A stretch of DNA of 35,809 nucleotides from an uncultured Hyphomicrobiales bacterium (lineage in GTDB: Bacteria; Pseudomonadota; Alphaproteobacteria; Rhizobiales; Xanthobacteraceae), in NCBI GenBank assembly GCA_903885555.1, contig CAISIV010000047.1:1-35809 (forward strand), given 5' to 3'. The position numbers were made by a program, and so were the translations under genes. The notes beneath the pieces are model-generated. The model saw nothing but the letters and a program-made list of their open reading frames with translations, had not been told where the DNA came from and searched no databases. Positions 1 to 35,809 of this stretch are shown piece by piece (the stretch's first letter is position 1; each line of letters opens with the position of its first letter).

Positions 1-1
1 C

Positions 2-457
2 CGCTTCCTGATGCAGGTCAACATCGACTACCCGCAATTGGCGGCAGAGCGCGAGATCCTGACCAAGACGACCGGCGCCCACGAAGAGCGCCCGGCCCGC
101 GTTCTGAGCGGCGACGAGTTGTCGCACGCGCAGCGCCTGGTGCGCCACGTGCCGGTCGGCGAAAGCGTGATGGAAGCGATCCTGGAAATGGTCCGCGCGG
201 GCCGGCCGGGCGAATCCTCGCTCGCCGAGATCAACGAACATGTCGCTTGGGGCCCCGGCCCGCGCGCCAGCCAGGCCTTGATGCTGGCGGTGCGCGCCCG
301 CGCGTTGCTCGACAACCGCTTCGCGCCGTCGATTGACGACGTCCTCGAACTCGCCGAGCCCGTGCTCAAGCACCGCATGGCGCTCACCTTCGCCGCGCGC
401 GCCGAAGGCGAGACGATTTCCAATGTCATCGCACGCCTCAAGGCGCGCATCGGATAA
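2..457 (+). CDS. MoxR-family AAA+ ATPase, C-terminal part (cut by window edge)
   Basis: This is the C-terminal end of a MoxR-type AAA+ ATPase; the reading frame is open to the left edge, so the Walker motifs lie outside. The first visible residues, RFLMQVNIDYP, match the MoxR segment just after the sensor region, where the family usually reads DRF-hydrophobic. The rest is the helical lid domain, with the HRMAL stretch typical of MoxR ends. MoxR proteins are thought to act as chaperone-like ATPases with VWA-containing partners. The next gene begins 2 bases after the stop, in the usual MoxR-DUF58 order. The internal ATG at 11 is not a start. Confidence 0.85.
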   Translation, partial: RFLMQVNIDYPQLAAEREILTKTTGAHEERPARVLSGDELSHAQRLVRHVPVGESVMEAILEMVRAGRPGESSLAEINEHVAWGPGPRASQALMLAVRARALLDNRFAPSIDDVLELAEPVLKHRMALTFAARAEGETISNVIARLKARIG

Positions 458-459
458 TC

Positions 460-1410
460 ATGGCCGAGCAGAGCCTCAGCGACATCGTCCAGAACGAGCC
501 AGTCAAGGCAGCCGTCGGCAAAAGCCGTAAGCTTGCCTCGCGTATTCCGCGGCTCATTCTGGAAGCGCGTCGCGTGGCCTCGACGGTCATCCACGGCATG
601 CACGGGCGCCGGCGCGCCGGCTCCGGTGAGAATTTCTGGCAATACCGTCACTTCACATCGGGCGAACCGGCATCGAACGTCGACTGGCGGCGCTCGGCGC
701 GCGACGATCATATGTATGTGCGCGAACGCGAGTGGGAAGCTTCGCATACCATCTGGCTGTGGGCCGACCGTTCGCCGTCGATGGAATTCTCGTCGTCGCT
801 GACGGAATGGAGCAAGCTCGACCGCGCGCTGGTCGTGTCCTTCGCGCTGGCCGAAGTGCTGGTGCAAGGCGGCGAGCGCGTCGGCATTCCGGACCTGATG
901 CGGCCGACCGCCAACCGCAACATCATCGAGAGCATGGCGCAGCGCATCGTTCATGATGTATCGGAGCGGCCGAGCCTGCCGCCGAACTTCGCACCGGCGC
1001 CTTTCTCGGAAGTGCTGCTGCTGTCGGATTTCTGGAGCCCGATCGCCGAATACCGCAAGACGCTGGGCCAACTCGCTGCCAATGGCGCGCGCGGCCACGT
1101 CGTGCAGGTGGTCGATCCGGCGGAAGAAACCTTCCCTTATTCGGGCCGCGTCGAGTTCATCGAGTCCGAAGGGCTCGGCAGCATCACCGCCGGCCGCGCC
1201 GAAACCTGGCGCAACGATTATCAAGCGCTGCTCGCCAATCACCGCGCGGCCTTGCGCGCCGAGACCGAACAGGTCGGCTGGAGTTTCACCACGCACCGCA
1301 CCGATCGCGGTCCGACTGAACTCTTGTTCGCGCTGCACGCCCGCATGGGTCAGGGCGCGCACACGATTATCCAGAGCCGCCAGCCGGCGCGTTCGGGGAC
1401 CAGCGTATGA
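460..1410 (+). CDS. DUF58 domain-containing protein
   Basis: This 316-aa soluble protein has the DUF58 core at about residues 55-110: the stretch around NVDWRRSAR (73-81), then an acidic REREWE segment, then DRSPSM at 103-108. The last resembles the first metal-binding loop (DxSxS) of von Willebrand A folds. DUF58 proteins are partners of MoxR ATPases, but their biochemical role is unsettled. The start lies 2 bases after the MoxR stop, and the gene's TGA overlaps the next ATG (ATGA at 1407-1410), so the genes are translationally coupled. The family call is firm; the function is unknown. Confidence 0.9.
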   Translation: MAEQSLSDIVQNEPVKAAVGKSRKLASRIPRLILEARRVASTVIHGMHGRRRAGSGENFWQYRHFTSGEPASNVDWRRSARDDHMYVREREWEASHTIWLWADRSPSMEFSSSLTEWSKLDRALVVSFALAEVLVQGGERVGIPDLMRPTANRNIIESMAQRIVHDVSERPSLPPNFAPAPFSEVLLLSDFWSPIAEYRKTLGQLAANGARGHVVQVVDPAEETFPYSGRVEFIESEGLGSITAGRAETWRNDYQALLANHRAALRAETEQVGWSFTTHRTDRGPTELLFALHARMGQGAHTIIQSRQPARSGTSV

Positions 1411-4265
1411 TCCCCGGCCTCCCCTTAGCCTTCGCCCAGCCGCTGGTTCTGCTCGGCCTGTTGAGCCTGCCGATCTTGTGGTGGCTGCTGCGGCTGGTGC
1501 CGCCGCGGCCGAAGCGCATCGACTTTCCGCCGACACGCCTGTTGTTCGACATCGCGCCGAAGGAAGAAACGCCATCGCATACGCCGTGGTGGCTGACCTT
1601 GTTGCGATTGACGCTGGCCGCGCTGGTCATCTTCGCTGCCGCCGGGCCTTTGTGGAATCCGCCGGTCGCGACCTCGAGCCGCGCCGCGCCGCTGTTAATC
1701 CTGCTCGACGATGGCTGGGCCGCCGCATCGACATGGGATGCGCGTCTGCGCACCGCGGATGAACTGATCGCGCGCGCCGAAGCCGACAACCGTGGCGTCG
1801 CGGTGCTGCCGCTGTCAGAGACCACGCGCGACATCTCGCTGCAGATTGCCGGCGCCGCCCGCATCCAGGTCAAGCAGATCAAGCCGAAGCCGCATGGCGT
1901 CGACCGCAATGAGGCATTGCCGCTGATCGAGCGCTTCCTGAAGCAGAGTCCCGAAGTCGAACTGGTCTGGCTGTCCGACGGGGTCGATGTCGGCACGGGC
2001 GCTGCTTTCGTTGACGGCCTCAAGCGCACCATCGTCAACCGTCCGCTCACCATCGTCGATGGCGGCATCGGCGCAGCGCACGCTTTGGCCGGCGCCGACA
2101 ATGCCGCCGGCGCTCTGACCGTGAAAGTTTTGCGCGCGACGACCGGCGGCGGCGATAGTGGCATCGTCAGCGCCATCGATTTGAAAGGCCTGCCACTCGG
2201 CGAGGCGCCGTTCTCCTTCAAATCCGGCGAGCGCGAAGCCGAAGCCGTGATCGATCTGCCGGTCGAGATTCGCAACGACGTGGCACGGCTGGAAATCGTC
2301 GGCGAGCGTTCCGCCGGCGCGGTGCAACTGCTCGACAAGCGCTGGCGCCGCCGCACCATCGGCATCGTCTCCGGTTCAGCCGCCGACCGTTCGCAGCCGC
2401 TGCTGGGTGCTACCTATTATCTGTCGCGCGCGCTCAATCCATTCGCCGATATACGTCTCGCCGAAGGCGTCGGCCCGGCCGAAGCGGTCAACCGTTTCCT
2501 CGGCCAGCAATTGCCGATGCTGATCCTCGCCGACGTCGGTAATGTCGCCGAGTCGATCGACCGCTTGAACAAGTGGGTCGACAATGGCGGCGTTCTCGTT
2601 CGCTTCGCCGGACCGCATCTCGCCGCCGCCGACGACGCGCTGGTGCCGGTGAAATTGCGCCGCGGCGGACGCATCCTCGGCGGCAGCTTGAGCTGGGACA
2701 AGCCACAGCAGCTAACTGCGTTCTCGCGCGAAGGCCCGTTCAACGGCATGCCGGTGCCGAAAGACGTCACCGTGACGCGCCAGGTTCTCGCCGAACCGGA
2801 TTCGCAACTCACCGACCGCACCTGGGCGACATTGGCCGATGGCACGCCGCTGGTCACCGCACAGCGCCGCGGCAAAGGCGTGATCGTGCTCTTCCATGTC
2901 ACCGCCGATACGCGCTGGTCGGATCTGCCAATCTCCGGCGCCTTCGTCGACATGCTCCGCCGCATCGTTTCGCTCTCCGGCGCGACCGCCAGCGCCGACA
3001 CGAATAACGCAGGCACCGGCGGCGCCACCGGACGTACGGCCAATCAGGTGGTGCCGGCCACGCGCGTACTCGATGGTTTCGGCGCGTTCTCGGCACCGCC
3101 GCCGACCGCGCGTCCGATCCCGGCGAACTTCAACAGCCGCGCCACTCTCGATCATCCGCCCGGCTTCTACGGCCCGCCTGAAGGGCTCGTCGCCGTGAAC
3201 ACACTCGCCCCCGCCGACCGGCCACTGCCGCTCGACGTCTCAGCGCTCAATGCGCGGCTCGACGTCTATCGCCACGGCGAACCGCTCGACCTGCGAGGTC
3301 CGATCCTGCTCGTCGCGCTGGCGCTGCTGCTGATCGATGCGCTGGTGGTGTTCTGGCTGTCCGGAGGCCTTGGCGCGATGCGCATGCGCCGCGGCGCGAC
3401 CGCAGCACTGCTGCTCGCCGGATTGTTCAGCGCCTTCGCGCTGCATGACACCGCCCAGGCGCAAACGCAGCCAGCGGCACAGCAACAAGCGCCGAAGCTG
3501 ACGCCGCAGCAGGAAGAGCTGGCGATCAAGGCGACGCAGCAGACTCACCTCGCCTACATCATCACCGGCGATGCCGCGGTCGACGAGATCAGCAAAGCCG
3601 GCCTGCAGGGGCTGACGATGTTCCTCGCGCAGCGTACCGCGCTGGAGCCGAGTGAGCCGATCGGTCTTGATCCGGCCCGCGACGAACTCGCCTTCTTCCC
3701 TGTCATCTATTGGGCGATCTCGCCGTCAGCGCCGAAGCCGTCGCAGCAGGCGCTCGAGAAGATCGACAGCTACATGAAGCGCGGCGGCACCGTGCTGTTC
3801 GACACGCGCGACGCCATCGACGCGCCGCCCGGCGCCGACATGCAGGGCCCCGGCATGGTGGCACTGCGCTCGATCCTCTCCGCGCTCGACATTCCCGAAC
3901 TTGAGCCGGTGTCGCGCGACCACGTGCTGACCAAGACGTTCTTCCTGATGAAGGACTTCCCCGGCCGTTTCACCAATGGCCAGCTTTGGGTCGAAGCACT
4001 GCCCGCCGACACCGAGGAAGACTCCAGCCGCCCGGCCCGCGCCGGCGACGGCGTGTCGTCGATCATCATCACCTCGAACGATTTCGCCGGCGCCTGGGCG
4101 TTGCGCCCCGACGGCCAGCCCATGCTGCCTTTGGTGCCCGGCGAACCGCGCCAGCGCGAATTCGCCTTCCGCTCCGGCGTCAACATCGTGATGTACGCGC
4201 TGACCGGCAACTACAAAGCCGACCAGGTCCATATCCCCGCGCTCCTAGAGCGGTTGGGGCAGTAG
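1407..4265 (+). CDS. BatA-like / DUF4159 membrane protein
   Basis: This large 952-aa protein begins with a BatA-type N-terminus: a hydrophobic segment at about 10-28, a PPRPKRIDFPPTRLL linker and a second membrane segment near 62-80. A large extracytoplasmic or VWA-like region follows. Two further hydrophobic segments lie near 633-680, and a DUF4159-type domain fills about 700-950. Hydrophobicity suggests four membrane segments. The gene overlaps the DUF58 stop by 4 bases and is followed after 1 base by the next gene. The operon looks like a membrane-associated MoxR/VWA assembly whose substrate is not known. Confidence 0.85.
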   Translation: MIPGLPLAFAQPLVLLGLLSLPILWWLLRLVPPRPKRIDFPPTRLLFDIAPKEETPSHTPWWLTLLRLTLAALVIFAAAGPLWNPPVATSSRAAPLLILLDDGWAAASTWDARLRTADELIARAEADNRGVAVLPLSETTRDISLQIAGAARIQVKQIKPKPHGVDRNEALPLIERFLKQSPEVELVWLSDGVDVGTGAAFVDGLKRTIVNRPLTIVDGGIGAAHALAGADNAAGALTVKVLRATTGGGDSGIVSAIDLKGLPLGEAPFSFKSGEREAEAVIDLPVEIRNDVARLEIVGERSAGAVQLLDKRWRRRTIGIVSGSAADRSQPLLGATYYLSRALNPFADIRLAEGVGPAEAVNRFLGQQLPMLILADVGNVAESIDRLNKWVDNGGVLVRFAGPHLAAADDALVPVKLRRGGRILGGSLSWDKPQQLTAFSREGPFNGMPVPKDVTVTRQVLAEPDSQLTDRTWATLADGTPLVTAQRRGKGVIVLFHVTADTRWSDLPISGAFVDMLRRIVSLSGATASADTNNAGTGGATGRTANQVVPATRVLDGFGAFSAPPPTARPIPANFNSRATLDHPPGFYGPPEGLVAVNTLAPADRPLPLDVSALNARLDVYRHGEPLDLRGPILLVALALLLIDALVVFWLSGGLGAMRMRRGATAALLLAGLFSAFALHDTAQAQTQPAAQQQAPKLTPQQEELAIKATQQTHLAYIITGDAAVDEISKAGLQGLTMFLAQRTALEPSEPIGLDPARDELAFFPVIYWAISPSAPKPSQQALEKIDSYMKRGGTVLFDTRDAIDAPPGADMQGPGMVALRSILSALDIPELEPVSRDHVLTKTFFLMKDFPGRFTNGQLWVEALPADTEEDSSRPARAGDGVSSIIITSNDFAGAWALRPDGQPMLPLVPGEPRQREFAFRSGVNIVMYALTGNYKADQVHIPALLERLGQ

Positions 4266-4266
4266 C

Positions 4267-6333
4267 ATGAACCTCGGCATTTCATTCGCACCATTGGTGC
4301 CCGATTACGTGGTGTGGGCCGCACTCGGCGTCGCCGTGCTGATCGGCGCGCTGCTGATGGTCTCGCGCAGCCGCGGCGCCTGGATCCGCGTCATCGCCCT
4401 GCTGCTGATGGTGCTCGCGCTCGCCAATCCGTCGCTGACACGCGAAGACCGCGATCCGATCCCCTCGGTCGCCGCCGTCATCATCGACAAGAGTCCGAGC
4501 CAGGATTTCGGCGACCGCAATGCGCAGACCGCCGCGGCGCAGGCGCAGATGGTCGAGCGCCTCAAGAAAATTCCCGGCCTCGAAGTCCGCGTCGCCGAAG
4601 CCGGCGCGGCCGATGGCGAGACCGACGGCACGCGGCTGTTCTCGGCGCTGTCATCGACGCTGGCCGACGTACCGCCGGACCGCATCGCCGGCGCTGTGCT
4701 GATAACCGACGGCCGCGTCCATGACGTTCCGGCCGATGTCGCGGCGCTCGGTTTTGCTGCGCCGCTGCATGCGCTCATTACCGGCCACGCCAACGAGATC
4801 GACCGCCGCGTCGTGCTGACGCAGACGCCGCGCTTCGGCATTGTCGGGCAGGCGCAGACCATCGGCTTCAAGATCGAGGATCAGGGCGCCAACGCGGGCT
4901 CGGCCCAGGTCACGATCCGCCGCGACGGCGAAGTGCTGGAAACACGCAGCGTCGCAGTCGGCGCCGAAACCAAGGTCAACATCACCATTCCGCATGCCGG
5001 CGCCAATATCGTCGAGGTCGAGGCCTCGGCGCTCGAAGGCGAACTGACGCCGATCAATAATCGGGCGGTGATCTCGATCGACGGCGTGCGCGATAAATTG
5101 CGGGTGCTGCTGGTGTCGGGCGAGCCGCATGCCGGCGAGCGCACCTGGCGCAATTTGCTCAAGTCCGACGCTTCAGTCGATCTGGTGCACTTCACCATTC
5201 TGCGGCCGCCGGAAAAGCAGGACGGCACGCCGATCAACGAACTGTCACTAATCGCCTTCCCGACCCGCGAACTGTTCCAGCAGAAGATCTCGGAATTCCA
5301 GCTCATCATCTTCGACCGCTACGCCCGCCAGGGCGTGCTGCCGCTGATCTATTTCGACAACATCGCCAAATATGTGCGCGACGGCGGCGCGGTGATGATC
5401 GCGTCGGGTCCCGACTACGCCTCGCCCACCAGCCTGTGGCGCACGCCGCTCGACGTCATCCTGCCGGCGGAGCCGACCGGCGACGTCACCGAGAAAAGCT
5501 TCCAGCCGATGCTGACCGAGGTCGGCAAGCGCCATCCGGTGACGCGCGGACTGGAAGGCTCCGAATACGATCCGCCGCACTGGAGCAACTGGTTCCGGCT
5601 GGTCGACATCAAGCGCACGACCGGCACCAACGTGATGCAGGGCCCCGACGGCAAGCCGCTTCTCGTATTGGCGCGCGAAGGCGAAGGCCGCGTCGCGCTG
5701 CTGCTGTCGGATCACATCTGGCTGTGGGCGCGCGGCTATGAAGGCGGCGGTCCGCATCTCGATCTGCTGCGGCGGCTGTCGCATTGGCTGATGAAGCAGC
5801 CCGATCTCGAAGAGGAAGCCCTGCGCCTGATCGTTTCCGGCCGCGACATCACGGTGCAGCGCCAGACCATGGCCGACACCGTAAACCAGATCACGCTGAC
5901 CTCGCCGACCGGCGCCGTGCGCACGCTGAACCTGAGCGCCGTCGAGCCCGGCCTGTGGCGCACGACGCTGACCGCCAACGAACTCGGCCTGTGGCGCGCC
6001 ACCGACGGCAAGCTGACTGCGCTGGCCAATGTCGGCCCGGCCAATCCGCGCGAATTCGCCGAAGTGACATCCACCACCGAAGTTTTGAGCAAGCTCGCCA
6101 ATGCCAGCGGCGGCGATTCACGGCGGCTCGACAGCGGCAGCGGGCTGGCCCTGCCCCGCGCGGTCGCGGTGCGCTCCAGCACGACCTTCAAGGGCGAAGA
6201 CTGGATCGGCATGAAGATGCGCGACGTCACCGTCGTGCGCGGCATCGGCGTGCTGCCGATCTTTGCCGGCTTGATCGGCCTGCTGCTTCTGGTCGGATCT
6301 CTGGCGCTGACGTGGGCGCGCGAGGGCCGCTGA
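4267..6333 (+). CDS. VWA-like / glutamine amidotransferase-like membrane protein
   Basis: This 688-aa membrane protein has two N-terminal hydrophobic segments (about 12-30 and 35-52), then a von Willebrand A-like segment with DKSPSQDF, a DxSxS-type metal loop. An Ig-like stretch follows at about 185-270, then a class I amidotransferase-like fold at about 275-500. The latter lacks an obvious catalytic Cys, as is usual for this group. A single C-terminal membrane helix lies near 660-683. It is the last gene of the MoxR-DUF58-DUF4159 operon and starts 1 base after the preceding stop. The role is unknown. Confidence 0.8.
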   Translation: MNLGISFAPLVPDYVVWAALGVAVLIGALLMVSRSRGAWIRVIALLLMVLALANPSLTREDRDPIPSVAAVIIDKSPSQDFGDRNAQTAAAQAQMVERLKKIPGLEVRVAEAGAADGETDGTRLFSALSSTLADVPPDRIAGAVLITDGRVHDVPADVAALGFAAPLHALITGHANEIDRRVVLTQTPRFGIVGQAQTIGFKIEDQGANAGSAQVTIRRDGEVLETRSVAVGAETKVNITIPHAGANIVEVEASALEGELTPINNRAVISIDGVRDKLRVLLVSGEPHAGERTWRNLLKSDASVDLVHFTILRPPEKQDGTPINELSLIAFPTRELFQQKISEFQLIIFDRYARQGVLPLIYFDNIAKYVRDGGAVMIASGPDYASPTSLWRTPLDVILPAEPTGDVTEKSFQPMLTEVGKRHPVTRGLEGSEYDPPHWSNWFRLVDIKRTTGTNVMQGPDGKPLLVLAREGEGRVALLLSDHIWLWARGYEGGGPHLDLLRRLSHWLMKQPDLEEEALRLIVSGRDITVQRQTMADTVNQITLTSPTGAVRTLNLSAVEPGLWRTTLTANELGLWRATDGKLTALANVGPANPREFAEVTSTTEVLSKLANASGGDSRRLDSGSGLALPRAVAVRSSTTFKGEDWIGMKMRDVTVVRGIGVLPIFAGLIGLLLLVGSLALTWAREGR

Positions 6334-6341
6334 AGCGGCTC
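6324..6341. terminator. Weak hairpin between convergent genes
   Basis: GGGCCGCT and AGCGGCTC face each other across the stop of the 688-aa membrane protein, allowing an 8-bp stem with one G-U pair and a very short loop. It lies where the operon meets the convergent HdeA-like gene. There is no T-run, so a terminator role is only possible. Confidence 0.25.
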
Positions 6342-6343
6342 CG

Positions 6344-6634
6344 CTATTTATCCATGACGTCGCCGGCCGCCGTGATCAAACTGTGGTCCGGATTCTTGCC
6401 GCAGTATTCGCCGAGCTTCTGTCCGTCCGACGCCATCTTGTCGAAGTCGACGATCGGCTTGGCGTCCTGATCGCTGTAGAAACCTTCCAGCCACATCAGG
6501 ATAAGCCCGATGTTCTCCTTGCCGCTGTTGACGAATTCCTTGCACTTGATGGTCGACAGATCGAGCTGCTCGGCCCGGGCCGGGGCGGCGGTCCACAGCA
6601 TGGCGGCGGCCGACAACGTCAATAAATATTTCAT
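6344..6634 (-). CDS. HdeA/HdeB-like periplasmic protein
   Basis: This small secreted protein (96 aa from the chosen ATG at 6634) begins with a Sec signal peptide, MKYLLTLSAAAMLWTAAPARA, cleaved before EQLDLST. The mature part has two cysteines, in TIKCKEF and EYCGKNP, in the spacing seen in HdeA-like acid-stress chaperones, where they form a disulfide. Alternative in-frame starts lie at 6646 (MSPF) and 6682; 6634 gives the cleanest signal peptide. The family is supported by the pattern WLEGFYSDQ and the Cys pair. Acid-stress function is inferred from the family. Confidence 0.75.
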   Translation of the reverse strand: MKYLLTLSAAAMLWTAAPARAEQLDLSTIKCKEFVNSGKENIGLILMWLEGFYSDQDAKPIVDFDKMASDGQKLGEYCGKNPDHSLITAAGDVMDK

Positions 6635-6747
6635 AAACGGGCTCATGTTCGATAACGCGCGGAATGCGCATTGATATTGCAATGCTCGCGCGACTGTCAG
6701 CGGCGGGCAAGAGCCATGCGCAGCTTCGACCTGAAAAATTTCTGAAA

Positions 6748-7272
6748 TTACGACGTGAGTTTTTCGACGGCCCAGTCCGGCCGGATCATGCCTTTGACGT
6801 TGGCGTCGAAAACGCCCGGCGTCAGTTCGTGGACCAGCAGCCGGCCCGGATCGACCGGGCCCGGCATTTTCACCTGGCCCTTCGGAATTTTTCTGAAACC
6901 GGACTTGGCATAATAAGGCTCGTCGCCGACCAGCAGCACCATCGTGTGGCCTTTGGCCTTGGCCTCGGCGAGCGCCTTCTTGATGAGCGCGGAGCCGACG
7001 CCGCGCGAGCGGAACGGCGGCTCGACCGTCAGCGGGCCGAGCAGCAGCGCCGGGGTCTCGCCGATGCAGACCGGCGTCAGCCGCACCGAACCGATCATCA
7101 GCGTGCCGATCCGCGCGGTGAAGGACAGTTCGAGCAGATGGCCGTGGCCCTCGCGCAGGCGATAGGCGCTGCGCGCATAACGGCCGGGCCCGAACGTGCG
7201 CTCGTGCAGCCGCTCGATCGCCAGGGCGTCACCCAGCGTCTCAGGCAGTATGGATAGCGATAGTTCGCTCAT
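6748..7272 (-). CDS. GNAT-family N-acetyltransferase
   Basis: This 174-aa single-domain GNAT enzyme has the acetyl-CoA-binding motif A with the pyrophosphate loop RSRGVGSAL, preceded by the strand LTVEPPF and followed by GHTMVLLVGDEPYYAKSGF, which is typical of the YhbS-like group. Its substrate cannot be read from sequence; the group includes many acetyltransferases of unknown target. It stands alone, separated by 95 bases from the divergent quinone reductase gene and by 113 bases from the HdeA-like gene. Confidence 0.85.
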   Translation of the reverse strand: MSELSLSILPETLGDALAIERLHERTFGPGRYARSAYRLREGHGHLLELSFTARIGTLMIGSVRLTPVCIGETPALLLGPLTVEPPFRSRGVGSALIKKALAEAKAKGHTMVLLVGDEPYYAKSGFRKIPKGQVKMPGPVDPGRLLVHELTPGVFDANVKGMIRPDWAVEKLTS

Positions 7273-7367
7273 GCTGGAGCGATTAGCACCTCACCCGATT
7301 CAGGTCCATTGCCCGTGGCATAAAGGCCCGTAACGCCTTAAATGACGGGTAACAGGGAGAATGCGGC

Positions 7368-8342
7368 ATGGGACTGCTGGTTGACGGCGTTTGGCAGCAA
7401 GACGGACAGCGCACCAAGGACGGCCATTTCGTCCGCCCGCAGGCCGGCTTCCGCAATTGGGTGACGCCGGATGGCAGCGCCGGGCCCTCAGGCGAAGCCG
7501 GCTTTGCCGCCGAGAGCGGGCGCTATCACCTCTATGTATCGCTGGCCTGCCCTTGGGCGCACCGCACGGTGATCTTCCGCAAGCTTAAAGGCCTCGAGAA
7601 CGTCATTTCCCTGTCGGTCGTATCGCCCGACATGCTGCAGGACGGCTGGACCTTCAACAAAGATGAAGGCTCGAGCGGCGACGACATCAACGGCAAGAGC
7701 AAGCTGTCGGAAATCTATGTGTTGGCCAACCCGACATACACCGGACGCGTCAGCGTGCCGGTGCTGTGGGACAAGAAAAAGAAAACGATCGTCAACAACG
7801 AGTCGTCCGAGATCATCCGCATGCTGAACTCGGCATTCGACGCCTTCACCAATGTCCACACCGACTATTACCCGAAGGCCTTGCGCGGTGAGATCGACCG
7901 CATCAATGACCTTGTCTATCCCAACATCAACAACGGCGTTTACCGCACCGGCTTTGCCACCACGCAGGCGGCTTACGAGACGGCCTTCCGCGGCGTGTTC
8001 GACACGCTCGACGAGCTAGAGCAGATTCTAGCGAAGCAGCGATATCTCGTTGGCGGCACGATCACCGAAGCCGACTGGCGGCTATTCGGCACGCTGATCC
8101 GCTTCGACGCGGTTTATTATTCGCACTTCAAGTGCAATTGGCGGCACATCACCGAATATCCGAACCTGTCGAACTATGTGCGCGATCTGTATCAAGTGCC
8201 GGGCGTTGCCGAGACCGTCAGCCTGCAGCAAATCAAGCGGCACTATTACGGCAGCCAGCGCCAGGTGAACCCGACCGGCATCGTGCCGGTGGGTCCGCAA
8301 CTCGACTTCGCCGCGAAGCATGATCGCGCGAGGTTTGGGTAG
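7368..8342 (+). CDS. Glutathionyl-hydroquinone reductase (Xi-class GST, ECM4/YqjG family)
   Basis: This 324-aa protein is the usual length for glutathionyl-hydroquinone reductases. It reduces glutathionyl-hydroquinones, formed when glutathione adds to quinones, back to hydroquinones. The catalytic motif SLACPWAHRT places the active Cys at residue 61, in the N-terminal thioredoxin-like domain. The C-terminal helical domain contains the ITEADWRLFGTLIRFD signature. GGGAGA lies about 8 bases before the ATG. Given the aromatic catabolism genes in the window, a role in repairing quinone by-products fits, though the gene is a separate unit. Confidence 0.92.
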   Translation: MGLLVDGVWQQDGQRTKDGHFVRPQAGFRNWVTPDGSAGPSGEAGFAAESGRYHLYVSLACPWAHRTVIFRKLKGLENVISLSVVSPDMLQDGWTFNKDEGSSGDDINGKSKLSEIYVLANPTYTGRVSVPVLWDKKKKTIVNNESSEIIRMLNSAFDAFTNVHTDYYPKALRGEIDRINDLVYPNINNGVYRTGFATTQAAYETAFRGVFDTLDELEQILAKQRYLVGGTITEADWRLFGTLIRFDAVYYSHFKCNWRHITEYPNLSNYVRDLYQVPGVAETVSLQQIKRHYYGSQRQVNPTGIVPVGPQLDFAAKHDRARFG

Positions 8343-8348
8343 TTAGCC

Positions 8349-8440
8349 TCATGGTGAGGAGCGCCGCGGGCGAAGGTGCCGGTCCGCGCGTTCAGCCATG
8401 ACTCCCGAAGCTCCCCCGACAGTCGGCGAGCTCCTCGAGG
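8349..8440. repeat. Possible degenerate palindromic intergenic element
   Basis: The intergenic stretch begins CCTCATGGTGAGGAGCGCCG, which resembles the start of a dispersed palindromic repeat common between genes in Bradyrhizobium-like genomes. The usual closing arm (a reverse complement ending CCATGAGG) is not present, so this may be a decayed copy. No second copy is visible in this window. The identification is from memory of the repeat family and is tentative. Confidence 0.25.
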
Positions 8441-8449
8441 ATATGGCGC

Positions 8450-10054
8450 TCACTCCGCCAACGGCGAGCGCAGAAGGCCAACCAAAGCGCTGGTGCCGTA
8501 AAAGAAATGGCCGATCCGCAGATTTTCATCGAAGCTGTGCTGGTTGTTGTCGGGGTTGACCAACGGCACGATGACAAACGGAAGATCGAGCGCGCCCACC
8601 AGCTTGTCGGTCGGCACACTGCCGCCCATCATGCGGATGCGAACGGTCTTTGCCGGTTCGCCAGCCGAGCCGAAAGTTTTGGCCAGCGTGTCTTGCACCC
8701 AGGCGCCAACCGGTGAATTGAGCGGCGTAAAAGCAGCATCGCTGCCGCGCCTGACGGTGAGCGAGGCAATCTTGTCGTACTTCTCGCGTTCCTCGTCGGT
8801 TGGTTCGCCTTTCGACAGATAGTAGCCTTTGACGATGAGATGCTTCTCAATCAAATCGGCAAGATAAGACGGGCTTGCGCCTGGTGTCGTCCGCAAGTCG
8901 AGTTCGGCTACCGCCTTGTTGGGAATGATATTGGCGCCTTTGTCGCCGATCGCAGCCGATTCAATACCGCGAATATTCAGCGATGGATATTGCAACGCTT
9001 CCTGCAAATTGCGCCCAACCGCCTCGGGTTTGGCAACACCGACCCGCTTGAGCAACGCGGCCGTATCGTCGGGAACGGCGCTCATGACGCTGCGTTCGGA
9101 TTCAGTCAGCTTCACGCTGTCGTAATAACCGGCGACGGTGACGCGGCCGTCATCGTCCTTCATGGACGCCAGCAGCGTCGCCAGCCGCTGCGCCGGATTC
9201 GGCACATAGTTGCCGTAGTGGCCGCTGTGCAGCGGCGATTTCGGTCCGTAGACCGCCAACTGCACGACGGTATTGCCGCGATTGCCAAAAACGATGGTAG
9301 GCCGATTGCTGGCGTGCATCGGTCCGTCGTGGATCACGATTGCATCGGCCTTGAGCAAATCACGGTTGGCCTTGGCAATGACGCCGATCGTCGGCGAACC
9401 TTTTTCCTCCTCGCTATCGAGCAGAAGCTTCACATTGATCGCAGGCTCAATCCCGGCCGCCTTCAAAGCGTCGAAAGCGGTCAGAAACATCATAATCGGC
9501 CCTTTGTCATCGGATGAAGAGCGCGCGAACAGGCGCCATTCCGGATCGATTTTCTCAGTGAGCAGTCTGTTCCTGTCGATCTCCTCCCAATACGGCTGAA
9601 CACTGACGCGCGATGGCGTAAACGTCGGAGGCGGCGTCGCCCCACTATTGGCAACGCGCTTTTTCAATACTGGAGTCCAGGGACTTTTTTGCGACCACTG
9701 CTCCGGGAGAACCGGCATTCCATCGAAGTGAATGTAGAAAAGAATTGTACGGACATTCGGATTCTTGCGGCCATATTCCGCAAACACCAGCGGCTTGCCG
9801 TTGTTCGGCAATTGCTGTGTTGTAAAGCCGCGTTTGCGGAATGCAGCCTCAAGCCAGTCGGCGTTCTTGCGGATATCCTCGGCATTGATGGCGTCGTTCG
9901 GCAGCGACAGCATCTCGAAGAATTCACCGAAATTGGCCTGTGCGGTCCTTTCGATCAGCTCCTGCGAGATCGTATCGCTCTGAGCCCGGTTCGGCATGGC
10001 GGAAAGACAGCTAAAGGCAGCCAGCGCTCCACACATCAAAATGCGCGTGTTCAT
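8450..10054 (-). CDS. M20-family metallopeptidase, secreted
   Basis: This 534-aa zinc peptidase of the M20 (ArgE/DapE/carboxypeptidase) group has HFDGMP in place of the usual HxD first metal motif, then SSSDDKGP, DSEEEKGS with the catalytic and metal Glu residues, and a C-terminal metal His in NQHSFDENLR. A Sec-type signal peptide runs from MNTRILMCGALAAFS to about residue 26. The start at 10054 was chosen because GGGGG lies about 10 bases upstream and it begins the signal peptide; an ATG at 10099 would add 15 non-signal residues. Substrate is unknown; periplasmic dipeptidase activity is inferred. Confidence 0.88.
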   Translation of the reverse strand: MNTRILMCGALAAFSCLSAMPNRAQSDTISQELIERTAQANFGEFFEMLSLPNDAINAEDIRKNADWLEAAFRKRGFTTQQLPNNGKPLVFAEYGRKNPNVRTILFYIHFDGMPVLPEQWSQKSPWTPVLKKRVANSGATPPPTFTPSRVSVQPYWEEIDRNRLLTEKIDPEWRLFARSSSDDKGPIMMFLTAFDALKAAGIEPAINVKLLLDSEEEKGSPTIGVIAKANRDLLKADAIVIHDGPMHASNRPTIVFGNRGNTVVQLAVYGPKSPLHSGHYGNYVPNPAQRLATLLASMKDDDGRVTVAGYYDSVKLTESERSVMSAVPDDTAALLKRVGVAKPEAVGRNLQEALQYPSLNIRGIESAAIGDKGANIIPNKAVAELDLRTTPGASPSYLADLIEKHLIVKGYYLSKGEPTDEEREKYDKIASLTVRRGSDAAFTPLNSPVGAWVQDTLAKTFGSAGEPAKTVRIRMMGGSVPTDKLVGALDLPFVIVPLVNPDNNQHSFDENLRIGHFFYGTSALVGLLRSPLAE

Positions 10055-10129
10055 TTGGAAAGCCCCCTGTGCGCCCAGCTTCGGCAGCTTGAATACCATG
10101 AATTGGAGTATCGCCGACAGCCGTTCCCC

Positions 10130-10612
10130 TCACCACACCTCGCTCACCGCTACGCCCTCGAAAACCTCTGCGATCCGCGCGCGGGTGGCGCGCGACGTAT
10201 CCGGCGGCAGCGCGTCGAGCGCGAAGAAGCCGTGTTCAATAATCTCGTAATCCGGTTCGGGCGGCTTCTCCTGCACGAAGTCGCGCACGATGAACAAGAC
10301 GACGTGGTCGCGGCGCGACTCCCGGTTATTGAAAAACACGCCCTGCAGCTTCGGCTCGCCGGCGAGTTTGATGTTGGTCTCTTCGAACAGCTCGCGCGCC
10401 ACGGCCGAGGTGACGCTCTCGCCCTTGTCGACGCCGCCACCGGGCAGATGCCAGCCGGCGACGTAAGAGTGCTTGACCAGGAAAATGCGTCCGGTGCCGT
10501 CGATCACCATGGCGCGCACGCCCGTCGTCGTGCCGTGGGCCAGACGCCGGTAAAGATGCAACAGAGGCCGCAGAAGGGGCCAGAGTGCGTGCTGCAGCGA
10601 TTGCAATGACAT
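10130..10612 (-). CDS. Nudix hydrolase
   Basis: This 160-aa protein carries the Nudix box: GGGVDKGES followed by the RELFEET helix with its metal-binding glutamates (GX5EX7REUXEEXG pattern, last Gly replaced by Asn). Nudix enzymes cleave nucleoside diphosphates linked to another group; the substrate here is not predictable. The start at 10612 was chosen because AAGG lies about 8 bases upstream. An in-frame ATG at 10648 would add 12 residues but has a poorly spaced ribosome site. Its promoter region is shared with the divergent mbfA gene. Confidence 0.85.
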   Translation of the reverse strand: MSLQSLQHALWPLLRPLLHLYRRLAHGTTTGVRAMVIDGTGRIFLVKHSYVAGWHLPGGGVDKGESVTSAVARELFEETNIKLAGEPKLQGVFFNNRESRRDHVVLFIVRDFVQEKPPEPDYEIIEHGFFALDALPPDTSRATRARIAEVFEGVAVSEVW

Positions 10613-10690
10613 AGGCGCCTTATGACACTGGAGCTGGTAGCGAGCCATGACCCCTATGCGGGGCCTTATACCCAGGCAGCCCTTCCATCC

Positions 10691-10705
10691 TTAGAACCAT
10701 TCTAA
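10691..10705. promoter_or_regulatory. ICE/Irr-box-like palindrome upstream of mbfA
   Basis: TTAGAA-CCA-TTCTAA is a perfect 6-3-6 inverted repeat, 39 bases before the mbfA start codon, running into the AT-rich TAATATATAA that could hold the -10 element. It matches the iron control element recognised by the Fur-family regulator Irr in rhizobia, and mbfA genes are known Irr targets. Overlap with the promoter fits repression under low iron. Function is inferred from motif and gene identity. Confidence 0.75.
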
Positions 10706-10744
10706 TATATAAATCCGGCCTGCTGACGCCGCCGAGGACCCGCT

Positions 10745-11704
10745 GTGAAGAATTTTTCCGAACTGACCGAACAGGAAGTGCTGGCGCTGGCCATCACCAA
10801 TGAAGAGGAAGACAGCCGCATCTACCGCGGCTTCGCCGAGGGTCTGCGCGAGCAGTTTCCGGCTTCGGCCAAGGTATTCGACGAGATGGCTGAGGAGGAA
10901 GTCCACCACCGGACCATGCTGTTCGATCTCTATCGCAAGAAGTTCGGCGAATACCTGCCGCTGATCCGCCGCCAGGACGTCAAAGGCTTCATCCAGCACA
11001 AGTCGTCGCTGTGGCTGATGCGGCCGCTGGGCCTCGATGAGGTGCGCAAGTTCGCCGAGAACATGGAGTTCGAGGCCGAACGCTTCTATCGCAAGGCCGC
11101 CGCCAATGCCCGCGACGTCTCGGTGCATCAGCTGCTGGTCGAACTGGCGGAAGCCGAGGCCGGACACGAAAATCTGGCGCACAAGCTGACCGAAACCATC
11201 CTCACGAAAGGCGCGCGCGACAAGGAAGACGAGACCGCGCGGCGCGTCTTCGTGTTGCAATTCGTGCAGCCCGGCCTGGTCGGCCTGATGGACGGCTCGG
11301 TGTCGACGCTGGCGCCTTTGTTCGCCGCGGCCTTCGCCACGCATCACCCCTGGGAGACCTTTCTGGTCGGTATGGCCGCCTCGGTCGGCGCCGGCATCTC
11401 GATGGGCTTTGCCGAGGCGCTGTCGGATGACGGCTCGCTCAGCGGCCGCGGCACGCCCTGGCTGCGCGGCACCGTGTGCGGCCTGATGACCATGCTGGGC
11501 GGGCTCGGCCACACGCTGCCTTATCTCATTCCGGATTTCTGGACGGCGACCGCGATCGCGATCCTGGTGGTGATCGTGGAACTCGGCGTGATCTCCTATA
11601 TCCGCTACCGCTACATGGACACGCCGTTCCTCGCCGCCACCTTCCAGATCGCCTTCGGCGGCGCTTTGGTGTTTATCGCCGGCATATTGATCGGAAGCTC
11701 GTAG
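10745..11704 (+). CDS. mbfA: Membrane-bound ferritin MbfA (iron exporter)
   Basis: This 319-aa protein has the MbfA layout. An N-terminal ferritin/rubrerythrin-like four-helix domain (about 1-155) has di-iron ligands in EEEVHH, MEFEAERF and ELAEAEAGHENL. A C-terminal VIT1/CCC1-like membrane domain (about 165-319) has several hydrophobic helices and the GLMDGSVSTLAP segment. In Agrobacterium and Bradyrhizobium, MbfA exports iron at the inner membrane and protects against iron and peroxide stress. The start is GTG at 10745, with GAGGA about 7 bases upstream. Length and domain order match the family. Regulation by Irr is suggested by the perfect palindrome upstream. Confidence 0.92.
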   Translation: MKNFSELTEQEVLALAITNEEEDSRIYRGFAEGLREQFPASAKVFDEMAEEEVHHRTMLFDLYRKKFGEYLPLIRRQDVKGFIQHKSSLWLMRPLGLDEVRKFAENMEFEAERFYRKAAANARDVSVHQLLVELAEAEAGHENLAHKLTETILTKGARDKEDETARRVFVLQFVQPGLVGLMDGSVSTLAPLFAAAFATHHPWETFLVGMAASVGAGISMGFAEALSDDGSLSGRGTPWLRGTVCGLMTMLGGLGHTLPYLIPDFWTATAIAILVVIVELGVISYIRYRYMDTPFLAATFQIAFGGALVFIAGILIGSS

Positions 11705-11722
11705 CGGGTTAGGTCCCGCAGC

Positions 11723-12607
11723 ATGTTCACCCTCGCCCACCTGTCCGACCCGCATCTGGCGCCGCTGCCGGAGCCAAGTTGGCTCGACCTCATCGGCAAA
11801 CGCGTCACCGGCTACATCAATTGGCGGCGCAAGCGGCGCTTCATCCACGACACTGCCGTGCTGGAAAAGATCGTCGCCGACGTGAAGGCGCAGGCGCCCG
11901 ACCACATTGCTGTAACGGGTGATATTGCCAACATCGCGCTGTCGGCCGAATTCGTGCACGGCCGCGAATGGCTCGAAAGCATCGGGCCTGCGCACGACGT
12001 GTCGTTCGTGCCAGGCAATCACGACGTCTATGTCGGCGAAGCCGCGCCCTGGGCCAAGCGCATGTGGGGCGCCTTCATGACCGACGACGAGGCGATCGAA
12101 GGCTTTCCCTACGTGCGCAAGCGCGGGCCGCTGGCGCTGATTGGCGTCTCGACCGGCGTTCCGACCGCGCCGTTTCTCGCCACGGGTTGGGTCGGCACCA
12201 AGCAGCTCACCGCGCTGGTCGACATTCTCAACGAACTGAAGAAAGAGAATCTGTTCCGCGTCGTGATGATCCACCATCCGCCGGTGTCGCTCGGCGGCAA
12301 TACCAAGAAGCTGCTGGATGCGCCGGTGTTCATGAAAGTGATCGCCGCGCACGGCGCGGATCTCATCATCCACGGCCACGACCACATCCACATGCTCAAC
12401 TGGCTGCCCGGCCCGAACGGCACACGCGTGCCCGCGGTCGGCGTGCCGTCGGCCTCGGCCATTCCCGGCACCGACAAGCACGGCGCCGCCTATCACCTGT
12501 ACCGGATCGATGGCACGCGCGGCGCATGGTCTTGCGAAGTGGTGTCGCGCGGCCTCGACGCCGATGGCGCCGTGGTCGAGCAGAACCGGTTCATGGTGGC
12601 GGAATAA
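11723..12607 (+). CDS. Metallophosphoesterase (calcineurin-like)
   Basis: This 294-aa protein has all the dinuclear metal motifs of class III phosphodiesterases in order: DPH in HLSDPHL, GD in VTGDIAN, GNHD in VPGNHDVYV, a metal His in MIHHPP, and GHDH in IIHGHDHIH. The family includes cAMP phosphodiesterases and other phosphoester hydrolases; the substrate is not predictable. It starts 18 bases after mbfA on the same strand and is probably co-transcribed with it. It ends 3 bases before the stop of a convergent gene, with no room for a separate terminator. Confidence 0.9.
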   Translation: MFTLAHLSDPHLAPLPEPSWLDLIGKRVTGYINWRRKRRFIHDTAVLEKIVADVKAQAPDHIAVTGDIANIALSAEFVHGREWLESIGPAHDVSFVPGNHDVYVGEAAPWAKRMWGAFMTDDEAIEGFPYVRKRGPLALIGVSTGVPTAPFLATGWVGTKQLTALVDILNELKKENLFRVVMIHHPPVSLGGNTKKLLDAPVFMKVIAAHGADLIIHGHDHIHMLNWLPGPNGTRVPAVGVPSASAIPGTDKHGAAYHLYRIDGTRGAWSCEVVSRGLDADGAVVEQNRFMVAE

Positions 12608-12610
12608 AAC

Positions 12611-13189
12611 CTACGGGTGCGGCATGTACAGCAGCGCCAGCGCGAACAGCGCGGCGATGCCGGCGATCACGCCATAGATGAAAGTACGGAACGCGCGCGC
12701 GCGGCCGCGGCGCTGCTCGTGCTCGACCAGCTTCATCATGCTGCCTTCGCCGAACGGCGCATCGTCGGTCAACGCCCGCTCGCGCTCGACCAGACGCCGC
12801 GCGACGTAACGCGTCACCGCCTGCTTCATCTCGGCGATATCGTAGCTCTCGGCGAGCACCGCGCGGCCGTAGCGCGTGTCCTGCACGAAACGATACTGCC
12901 GCTTGTCGCGGCCCATCTCGACATGCGCAATGACATCGACCCAGAGCCGCGGCGTGTCGCCCCGGCTGATGCCGCGATCGAACAGTTCGATACCGGCGGG
13001 AATATCCTTGAACACGGGATCGAGCGCCTCGTTGAGCAACTCGAGCCGCGCGACGTCGGCATCGCGCAGATCGACGACGACGCCGGAGCGTTCGGCGGCT
13101 TCGATGCGCGCATCGCGCACGGCGGCGGTCAGTTCATTGACCGGCGCGGGCGGCGCTTCAGGCTCGGACGATTTCTTCGATCCCCACAT
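12611..13189 (-). CDS. Conserved-looking C-tail-anchored membrane protein, unknown function
   Basis: I do not recognise this 192-aa protein. The first 22 residues are charged and proline-rich. Residues 25-150 form an alpha/beta-like soluble region with clear charge patterning (LRDADVARLELLNEALD, PRLWVDVIAHVEMG, YGRAVLAES), and a single hydrophobic helix near 168-188 sits just before the C-terminus. The soluble part would therefore face the cytoplasm, anchored by its tail. Codon usage matches its neighbours and no overlapping ORF looks better, so I believe the gene is real. It is convergent with the metallophosphoesterase. Confidence 0.7.
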   Translation of the reverse strand: MWGSKKSSEPEAPPAPVNELTAAVRDARIEAAERSGVVVDLRDADVARLELLNEALDPVFKDIPAGIELFDRGISRGDTPRLWVDVIAHVEMGRDKRQYRFVQDTRYGRAVLAESYDIAEMKQAVTRYVARRLVERERALTDDAPFGEGSMMKLVEHEQRRGRARAFRTFIYGVIAGIAALFALALLYMPHP

Positions 13190-13269
13190 AGGCGCAATTT
13201 ATCAATGCGCAGGCAGCGCGGAAAGCGAAAAGTTAAGCTTTTTCAGTAAGTTTGATGGTTAATTGGGTA

Positions 13270-14055
13270 TTAAGAGGCGGTTTTGAGGCCATATCGGGCG
13301 CCCCAGCCCAGCCCGGCTTCGGTTTTGCCGCGCGGCCGGTATTCGCAGCCGATCCAGCCCTCGTAGCCGAGTCGGTCGACTTCGGCGAAGACGAAAGGAT
13401 AGTTGATCTCGCCGCCGTCCGGCTCGTGGCGCACCGGCACCGCCGCGCACTGCAGGTGGCCGACCACCGGCAGGTATTTCTCCAGCCGCGTGATGAGATC
13501 GCCGCCGACGATCTGCACATGATAAAAATCGAACTGGATCTTGATGTTGGCGCGGCCCGCCTTGGCGATGATGTCGGCGGCGTGCTCGACGTGGCTGAGA
13601 AAATAGCTCGGTCGGTCGCGCGGATTGATCGGCTCGATCAACAACGTGATGTTCTTCGCTGCCGCAAGATCGGCGGCGGCCTTCAGGTTCTCGATGAAGA
13701 CGCGCTCGGCGGCCGGACGCTGCTCCGGTGGGACCTTGCCCGCCAGACAATGGATCGCGCTGCCGCCGATCTCGGTGATGTAGTCGAGCGCGCGAACAAA
13801 GAGCGCCTGCCAGTCCTTCTCGCGGCCCGGCAGCGCAGCAAGACCGAATTCGCCCTCGCGTTCGCCGGTCGGCGTATTGAGGCCGAGCACCGCGATCTTG
13901 TTGCACTCGAGCGCGGCCTTCACATGCGCGGGCGGCACATCATAGGGGAATTGCAGCTCCACCGCCTTGAAGCCCGACGCCGCCGCGGCGTCGATGCGCT
14001 GCAGCAGAGGACGGTCGGTGTAAAGATAACCCAGATTGGCGGCGAAACGGGGCAT
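13270..14055 (-). CDS. hyi: Hydroxypyruvate isomerase family protein
   Basis: This 261-aa TIM-barrel enzyme of the AP-endonuclease-2-like sugar isomerase group is the usual length for Hyi. Hyi interconverts hydroxypyruvate and tartronate semialdehyde. Visible signatures are the N-terminal PRFAANLGYL strand, GFKAVELQFPYD, the metal-site Glu in TLLIEPIN, the DFYHVQIVGGD strand and GWIGCEYRP near the C-terminus. An AGGAGG ribosome site lies about 7 bases before the ATG. It is divergent from a beta-decarboxylating dehydrogenase, with 77 bases between them, suggesting a shared promoter region. Related isomerases (such as OtnI) are alternatives, so the symbol is provisional. Confidence 0.8.
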   Translation of the reverse strand: MPRFAANLGYLYTDRPLLQRIDAAAASGFKAVELQFPYDVPPAHVKAALECNKIAVLGLNTPTGEREGEFGLAALPGREKDWQALFVRALDYITEIGGSAIHCLAGKVPPEQRPAAERVFIENLKAAADLAAAKNITLLIEPINPRDRPSYFLSHVEHAADIIAKAGRANIKIQFDFYHVQIVGGDLITRLEKYLPVVGHLQCAAVPVRHEPDGGEINYPFVFAEVDRLGYEGWIGCEYRPRGKTEAGLGWGARYGLKTAS

Positions 14056-14132
14056 ACCCCACCCTCCTTGCGCAAGAACGCGTAGCCGTATTCATTACCC
14101 ATCCGATTGCTCCAGCGCCAGCCGGGTGCCTC

Positions 14133-15218
14133 ATGTCAGCCAACACTGCTTTTCACATCGCCGTATTGCCAGGCGACGGCATCGGTCACGAAGTGACGAA
14201 GCCAGCACTCGACGTCCTGCGCCGCATCGAGGAAACGACGCCGAGCCTTAAATTCCGTTTCAGCGAAGCTCCGGCCGGCGCCGAGGAATACAAGGCCACC
14301 GGCAAATCGATGTCGGAGCAGACGATCAAATTATGCGGCGAGACCGACGCCATTCTGCTCGGCGCCTGCGGCCTGCCCAGCGTGCGCTACCCCGATAACA
14401 CCGAGATCATGCCGCAGGTCGAACTGCGCTTCATCTATGACCTTTATGCTGGTGTGCGCCCGGCACGGCTTATTCCCGGCGTGCCCTCGCCGATCGTCGG
14501 TGCGCAGGAACACGGCATCGATTTTGTGCTGATCCGCGAGTCGACCGAAGGCCTGTTCGCCTCGATGGGCAAAGGCATCACCACGCATGACGAAGCACGC
14601 GAGACTTTGGTCGTTACAAGAGACAAGACCGAGCGGCTGTTCGACTTTTCGCTCAAGCTCGCCGAACGCCGCAAGAAGCGCGGCAAGCCGGGCCGCCTGA
14701 CGCTGGTCGACAAGGCCAACGTGTTCAAGGCCTTCAACTGGCAGCGCGACATTTTCAACGAGCGCAAGCCGAAATTCCCGGACGTCAAAACCGACATGCT
14801 CTATGTCGACGCCTGCGCCGCCATGATGGTGAAGAAGCCGTGGGATTTCGACGTCATGGTGATGGAGAACATGTTCGGCGACATTCTCTCCGATCTCGCC
14901 GCCGGTCTTATCGGCGGCTTGGGCATCGCGCCGTCCGCCGACATCGGCGACACGCATGCGGTGTTCCAGCCCTGCCACGGCACCGCGCCCGATATCATGG
15001 GCCAGGGCAAGGCCAATCCGACCGCGATGATCTTGTCGGCCGCGATGATGCTCGACTGGCTCGCCGACAAGCACGACCATCAGCCGGCGGCCGACGCCGC
15101 CATCCGCATCGAGCGCGCGGTGGACGCCGCCTACGGCAGCGGCCTCAAACCGATGGAATATGGCGGCAAGGACGGCACCGCGGCGATCTCGGCCGCGGTG
15201 ATGAAGGCGCTGGGTTAA
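14133..15218 (+). CDS. Isocitrate/isopropylmalate dehydrogenase family protein
   Basis: This 361-aa NAD-dependent beta-decarboxylating dehydrogenase is close in length to LeuB and tartrate/D-malate dehydrogenases. It has GDGIGHEV at the N-terminus, substrate-binding Arg residues in ELRFIYDLYAGVRP, catalytic Lys194 in LVDKANVFK, the metal Asp cluster in MENMFGDILSDLAAGL and the NAD loop PCHGTAPDI. The position normally held by the catalytic Tyr reads Phe142 (RESTEGLF). The location among catabolic genes, not leucine genes, argues against LeuB. A 2-hydroxyacid such as tartrate or malate is a plausible substrate, by inference only. Confidence 0.85.
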   Translation: MSANTAFHIAVLPGDGIGHEVTKPALDVLRRIEETTPSLKFRFSEAPAGAEEYKATGKSMSEQTIKLCGETDAILLGACGLPSVRYPDNTEIMPQVELRFIYDLYAGVRPARLIPGVPSPIVGAQEHGIDFVLIRESTEGLFASMGKGITTHDEARETLVVTRDKTERLFDFSLKLAERRKKRGKPGRLTLVDKANVFKAFNWQRDIFNERKPKFPDVKTDMLYVDACAAMMVKKPWDFDVMVMENMFGDILSDLAAGLIGGLGIAPSADIGDTHAVFQPCHGTAPDIMGQGKANPTAMILSAAMMLDWLADKHDHQPAADAAIRIERAVDAAYGSGLKPMEYGGKDGTAAISAAVMKALG

Positions 15219-15242
15219 CCGGCCCGCATCAGGGGAAACACA

Positions 15243-15527
15243 ATGCTGTTTATCGTGCACTGCCTCGACCGCAAGGACGCGCTGGCCAAGCGCAAGGAAC
15301 ATTACGAGGCGCACCGCGCCTATATCGGCACCGCGTCATCCAAACGCATCGCCATGGTCATGAACGGGCCGCTGGTGCACGAGAACAACGACTCGGCGGG
15401 CTCCTGCTATCTGATGGAAGCGCCCGACCTCGCCACCGTTAAAGCCTTCGTGGCGGCCGATCCCTTCACCACCAACAACATCTTCGAGACGGTGAACATC
15501 CACTCCTATCTGCGCCGGGCGCCCTGA
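15243..15527 (+). CDS. YciI-like protein
   Basis: This 94-aa protein is a single YciI/ferredoxin-like alpha-beta fold. It has the N-terminal strand MLFIVHCLD, a conserved His in the first helix (YEAHRAYI) and a C-terminal AADPFTTNNIFE segment, both typical of the family. YciI proteins are small enzymes or accessory proteins found in catabolic operons; muconolactone-isomerase-like folds are related. AGGGGAAA lies about 8 bases before the ATG. It starts 24 bases after the dehydrogenase and is probably in the same operon. Confidence 0.85.
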   Translation: MLFIVHCLDRKDALAKRKEHYEAHRAYIGTASSKRIAMVMNGPLVHENNDSAGSCYLMEAPDLATVKAFVAADPFTTNNIFETVNIHSYLRRAP

Positions 15528-15570
15528 AGCGCGGCTGACGTCGCTTTGCCTCCAGCGAGGAGTTGCGCTT

Positions 15571-16536
15571 ATGAAATTCCTGCACGTTGTGTCCCTGACG
15601 CTCGCCGCTGTGTTCGCGCAAACCGGTTCGAGTTTTGCCGAATATCCGGACCGGCCGATCCGTCTGCTGCTGCCGTTTCCGGCCGGCGGCGCCGTCGACA
15701 TCGTCACGCGCGTGATGGCGGCCAAGATGGGGGAAGATCTCGGCAAGACCTTCATCATCGAGAACAAGTCGGGCGCCGGCGGCATCGTCGCCACCGATGC
15801 CGTCGCGAAAGCCACGCCCGACGGCTACACGCTGCTGATCACCACGCCGAACCACACCATCAACGGCGCATTACAGGTCTCGCTGCCGTACTCAACTGAA
15901 AAAGACCTGGTGCCGATCTCGGTGATCGCCGAGGTGCCGGAAGTGCTGGTGAGCAATCCGAAGGCACCGTTCCAGACTTTTCCCGAGTTCGTGGCTTACG
16001 CGAAAGCAAACCCCGGCAAGCTAGACTACGCGTCGGCCGGCATCGGTACGCTGCCGCATCTGAGCATGGAATTGCTGCTGCAGCGCGTCGGCGTCAAGGT
16101 GACCCACATTCCCTATCGCGGCGCGGCGCCGGCGATGACCGATCTTTTGTCCAACGTGGTGCAGCTCAAGCTGGACACCTATACCACATCGAACCCGCAG
16201 GTCACGGCGGGCGGATTGCGCATGATCGCCATCGCCAGCAGCCGCCGTTCCAAACTGATGCCCGACATTCCGACCGTCGCGGAGTTGGGCCTGCCCGGCT
16301 ACGAAGGCATTCTGTGGATCGGCATGATGGCGCCGACCGGCACGCCGCAAGCGATCATCGACAAGCTCGTGGCCGCGAGCGCCAAGGCGGCGCGCGACCC
16401 AGGTGTCGTCGAACGCCTCACACGTGATGGCGTTGATCTTGTCGGCGGTACACCGGCCGAATTCGCCGCACTGATCACACGCGAGCTGACACAGTGGCGC
16501 GACCTCGCCAAGGCCGGCGACATCAAATTGCAATAG
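15571..16536 (+). CDS. Bug/TctC-family periplasmic substrate-binding protein
   Basis: This 321-aa extracytoplasmic binding protein of the tripartite tricarboxylate transporter (TTT) family has a Sec signal peptide ending near SFA, before EYPDRPIR. The PIRLLLPFPAGGAVDIVTR segment at the mature N-terminus is the Bug/TctC hallmark, and YASAGIGTLPHLSMELL forms the carboxylate-binding loop region. GAGGAG lies about 9 bases before the ATG. No TctA or TctB membrane components occur in the window. Bug proteins bind carboxylates; context suggests a ligand related to the neighbouring hydrolases. Confidence 0.92.
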   Translation: MKFLHVVSLTLAAVFAQTGSSFAEYPDRPIRLLLPFPAGGAVDIVTRVMAAKMGEDLGKTFIIENKSGAGGIVATDAVAKATPDGYTLLITTPNHTINGALQVSLPYSTEKDLVPISVIAEVPEVLVSNPKAPFQTFPEFVAYAKANPGKLDYASAGIGTLPHLSMELLLQRVGVKVTHIPYRGAAPAMTDLLSNVVQLKLDTYTTSNPQVTAGGLRMIAIASSRRSKLMPDIPTVAELGLPGYEGILWIGMMAPTGTPQAIIDKLVAASAKAARDPGVVERLTRDGVDLVGGTPAEFAALITRELTQWRDLAKAGDIKLQ

Positions 16537-16549
16537 AGTTGGAAGTGTA

Positions 16550-17416
16550 ATGTCGAAGCTGACTCAAGCCCCCGATCCGCATCCGAAGAAGCCGAAGCTG
16601 AAAGCGCCGCCCGGCGCCTGCGACACGCATATTCATCTGTTCGGGCCGGCGGCAAAATACCCGTTCGCGCCGGACAGCCCCTACACATCGGTCGACCAAT
16701 TGCCGGAGACGCTGTTCAAGCTGCAGGACGCGCTCGGCCTGAGCACTGCCGTGGTGGTCAGCCCCGGCGGATACAGCCGCAGCTACACCATGCTGACCGA
16801 CGTACTTGAACGTCATCCGGACCGGCTGCGCGGCGTTGCGCTGTTGCCGGACGATACGCCGTCATCGGAGTTCGCGCGTCTCGGCAGGCTCGGCGTCAAA
16901 GGCCTGCGCATGATCAGCGCCAAGCGCGGCGGCCACCTGCCGCATTTCAACCGCGAGATCGCCGCCCGCGCCAACGAACACGGCTGGCATGTACAATTCT
17001 ACCCGCATGGCACCGATATCGTCGATTACGCCAACAAGCTGCTGTCGCTGCCAAATGACATCGTGCTCGACCACTTCGCCAGCATTCCGGCCGCCGGCGG
17101 TGTCGATCAGCCGGCGGTGAAGGCCGTGCTCAAGATGCTCGACAGCGGCCGCGTCTGGCTCAAGCTGTCCGGGCCGATGCGTTGCACGACGGAGAACTTC
17201 CCCTACCCGTCAGTGACGCCGATGGCGAAACTGTTCGCCGCGCACGCGCCGCAGCGCATGGTGTGGGGAACGGATTGGCCGCACGTCAACATGAACGATC
17301 GCGAGATGCCGAACGACGGCGACCTGCTCGATCTGATGCTGGAATGGGTACCCGACGAGACGGTGCGCAACCGCATCCTCGCCGACAACGCCAAGGTGCT
17401 GTACGGATTTTCGTAA
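16550..17416 (+). CDS. Amidohydrolase, 2-pyrone-4,6-dicarboxylate lactonase-like
   Basis: This 288-aa TIM-barrel hydrolase of the amidohydrolase-2 family has the metal motif HIH in PPGACDTHIHLFGP, and the late catalytic Asp in VWGTDWPHVN. The opening resembles LigI-type 2-pyrone-4,6-dicarboxylate lactonases, which hydrolyse a lactone in lignin-monomer catabolism, but related lactonases share these features, so the exact substrate is uncertain. It starts 13 bases after the Bug gene with GGAAG about 5 bases upstream, and so is likely in the same operon. Confidence 0.85.
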   Translation: MSKLTQAPDPHPKKPKLKAPPGACDTHIHLFGPAAKYPFAPDSPYTSVDQLPETLFKLQDALGLSTAVVVSPGGYSRSYTMLTDVLERHPDRLRGVALLPDDTPSSEFARLGRLGVKGLRMISAKRGGHLPHFNREIAARANEHGWHVQFYPHGTDIVDYANKLLSLPNDIVLDHFASIPAAGGVDQPAVKAVLKMLDSGRVWLKLSGPMRCTTENFPYPSVTPMAKLFAAHAPQRMVWGTDWPHVNMNDREMPNDGDLLDLMLEWVPDETVRNRILADNAKVLYGFS

Positions 17417-17548
17417 GGTCAAATTGCCACGGAAGAGGCCAACCTCGGCGTTCAGCCGCACGCAATTTCACTTCCAATTTTCGCGTTTGCTTCAGGGAAA
17501 CCATCGGATACGGTCCCGCTCCACGCTGCCCTTTCGCCTGGAGTTCCC

Positions 17549-18445
17549 ATGATCCGCTACACCGGCCCCGTGATCGACGCGCACCATCACATATGGATGC
17601 GCAAGAACGTCGCCTGGCTGCGCGATCCGCCCATTATCCGCGCCATCGGCGATTTCTTCGGGCTGCGCCGCGACATTCCGGTCGAGGAATGGATGCATGA
17701 CGTGGTGCCGGAAGGCGTCACCAAGTCGATTCATGTCACCGCCAACTGGGGGCCCGGCTGCGGCCTCGATGAAACCAGGTGGCTGCAGGGCGTCGCCGAC
17801 AAGCATAGCTTTCCGCACGGCATCGTATTTCAAGCCGATCTCGCCGATGCGGACGTCGAGAGCCAGATCAAGGCCAACAAGCAATTCCCGAACGTGCGCG
17901 GCGTGCGCCACCAATTGCACTGGGACAGCGCGCCGTTGCGGCAGAACGTCAGCCGGCCGGATCTGTGCAATACGCCGGAGTTCCGCCGCGGCTTTGCGCT
18001 GCTGGAAAAATACGATCTGCATTTCGAACTGCAGGTCTTCGCGGCGCAGGCGCCCTACGCCGTCGAGCTGATCAAGGCCTTCCCCAATGTACGCTTTCTG
18101 CTCGTGCATTCGGGCATGCTGACCGATCGCACGCCGGCGGCGATCCAGCAGTGGCGCGACGCGCTGATGAAGATGGCGGAATTCAACAACGTCCACACCA
18201 AGATCTCCGGCCTGAACATGTTCACGCCGGACTGGACGATCAAGAACATGCGGCAGTCGATCCGCGACTCCATCCAGATCTTCGGCATCGAGCGCACGAT
18301 CTATGGTAGCAACTTCCCGCTGGAAAAGCTGCATTCGAGCTACGCCAATTTGATCGAAGCCTACCGCATTGTGCTCGCCGAATATCCGGAAGCGGACCAG
18401 AAGCGCGTGTTCCACGACAACGCCGCCGCGTTCTATCGCGTCTGA
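17549..18445 (+). CDS. Amidohydrolase-2 family hydrolase
   Basis: This 298-aa second amidohydrolase has an HHH cluster at residues 12-14 (DAHHHIWM) and an HSGML strand near the middle. The late motif reads YGSNFPLEK, with Asn where most relatives have the catalytic Asp; GSNFP is common in one lactonase-like subgroup, so this need not mean inactivity. GGAG lies about 5 bases before the ATG. A 132-base gap separates it from the preceding amidohydrolase; I see no gene or strong promoter in that gap. The Bug gene that follows starts 23 bases later. Confidence 0.85.
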   Translation: MIRYTGPVIDAHHHIWMRKNVAWLRDPPIIRAIGDFFGLRRDIPVEEWMHDVVPEGVTKSIHVTANWGPGCGLDETRWLQGVADKHSFPHGIVFQADLADADVESQIKANKQFPNVRGVRHQLHWDSAPLRQNVSRPDLCNTPEFRRGFALLEKYDLHFELQVFAAQAPYAVELIKAFPNVRFLLVHSGMLTDRTPAAIQQWRDALMKMAEFNNVHTKISGLNMFTPDWTIKNMRQSIRDSIQIFGIERTIYGSNFPLEKLHSSYANLIEAYRIVLAEYPEADQKRVFHDNAAAFYRV

Positions 18446-18468
18446 CAATTCAAGAAGGAACAAGAACA

Positions 18469-19446
18469 ATGACGACACGCCGTACATTCCTGAGCCTGAC
18501 CGCCGCGACCCTCGCGACCCCGGCTTTGTCAAAGCTTGCTTTCGCCCAGGCCTGGCCTTCGTCGAGGCCGATCCGCGTCATCGTCCCGTTCTCAGCCGGC
18601 AGTTCGCTCGACGTCATCGCGCGCATCGTCTCGGGCTATGTATCGACCGAGCTCGGCCAGACCATGGTCATCGAAAACCGCGGCGGCGCTGCTGGTTCGA
18701 TTGGCGCCGCGATTGTCGCCAAGGCCGAACCGGACGGCTACACCATGCTTGCGCATGCTTCTGCGCACACGCTGGCGCCCGCGATTTACGCCAAGCTGCC
18801 TTATGACGCGTCAGCCGATTTTGCCGGCGTCATCTCATTCGGCACCCTGCCGAATGTGCTGGTCGTCAATCCGTCGAAGGGCTTCAAGACGGTTCAGGAA
18901 TTCGTCGCCGCGGCGAAAGCCTCCGGCGAGTTCACCTACGCCTCCGCCGGCATCGGCAGCACCACGCATTGGGCGGCCGAGCGTCTGCGCGCCAGCGCCG
19001 GTTTCAAGGGCGTGCACGTGCCGTACAAAGGCGGCCTCGATGCGCTGACGGAAGTGTTTGCCGCCCGCGTCGACTTCGCCTGCATGGGCCTGTCGTCGGC
19101 GCTGTCGTTCATCCAGAACAAGCAACTGACCGCACTCGCGGTGAGCACGCCGAACCGCTCCAAGGCGCTGCCCGATGTCCCGACCACGCTGGAATCCGGC
19201 TACAAGGACTCCGATTACAACTACTGGAACGGCTATCTGATGCCGGCGCAGACGCCACGGCCGATCGTCGAGAAGCTCTACGAAGTCACCAAGAAAGTGC
19301 TGGCGCAGCCCGACGTCATGGAAAAATTCGTGCCGCAAGGCATCGAACCGATGCCGGTGACCCCGGCCCAGTTCGACGCCATCATCAAGAAGGAAATCGC
19401 CGACAACACGGCGCTCGTGAAGGCGATCGGCTTGACGCCGACCTGA
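18469..19446 (+). CDS. Bug/TctC-family substrate-binding protein, Tat-type signal
   Basis: This 325-aa TTT-family binding protein has a twin-arginine-like signal, TTRRTFLSLTAATLA, cut near AFA before QAWPSSRPIR, rather than the Sec signal of the other two Bug proteins in the window. PIRVIVPFSAGSSLDVIAR and YASAGIGSTTHWAAERL are the family hallmarks. AAGGAA lies about 9 bases before the ATG. It is the last gene of the plus-strand catabolic block and ends 4 bases before the stop of the convergent phosphatase gene. The ligand is unknown. Confidence 0.92.
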   Translation: MTTRRTFLSLTAATLATPALSKLAFAQAWPSSRPIRVIVPFSAGSSLDVIARIVSGYVSTELGQTMVIENRGGAAGSIGAAIVAKAEPDGYTMLAHASAHTLAPAIYAKLPYDASADFAGVISFGTLPNVLVVNPSKGFKTVQEFVAAAKASGEFTYASAGIGSTTHWAAERLRASAGFKGVHVPYKGGLDALTEVFAARVDFACMGLSSALSFIQNKQLTALAVSTPNRSKALPDVPTTLESGYKDSDYNYWNGYLMPAQTPRPIVEKLYEVTKKVLAQPDVMEKFVPQGIEPMPVTPAQFDAIIKKEIADNTALVKAIGLTPT

Positions 19447-19450
19447 GCGG

Positions 19451-21226
19451 CTAAGCCGCCGCTCGTGCGTTGCGGCGGATCACCAGGCAGGTGATGTCGT
19501 CGGCCTGCAATGTGCCGGCGGAAAAGGCTTCGACTCCGCCGATCACCGCGAGCATCAAGTCGTGCGGCGAGCGCGCCGCCGAATTCTGCGTGATGTCCAG
19601 CAGCCGTTGCACCCGGAACAGTCCGCCATCGCGGTCGAAGGCTTCGGTGATGCCGTCGGTATAGAGAAACAGCATTTCCCCTTCGCCGAGCGTGAAACTC
19701 AGTTCGGCGAAGGCTTTGTGCTCCATGACGCCGAGCGGCGGATTTCCCGAGCGTCTTAATAACTCAGCGCTGCCGTCGGCGCGCGTGATGATCGGCTCGC
19801 AGTGCCCGGCATTGACCAAAGTCACGCGGCCCGAGGCTTCGTGCAGTTCGGCGTAGATCGCCGTGACGAACATCTCGATCGGATTTTCGCGATAAAGCGA
19901 GTCGTTGACATGCGCGATGCAATCGGACGGCCGCAAGCCGGTCATCGCCACGCCGCGCAACATGGTGCGCGTCACCGCCATGAAGAACGCCGCCGCGACA
20001 CCTTTGCCCGACACATCCGCGACGACGAGGCCGAGGCGGCTGCTGTCGACCGGAAACACGTCATAGAAATCGCCGCTCACTTCGAGCGCCGGCTTCATCG
20101 ACGCGGCGATGCCGGTGTTCGCATAAGACGAGAAATCCGTCGGCAGAATTGAAGCCTGCAAAATCTGCGCGGTCTTGAGATCGTCGTCGATACGATCCTG
20201 CTTTTCTTCCAGCAGCCGGTTTTTCTCGGCAATCTCGGCGGTGCGATCGGCGACGCGCCGCTCCAGCACGCGGTTGTGACGCGCCAGCGCGGTTTCGGCC
20301 TGCCTCTGCTGCTGCCGTACGGCGACCGTCAGCAGGCCGGTGAAGGTGATCACCGCCATGAAGCCTTCGAGCAGCAGGATCGATTCGTTATCGGTCTTGC
20401 CGACGAACGAGCCGACGCCGCGCGTGGTGGCCAACACGACGATGATGGTGATCGCCGCCGACGCCAGCGTGACGCCGCGCGGACCTGATCGAAAGCCGGC
20501 CCACAGCAGCAGCGGCAGAAAGAAATAATCGACCGGATAGTGGCTCCATATTTCCAGTGCCGCGATCGCGAACACCAGAACGAGCACGACAACGGACGTA
20601 ACGATGGTTTTCCGGTCCGGCCACGGGTCGCGATACCAGGCGAGCGCCATTGCCCCGAACACGGCGATGCCGGCGGCATCGGCCAGGAAAAAGGTGATGA
20701 AGGTGATCGCCACTTCGTGATCCGGCACGAAGCCGTTGGCCCAGAGCGACAGCGTGCCGATCGCACCGCAGACGAAGGCCGCCGCCAGCGACGAGCCAAG
20801 CAGGAAGACCACCACGTCGAGCGAACGGTCGAACGGGTGCCAGGTGCGGGTGAAATAGCGCAGCGTCATCAGCGCGATCAAGGCTTCGCAGATCGAGCCG
20901 ACGCCGGTGCCGGAATTGGTCAGGATATAGTTCAGCACGGTCGTGTGCGGGTCCGACAGCAGCGGAAAGCCGTTGAAGAATTGTCCGAGGAACACCGCCG
21001 GCAGAATGCGCGGACCGAACACGAAGGTCGCGGCAACCGCGATGCCGGACGGCGGATAGATCGGGCTGATCTTGGCCGGGCCAATGCCGAATAGCACGAC
21101 GACAAGACCGGCGACGCTGTAGGCCGCCAGCACCGCGAGATTGAGCCAGATCCAGGTCAACGTGCTGCGCGGCCGGCTTTCGGCCGGCGTCAGCGAACGG
21201 TGTAGGATGGCGCTGATGTCAGTCAT
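19451..21226 (-). CDS. MASE1-SpoIIE (PP2C) serine phosphatase
   Basis: This 591-aa membrane phosphatase has an N-terminal MASE1-like sensor of about eight helices (24-306), a coiled coil (303-353, VLERRVADRTAEIAEKNRLL) and a C-terminal SpoIIE/PP2C domain (376-586). The metal Asp residues are present: SGDFYD (Asp386), ADVSGKG (Asp404), YTDG (Asp524) and ADD near 576. Such enzymes dephosphorylate STAS anti-anti-sigma factors, and the gene directly follows a STAS gene. Start choice is uncertain: ATG at 21226 has no clear ribosome site, and an in-frame TTG at 21253 would lie 9 bases from the STAS stop. Confidence 0.88.
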   Translation of the reverse strand: MTDISAILHRSLTPAESRPRSTLTWIWLNLAVLAAYSVAGLVVVLFGIGPAKISPIYPPSGIAVAATFVFGPRILPAVFLGQFFNGFPLLSDPHTTVLNYILTNSGTGVGSICEALIALMTLRYFTRTWHPFDRSLDVVVFLLGSSLAAAFVCGAIGTLSLWANGFVPDHEVAITFITFFLADAAGIAVFGAMALAWYRDPWPDRKTIVTSVVVLVLVFAIAALEIWSHYPVDYFFLPLLLWAGFRSGPRGVTLASAAITIIVVLATTRGVGSFVGKTDNESILLLEGFMAVITFTGLLTVAVRQQQRQAETALARHNRVLERRVADRTAEIAEKNRLLEEKQDRIDDDLKTAQILQASILPTDFSSYANTGIAASMKPALEVSGDFYDVFPVDSSRLGLVVADVSGKGVAAAFFMAVTRTMLRGVAMTGLRPSDCIAHVNDSLYRENPIEMFVTAIYAELHEASGRVTLVNAGHCEPIITRADGSAELLRRSGNPPLGVMEHKAFAELSFTLGEGEMLFLYTDGITEAFDRDGGLFRVQRLLDITQNSAARSPHDLMLAVIGGVEAFSAGTLQADDITCLVIRRNARAAA

Positions 21227-21262
21227 GACGGCATGACGCCGGACCACATTCAAAACGTCGTG

Positions 21263-21598
21263 TTATCGCGGCAATGCGGCGACCGCCGCCTCCACGCTGT
21301 CGTAGATCGCGAACAATTCGAGCAGGCCGCTGATATCGAAAATCTCGGCGACTTCGTCGGACATGCCGGCCAGCGCGATGGCCTTATTTTTCGCGCGTGC
21401 CTGTTTCGCCAGAATGATGAAAGACCGCAACCCGGCGCTCGAGACGTAATTCATGCCGCCCAGATCGACCACGATGTGGCCGTCACGCGACGCGACGTCG
21501 AGCACTTTCTGCTCCAGCGCCTTGGCAACCGAACTATCGACCCGGCCGACAATCTTGAGTGTCGTTGCCGAACCGATCCGGCTTTCTGTAACTTCCAT
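21263..21598 (-). CDS. STAS-domain anti-sigma factor antagonist
   Basis: This 111-aa single STAS domain of the SpoIIAA/RsbV type has the phosphorylation loop NYVSSAGLRSF, with Ser53/Ser54 at the site normally phosphorylated by the partner kinase. VVDLGGMN forms the strand before it. AGGA lies about 7 bases before the ATG. It heads the minus-strand pair with the SpoIIE phosphatase and is divergent from the permease-kinase pair across 120 bases. Role inferred: it switches between a kinase-bound and a free state according to phosphorylation. Confidence 0.9.
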   Translation of the reverse strand: MEVTESRIGSATTLKIVGRVDSSVAKALEQKVLDVASRDGHIVVDLGGMNYVSSAGLRSFIILAKQARAKNKAIALAGMSDEVAEIFDISGLLELFAIYDSVEAAVAALPR

Positions 21599-21718
21599 GG
21601 CAGTCCTAAAGATAAAATGCAGTCAGGCGATATGATCGCGCACCAGCCAACCCTATAGAGATACCCTTCCGCGCCGCAAAAGAAAATGGGATGATCGTCA
21701 CGGGACTGAGGGCGGCAC

Positions 21719-23500
21719 GTGGAAATCATCGAGAAATTGCTGAGACTTTGGCGTGGGCCGGTCGAAGAGCCTGCTGGCCGCAAGCGCCGTTCAGTCAAAC
21801 CCAGCGAGATCACCTACGGCATCGACGACAAGCCGCCGGCTTATGTCGTCTGGGTGGCTGCCATCCAGCACGTGCTGCTGGCCAGCGTGACCACGATTTT
21901 CCCGCTGCTGGTGCTGGAAGCCGCCCACGCCTCGCACCAGACCGTTCTGGAGGTGATGTCGGGCTCCCTGCTCGCGCTCGGCTTCGGCACTATTCTGCTG
22001 TGCTTGAAGTCGCAGGATCTGGGCTCAAGCTCCCTGATGCCCGCAGCCTTTTCCGGCGTCTACTTCACCGTCACCGTAGTCGCCGCCAAGCAAGGCGGCC
22101 TGCCGCTGGTCGCCGGCATGACGATCTTCGCCGGCTTGGTGCAGCTTCTGATCGGGTACGGCGTTCAGCGTTTGCGGCCCTTTTTACCGACCGAAATCGC
22201 CGGCTTCGCCATGCTGATGAGTGGCCTGACACTCGGCGTCATCGGCTTCAATCTCATGACCGGCGTTTCCGCCGCCATCGACACCATGAACCCCAGCATG
22301 GGTACAGGGGCTTTGCTCGGTGTTGCCTGCCTGCTGGTCATGATCGCCCTCTACGTCTGGGGCGTAGCGCGGCTGCGGCTCTATGTCATCCTCATCGTGC
22401 TGGCTGGCGGCTATGCCGCCGGCGCCGCGCTCGGGCTGGTGCCTTTCAACGAGGTCAAGTCGGCCTCGCTGTTCATCGAGCCGCCGATGCCCAAGCCCTC
22501 CTGGCCGACTTTCGCCGTAGACCTGATGCTGCCCTTCGCGATCGCGGCGATCGCCACCTCGCTGCGGGCCATCGGCGACTTCACCAGCATGCAGAAGATC
22601 AACGACAGCCGTTGGCAGCGCGCCGACATGGGTTCGATCCGCCGGGGCCTGATATCCAACGGCATCGGCATGATGATCGGCGGCGCACTGGGCAGCGTCG
22701 GCTTGAGCACGTCCTCGTCCTCGGTCGGCCTGTCAGTAACGACCGGCGTGACGTCGCGTTCGGTCGGCTTTGCCACCGGCGTGGTCTTTATCGTGCTCGC
22801 CTTCCTGCCGGCCGTGCATGAGCTGATCATCCTCGCGCCCCGTCCGGTTTTCGGCGCGGCGCTGGTGTTCACGTCGTGCTTCATCATCGTCAACGGCATG
22901 CAGGCGATGGTAAGCCGCCTGATGGACGCGCGCCGCACGCTGGTGATCAGTGTCGGTCTGCTGCTGTCGTTCAGCCGTTTCCTGTTTCCCGCCTTCTACC
23001 AATCGGCGCCGGACTACCTGCAGCCGGCGGTGGCCTCGCCGCTGGTGGTCGGCCTCATCGGCGCACTGCTGCTCAACCTCGTCTTCCGCATCGGCATCAA
23101 GAAATCGGTGACCATCGTGGTTGCGCCCGGCGCCGACGCGCTTACCAAGCTGGAGAAGTTCGCCGAACACCAAGGCGGTGTCTGGGGTGCGCGCCGCGAC
23201 GTCATCGATCGCGCCGTGCGCGCCATGATCGAGACCTCGGAATGCCTCGATCTTCTCATCGAGCCGGGCACGTCGGCCAAGGTGACCATGACCTTCGACG
23301 AATTCTGGCTCGATGTCCTCGTCGAATACGAAGGCAAACCGCTGATCACCAGCGCCGCCGCTCCGAGCGCCGAAGAACTTTTCGCCGACGAAAGCCAGCT
23401 CACCCGCCTCGGCGCAATCATGATAAGACGTCAAGCGACGAAACTGACCACCGACACCGATGGAGCGATGCAACGCATCCATCTCGGCTTCGAACATTGA
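21719..23500 (+). CDS. NCS2-like permease fused to a degenerate HATPase-like domain
   Basis: This 593-aa protein has an NCS2 (xanthine/uracil permease) core at about 40-460, with the TM1 QH pair at 50-51 and the LGSSSLMPAAFSG re-entrant segment. The NCS2 signature in TM10, normally Q/E-N-x-G, reads S334-S335-V-G, and the TM8 Glu aligns with Arg283. A soluble tail (462-593) aligns along its length with the next gene's RsbW-type kinase: RAMIETSECL for the N-box, YEGKPL for DDGKPF, LGAIMIRR for LGIHLLRK and QRIHLGFEH for NELSFGIQI, but without the catalytic Asn. The start is GTG with GAGGG about 6 bases upstream. A receptor or regulator role is inferred. Confidence 0.85.
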   Translation: MEIIEKLLRLWRGPVEEPAGRKRRSVKPSEITYGIDDKPPAYVVWVAAIQHVLLASVTTIFPLLVLEAAHASHQTVLEVMSGSLLALGFGTILLCLKSQDLGSSSLMPAAFSGVYFTVTVVAAKQGGLPLVAGMTIFAGLVQLLIGYGVQRLRPFLPTEIAGFAMLMSGLTLGVIGFNLMTGVSAAIDTMNPSMGTGALLGVACLLVMIALYVWGVARLRLYVILIVLAGGYAAGAALGLVPFNEVKSASLFIEPPMPKPSWPTFAVDLMLPFAIAAIATSLRAIGDFTSMQKINDSRWQRADMGSIRRGLISNGIGMMIGGALGSVGLSTSSSSVGLSVTTGVTSRSVGFATGVVFIVLAFLPAVHELIILAPRPVFGAALVFTSCFIIVNGMQAMVSRLMDARRTLVISVGLLLSFSRFLFPAFYQSAPDYLQPAVASPLVVGLIGALLLNLVFRIGIKKSVTIVVAPGADALTKLEKFAEHQGGVWGARRDVIDRAVRAMIETSECLDLLIEPGTSAKVTMTFDEFWLDVLVEYEGKPLITSAAAPSAEELFADESQLTRLGAIMIRRQATKLTTDTDGAMQRIHLGFEH

Positions 23501-23506
23501 GCGCCA

Positions 23507-23926
23507 ATGGAACGTGAAAGCCTCACGATTGAGGTCGCCAACAGGTTCGAGGACATTCCGCGCGCCAACAAGCGCATTTCGGCGTTCTGCTCGGACCGCA
23601 GCGTCCCCACCAAACTCCTGAACCGCTTCAGCCTGTCGCTGGATGAGGTCCTCACCAACATCATCACGCACGGCATCGGCGACAAAGGCGACCGCGAAAT
23701 CGCGGTACGGATCGACATCGACGACGATTATTTGTCGGCGACCGTCAGCGACGACGGCAAGCCGTTCGACCCGCTGGCGCAGGCTTTGCCGGACATCCAC
23801 GCGCCCATCGAACAGCGCAAAGTCGGCGGGCTCGGCATTCACCTGCTGCGCAAGATGATGGATAAAGTCGATTATCGTCGCATCGGCGACCGCAACGAAC
23901 TCAGTTTCGGAATTCAGATCAAGTAG
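23507..23926 (+). CDS. RsbW-like ATP-binding protein (HATPase_c_2 anti-sigma/kinase)
   Basis: This 139-aa GHKL-fold kinase of the RsbW/SpoIIAB type has the N-box LDEVLTNIITHG (Glu47, Asn51, His55), the ATP-lid motif DDGKPFDP (82-89) and the glycine box GGLGIHLL (107-114), all intact. Such proteins phosphorylate STAS partners and may bind a sigma factor. The gene starts 6 bases after the permease stop. Its 3' end overlaps the convergent TPM gene by 13 bases. Together with the STAS and SpoIIE genes it completes a partner-switching set. No sigma factor gene is in the window. Confidence 0.9.
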   Translation: MERESLTIEVANRFEDIPRANKRISAFCSDRSVPTKLLNRFSLSLDEVLTNIITHGIGDKGDREIAVRIDIDDDYLSATVSDDGKPFDPLAQALPDIHAPIEQRKVGGLGIHLLRKMMDKVDYRRIGDRNELSFGIQIK

Positions 23927-24525
23927 ATGCGGTCGGGCAATTCGTCCTGACCCACCTTGCTGTCAGGGAAATGCCGCGCCAGCACGGCCCCGCATATGTC
24001 GATCGCAGCGATGTAGCCGTCGCCGATCCGGCCATCGCGCATGTGCGCCACCAGGGCATCGATCGCGCTTTGCCATTCCGATTGCTGGACCCGCGCCGCG
24101 ATGCCGTCATCGGCGACGATGCGGGCATAGCGTTCCGCCAGCGAAACAAAGATGAGAATGCCGGTGCGGTCTTTGGTCTTGGCGACGCCGCGAATGGCGA
24201 ATTGAACGAGCGCCGCGCGGTGCGCCAAAGCCCGCCGCGCGGCGTGCGGGATGAGTTCGACGCGCAGACGCAACAGGTGCAACAGCGCGGCCACCACGAC
24301 GAATACGGCGACTTGCAGCGTCAGAATGCGCAACACCGGCATGGCGGTTGTCATTACCAGCAGCCAGGGCAAAGCCAGCGCAATGACGGCCGCGATGAGA
24401 ACCGGCAACGCTTTGCCGTCAGCGGATTGTTTCGCCAACACGCAGACGATTTCGCCCGATGTCCGGCTTTCGGTGGCACGGATGGCGGTCGCGATGCGCT
24501 TGCGGTCGGCCGGTGACATGCTCAT
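23914..24525 (-). CDS. TPM-domain membrane protein
   Basis: This 203-aa protein has a short N-terminal helix (MSMSPADRKRIATAIR), SGEIVCVLAKQSAD, two membrane segments at about 42-80 and a TPM-like (TLP18.3/Psb32/MOLO-1) domain across both ends, including GILIFVSLAERYARIVADDG. The start is the ATG at 24525, which overlaps the upstream TPM gene's stop in a TAATG coupling. An in-frame extension to 24780 is only the shadow of that gene. It is the third gene of the LemA-TPM-TPM set; the group is widely conserved, but its function is unsettled. Confidence 0.8.
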   Translation of the reverse strand: MSMSPADRKRIATAIRATESRTSGEIVCVLAKQSADGKALPVLIAAVIALALPWLLVMTTAMPVLRILTLQVAVFVVVAALLHLLRLRVELIPHAARRALAHRAALVQFAIRGVAKTKDRTGILIFVSLAERYARIVADDGIAARVQQSEWQSAIDALVAHMRDGRIGDGYIAAIDICGAVLARHFPDSKVGQDELPDRIYLI

Positions 24526-25310
24526 TACCAACTCCCTGAAGCGCCGCCGCCGCCGGACGACCCGCCACCGCCGGAAAATCCACCGCCGCCGGACGAACTG
24601 CCGCCGCTGCTCGACCCCGCACTGAGCAGAATGTTCAGCGCCAGATTGAGCACGAACCAGCGAAAGCCCGGCCAGGTGATCATCAGGCCGAGGAATATGA
24701 CGATTCCCCCAATGATCAGCCAGTCGGGCGGACCGACCGTTTGCGCGCTGTCGAGCCGCAATGACGGACGCTGCTGCCACTCGGACGCGTCAGTGGTGAG
24801 AACGGTGATGATGTCGTCGACGCCGCGCGTAATGCCGCCGTTGAAATCGCCGGTCTTGAAGCGCGGCGTGATGGCATTGGTGATGATGACCTTCGACAGC
24901 GCGTCGGTCAGCGTGCCTTCGAGGCCGTAACCGACTTCGATGCGGACCCTGTGCTCATTCGGCGCCACCAGCAGCAGCACGCCGTTGTTCTTGTCCTTCT
25001 GCCCGAGCTTCCAGTTCCGGAACAGTTCGTTCGCGTAAGGCTCGATCTCCTGGCCCTCGAGCGAGGAAACCGTCGCGACGACGAGCTGGATGCCGGATTT
25101 CGATTCAAGATCGGCAAGCTTGGGTTCGATCGACTGCCGCGTTTCGGCGGAAACGATGTTCGCCTGATCGACAATGCGTCCGGTGAGTGTCGGAAAATTG
25201 AGTGCAAAGGCGGCAACGAGTGCGCCCAACAGCAGTGCGACGCCCAAGGCCGCGCACAAGGCCGCGCGCAGGCCGCCTTGTGCGAGGCACGAGACGCGGC
25301 CTGCGATCAT
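24525..25310 (-). CDS. TPM-domain protein (YgcG family) with Gly-rich tail
   Basis: This 261-aa protein has an N-terminal hydrophobic signal/anchor (about 15-37) and then a TPM domain at about 40-170: FPTLTGRIVDQANIVS, SGIQLVVATVSSLEGQEIEPYA, RNWKLGQKDKNNGVLLLVAP and RVRIEVGYGLEG are the family landmarks. A hydrophobic helix lies near 200-230, followed by a glycine/serine-rich tail (GGSSSGGGGFSGGGGSSGGG) typical of YgcG proteins. It lies 20 bases after LemA, so the two are probably co-transcribed. Function is not known. Confidence 0.88.
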   Translation of the reverse strand: MIAGRVSCLAQGGLRAALCAALGVALLLGALVAAFALNFPTLTGRIVDQANIVSAETRQSIEPKLADLESKSGIQLVVATVSSLEGQEIEPYANELFRNWKLGQKDKNNGVLLLVAPNEHRVRIEVGYGLEGTLTDALSKVIITNAITPRFKTGDFNGGITRGVDDIITVLTTDASEWQQRPSLRLDSAQTVGPPDWLIIGGIVIFLGLMITWPGFRWFVLNLALNILLSAGSSSGGSSSGGGGFSGGGGSSGGGGASGSW

Positions 25311-25330
25311 GTGAGGCCCCCTGCGGGCGG

Positions 25331-25930
25331 TCAGAATTTCACGGCCGGCGGGGTCTGTGCGTTGTCATTGGCGGCGAACTCGGCCATCGGCTTGTTGCCG
25401 CGGAACAGCGTCGCTGCCCACAGCACGCCCGGGAAGGTCCGCAGCGACGTGTTGTAGACCCGCACGGCCTCGATGTAATCGCGCCGCGCCACCGCGATAC
25501 GGTTTTCCGTGCCTTCGAGTTGCGATTGCAACGCCAGGAAGTTCTGGTTCGATTTCAGCTCCGGATAATTCTCGCTGACCGCGAGCAGCCGACCGAGCGC
25601 GCCGGACAGCTGGTTCTGCGCATCCGTGAACTGCTTGAGTTTCGCCGGATCGTCGAGCTGGGAGACGTCGATCTTGACCTGGGTCGCCTTGGCGCGCGCC
25701 TCGACCACGGCAATCAACACGTCCTTCTCCTGCTTGGCGTAGCCCTGCACGGTGGCGACAAGGTTCGGAATGAGGTCGGCGCGGCGCTGATAATTGTTCT
25801 GGACGTCCGCCCACTTCGCCTTGGCCTGCTCTTCATTGGTCGGGATGGCGTTGTAGCCGCAGCCGGAGACGATCAAGCCGAGCAGGACGACGGCAGCGAT
25901 AGCGCGAATTCGCGAAAATGTCAGGGTCAT
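25331..25930 (-). CDS. lemA: LemA-family lipoprotein
   Basis: This 199-aa protein begins with a lipoprotein signal whose lipobox, VSGC, places the lipidated Cys at residue 23. The LemA coiled-coil core follows: NNYQRRADLIPNLVATVQGY, the ARAKATQVK helix and the long ENYPELKSNQNF segment. LemA is usually an outer or inner membrane-associated protein paired with TPM/YgcG proteins, as here, where two TPM genes follow. GAGGAG lies about 5 bases before the ATG. Function is unsettled. The pairing and order are those commonly seen for this set. Confidence 0.9.
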   Translation of the reverse strand: MTLTFSRIRAIAAVVLLGLIVSGCGYNAIPTNEEQAKAKWADVQNNYQRRADLIPNLVATVQGYAKQEKDVLIAVVEARAKATQVKIDVSQLDDPAKLKQFTDAQNQLSGALGRLLAVSENYPELKSNQNFLALQSQLEGTENRIAVARRDYIEAVRVYNTSLRTFPGVLWAATLFRGNKPMAEFAANDNAQTPPAVKF

Positions 25931-25976
25931 AGGGACTCCTCGGCAGCGGGGAATGGACGTGCGGCGAGCATAGCAG

Positions 25977-26001
25977 AACGGGATCGAAAGTTTGACCCGT
26001 T
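25977..26001. terminator. Hairpin after the alpha/beta-hydrolase-fold gene
   Basis: AACGGG and CCCGTT are exact 6-bp arms, and TCGAA/TTTGA add further pairing inside, leaving a short loop. It lies between the hydrolase-fold gene's stop and lemA, both on the minus strand. There is no T-run, so Rho-independent termination is uncertain; it may be an mRNA-stabilising hairpin. Confidence 0.35.
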
Positions 26002-26031
26002 ACAGACGAATACCGGCTTTATCGAAGTCGA

Positions 26032-26835
26032 TTAAAACCCGACGAAGCCCTTGATCGCCTCCAGGAATTGCTGCGGCTGCTCCAGCGGCGGGCAATGGCC
26101 GCAACCCGGCAACACGATATACTTCGCGCCCTCGACCTTGTCGGCGATCGCCTTGTTGAGCACCGGCGGCGTCGCCTGGTCGAATTCGCCGACCACCACC
26201 AGCGTCGGCATTTTCAGCCGATGCAGCTGCGGCTCGAGGTCGGCTTCCAGCAAAATCCGGCAGGCATGCTGGAAGGCTTTCGGATCGATGCCCATCAGCA
26301 CGCGCTTGCGCTCGTCGATCAGTTCGGGATGCGCGGCGAGATAGGCCGGCGAGAACACGCGCTTGGCCGCGATTTCGGCAATCGCGCCGAGGCCGCCTTC
26401 GGCAACCTTACTCGCCATGATCTCGAACTGCTTTTTGCCTTCCGGCGGAAATGCCGCCGCGGCGTCGCTCACCACCAGCTTTGAAATACGTTCCGGGTGC
26501 GCCAGCGCGAAAGCCAGCGCCACCGTGCCGCCGAAGCCATTGCCCATCAGTACCGCATCCTTGGCGATGCCGAATTCCTCGAAGCCGTCCTCGATACAGG
26601 CGATGTAGGAATCCATCAGCGCCAGCACGCAGGGCTGCGAGCCGTGGAAGCCCGGCAGATTGAACAGCGTCACGCGAAACTTCGCCGCAAGCTGCTCCAG
26701 CACCGGATCGAAGGCATGGCGGTCGGCCAGCAAGGAATGCAGCAACACCAAATCGGGGCCCTTGCCGGTGCGCACCGCGGTCAGCACGCCATGACCGGCG
26801 GTCAGTTGTTCGAATTGCAGATTTTCAACCGGCAT
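26032..26835 (-). CDS. Alpha/beta-hydrolase-fold protein lacking the nucleophile Ser
   Basis: This 267-aa protein has the esterase/lactonase-like alpha/beta-hydrolase fold, with LLHSLLADRHAFDPVL at the oxyanion strand, the acid in VVGEFD (Asp219) and the His in GCGHCP (His247). The nucleophile elbow, usually GxSxG, reads GNGFG: the residue at the Ser position (100, codon at 26536-26538) is Gly (GGC), one base from Ser AGC. The start at 26835 has AGGAGAG about 5 bases upstream; an upstream in-frame start at 26874 has no such site. It follows gentisate dioxygenase and is probably co-transcribed with it. It may be a non-enzymatic or atypical member. Confidence 0.85.
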   Translation of the reverse strand: MPVENLQFEQLTAGHGVLTAVRTGKGPDLVLLHSLLADRHAFDPVLEQLAAKFRVTLFNLPGFHGSQPCVLALMDSYIACIEDGFEEFGIAKDAVLMGNGFGGTVALAFALAHPERISKLVVSDAAAAFPPEGKKQFEIMASKVAEGGLGAIAEIAAKRVFSPAYLAAHPELIDERKRVLMGIDPKAFQHACRILLEADLEPQLHRLKMPTLVVVGEFDQATPPVLNKAIADKVEGAKYIVLPGCGHCPPLEQPQQFLEAIKGFVGF

Positions 26836-26916
26836 GGGTCTCTCCTGGCTCACAAGCAAACGGCCGCGCCGCAAGCGGCGCAGCCGTTATCTTATCAGAA
26901 CGCGAACGCTAGGGGA

Positions 26917-27975
26917 TCAGTTCCCTTCGCGCCAGATGCCGAGCACCTGCTGCGCCGGCTTGTCCGAGATCGAGAACAGTACCGATTCTTCAGCCGGCTC
27001 GTGATGGAAGTTCTTCCACGACGGCACGACGAACACGTCGTTGACGCCCCATTCGAACGGCTTGCCGTCGATGATGGTTTTGCCCTTGCCTTCGGCACAG
27101 GCAAAGATGGTGGCGTCGGTCGAGCGGTAGTCCTCGCCCTTGAAGCCCTTCGGGAACAGCGAGAGATAGGCGCCCATCGTCGGCAGCACCGGGCCGCCGT
27201 TGATCGGGTTGGCGTAACGCACGCGCGCACCGAAACGCTTGTCGATGTCGCCGGTGCCCTTTAGCCGCTCGAGGATCGGACGCATCTTGGCATACGGGTA
27301 GTTCACGACCGGGCTGCGGTTCTGTGTCACCGGCATGCCGTCTGGCAGCACGCCCGAGGCGAAACGGTCGAACGAGTCGCCATCCTCGTGGTTGGTGTTC
27401 TGCATCTTCTCGTCGAAGTGCTCGCCGAACGAGGTCTCGAAGTGATTGACGATGTGCATGTCGAGCACGTCGAGCCACATCACCGGCTGCTTGCCGGGAT
27501 TGCCGTGATCGTGCGGCGCCCAGTTGGCGGTGATGATGAAGTCGCCGTGTTTCATCATGGACTTCTCGCCTTCGACGGCGGTGTAGGCGCCCTCGCCTTC
27601 CAGCACGAAGCGGATGGCGGACGACACGTGACGATGCACGTCGGCGATTTCGCCGGGCATGATCAACTGCACGCCAGCAAACAGCGTGTTGGTGGCGCGC
27701 GACTTGCCGGGCATGCCGGGATTTTCCAGCACCAGCACGCGGCGCTCGGCGTCCTCGGCGCTGATGACTTCACCAGCTTCGAGAATGAGGCGCTTCACAT
27801 CGGAGAATTTCCAGACCGTCGGCAGGATGCTGGTCTTGGGCTCCGGCGTGACGAGGCCCTTCAACACTTCCCACAACGGGGTCATGTGGTACTTGGAAAT
27901 CTTGTCGTAATAGGCCTGCCGCGAGGCCTGCACATTGTGCTTGGGACCGGGCTCGGCGACTGCTTGGACCGACAT
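26917..27975 (-). CDS. Gentisate 1,2-dioxygenase
   Basis: This 352-aa bicupin ring-cleaving dioxygenase opens gentisate to maleylpyruvate with O2 and Fe(II). The metal-binding cupin motif PGEIADVHRHVSSAIRFVLEG has His114 and His116, and WAPHDHGNP supplies His155/His157. The HRHxxSAxRF form is the one seen in gentisate dioxygenases, not the canonical cupin Glu. AGGGAGA lies about 5 bases before the ATG. A promoter with a possible operator lies just upstream (28009-28037). The SDR gene lies upstream on the same strand and the hydrolase-fold gene follows. Confidence 0.9.
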   Translation of the reverse strand: MSVQAVAEPGPKHNVQASRQAYYDKISKYHMTPLWEVLKGLVTPEPKTSILPTVWKFSDVKRLILEAGEVISAEDAERRVLVLENPGMPGKSRATNTLFAGVQLIMPGEIADVHRHVSSAIRFVLEGEGAYTAVEGEKSMMKHGDFIITANWAPHDHGNPGKQPVMWLDVLDMHIVNHFETSFGEHFDEKMQNTNHEDGDSFDRFASGVLPDGMPVTQNRSPVVNYPYAKMRPILERLKGTGDIDKRFGARVRYANPINGGPVLPTMGAYLSLFPKGFKGEDYRSTDATIFACAEGKGKTIIDGKPFEWGVNDVFVVPSWKNFHHEPAEESVLFSISDKPAQQVLGIWREGN

Positions 27976-27991
27976 GACGTTCTCCCTGAGA

Positions 27992-28009
27992 TAGTTCGAT
28001 TTGAAACTA
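27992..28009 (-). promoter_or_regulatory. Candidate operator before gentisate dioxygenase
   Basis: TAGTT-CGATTTGA-AACTA has exact 5-bp outer arms, and inside it TTCGATTTGAA is a TTC/GAA palindrome. It sits immediately downstream of the -10 hexamer, at the transcription start, where a repressor would act. Small palindromes like this are typical of MarR- or GntR-type regulators of aromatic operons, but no regulator gene is in the window, so the identity is open. Confidence 0.4.
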
Positions 28010-28037
28010 GTATACCGCCGCTACCCCCGGCTGGAAA
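28009..28037 (-). promoter_or_regulatory. Putative sigma70-type promoter for gentisate dioxygenase
   Basis: Reading the minus strand, TTTCCA (28032-28037) is separated by 17 bases from TATACT (28009-28014). The -10 differs from TATAAT at one position and the -35 shares 4 of 6 with TTGACA. This lies 34 bases before the dioxygenase start, in the 93-base gap after the SDR gene. The dioxygenase therefore probably has its own promoter. Confidence 0.4.
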
Positions 28038-28068
28038 GCCGCCAAGGGCATGTAACTAATTTAGCTCC

Positions 28069-28833
28069 CTAATTGTTGATCGCCCCGCCATCGACCACAA
28101 TCGACTGCCCGGTGATGAAATCGCTGTCGTTCGAGGCCAGAAACACCAGCGTGCCGAGCAGATCTTCCGGATAGGCGTCACGCTTGAAGGCGCGAGCGTT
28201 GCGCACCGGCACGCGCTCGTCCTCGACGTGCTGGGTGTTCTGCAGGCCCGTGTCGCTGAGGATGTAGCCCGGCGACAGCGAGTTCACGGCAATGCCGTAC
28301 TGGCCAAGCTCGCGCGACAGCGCCCGCGTGAAGGCCAGAATGGCACCCTTGGAGGTGACATAAGGCAGCATGCGCGGCACGCCTTTGTAGGGCGAGCCGG
28401 AGGCGATGTTGATGATCTTGCCGCTGCGGCGCTCCATCATGTGCGGCGCCACATGGCGCACCATGAGATACGAGCCGCGCACGTTGACGGCCATCACCTT
28501 GTCCCAAAGATCCGGGTCCCACTCCAGGAAGCTGCGCGGCGTCAGCGTCGAATAGACCGCGGCGTTATTGACCAGGATATCGATCTGCCCGAAGCGCTCG
28601 ACGGTCTGCGCCACCAGGTTCTTGATCGCCTTCTCGTCGCTGACGTCGCATTTCATGCTCGCCACGCTGTCGGCGCCATGACGGCCGGCGATTTCGGCCA
28701 CCAGATCCTTGCCGTCGGCGATATCGGCTATCATCACGCGGGCGCCTTCGGCGGCCAGCGCCTGCGAGTAATGCCGGCCGATACCCTTGGCCCCGCCGGT
28801 GACGATGGCGATTTTTCCTTCAAGCCGCGCCAT
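28069..28833 (-). CDS. SDR-family oxidoreductase
   Basis: This 254-aa classical short-chain dehydrogenase has the Rossmann glycine motif TGGAKGIG (12-19), NNAA in LVNNAAVYS, the active-site Ser in IASGS, YVTSK as the YxxxK catalytic pair, and SLSPGYI. Cofactor preference and substrate are not clear. The start at 28833 has GGGAGG about 5 bases upstream; an extension to 29022 has arginine- and proline-rich codons that look like an antisense shadow. It is divergent from the SnoaL-like gene and upstream of gentisate dioxygenase. Confidence 0.9.
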   Translation of the reverse strand: MARLEGKIAIVTGGAKGIGRHYSQALAAEGARVMIADIADGKDLVAEIAGRHGADSVASMKCDVSDEKAIKNLVAQTVERFGQIDILVNNAAVYSTLTPRSFLEWDPDLWDKVMAVNVRGSYLMVRHVAPHMMERRSGKIINIASGSPYKGVPRMLPYVTSKGAILAFTRALSRELGQYGIAVNSLSPGYILSDTGLQNTQHVEDERVPVRNARAFKRDAYPEDLLGTLVFLASNDSDFITGQSIVVDGGAINN

Positions 28834-28927
28834 TGACGCCTCCCATCCCTGTGCGCTTCTTTTGTTCCATCCGTGTATAAAGCCATGGAGGCCCGGCACA
28901 AGACCGGGCGCGGCGGGGAAACATACG

Positions 28928-29527
28928 ATGGCCAAGCACGACTCCGATCGTCTCGCGATCCGCGCCCTGATCGAGAACTGGGTGATCTGGCGCGACGCCC
29001 GGCTGTGGGATCGTTTCCGCAAGATCTGGCACGCCGATGGACAGATGTGGGCGACCTGGTTTCAGGGCAGCTTCGAGGAATTCATCAAGGTCAGCCAGCA
29101 AGGCTACGATCACGGCGTGCGCATCAACCACATGCTCGGCGCCATCACCATCGACATCAAAGGCAAGCGCGCCATCGCCCAGACCAAGCTTTCCATCGCG
29201 CAGCGCGCCAAGGTCGAGGGCGTGCCGTGCGACGTCACCTGCCATGGCCGCGCCTACGACTTCATAGAAAAGCGCAAAGGCAAATGGGGCATCGTGATGC
29301 GCCGCCACATCTATGAGAAGGATCGCATCGATCCGGTCGATCCGTCGGCCACGCTCAAGCTCGACAAGAAACTGCTGGCGAGCTTTCCGGAAGGCTATCG
29401 CCACCTCGCCTATCTGCAGACGCAGATCGGCTACACCATCAAGGACGAACTGCCCGGGCTGGATGGACCGCCGCTCGACGCGCTTTACGCCAAAGGCGAG
29501 GCGTGGCTGAAGGGCAAAAAACTGTGA
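28928..29527 (+). CDS. SnoaL-like (NTF2-fold) protein
   Basis: This 199-aa protein starts at MAKHDSDR, with GGGGAAA upstream. The N-terminal ALIENWVIWRDARLWDRF helix, the HADGQMWATWFQG strand and the FIEKRKGKWGIVMRRHIYEKD strand are typical of SnoaL/NTF2-like proteins, which act as isomerases, dehydratases or binding proteins in aromatic and polyketide metabolism. No catalytic residue can be assigned with confidence. It is the first gene of a plus-strand unit with the DoxX-like and flavin oxidoreductase genes. Function is inferred only from fold-like pattern and place. Confidence 0.7.
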   Translation: MAKHDSDRLAIRALIENWVIWRDARLWDRFRKIWHADGQMWATWFQGSFEEFIKVSQQGYDHGVRINHMLGAITIDIKGKRAIAQTKLSIAQRAKVEGVPCDVTCHGRAYDFIEKRKGKWGIVMRRHIYEKDRIDPVDPSATLKLDKKLLASFPEGYRHLAYLQTQIGYTIKDELPGLDGPPLDALYAKGEAWLKGKKL

Positions 29528-29570
29528 CAAGAAGCTTTAAGATGCGCCATTAGATTGTTTTGGGGGAAGC

Positions 29571-29957
29571 ATGTCATTTGCCGACAAGTTCAATCTGCTG
29601 AACGAGTTCAATCTGCTGCGCATTGTCTGCGCTCTGTTTTTCATTCCGCACATCGTCGCCAAATTCACAGTGCCGCAGGCGCTGCAGTTCTACGTCAATG
29701 TCGGCTTCAAGCCGCCGGCATTCTGGATGTATCTGGCCGGCACCATCGAGAGCTTCCTGACCGTCGGCTTGCTGTTCGATATCCTCACGCCGTTCGTCGG
29801 CTTCATCGCCTTCATCCATCTGATGGTCGCCGCCGCCGCCACCTACAAATTGACCAAAAGCTGGATCTGGGTGATCGGCGGCATCGAATTCTGCGTGTTC
29901 TGGGCGCTCTGCTGCCTGGTGGTCGCCATGCACGCCTATCACACCACCGGCCTCTAA
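29571..29957 (+). CDS. DoxX-like small membrane protein
   Basis: This 128-aa protein is almost entirely four hydrophobic helices (about 14-32, 48-68, 72-92 and 98-120), with an N-terminal amphipathic part (MSFADKFNLLNEFNLLR). It resembles DoxX-family membrane proteins, some of which are linked to terminal oxidases or redox systems. It lies 43 bases after the SnoaL-like gene and 39 bases before the flavin oxidoreductase. Co-transcription with the oxidoreductase is likely; a redox link is only inferred. Confidence 0.75.
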   Translation: MSFADKFNLLNEFNLLRIVCALFFIPHIVAKFTVPQALQFYVNVGFKPPAFWMYLAGTIESFLTVGLLFDILTPFVGFIAFIHLMVAAAATYKLTKSWIWVIGGIEFCVFWALCCLVVAMHAYHTTGL

Positions 29958-29996
29958 AAGCCGTTCCCGCATTTCAATCTGAAAGGAAAGTCTCCG

Positions 29997-31115
29997 ATGG
30001 CTAGTGCTCTGTTCTCTCCGATCACCATGCGCGGTCTTACTTTGCCGAACCGCGTCGTCGTGTCGCCGATGTGCCAGTACAATTCCGACAACGGTTCGTG
30101 CAACGACTGGCATCTGATGCATCTCGGCAATATGTCGCTCGGCGCCGCCGGTCTTGTCATCACGGAAATGACCAACGTCAATCCGCAAGGCCGCATCTCG
30201 CCGAAATGCGCCGGCATCTGGTCGGACGAGAACGAAGCAGCCCTCAAGCGCGTGCTCGACTTCTGCCGCAAATACGGCGTGGCGAAACTCGGCGTGCAAC
30301 TGGCGCATGCCGGCCGCAAGGGCCCGCAGGTACCTCCCGGCCTCGGCGGCAAGCCGATGCAGCCGACCGACGAAGGCGGCTGGGTGCCGGAAGCGCCGTC
30401 CGCCATTGCCTACGACACCGGCTGGGCCGTGCCGAAGGCGCTGACCAAAGACGACATGAAGCGCCTGATCGAGGAATTCGTGTCCTCGACCATGCGGCTC
30501 GACCGTATTGGCGTGGACTTGATCGAATTGCACGGCGCGCATGGTTATCTGCTGCATCAGTTCCTGTCGCCGCTGTCGAACCAGCGCACCGATGAATACG
30601 GCGGCTCGACCGAGAACCGCATGCGCTTCCCGCTCGAAGTGTTCGACGCCGTGCGCAAGACCTGGCCTGAGGCGAAACCGCTCGGCATCCGCGTCTCGGC
30701 GACCGACTGGGTCGATGGCGGCTGGACGCCGGAAGAAACCGTAACCTTCGCCAAGGCGCTCAAGGCGCGCGGCTGCGACTACATGGACGTCACCACCGGC
30801 GGTCTGCATCCGGCACAGAAGATTCCGTTGGCGCCCGGCTACCAGGTGCCGTTCTCGGAGAAGGTGAAGAAGGAAAGCGGCCTGACCACCATGACGGTCG
30901 GCCTGATTGCCGGCTACCAGCAGGCGGAAGACATCGTCGCCTCCGGCAAGGCCGACATGGTGGCGATCGCGCGCGCTGCGATCTGGGATCCGCGCTGGGC
31001 CTGGCATGCGGCCGAAGAACTCGGCGCCGAAACGCCCTACGCGCCGAAAACCATGGCCGGACATCCCAAGATGCGCCCGCAACTCTTTCCGAAGCGCGCG
31101 CAACCCGCGAGCTGA
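29997..31115 (+). CDS. Old-yellow-enzyme-type NADH:flavin oxidoreductase (YqjM-like)
   Basis: This 372-aa FMN-binding TIM barrel is an old-yellow-enzyme ene-reductase. VVVSPMCQYNSD puts a Cys at residue 26, as in the YqjM (thermophilic-like) group, where this Cys tunes the flavin. QLAHAGRKG, ELHGAHGYLLHQFLSP (substrate-binding His residues) and QRTDEYGGSTENRMRF are family motifs. Such enzymes reduce activated C=C bonds with NAD(P)H. GGAAAG lies about 8 bases before the ATG. Its substrate in this aromatic block is unknown. Confidence 0.92.
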   Translation: MASALFSPITMRGLTLPNRVVVSPMCQYNSDNGSCNDWHLMHLGNMSLGAAGLVITEMTNVNPQGRISPKCAGIWSDENEAALKRVLDFCRKYGVAKLGVQLAHAGRKGPQVPPGLGGKPMQPTDEGGWVPEAPSAIAYDTGWAVPKALTKDDMKRLIEEFVSSTMRLDRIGVDLIELHGAHGYLLHQFLSPLSNQRTDEYGGSTENRMRFPLEVFDAVRKTWPEAKPLGIRVSATDWVDGGWTPEETVTFAKALKARGCDYMDVTTGGLHPAQKIPLAPGYQVPFSEKVKKESGLTTMTVGLIAGYQQAEDIVASGKADMVAIARAAIWDPRWAWHAAEELGAETPYAPKTMAGHPKMRPQLFPKRAQPAS

Positions 31116-31122
31116 AACAAAT

Positions 31123-31152
31123 CGCCCATTCCCGCGCAGGCGGGAATGGGCG
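31123..31152. terminator. Perfect 13-bp hairpin between convergent genes (REP-like)
   Basis: CGCCCATTCCCGC-GCAG-GCGGGAATGGGCG is a perfect 13-bp stem with a 4-base loop, located where the flavin oxidoreductase and FMN reductase genes converge. No T-run follows, but the position fits a bidirectional terminator. The core CATTCCCGC...GCGGGAATG resembles a repeat widespread in alphaproteobacterial intergenic regions, so it may also be a dispersed palindromic element. Confidence 0.6.
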
Positions 31153-31160
31153 CATTCATT

Positions 31161-31724
31161 TTAGATCTTCACGCGCTTGATGAACTTCGCGAACGCGGCG
31201 AGCTGCTGCTTGACGATGTCCCGCGCCGGTTCGTCGACCAGCAGTCCGGTCGTCTCGTCGATCTTCTTGGCGGCGAAGTTGATCAAGATTTCCGGCTTGC
31301 CGAACATCTGCGCATCGATCGACATCAGCGCCATGCGCAAGTGATACTGCATGCGGCCACCGCCCATCTGGCCGGCCGAGGCCGACTGCAACGCCACCGG
31401 CTTGTCCTTGAACGGCACGTCCTTGAGCTTCGACACCCAGTCGATGGCGTTCTTCAGACCGCCCGGAATCGACCAGTTATATTCCGGCGAGACGATGATG
31501 ACGCCGTCGGTGGCGCGGATCGCATCGGCGAAAGCGGTAACGCCGGCCGGCACCCCGGCAGCCTGGACGTCGGTGCTATAGATGGGGAAATCGGCAAAGG
31601 ACGGCGCGACGCTGAAGGAGAGCTCGGGCGGCGCCAGCGACGGCAAGGTGGCCATCACCGCGGCGTTGATCGAGCCTTTGCGCAGCGAACCGCAAATCGT
31701 AACAATCTTCAACTGGTCAGCCAT
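31161..31724 (-). CDS. NADPH-dependent FMN reductase
   Basis: This 187-aa flavodoxin-like oxidoreductase has the phosphate-binding loop CGSLRKGS after the first strand and the flavin motif SPEYNWSIPGGLKNAIDW, both standard for NADPH-dependent FMN reductases. Such enzymes supply reduced flavin or reduce quinones and similar acceptors. ATG at 31724 was chosen; an in-frame TTG at 31745 would add 7 residues. It follows the Bug gene by 28 bases on the minus strand, so the two may be co-transcribed. Confidence 0.9.
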   Translation of the reverse strand: MADQLKIVTICGSLRKGSINAAVMATLPSLAPPELSFSVAPSFADFPIYSTDVQAAGVPAGVTAFADAIRATDGVIIVSPEYNWSIPGGLKNAIDWVSKLKDVPFKDKPVALQSASAGQMGGGRMQYHLRMALMSIDAQMFGKPEILINFAAKKIDETTGLLVDEPARDIVKQQLAAFAKFIKRVKI

Positions 31725-31751
31725 TTCCGTTTTCCCTATGCCCAATCCGCA

Positions 31752-32732
31752 CTACTGCGGCGTCAGACCCGCCTTGTCGCGCACCGCCTGCCATTTCGCA
31801 ACTTCTCCGGCGATGTGTTTTTCGAAATCGCCAGGGCCGAGCAGCCGCGCCGTGGTGCCCGCCTTCTCCATCTGGGCCTTGATCTCCGGCCGCGCCACGA
31901 TCTCCTTGAGCGCGGCAAAGGTCTTGTCGACGATCGGCTGCGGCATCCCGGCGGGGTAAAGCCAGCCGTACCAGCCGCTCACGGCGTAGCCGGGAATGCC
32001 GGATTCCGCGACGGTGGGCACGTTGGGAATGGCGTACCAGCGCTCCGGCGTACAGACCGCGAGAAGTTTCAGTTCGCCGGCCTCGACCTGCCCGCGCACC
32101 GAGTGCAGGCTTTCGACCGCGTAATCGACTTCCTTGCCGAGCAGCGCGCCGATCACGCCCGGCGTTCCCCGAAATGGAATATGTTTCACGTCGATGCCGG
32201 TCGATTGGCTGATAACTTCGCCGGCCATGTGCTGCGTCGAGCCGAGCCCCACGCTGGCGATATTCAGTTTGCCGGGCTGCGCCTTGGCCAGCGCTATCAG
32301 ACCTTTGAGATCGTTGGCCGGGAAATCCTTGCGCGCGACGACGACAAAAGCCGAGTCCGCCACCAGCGCGACCGGCGTGAAATCCTTCACGGCGTCGTAT
32401 TTCACCGCCTTGACCATCGCCGCAGAAACCGTGTGCCCGGCGCTGATCATGGTGGCGGTGTAACCGTCCTTGTCGGCTTTGACGACTTGCTCGCCGGCAA
32501 TCGCGCCACCGGCGCCCGGCTTGTTCTCGACCAGAACGGATTGATTTAATTTCTCCGACAGCGCCTGCGCGATGATGCGGGCCACGATGTCAGTGCCACC
32601 GCCGGCGCCGAAGCCGACGATGAGGCGGATCGGTCTGTCGTTCGGCCATTCGGCCTTCGCGAGGGATGCGAAAAGCAAAACGGCGGCCGCAAGGACCGCC
32701 GCAAATTTTGCGCCAAAGTCCGCGCGTTGCAT
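31752..32732 (-). CDS. Bug/TctC-family substrate-binding protein
   Basis: This 326-aa TTT-family binding protein is the third in the window. A Sec signal ends near AKA before EWPNDRPIR, followed by the family segment PIRLIVGFGAGGGTDIVAR and the GLGSTQHMAGEVISQ loop. ATG at 32732 was chosen because GGGGAGGA lies about 5 bases upstream; a GTG at 32756 would add 8 residues without such a site. It precedes the FMN reductase gene and lies after the FAH-family gene. No transporter membrane genes are present; a carboxylate ligand is assumed from the family. Confidence 0.92.
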   Translation of the reverse strand: MQRADFGAKFAAVLAAAVLLFASLAKAEWPNDRPIRLIVGFGAGGGTDIVARIIAQALSEKLNQSVLVENKPGAGGAIAGEQVVKADKDGYTATMISAGHTVSAAMVKAVKYDAVKDFTPVALVADSAFVVVARKDFPANDLKGLIALAKAQPGKLNIASVGLGSTQHMAGEVISQSTGIDVKHIPFRGTPGVIGALLGKEVDYAVESLHSVRGQVEAGELKLLAVCTPERWYAIPNVPTVAESGIPGYAVSGWYGWLYPAGMPQPIVDKTFAALKEIVARPEIKAQMEKAGTTARLLGPGDFEKHIAGEVAKWQAVRDKAGLTPQ

Positions 32733-32775
32733 GACATCCTCCCCTGGTCCGGGCACGATTTAATCGTGCCCTGCG

Positions 32776-32801
32776 GCGCACCTACCCCCACGGGGGTGCG
32801 C
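32776..32801. repeat. Hairpin in Bug/FAH intergenic gap
   Basis: GCGCACC and GGTGCGC are exact 7-bp arms around an inner C/G-rich pairing. It lies in the 117-base gap between the FAH-family gene's stop and the Bug start, both on the minus strand. It could be a transcript processing signal or part of a terminator; there is no T-run. Confidence 0.35.
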
Positions 32802-32816
32802 TCTTGGACCTAAGGG

Positions 32817-32837
32817 AACGCGCCCGGACGGCGCGTT
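32817..32837 (-). terminator. Hairpin after FAH-family gene
   Basis: AACGCGCC-CGGAC-GGCGCGTT is a perfect 8-bp stem with a 5-base loop, 12 bases beyond the FAH-family stop. GC-rich stem and position suit a terminator or attenuating hairpin for the minus-strand transcript, though the following bases (CCCTTAGG on the minus strand) lack a T-run. Confidence 0.45.
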
Positions 32838-32849
32838 GTCAACAGGGGG

Positions 32850-33725
32850 CTACTTCTCGTCCTCGATGCCGTTCTTCAGCACGCCGACTTTTTCGACCTC
32901 GACCTCGATGGTGTCGCCGGCCTTCATCCAGACCGGCTCCGGCTTGCGCGCATGGCCGACGCCCGACGGCGTGCCGGTGAACAGGATGTCGCCCGGCTCC
33001 AGCGTGATGCCTTCGGTGAGGTAGACGAGCGATTCCGCGACCGGGAACATGAAGAGGTCGGTGTTCGACGACTGCATGGATTTGCCGTTGAGGCGGGTCT
33101 CGATCTTGAGGCCCTTGCCCCCCTTCGGCAGTTCGTCGGCGGTGACCATCCACGGGCCGACGCTGCCGGTACGGTCGAAGTTCTTGCCCATGCCCCACTG
33201 CGTGGTGTGGCGCTGATATTCGCGAATGGAGCCTTCATTGCCGACGGAGTAACCGGCGACGCAGTCGGTGGCATTTTCCATTGTCAGATGCTTGGCGCGC
33301 TTGCCGATGACGACGACCAATTCGCCTTCGTAGTCGAACTGGATCGACTTCACCGGCCGCATCAGCGGCGTGCCGTGCGGCACCAGCGACGTCAGCATGC
33401 GGAAGAAGATCGACTGGAATTTCGGGATGTTGTCTTTCTGCGGGCCTTCCTTGACGTGGTCGAGATAATTGAGGCCGAGACAGATGATCTTGCCGGGCTT
33501 GGCCACCGGCAGCGCAAACTTGAGGCCGGCGAGCGGAATACGCGCGGAAGCCGACGCCTTGGCAACGGCGGCTTTGAGCTGCGTCATGTCGCCATTGGTG
33601 GCGCGCAGATAATCGCCGAGATCGCCCGCAATGCTGGGGTCGACCGCCTGGATGTCGATGACAGTGTCGCCCTCGACGACGCCCAGCCGCACTTTGTTGT
33701 TCGCTTCGAAACCGACGATTTTCAT
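32850..33725 (-). CDS. Fumarylacetoacetate hydrolase (FAH) family protein
   Basis: This 291-aa FAH-fold hydrolase cleaves C-C bonds of ring-opened aromatic products in related enzymes, such as fumarylpyruvate. Metal ligands are visible in DYEGEL (Glu133, Glu135), and TGTPSGVGHARKP, AGDTIEVEVEKVG and ICLGLNYLDH are family landmarks. The third metal ligand, usually Asp, aligns with Glu164 (GNEGSIRE). CAGGGA lies about 6 bases before the ATG. A gentisate dioxygenase about 5 kb away makes a fumarylpyruvate-type substrate plausible, but the genes are not in one operon, so this is inference. Confidence 0.88.
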   Translation of the reverse strand: MKIVGFEANNKVRLGVVEGDTVIDIQAVDPSIAGDLGDYLRATNGDMTQLKAAVAKASASARIPLAGLKFALPVAKPGKIICLGLNYLDHVKEGPQKDNIPKFQSIFFRMLTSLVPHGTPLMRPVKSIQFDYEGELVVVIGKRAKHLTMENATDCVAGYSVGNEGSIREYQRHTTQWGMGKNFDRTGSVGPWMVTADELPKGGKGLKIETRLNGKSMQSSNTDLFMFPVAESLVYLTEGITLEPGDILFTGTPSGVGHARKPEPVWMKAGDTIEVEVEKVGVLKNGIEDEK

Positions 33726-33750
33726 TGAAGTCCCTGCCCTGCGATTTAAG

Positions 33751-33774
33751 ACGCGTCCGTTGTCCGGACGGCGT
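33751..33774 (-). terminator. Hairpin after egtD
   Basis: ACG-CGTCCG-TTGTC-CGGACG-G-CGT forms a 9-bp stem with one bulged base in the 98-base gap between the egtD stop and the FAH-family start, both on the minus strand. It could terminate the egtBD transcript; there is no T-run, so this is provisional. Confidence 0.4.
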
Positions 33775-33823
33775 GACTTAGCGCAGGCGGAGGGCTTCGG
33801 GAAGGTGGGTCAGGGCTTCACAA

Positions 33824-34813
33824 TCAAGACTTGGCCGTCTCGCCAGCGAAGGTGAAGGCCTGGATCGAGAAATACTTGTCGGCATCGGTCCACACCCCGG
33901 CCGGCATCCAGCCCACGCCGCGGGCCAGCGCGCCCAGCGATTCGACGCTGTATTTGTAGGAATTCTCGGTGTGGATGGTCTCACCGGCGCGGAAATCGAA
34001 ACATTCGCCGGCCACTTTCACCTTCTGCCGCTTGAGGCTGGCGAGGTGCATTTCGATGCGGTTGCGCTCACGGTTGTAGAAGGCGTGATGCTCGAAGGTT
34101 TCGAGGTTGAAGGTGCCGCGCAATTCGCGATTGATGCGGGTCAGCAGATTGAGATTGAATTTGGCGGTGACGCCGGCCTTGTCGTTGTAGGCGGCGTTGA
34201 GAATATCGGCTGACTTGATCAGGTCGGCGCCGATGATCAGCGTCGCGCCCGGTCCGAGAATTTGGGCGGCATTGCGCAGGAACGAGGCCGCCTCGTGCGG
34301 CTCGAAATTGCCGATGGTGGAGCCGGGGAAAAATCCGACGCGCACCGGCGCAGCCTTGGCTTCTTCCGGAAGCTCGAACGGATAACAGATGTCGGCGGTG
34401 ACCGGCAGGACTTTGAGATTCGGAAAATCCGCGCGCAGCTCGATGGCTTCCTGCTCGATCATCTCGCCGCAGATATCGACCGGCACATAACAGGCCAGTT
34501 CCGGCGCCGCCGCCAGCATGATGCGCGCCTTCTTGCTCGAGCCCGAGCCGAATTCAACGAGCGCGGCACCCGGCGCAATCAGCTTGGCGATGTCGGCCGC
34601 CTGATCGCGCAGGATCGTCATCTCGGTGCGCGTTGGGTAATATTCCGGCAGTTCGGTGATGCGCTCGAACAGATGCGAGCCTGTCGCATCATAGAAATAC
34701 TTCGCCGGTAAGCGCTTGGGCGCCGCACCGAGCCCCGCGACCACGTCGGCGGCGAATTCAACCTTGTCCGCAACTTGCGGCTGGAGAACATGAGAACGTG
34801 CGAGCGCGACCAT
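33824..34813 (-). CDS. egtD: EgtD, L-histidine N-alpha-methyltransferase
   Basis: This 329-aa SAM-dependent methyltransferase trimethylates histidine to hercynine, the first step of ergothioneine synthesis. The N-terminal KYFYDATGSHLFERITELPEY, which is the EgtD signature, is followed by the SAM loop VEFGSGSSKKARIML (about 86-100). The length is typical. The gene starts 14 bases after the egtB stop on the same strand with GAGGA about 7 bases upstream, the known egtB-egtD pairing. Its product protects against oxidative stress. Confidence 0.95.
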   Translation of the reverse strand: MVALARSHVLQPQVADKVEFAADVVAGLGAAPKRLPAKYFYDATGSHLFERITELPEYYPTRTEMTILRDQAADIAKLIAPGAALVEFGSGSSKKARIMLAAAPELACYVPVDICGEMIEQEAIELRADFPNLKVLPVTADICYPFELPEEAKAAPVRVGFFPGSTIGNFEPHEAASFLRNAAQILGPGATLIIGADLIKSADILNAAYNDKAGVTAKFNLNLLTRINRELRGTFNLETFEHHAFYNRERNRIEMHLASLKRQKVKVAGECFDFRAGETIHTENSYKYSVESLGALARGVGWMPAGVWTDADKYFSIQAFTFAGETAKS

Positions 34814-34827
34814 TCTAATTCCTCAAC

Positions 34828-35809
34828 TCAACTGAATTCTGCGAGCCGCACGCCGGTGAACTGCCAGCGCGCCGGCGGATAGAAGAAATTGCGATAGCTG
34901 ATTCTGTCGTGGTGTTCCGGTGTCGCCAGCGAAGAGCCGCGCAACACCATCTGGCTGATCATGAACTTGCCGTTGTACTCACCGAGCGCGCCTTCGGCCG
35001 CGCGGTAGCCTGGATAGGGCAGATAGGCACTGCGGGTCCATTGCCAAGCCACGCCGAAGGCATCAGCAATTAGTCCAGCCCGCGCCGAAACCTCCCATTC
35101 CGCCTCACTTGGCAGGTGTTTTCCGGCAAAACGGGCAAAGGCTTCCGCTTCGTAATAGCTGACATGCATTACCGGCGCGGCCGGTTCCACAGCTTTGAGG
35201 CCGGCCAGCGTCATCGTGTGCCACTGCCCGTCCTTGAGTCGCCAATAGCCCGGCGCGTCCCAGCCTTCGTTCTGCACGGCAGACCAGCCGTCCGACAGCC
35301 ACAGCGAAGGCGTGGTGTAGCCGCCGGCCTTGATGAATTCGAGCCATTCGCCGTTTGTCACGAGATGGCGCGCAATGCGCATCTTCGGAATGAGCTCATC
35401 GTGAAACGGCAATTCGTTGTCGAAACAGAAACCGTCGCCTTCATTACCGATGGCGTGAATGCCGGCGGGCACGTCAGCATAGCTGCGCACACCCTGCGCC
35501 GCGTGCGGCGCTTGCCACTGCGCGTCGTAGACCGGATCGGTCGGGTTCTGCGCAAAAGCATGCAGGATATCGGTGATCAGCAATTCCTGATGCTGCTGCT
35601 CGTGATGCAAACCGATTTCCAGAATTGAAAAAACCTCTTCGGCTTTTTCTATCGGCACGTTCGCGATCAGTTTTTCGACCGCGGCATCGACATGCGCGCG
35701 ATAGCCGCCAACGTCGGCGCCGTTCGGCCGCGTGATCAGCCCGCGCTGCGGCCGCGCGTGACGCGGACCGGCGGCGACGTAATAGGAATTGAACAGAAAC
35801 GGAAAACGC
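34828..35809 (-). CDS. egtB: EgtB, ergothioneine sulfoxide synthase (N-terminus cut by window edge)
   Basis: This is the iron-dependent enzyme that couples hercynine to a thiol (gamma-glutamylcysteine or cysteine) with O2. The visible part, about 326 aa, runs off the right edge with NSYYVAAGPRHARPQRG in frame. The DinB-like region has the metal-binding LHHEQQHQELL helix. The C-terminal FGE-sulfatase domain includes VSYYEAEAFARFAGKHLPSE and ends with SYRNFFYPPARWQFTGVRLA. A GTG at 35658 is internal, not a start. It lies upstream of egtD in one operon. Confidence 0.95.
   Translation of the reverse strand, partial: RFPFLFNSYYVAAGPRHARPQRGLITRPNGADVGGYRAHVDAAVEKLIANVPIEKAEEVFSILEIGLHHEQQHQELLITDILHAFAQNPTDPVYDAQWQAPHAAQGVRSYADVPAGIHAIGNEGDGFCFDNELPFHDELIPKMRIARHLVTNGEWLEFIKAGGYTTPSLWLSDGWSAVQNEGWDAPGYWRLKDGQWHTMTLAGLKAVEPAAPVMHVSYYEAEAFARFAGKHLPSEAEWEVSARAGLIADAFGVAWQWTRSAYLPYPGYRAAEGALGEYNGKFMISQMVLRGSSLATPEHHDRISYRNFFYPPARWQFTGVRLAEFS

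Follow-up and report, generated by a model that had tools for sequence, protein, structure and literature searches.

An NCS2-family membrane protein carrying a C-terminal tail of about 130 aa, which on the basis of profile comparisons is a degenerate RsbW-like (HATPase_c_2) domain, is encoded next to a complete partner-switching set in an uncultured Hyphomicrobiales bacterium. The 35,809 nucleotides analysed are hereafter called the window. The chances that this locus is a sigma-free partner switch with the permease-family membrane protein as its output appear about even.

A four-gene locus in the window

At positions 19451-23926, the phosphatase and STAS genes (minus strand) diverge from the permease and kinase genes (plus strand), and all four products have a significant Pfam match (Table 1). 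Coordinates and domain matches agree with the divergent arrangement described by an earlier sequence-only reading, as does the gap of 6 bases between the permease and kinase genes; the kinase, phosphatase and STAS protein that it saw adjoining a permease-like protein form a complete set. Its claim that no sigma factor is present is also borne out: a Pfam scan of 29 distinct proteins of the window, which covered all but a few ORFs that are small or lie at an edge, revealed none.

Table 1. Coordinates of the features of the locus in the window
Feature	Positions	Strand	Match or length
MASE1-SpoIIE (RsbU-type) membrane phosphatase	19451..21226	-	PF05231 4.6e-36; PF07228 4.7e-53 (Pfam)
RsbV/SpoIIAA-type single-domain STAS protein, 111 aa	21263..21598	-	PF01740 4.4e-18; TIGR00377 above cut-off
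Divergent intergenic region	21599..21718		120 bp
NCS2/SLC23-family membrane domain, permease aa 1-462	21719..23104	+	PF00860 1.6e-42, aa 46-417
Predicted pseudo-RsbW (degenerate HATPase_c_2) tail, permease aa 463-593	23105..23500	+	hhalign vs 28 kinases
RsbW/SpoIIAB-type HATPase_c_2 serine kinase, 139 aa	23507..23926	+	PF13581 2.8e-23

The phosphatase has the PP2C-type SpoIIE domain of RsbU/V/W modules. Its ORF can be read from a TTG at 21253 (19451-21253), but the more probable start is the ATG at 21226, giving 591 aa, as this Met is common to the two closest loci (L003 and L004) and the preceding residues differ in L004. The STAS protein carries, as in RsbU/V/W modules, a serine in the SSAGLR loop of a single domain; the candidate phosphoserine is Ser53 or Ser54 of the motif NYVSSAGLR, Ser54 being invariant across 13 aligned STAS proteins. 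The kinase matches RsbW (6m36_A) at 4.7e-07 and retains intact ATP motifs, DEVLTN, SDDGKPFDP and GGLG, which we take to be the N-, D- and G-boxes with the residue roles assigned here to RsbW motifs. In the source genome, the only other STAS match is an MlaE-type fusion (named by eye) and the only other SpoIIE-family match (1.1e-5) is a PP2C-protein kinase (also named by eye); no further free STAS or comparable SpoIIE match is present. The second-best HATPase_c_2 match there is, by eye, a sensor-kinase-like protein, followed by nine weaker matches.

In L003 and L004, whose permeases are about 90% identical to that of the window, the four genes are present in the same order and a block 5' of the permease gene is conserved in the intergenic region. 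This shared order, together with the other orders found elsewhere, indicates that the gene set is more than a chance assembly. Across linked loci the STAS protein, the kinase and the tailed permease are constant while the phosphatase differs in its input part, which is MASE1 in the window, HAMP in L048 and a receiver in L036 and L095.

The permease and its RsbW-like tail

The full permease gene (21719-23500, plus strand) starts with GTG. Its product contains a Xan_ur_permease domain, resembles the structures of UraA and UapA in sequence and shares with NCS2/NAT proteins (UraA, UapA, XanQ) both the Pfam family and the TM1 Gln. It differs from them by the additional RsbW-like tail and by an altered substrate site (Arg283 and Ser334 in the window permease). 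The TM8 Glu and TM10 Gln/Glu, the main substrate side chains of NCS2 proteins, are absent from 74/74 tailed permeases and present in 20/20 ordinary NCS2 proteins (two rows of the 45-row substrate-site alignment have no in-frame tail); both are described as irreplaceable in UapA in the part of the source available (PMC4162363). These alterations speak against a plain purine permease or receptor, which was set aside, and the "purine-permease-like receptor" of the sequence-only reading fits poorly with the replacement of the main purine-binding side chains in the whole aligned set.

Two neighbourhoods keep a purine permease or receptor in play: one tailed copy from Azospirillum adjoins guaD/puuD, and xanthine-dehydrogenase-family genes lie just after the Thiodictyon cluster. 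The permeases of L045, L053 and L088 were read with long N-terminal extensions that have no Pfam match and probably result from frame read-through.

The RsbW-like tail, which that reading had overlooked, provides a specific link between the switch and the permease. The window tail has no Pfam or NCBIfam match above cut-off. When 28 tails were scanned singly, 6 of them, the window tail not included, matched Pfam HATPase_c_2 (best 8.1e-5), and the next family matched 3/28. Profile comparison of 73 tails with 28 kinases by hhalign gives a probability of 97.6% (P=3.7e-12, 128 columns). A first run, with 22 tails and 10 kinases, scored 52.7, against at most 22.1 for 100 column-shuffled controls, 12.2 for the reversed profile, 13.4 against STAS and 11.3 against SpoIIE.

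The catalytic ATP-site residues of RsbW-fold kinases are missing from the tail. The N-box Asn is found in 28/28 kinases and 0/73 tails and the D-box Asp in 23/28 kinases and 0/73 tails, the kinases having been selected with a kinase-built profile that favours intact motifs. At the D-box position, 72 tails have Tyr, Trp, His or Phe (an Asp occurs one column further on in 12/73), and none of the 73 has GGLG; the N-box Glu is retained in 31/73, including the window tail. A model of the tail alone, built from three sequences, has low confidence (pLDDT 52.6); its Foldseek ranks 1-18 are chains of RsbV/RsbW, SpoIIAB and anti-SigF complexes, with a best E of 9.3e-3 and none reaching 1e-3, so that the model counts as supporting evidence only. 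A search of PDB sequences with the tail profile did not find RsbW. A single-sequence AlphaFold model of the whole permease (pLDDT 41) was discarded.

Linkage and co-occurrence of the tailed permease with switch genes

Tailed permeases occur in many families of Alphaproteobacteria. The 73 family loci compared comprise the 21 best places of a first search besides the window's own, the best places of a second search, the genus matches and every place in a sample of 199 related genomes; from its weaker places, those at about 1e-83 and above, the second search contributed G470:C1 and G756:C99 alone. They include L054, whose tail is lost at a contig end, and the weak and distant L102 and L103; L135, identical to L003, was left out, and L162, where a neighbour of 917 aa gives a weak HATPase match (9e-5), was counted as unlinked. 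All three partners lie nearby, in shuffled orders, in 17/73 of these loci versus 0/20 loci of ordinary NCS2 proteins, i.e. the top 20 places without a tail in the first search (Fisher 0.019). None of the three genes is nearby in 53/73 loci, some of them ended by contig ends. Mapped on a tree obtained by a quick search and having several long branches, the linkage label changes 8 times, at least 6 of which are forced by starred branches. The permease-kinase adjacency is not conserved, the STAS gene adjoining the permease gene in L095, L141 and L136-L139. A linked case was also found on a Gammaproteobacterial plasmid, 1/3 plasmid records with tailed permeases being linked.

Among the 199 relatives, an RsbV-type STAS protein is found in 25/26 genomes with a tailed permease versus 13/173 others (Fisher 3e-21), and SpoIIE in 25/26 versus 22/173 (Fisher 9e-18); both values are uncorrected for kinship and assume that the permease, STAS and SpoIIE searches covered the same 199 genomes, those without a match being partly listed. 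The co-occurrence of the four genes that the sequence-only reading proposed to check is mostly borne out, at the genome level and, in a sample of 43 genomes of the genus, by all four genes in 6/6 genomes with a full-length permease match. It fails in part: 27/37 tailed-permease places of the 199-relative sample lack all three genes in their neighbourhood. In G814, a seventh genus genome, the permease fragment is ended by a contig end, and this genome, at 99% completeness, yields no STAS or SpoIIE match. G307, which has a tailed permease, likewise gives no STAS match. In 5/6 genomes read that have an unlinked tailed permease, a full switch lies at another locus, beside other transporters where annotated; the tailed permease may therefore not be the main target of those switches.

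Possible outputs of the switch

Taken together, the functioning of a switch acting on the permease could be pictured as follows, its phosphorylation chemistry being predicted from the protein families. Input through MASE1 would cause the SpoIIE phosphatase to dephosphorylate the STAS protein, which the RsbW-type kinase would rephosphorylate. Two possible partners of RsbW type would then be available to the unphosphorylated STAS protein: the kinase, which is live, and the tail of the permease, which would be dead. Once docked on the tail, it would be neither phosphorylated nor released by it, and this docking would set the transport or signalling state of the permease. More tentatively, and with odds below even, the output of such a partner switch might be of a new class, namely a receptor of transporter fold that bears a pseudokinase copy of the anti-sigma kinase, the STAS protein alternating between live and dead kinases at the membrane.

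This assembly resembles the RsbU/RsbV/RsbW and SpoIIE/SpoIIAA/SpoIIAB switches of B. subtilis by its phosphatase, its antagonist with the SSAGLR serine and its HATPase_c_2 kinase with intact motifs, but no sigma factor was found nearby, and a permease whose RsbW-like tail is seemingly dead makes up the fourth member. Sigma-less partner switches are known in several bacteria, the STAS target often being unknown, according to the part of the source available (PMC3999984). In that same part, RbaV/RbaW/RbaY of Rhodobacter capsulatus is, like the window locus, an alphaproteobacterial switch with no sigma factor identified, whose STAS protein is itself judged the output determinant, with an unknown target; unlike in the window, no permease is reported there beside rbaVW. 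The tailed permease is a specific candidate for a STAS target, as it carries a domain of a STAS-binding class, and its family could include the missing target of switches such as RbaV. If so, a sporulation-type switch would control a transporter or receptor post-translationally, which would be a new output class. It would also be the mirror image of SLC26/SulP transporters, in which, in the text available, a STAS domain is fused to the transporter (PMC8256260), whereas here the transporter would carry a kinase-like partner and the STAS protein is separate. The literature searched contains no description of a partner switch with a pseudokinase-tailed permease, in line with the earlier view that the system is not well described.

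The permease-output reading is favoured by the RsbW-like tail and its lost ATP site, the recurrent linkage in different orders, the STAS and SpoIIE co-occurrence, the varied phosphatase input and the lack of another free STAS or comparable SpoIIE match in the source genome. It is weakened by the unlinked majority of loci, the two carriers without a STAS match (one of them also without SpoIIE), the single linked plasmid record, the full switches found elsewhere, the weak tail model, the failure to find RsbW among PDB sequences and the N-box Glu kept by many tails. The f16 loci also weaken it: their kinase domain has lost the D-box Asp in 5/5, which makes its activity doubtful. These same loci suit a rather less likely scheme, in which the permease would be the sensor: a ligand in the altered NCS2 domain would move the tail, which would either pair with the kinase, given that RsbW proteins form dimers, or hold the STAS protein, the signal reaching an unlinked regulator. 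In them, a membrane part resembling an ABC permease by eye is fused to the kinase domain and, in the three loci scanned, adjoins a family-3 binding protein, as though transporter parts fed the kinase. The altered substrate site suits a receptor, the permease and kinase genes are separated by 6 bases and RbaV works through unknown targets in the available part of PMC3999984; against this, the varied phosphatase domains already supply an input, permease-kinase adjacency is not conserved and the scanned neighbours of linked loci L036 and L048 showed no DNA-binding regulator.

A generic structural role of the tail within this permease clade, with its linkage to the switch due to common regulation or descent and not to contact, is unlikely: unlinked members, which are the most numerous, have the same tail with the same ATP-site loss, but the domain resembles a class that binds STAS proteins, and genome-level STAS co-occurrence extends to most unlinked members. 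Less probable still is a reading in which the partner switch is of the ordinary kind and controls a distant regulator, the permease being a passenger. Genomes without a tailed permease do contain RsbV-type STAS proteins or SpoIIE (13 and 22 of 173), and some switches have no known sigma target (PMC3999984, in the part available); a mere passenger fits badly with the repeated linkage in different orders, the four genes of all full-length genus carriers, the Gammaproteobacterial case and the RsbW-like tail that it would itself carry.

A four-gene partner switch

The window carries the four genes that the sequence-only reading had described, and the coordinates of this MASE1-SpoIIE phosphatase, STAS protein, NCS2-family permease and RsbW-type kinase are confirmed (see the table). 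Phosphatase and STAS genes adjoin on the minus strand, permease and kinase genes on the plus strand. Upstream lie catabolic and transporter-binding genes (TctC, amidohydrolases) and downstream TPM/LemA genes. The nearest named relatives, two uncultured Rhizobiales MAGs, carry the four genes in the same order, with a permease that is ~90% identical. An intergenic block 5' of the permease, strongly conserved across the three near relatives, is a possible promoter or leader element. The absence of a sigma factor, also noted from the sequence, holds for all 29 distinct window proteins scanned.

Its parts make the module a partner switch, and from their motifs they look functional. In the kinase the N, D and G boxes are all intact, and its sequence matches those of RsbW and SpoIIAB; the STAS protein has an SSAGLR loop, and its Ser54 is invariant across 13 aligned STAS proteins. 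In the genome of origin (4.27 Mb, 320 contigs), the matches listed were two for SpoIIE (8.4e-54 for the window gene, 1.1e-5 elsewhere), two for STAS (1.9e-17 for the window gene, 3.6e-5 elsewhere) and eleven for HATPase_c_2 (window kinase 9.3e-23, next 8.0e-9). Judged by eye, the second matches are a PP2C-protein kinase, an MlaE-type fusion and a sensor-kinase-like protein, respectively.

Coordinates of the genes and other features (window positions unless another locus, L, is named)
Feature	Position	Strand	Remark
MASE1-SpoIIE phosphatase	19451-21253	minus	start probably at 21226
STAS protein	21263-21598	minus	
Conserved intergenic block	21655-21700		
NCS2-family permease	21719-23500	plus	GTG start
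RsbW-type kinase	23507-23926	plus	
Na/Pi-cotransporter family protein (PF02690)	L036:9738-11330; L049:4447-6066; L167:13176-14807; L171:4034-5668		
Second STAS-kinase pair	L136, L137, L138: about 9750-10650		
Truncated copy, permease end and RsbW-like tail only	L175:15061-15585 (NZ_CP020371.1)		directly upstream of STAS gene
ECF-type sigma factor and ChrR anti-sigma pair	L174:33415-34706 (NZ_CP029358.1)		
RsbW-type domain behind membrane part	L048:2920-4074		

The tail and substrate site of the permease

The C-terminal tail of the permease (aa 463-593), to which neither Pfam nor NCBIfam assigns a family above cut-off, is by sequence a dead RsbW-like domain. Alignment of 22 tails with 10 kinases by hhalign gave a probability of 95.7 and a score of 52.7 on 119 columns, against at most 22.1 (mean 11.6) for 100 column-shuffled kinase profiles, 12.2 for reversed kinases, 13.4 for STAS and 11.3 for SpoIIE. 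Eleven tails taken only from loci without partner genes scored 54.1 against the kinases. Alignment of 73 tails with 28 kinases, a comparison separate from the column-shuffle controls, gave a probability of 97.6 (P=3.7e-12, 128 columns). The independently built Pfam HATPase_c_2 model matches six of 28 singly scanned tails (best 8.1e-5), the window's tail being outside these six, and the next family matches 3/28. A low-confidence model of the tail (three sequences) has the order strand-helix-helix-strand-strand-helix-helix-strand-strand, which is that of RsbW. The top 18 Foldseek hits of this low-confidence model are all chains from RsbV/RsbW, SpoIIAB or anti-SigF complexes, the best with an E of 9.3e-3; a search of PDB sequences with the tail profile did not pick up RsbW.

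By its residues, the nucleotide site has been lost from the tails. The N-box Asn is found in 28/28 kinases versus 0/73 tails and the D-box Asp in 23/28 versus 0/73, Tyr, Trp, His or Phe occupying the latter position in 72 tails; GGLG is absent from all 73. The N-box Glu is kept in 31/73 tails, including the window's, and an Asp lies one column past the D-box position in 12/73.

In UapA, Glu356 (TM8) and Gln408 (TM10) are described as purine-binding and irreplaceable (excerpt of PMC4162363). Their UraA equivalents are Glu241 and Glu290. Ordinary, tail-less NCS2 permeases of the same order have the TM8 Glu and TM10 Gln in 20/20 cases; the 74 tailed permeases all have neither the TM8 Glu nor a TM10 Gln/Glu, but mainly Asp (32) or Arg (25) at TM8 and Ser (28), Ala (23) or Gly (14) at TM10 (Arg283 and Ser334 in the window). 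The tailed permease may carry something else or be a non-transporting receptor.

Linkage and co-occurrence with the switch genes

Among 73 loci of the tailed-permease family (window, L003, L004, L035-L054, L085-L104, L136-L139, L140-L165; L054 is counted although its tail is cut off), 17 have all three partners within ~7 kb (window, L003, L004, L036, L043, L044, L046-L049, L095, L136-L139, L141, L142), three have STAS only (L053, L085, L144) and 53 have none, some of them ending at contig edges. None of 20 ordinary NCS2 loci has partners (Fisher p 0.005 for any partner, 0.019 for all three). The check proposed from the sequence, co-occurrence of the four genes in this order, was borne out in part: the gene set recurs, most family loci lack it, and its order varies, from SpoIIE-STAS divergent from permease-kinase (window) to permease-STAS-kinase (L036, L142), SpoIIE-kinase-STAS-permease (L095, L141) and kinase-STAS-permease-SpoIIE (L136-L138). 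The last three loci, of the same genus, also have another pair of STAS and kinase genes that diverges from the permease module. A tree built from the permease part alone requires eight changes of the 'all three' label, at least six being forced by well-supported branches; linkage has therefore been gained or lost repeatedly.

The family permease (E<=1e-100) occurs in 6/43 genomes of the genus, 15/385 of the class and 4/398 of the phylum, these four belonging to the window's class. A tail match is found in 26/199 relatives, whose 37 fully read tailed places comprise 9 with all three partners, 1 with STAS and 27 with none. Ignoring kinship, RsbV-type STAS (E<=1e-15) is found in 25/26 tailed versus 13/173 other relatives (Fisher 3e-21) and SpoIIE (E<=1e-20) in 25/26 versus 22/173 (9e-18). 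One tailed genome, G814, is 99% complete and has no STAS or SpoIIE match anywhere, and therefore may be a real exception; its permease ends at a contig edge. In a hand-picked set partly overlapping these relatives, 26/27 tailed genomes have a STAS match, G307 having none.

The STAS locus was read in six tailed genomes with unlinked permeases: in five it comprises STAS, kinase and SpoIIE (L166-L168, L172, L173) and in one STAS and kinase only (L171). Annotated separate STAS loci adjoin other transporters, namely MFS in L166, L167 and L171, and a Na/Pi cotransporter with an ABC binding protein (ABC_sub_bind) in L167 and L171. L166, L167 and L171 represent another type of partner-switch locus, found where the tailed permease of the genome is unlinked. 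Their MFS transporters (~663-674 aa) all have a ~260-aa N-terminal extension, and L166 includes a guanylate-cyclase-kinase fusion. The Na/Pi-cotransporter family protein recurs beside partner-switch genes.

Three named plasmid records encode full-length tailed permeases. That of the gammaproteobacterium Candidatus Thiodictyon syntrophicum has two, plus a truncated third copy followed directly by a STAS gene, then by binding protein, SpoIIE and kinase genes. No partner gene lies in the stretches read from Azospirillum thermophilum, which has two copies, and Pseudoroseomonas cervicalis, which has one. In Azospirillum, one tailed permease is separated by ~1.9 kb (two genes) from an ECF-type sigma factor and its ChrR anti-sigma partner, with no sign of a connection to them.

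Probable mode of action and known systems

The tailed permease, as a fourth component, sets the module apart from sigma-regulating partner switches. The closest studied case is RbaV/W/Y of R. capsulatus, where the STAS target is given as unknown (excerpt of PMC3999984); in SulP transporters, the STAS domain is carried on the transporter itself (excerpt of PMC8256260). A term search of a review of transporter tails (PMC6597760) found neither STAS nor HATPase in its text. Searches of open-licence papers listed no account of a permease-linked switch, in agreement with the earlier judgement that such a system is not well described.

Across linked loci, STAS, kinase and tailed permease are constant and the input part of the phosphatase is not: it is MASE1 in the window, HAMP in L048 (where a Cache match stays below threshold) and a receiver in L036 and L095. 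Interchangeable inputs that feed a fixed core and output would give this pattern. The simplest and most likely mechanism is a competition in which the kinase, a live RsbW, and the permease tail, a dead one, would both bind dephosphorylated STAS. The kinase would phosphorylate STAS, and dephosphorylated STAS would dock on the tail and affect the permease, the signal running from phosphatase to permease. The main rival reverses this direction: the permease may be a sensor that acts on the kinase, a role that a non-transporting receptor would also fit, the variable phosphatase inputs being more in line with competition for STAS.

In L048, an RsbW-type domain follows a membrane part that by eye resembles an ABC permease and has no Pfam match; fused HATPase frames also occur in L043, L044, L046 and L047. 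A family-3 solute-binding protein gene adjoins the fused gene in L043, L044 and L048, and the D-box Asp is replaced in all five fused domains.
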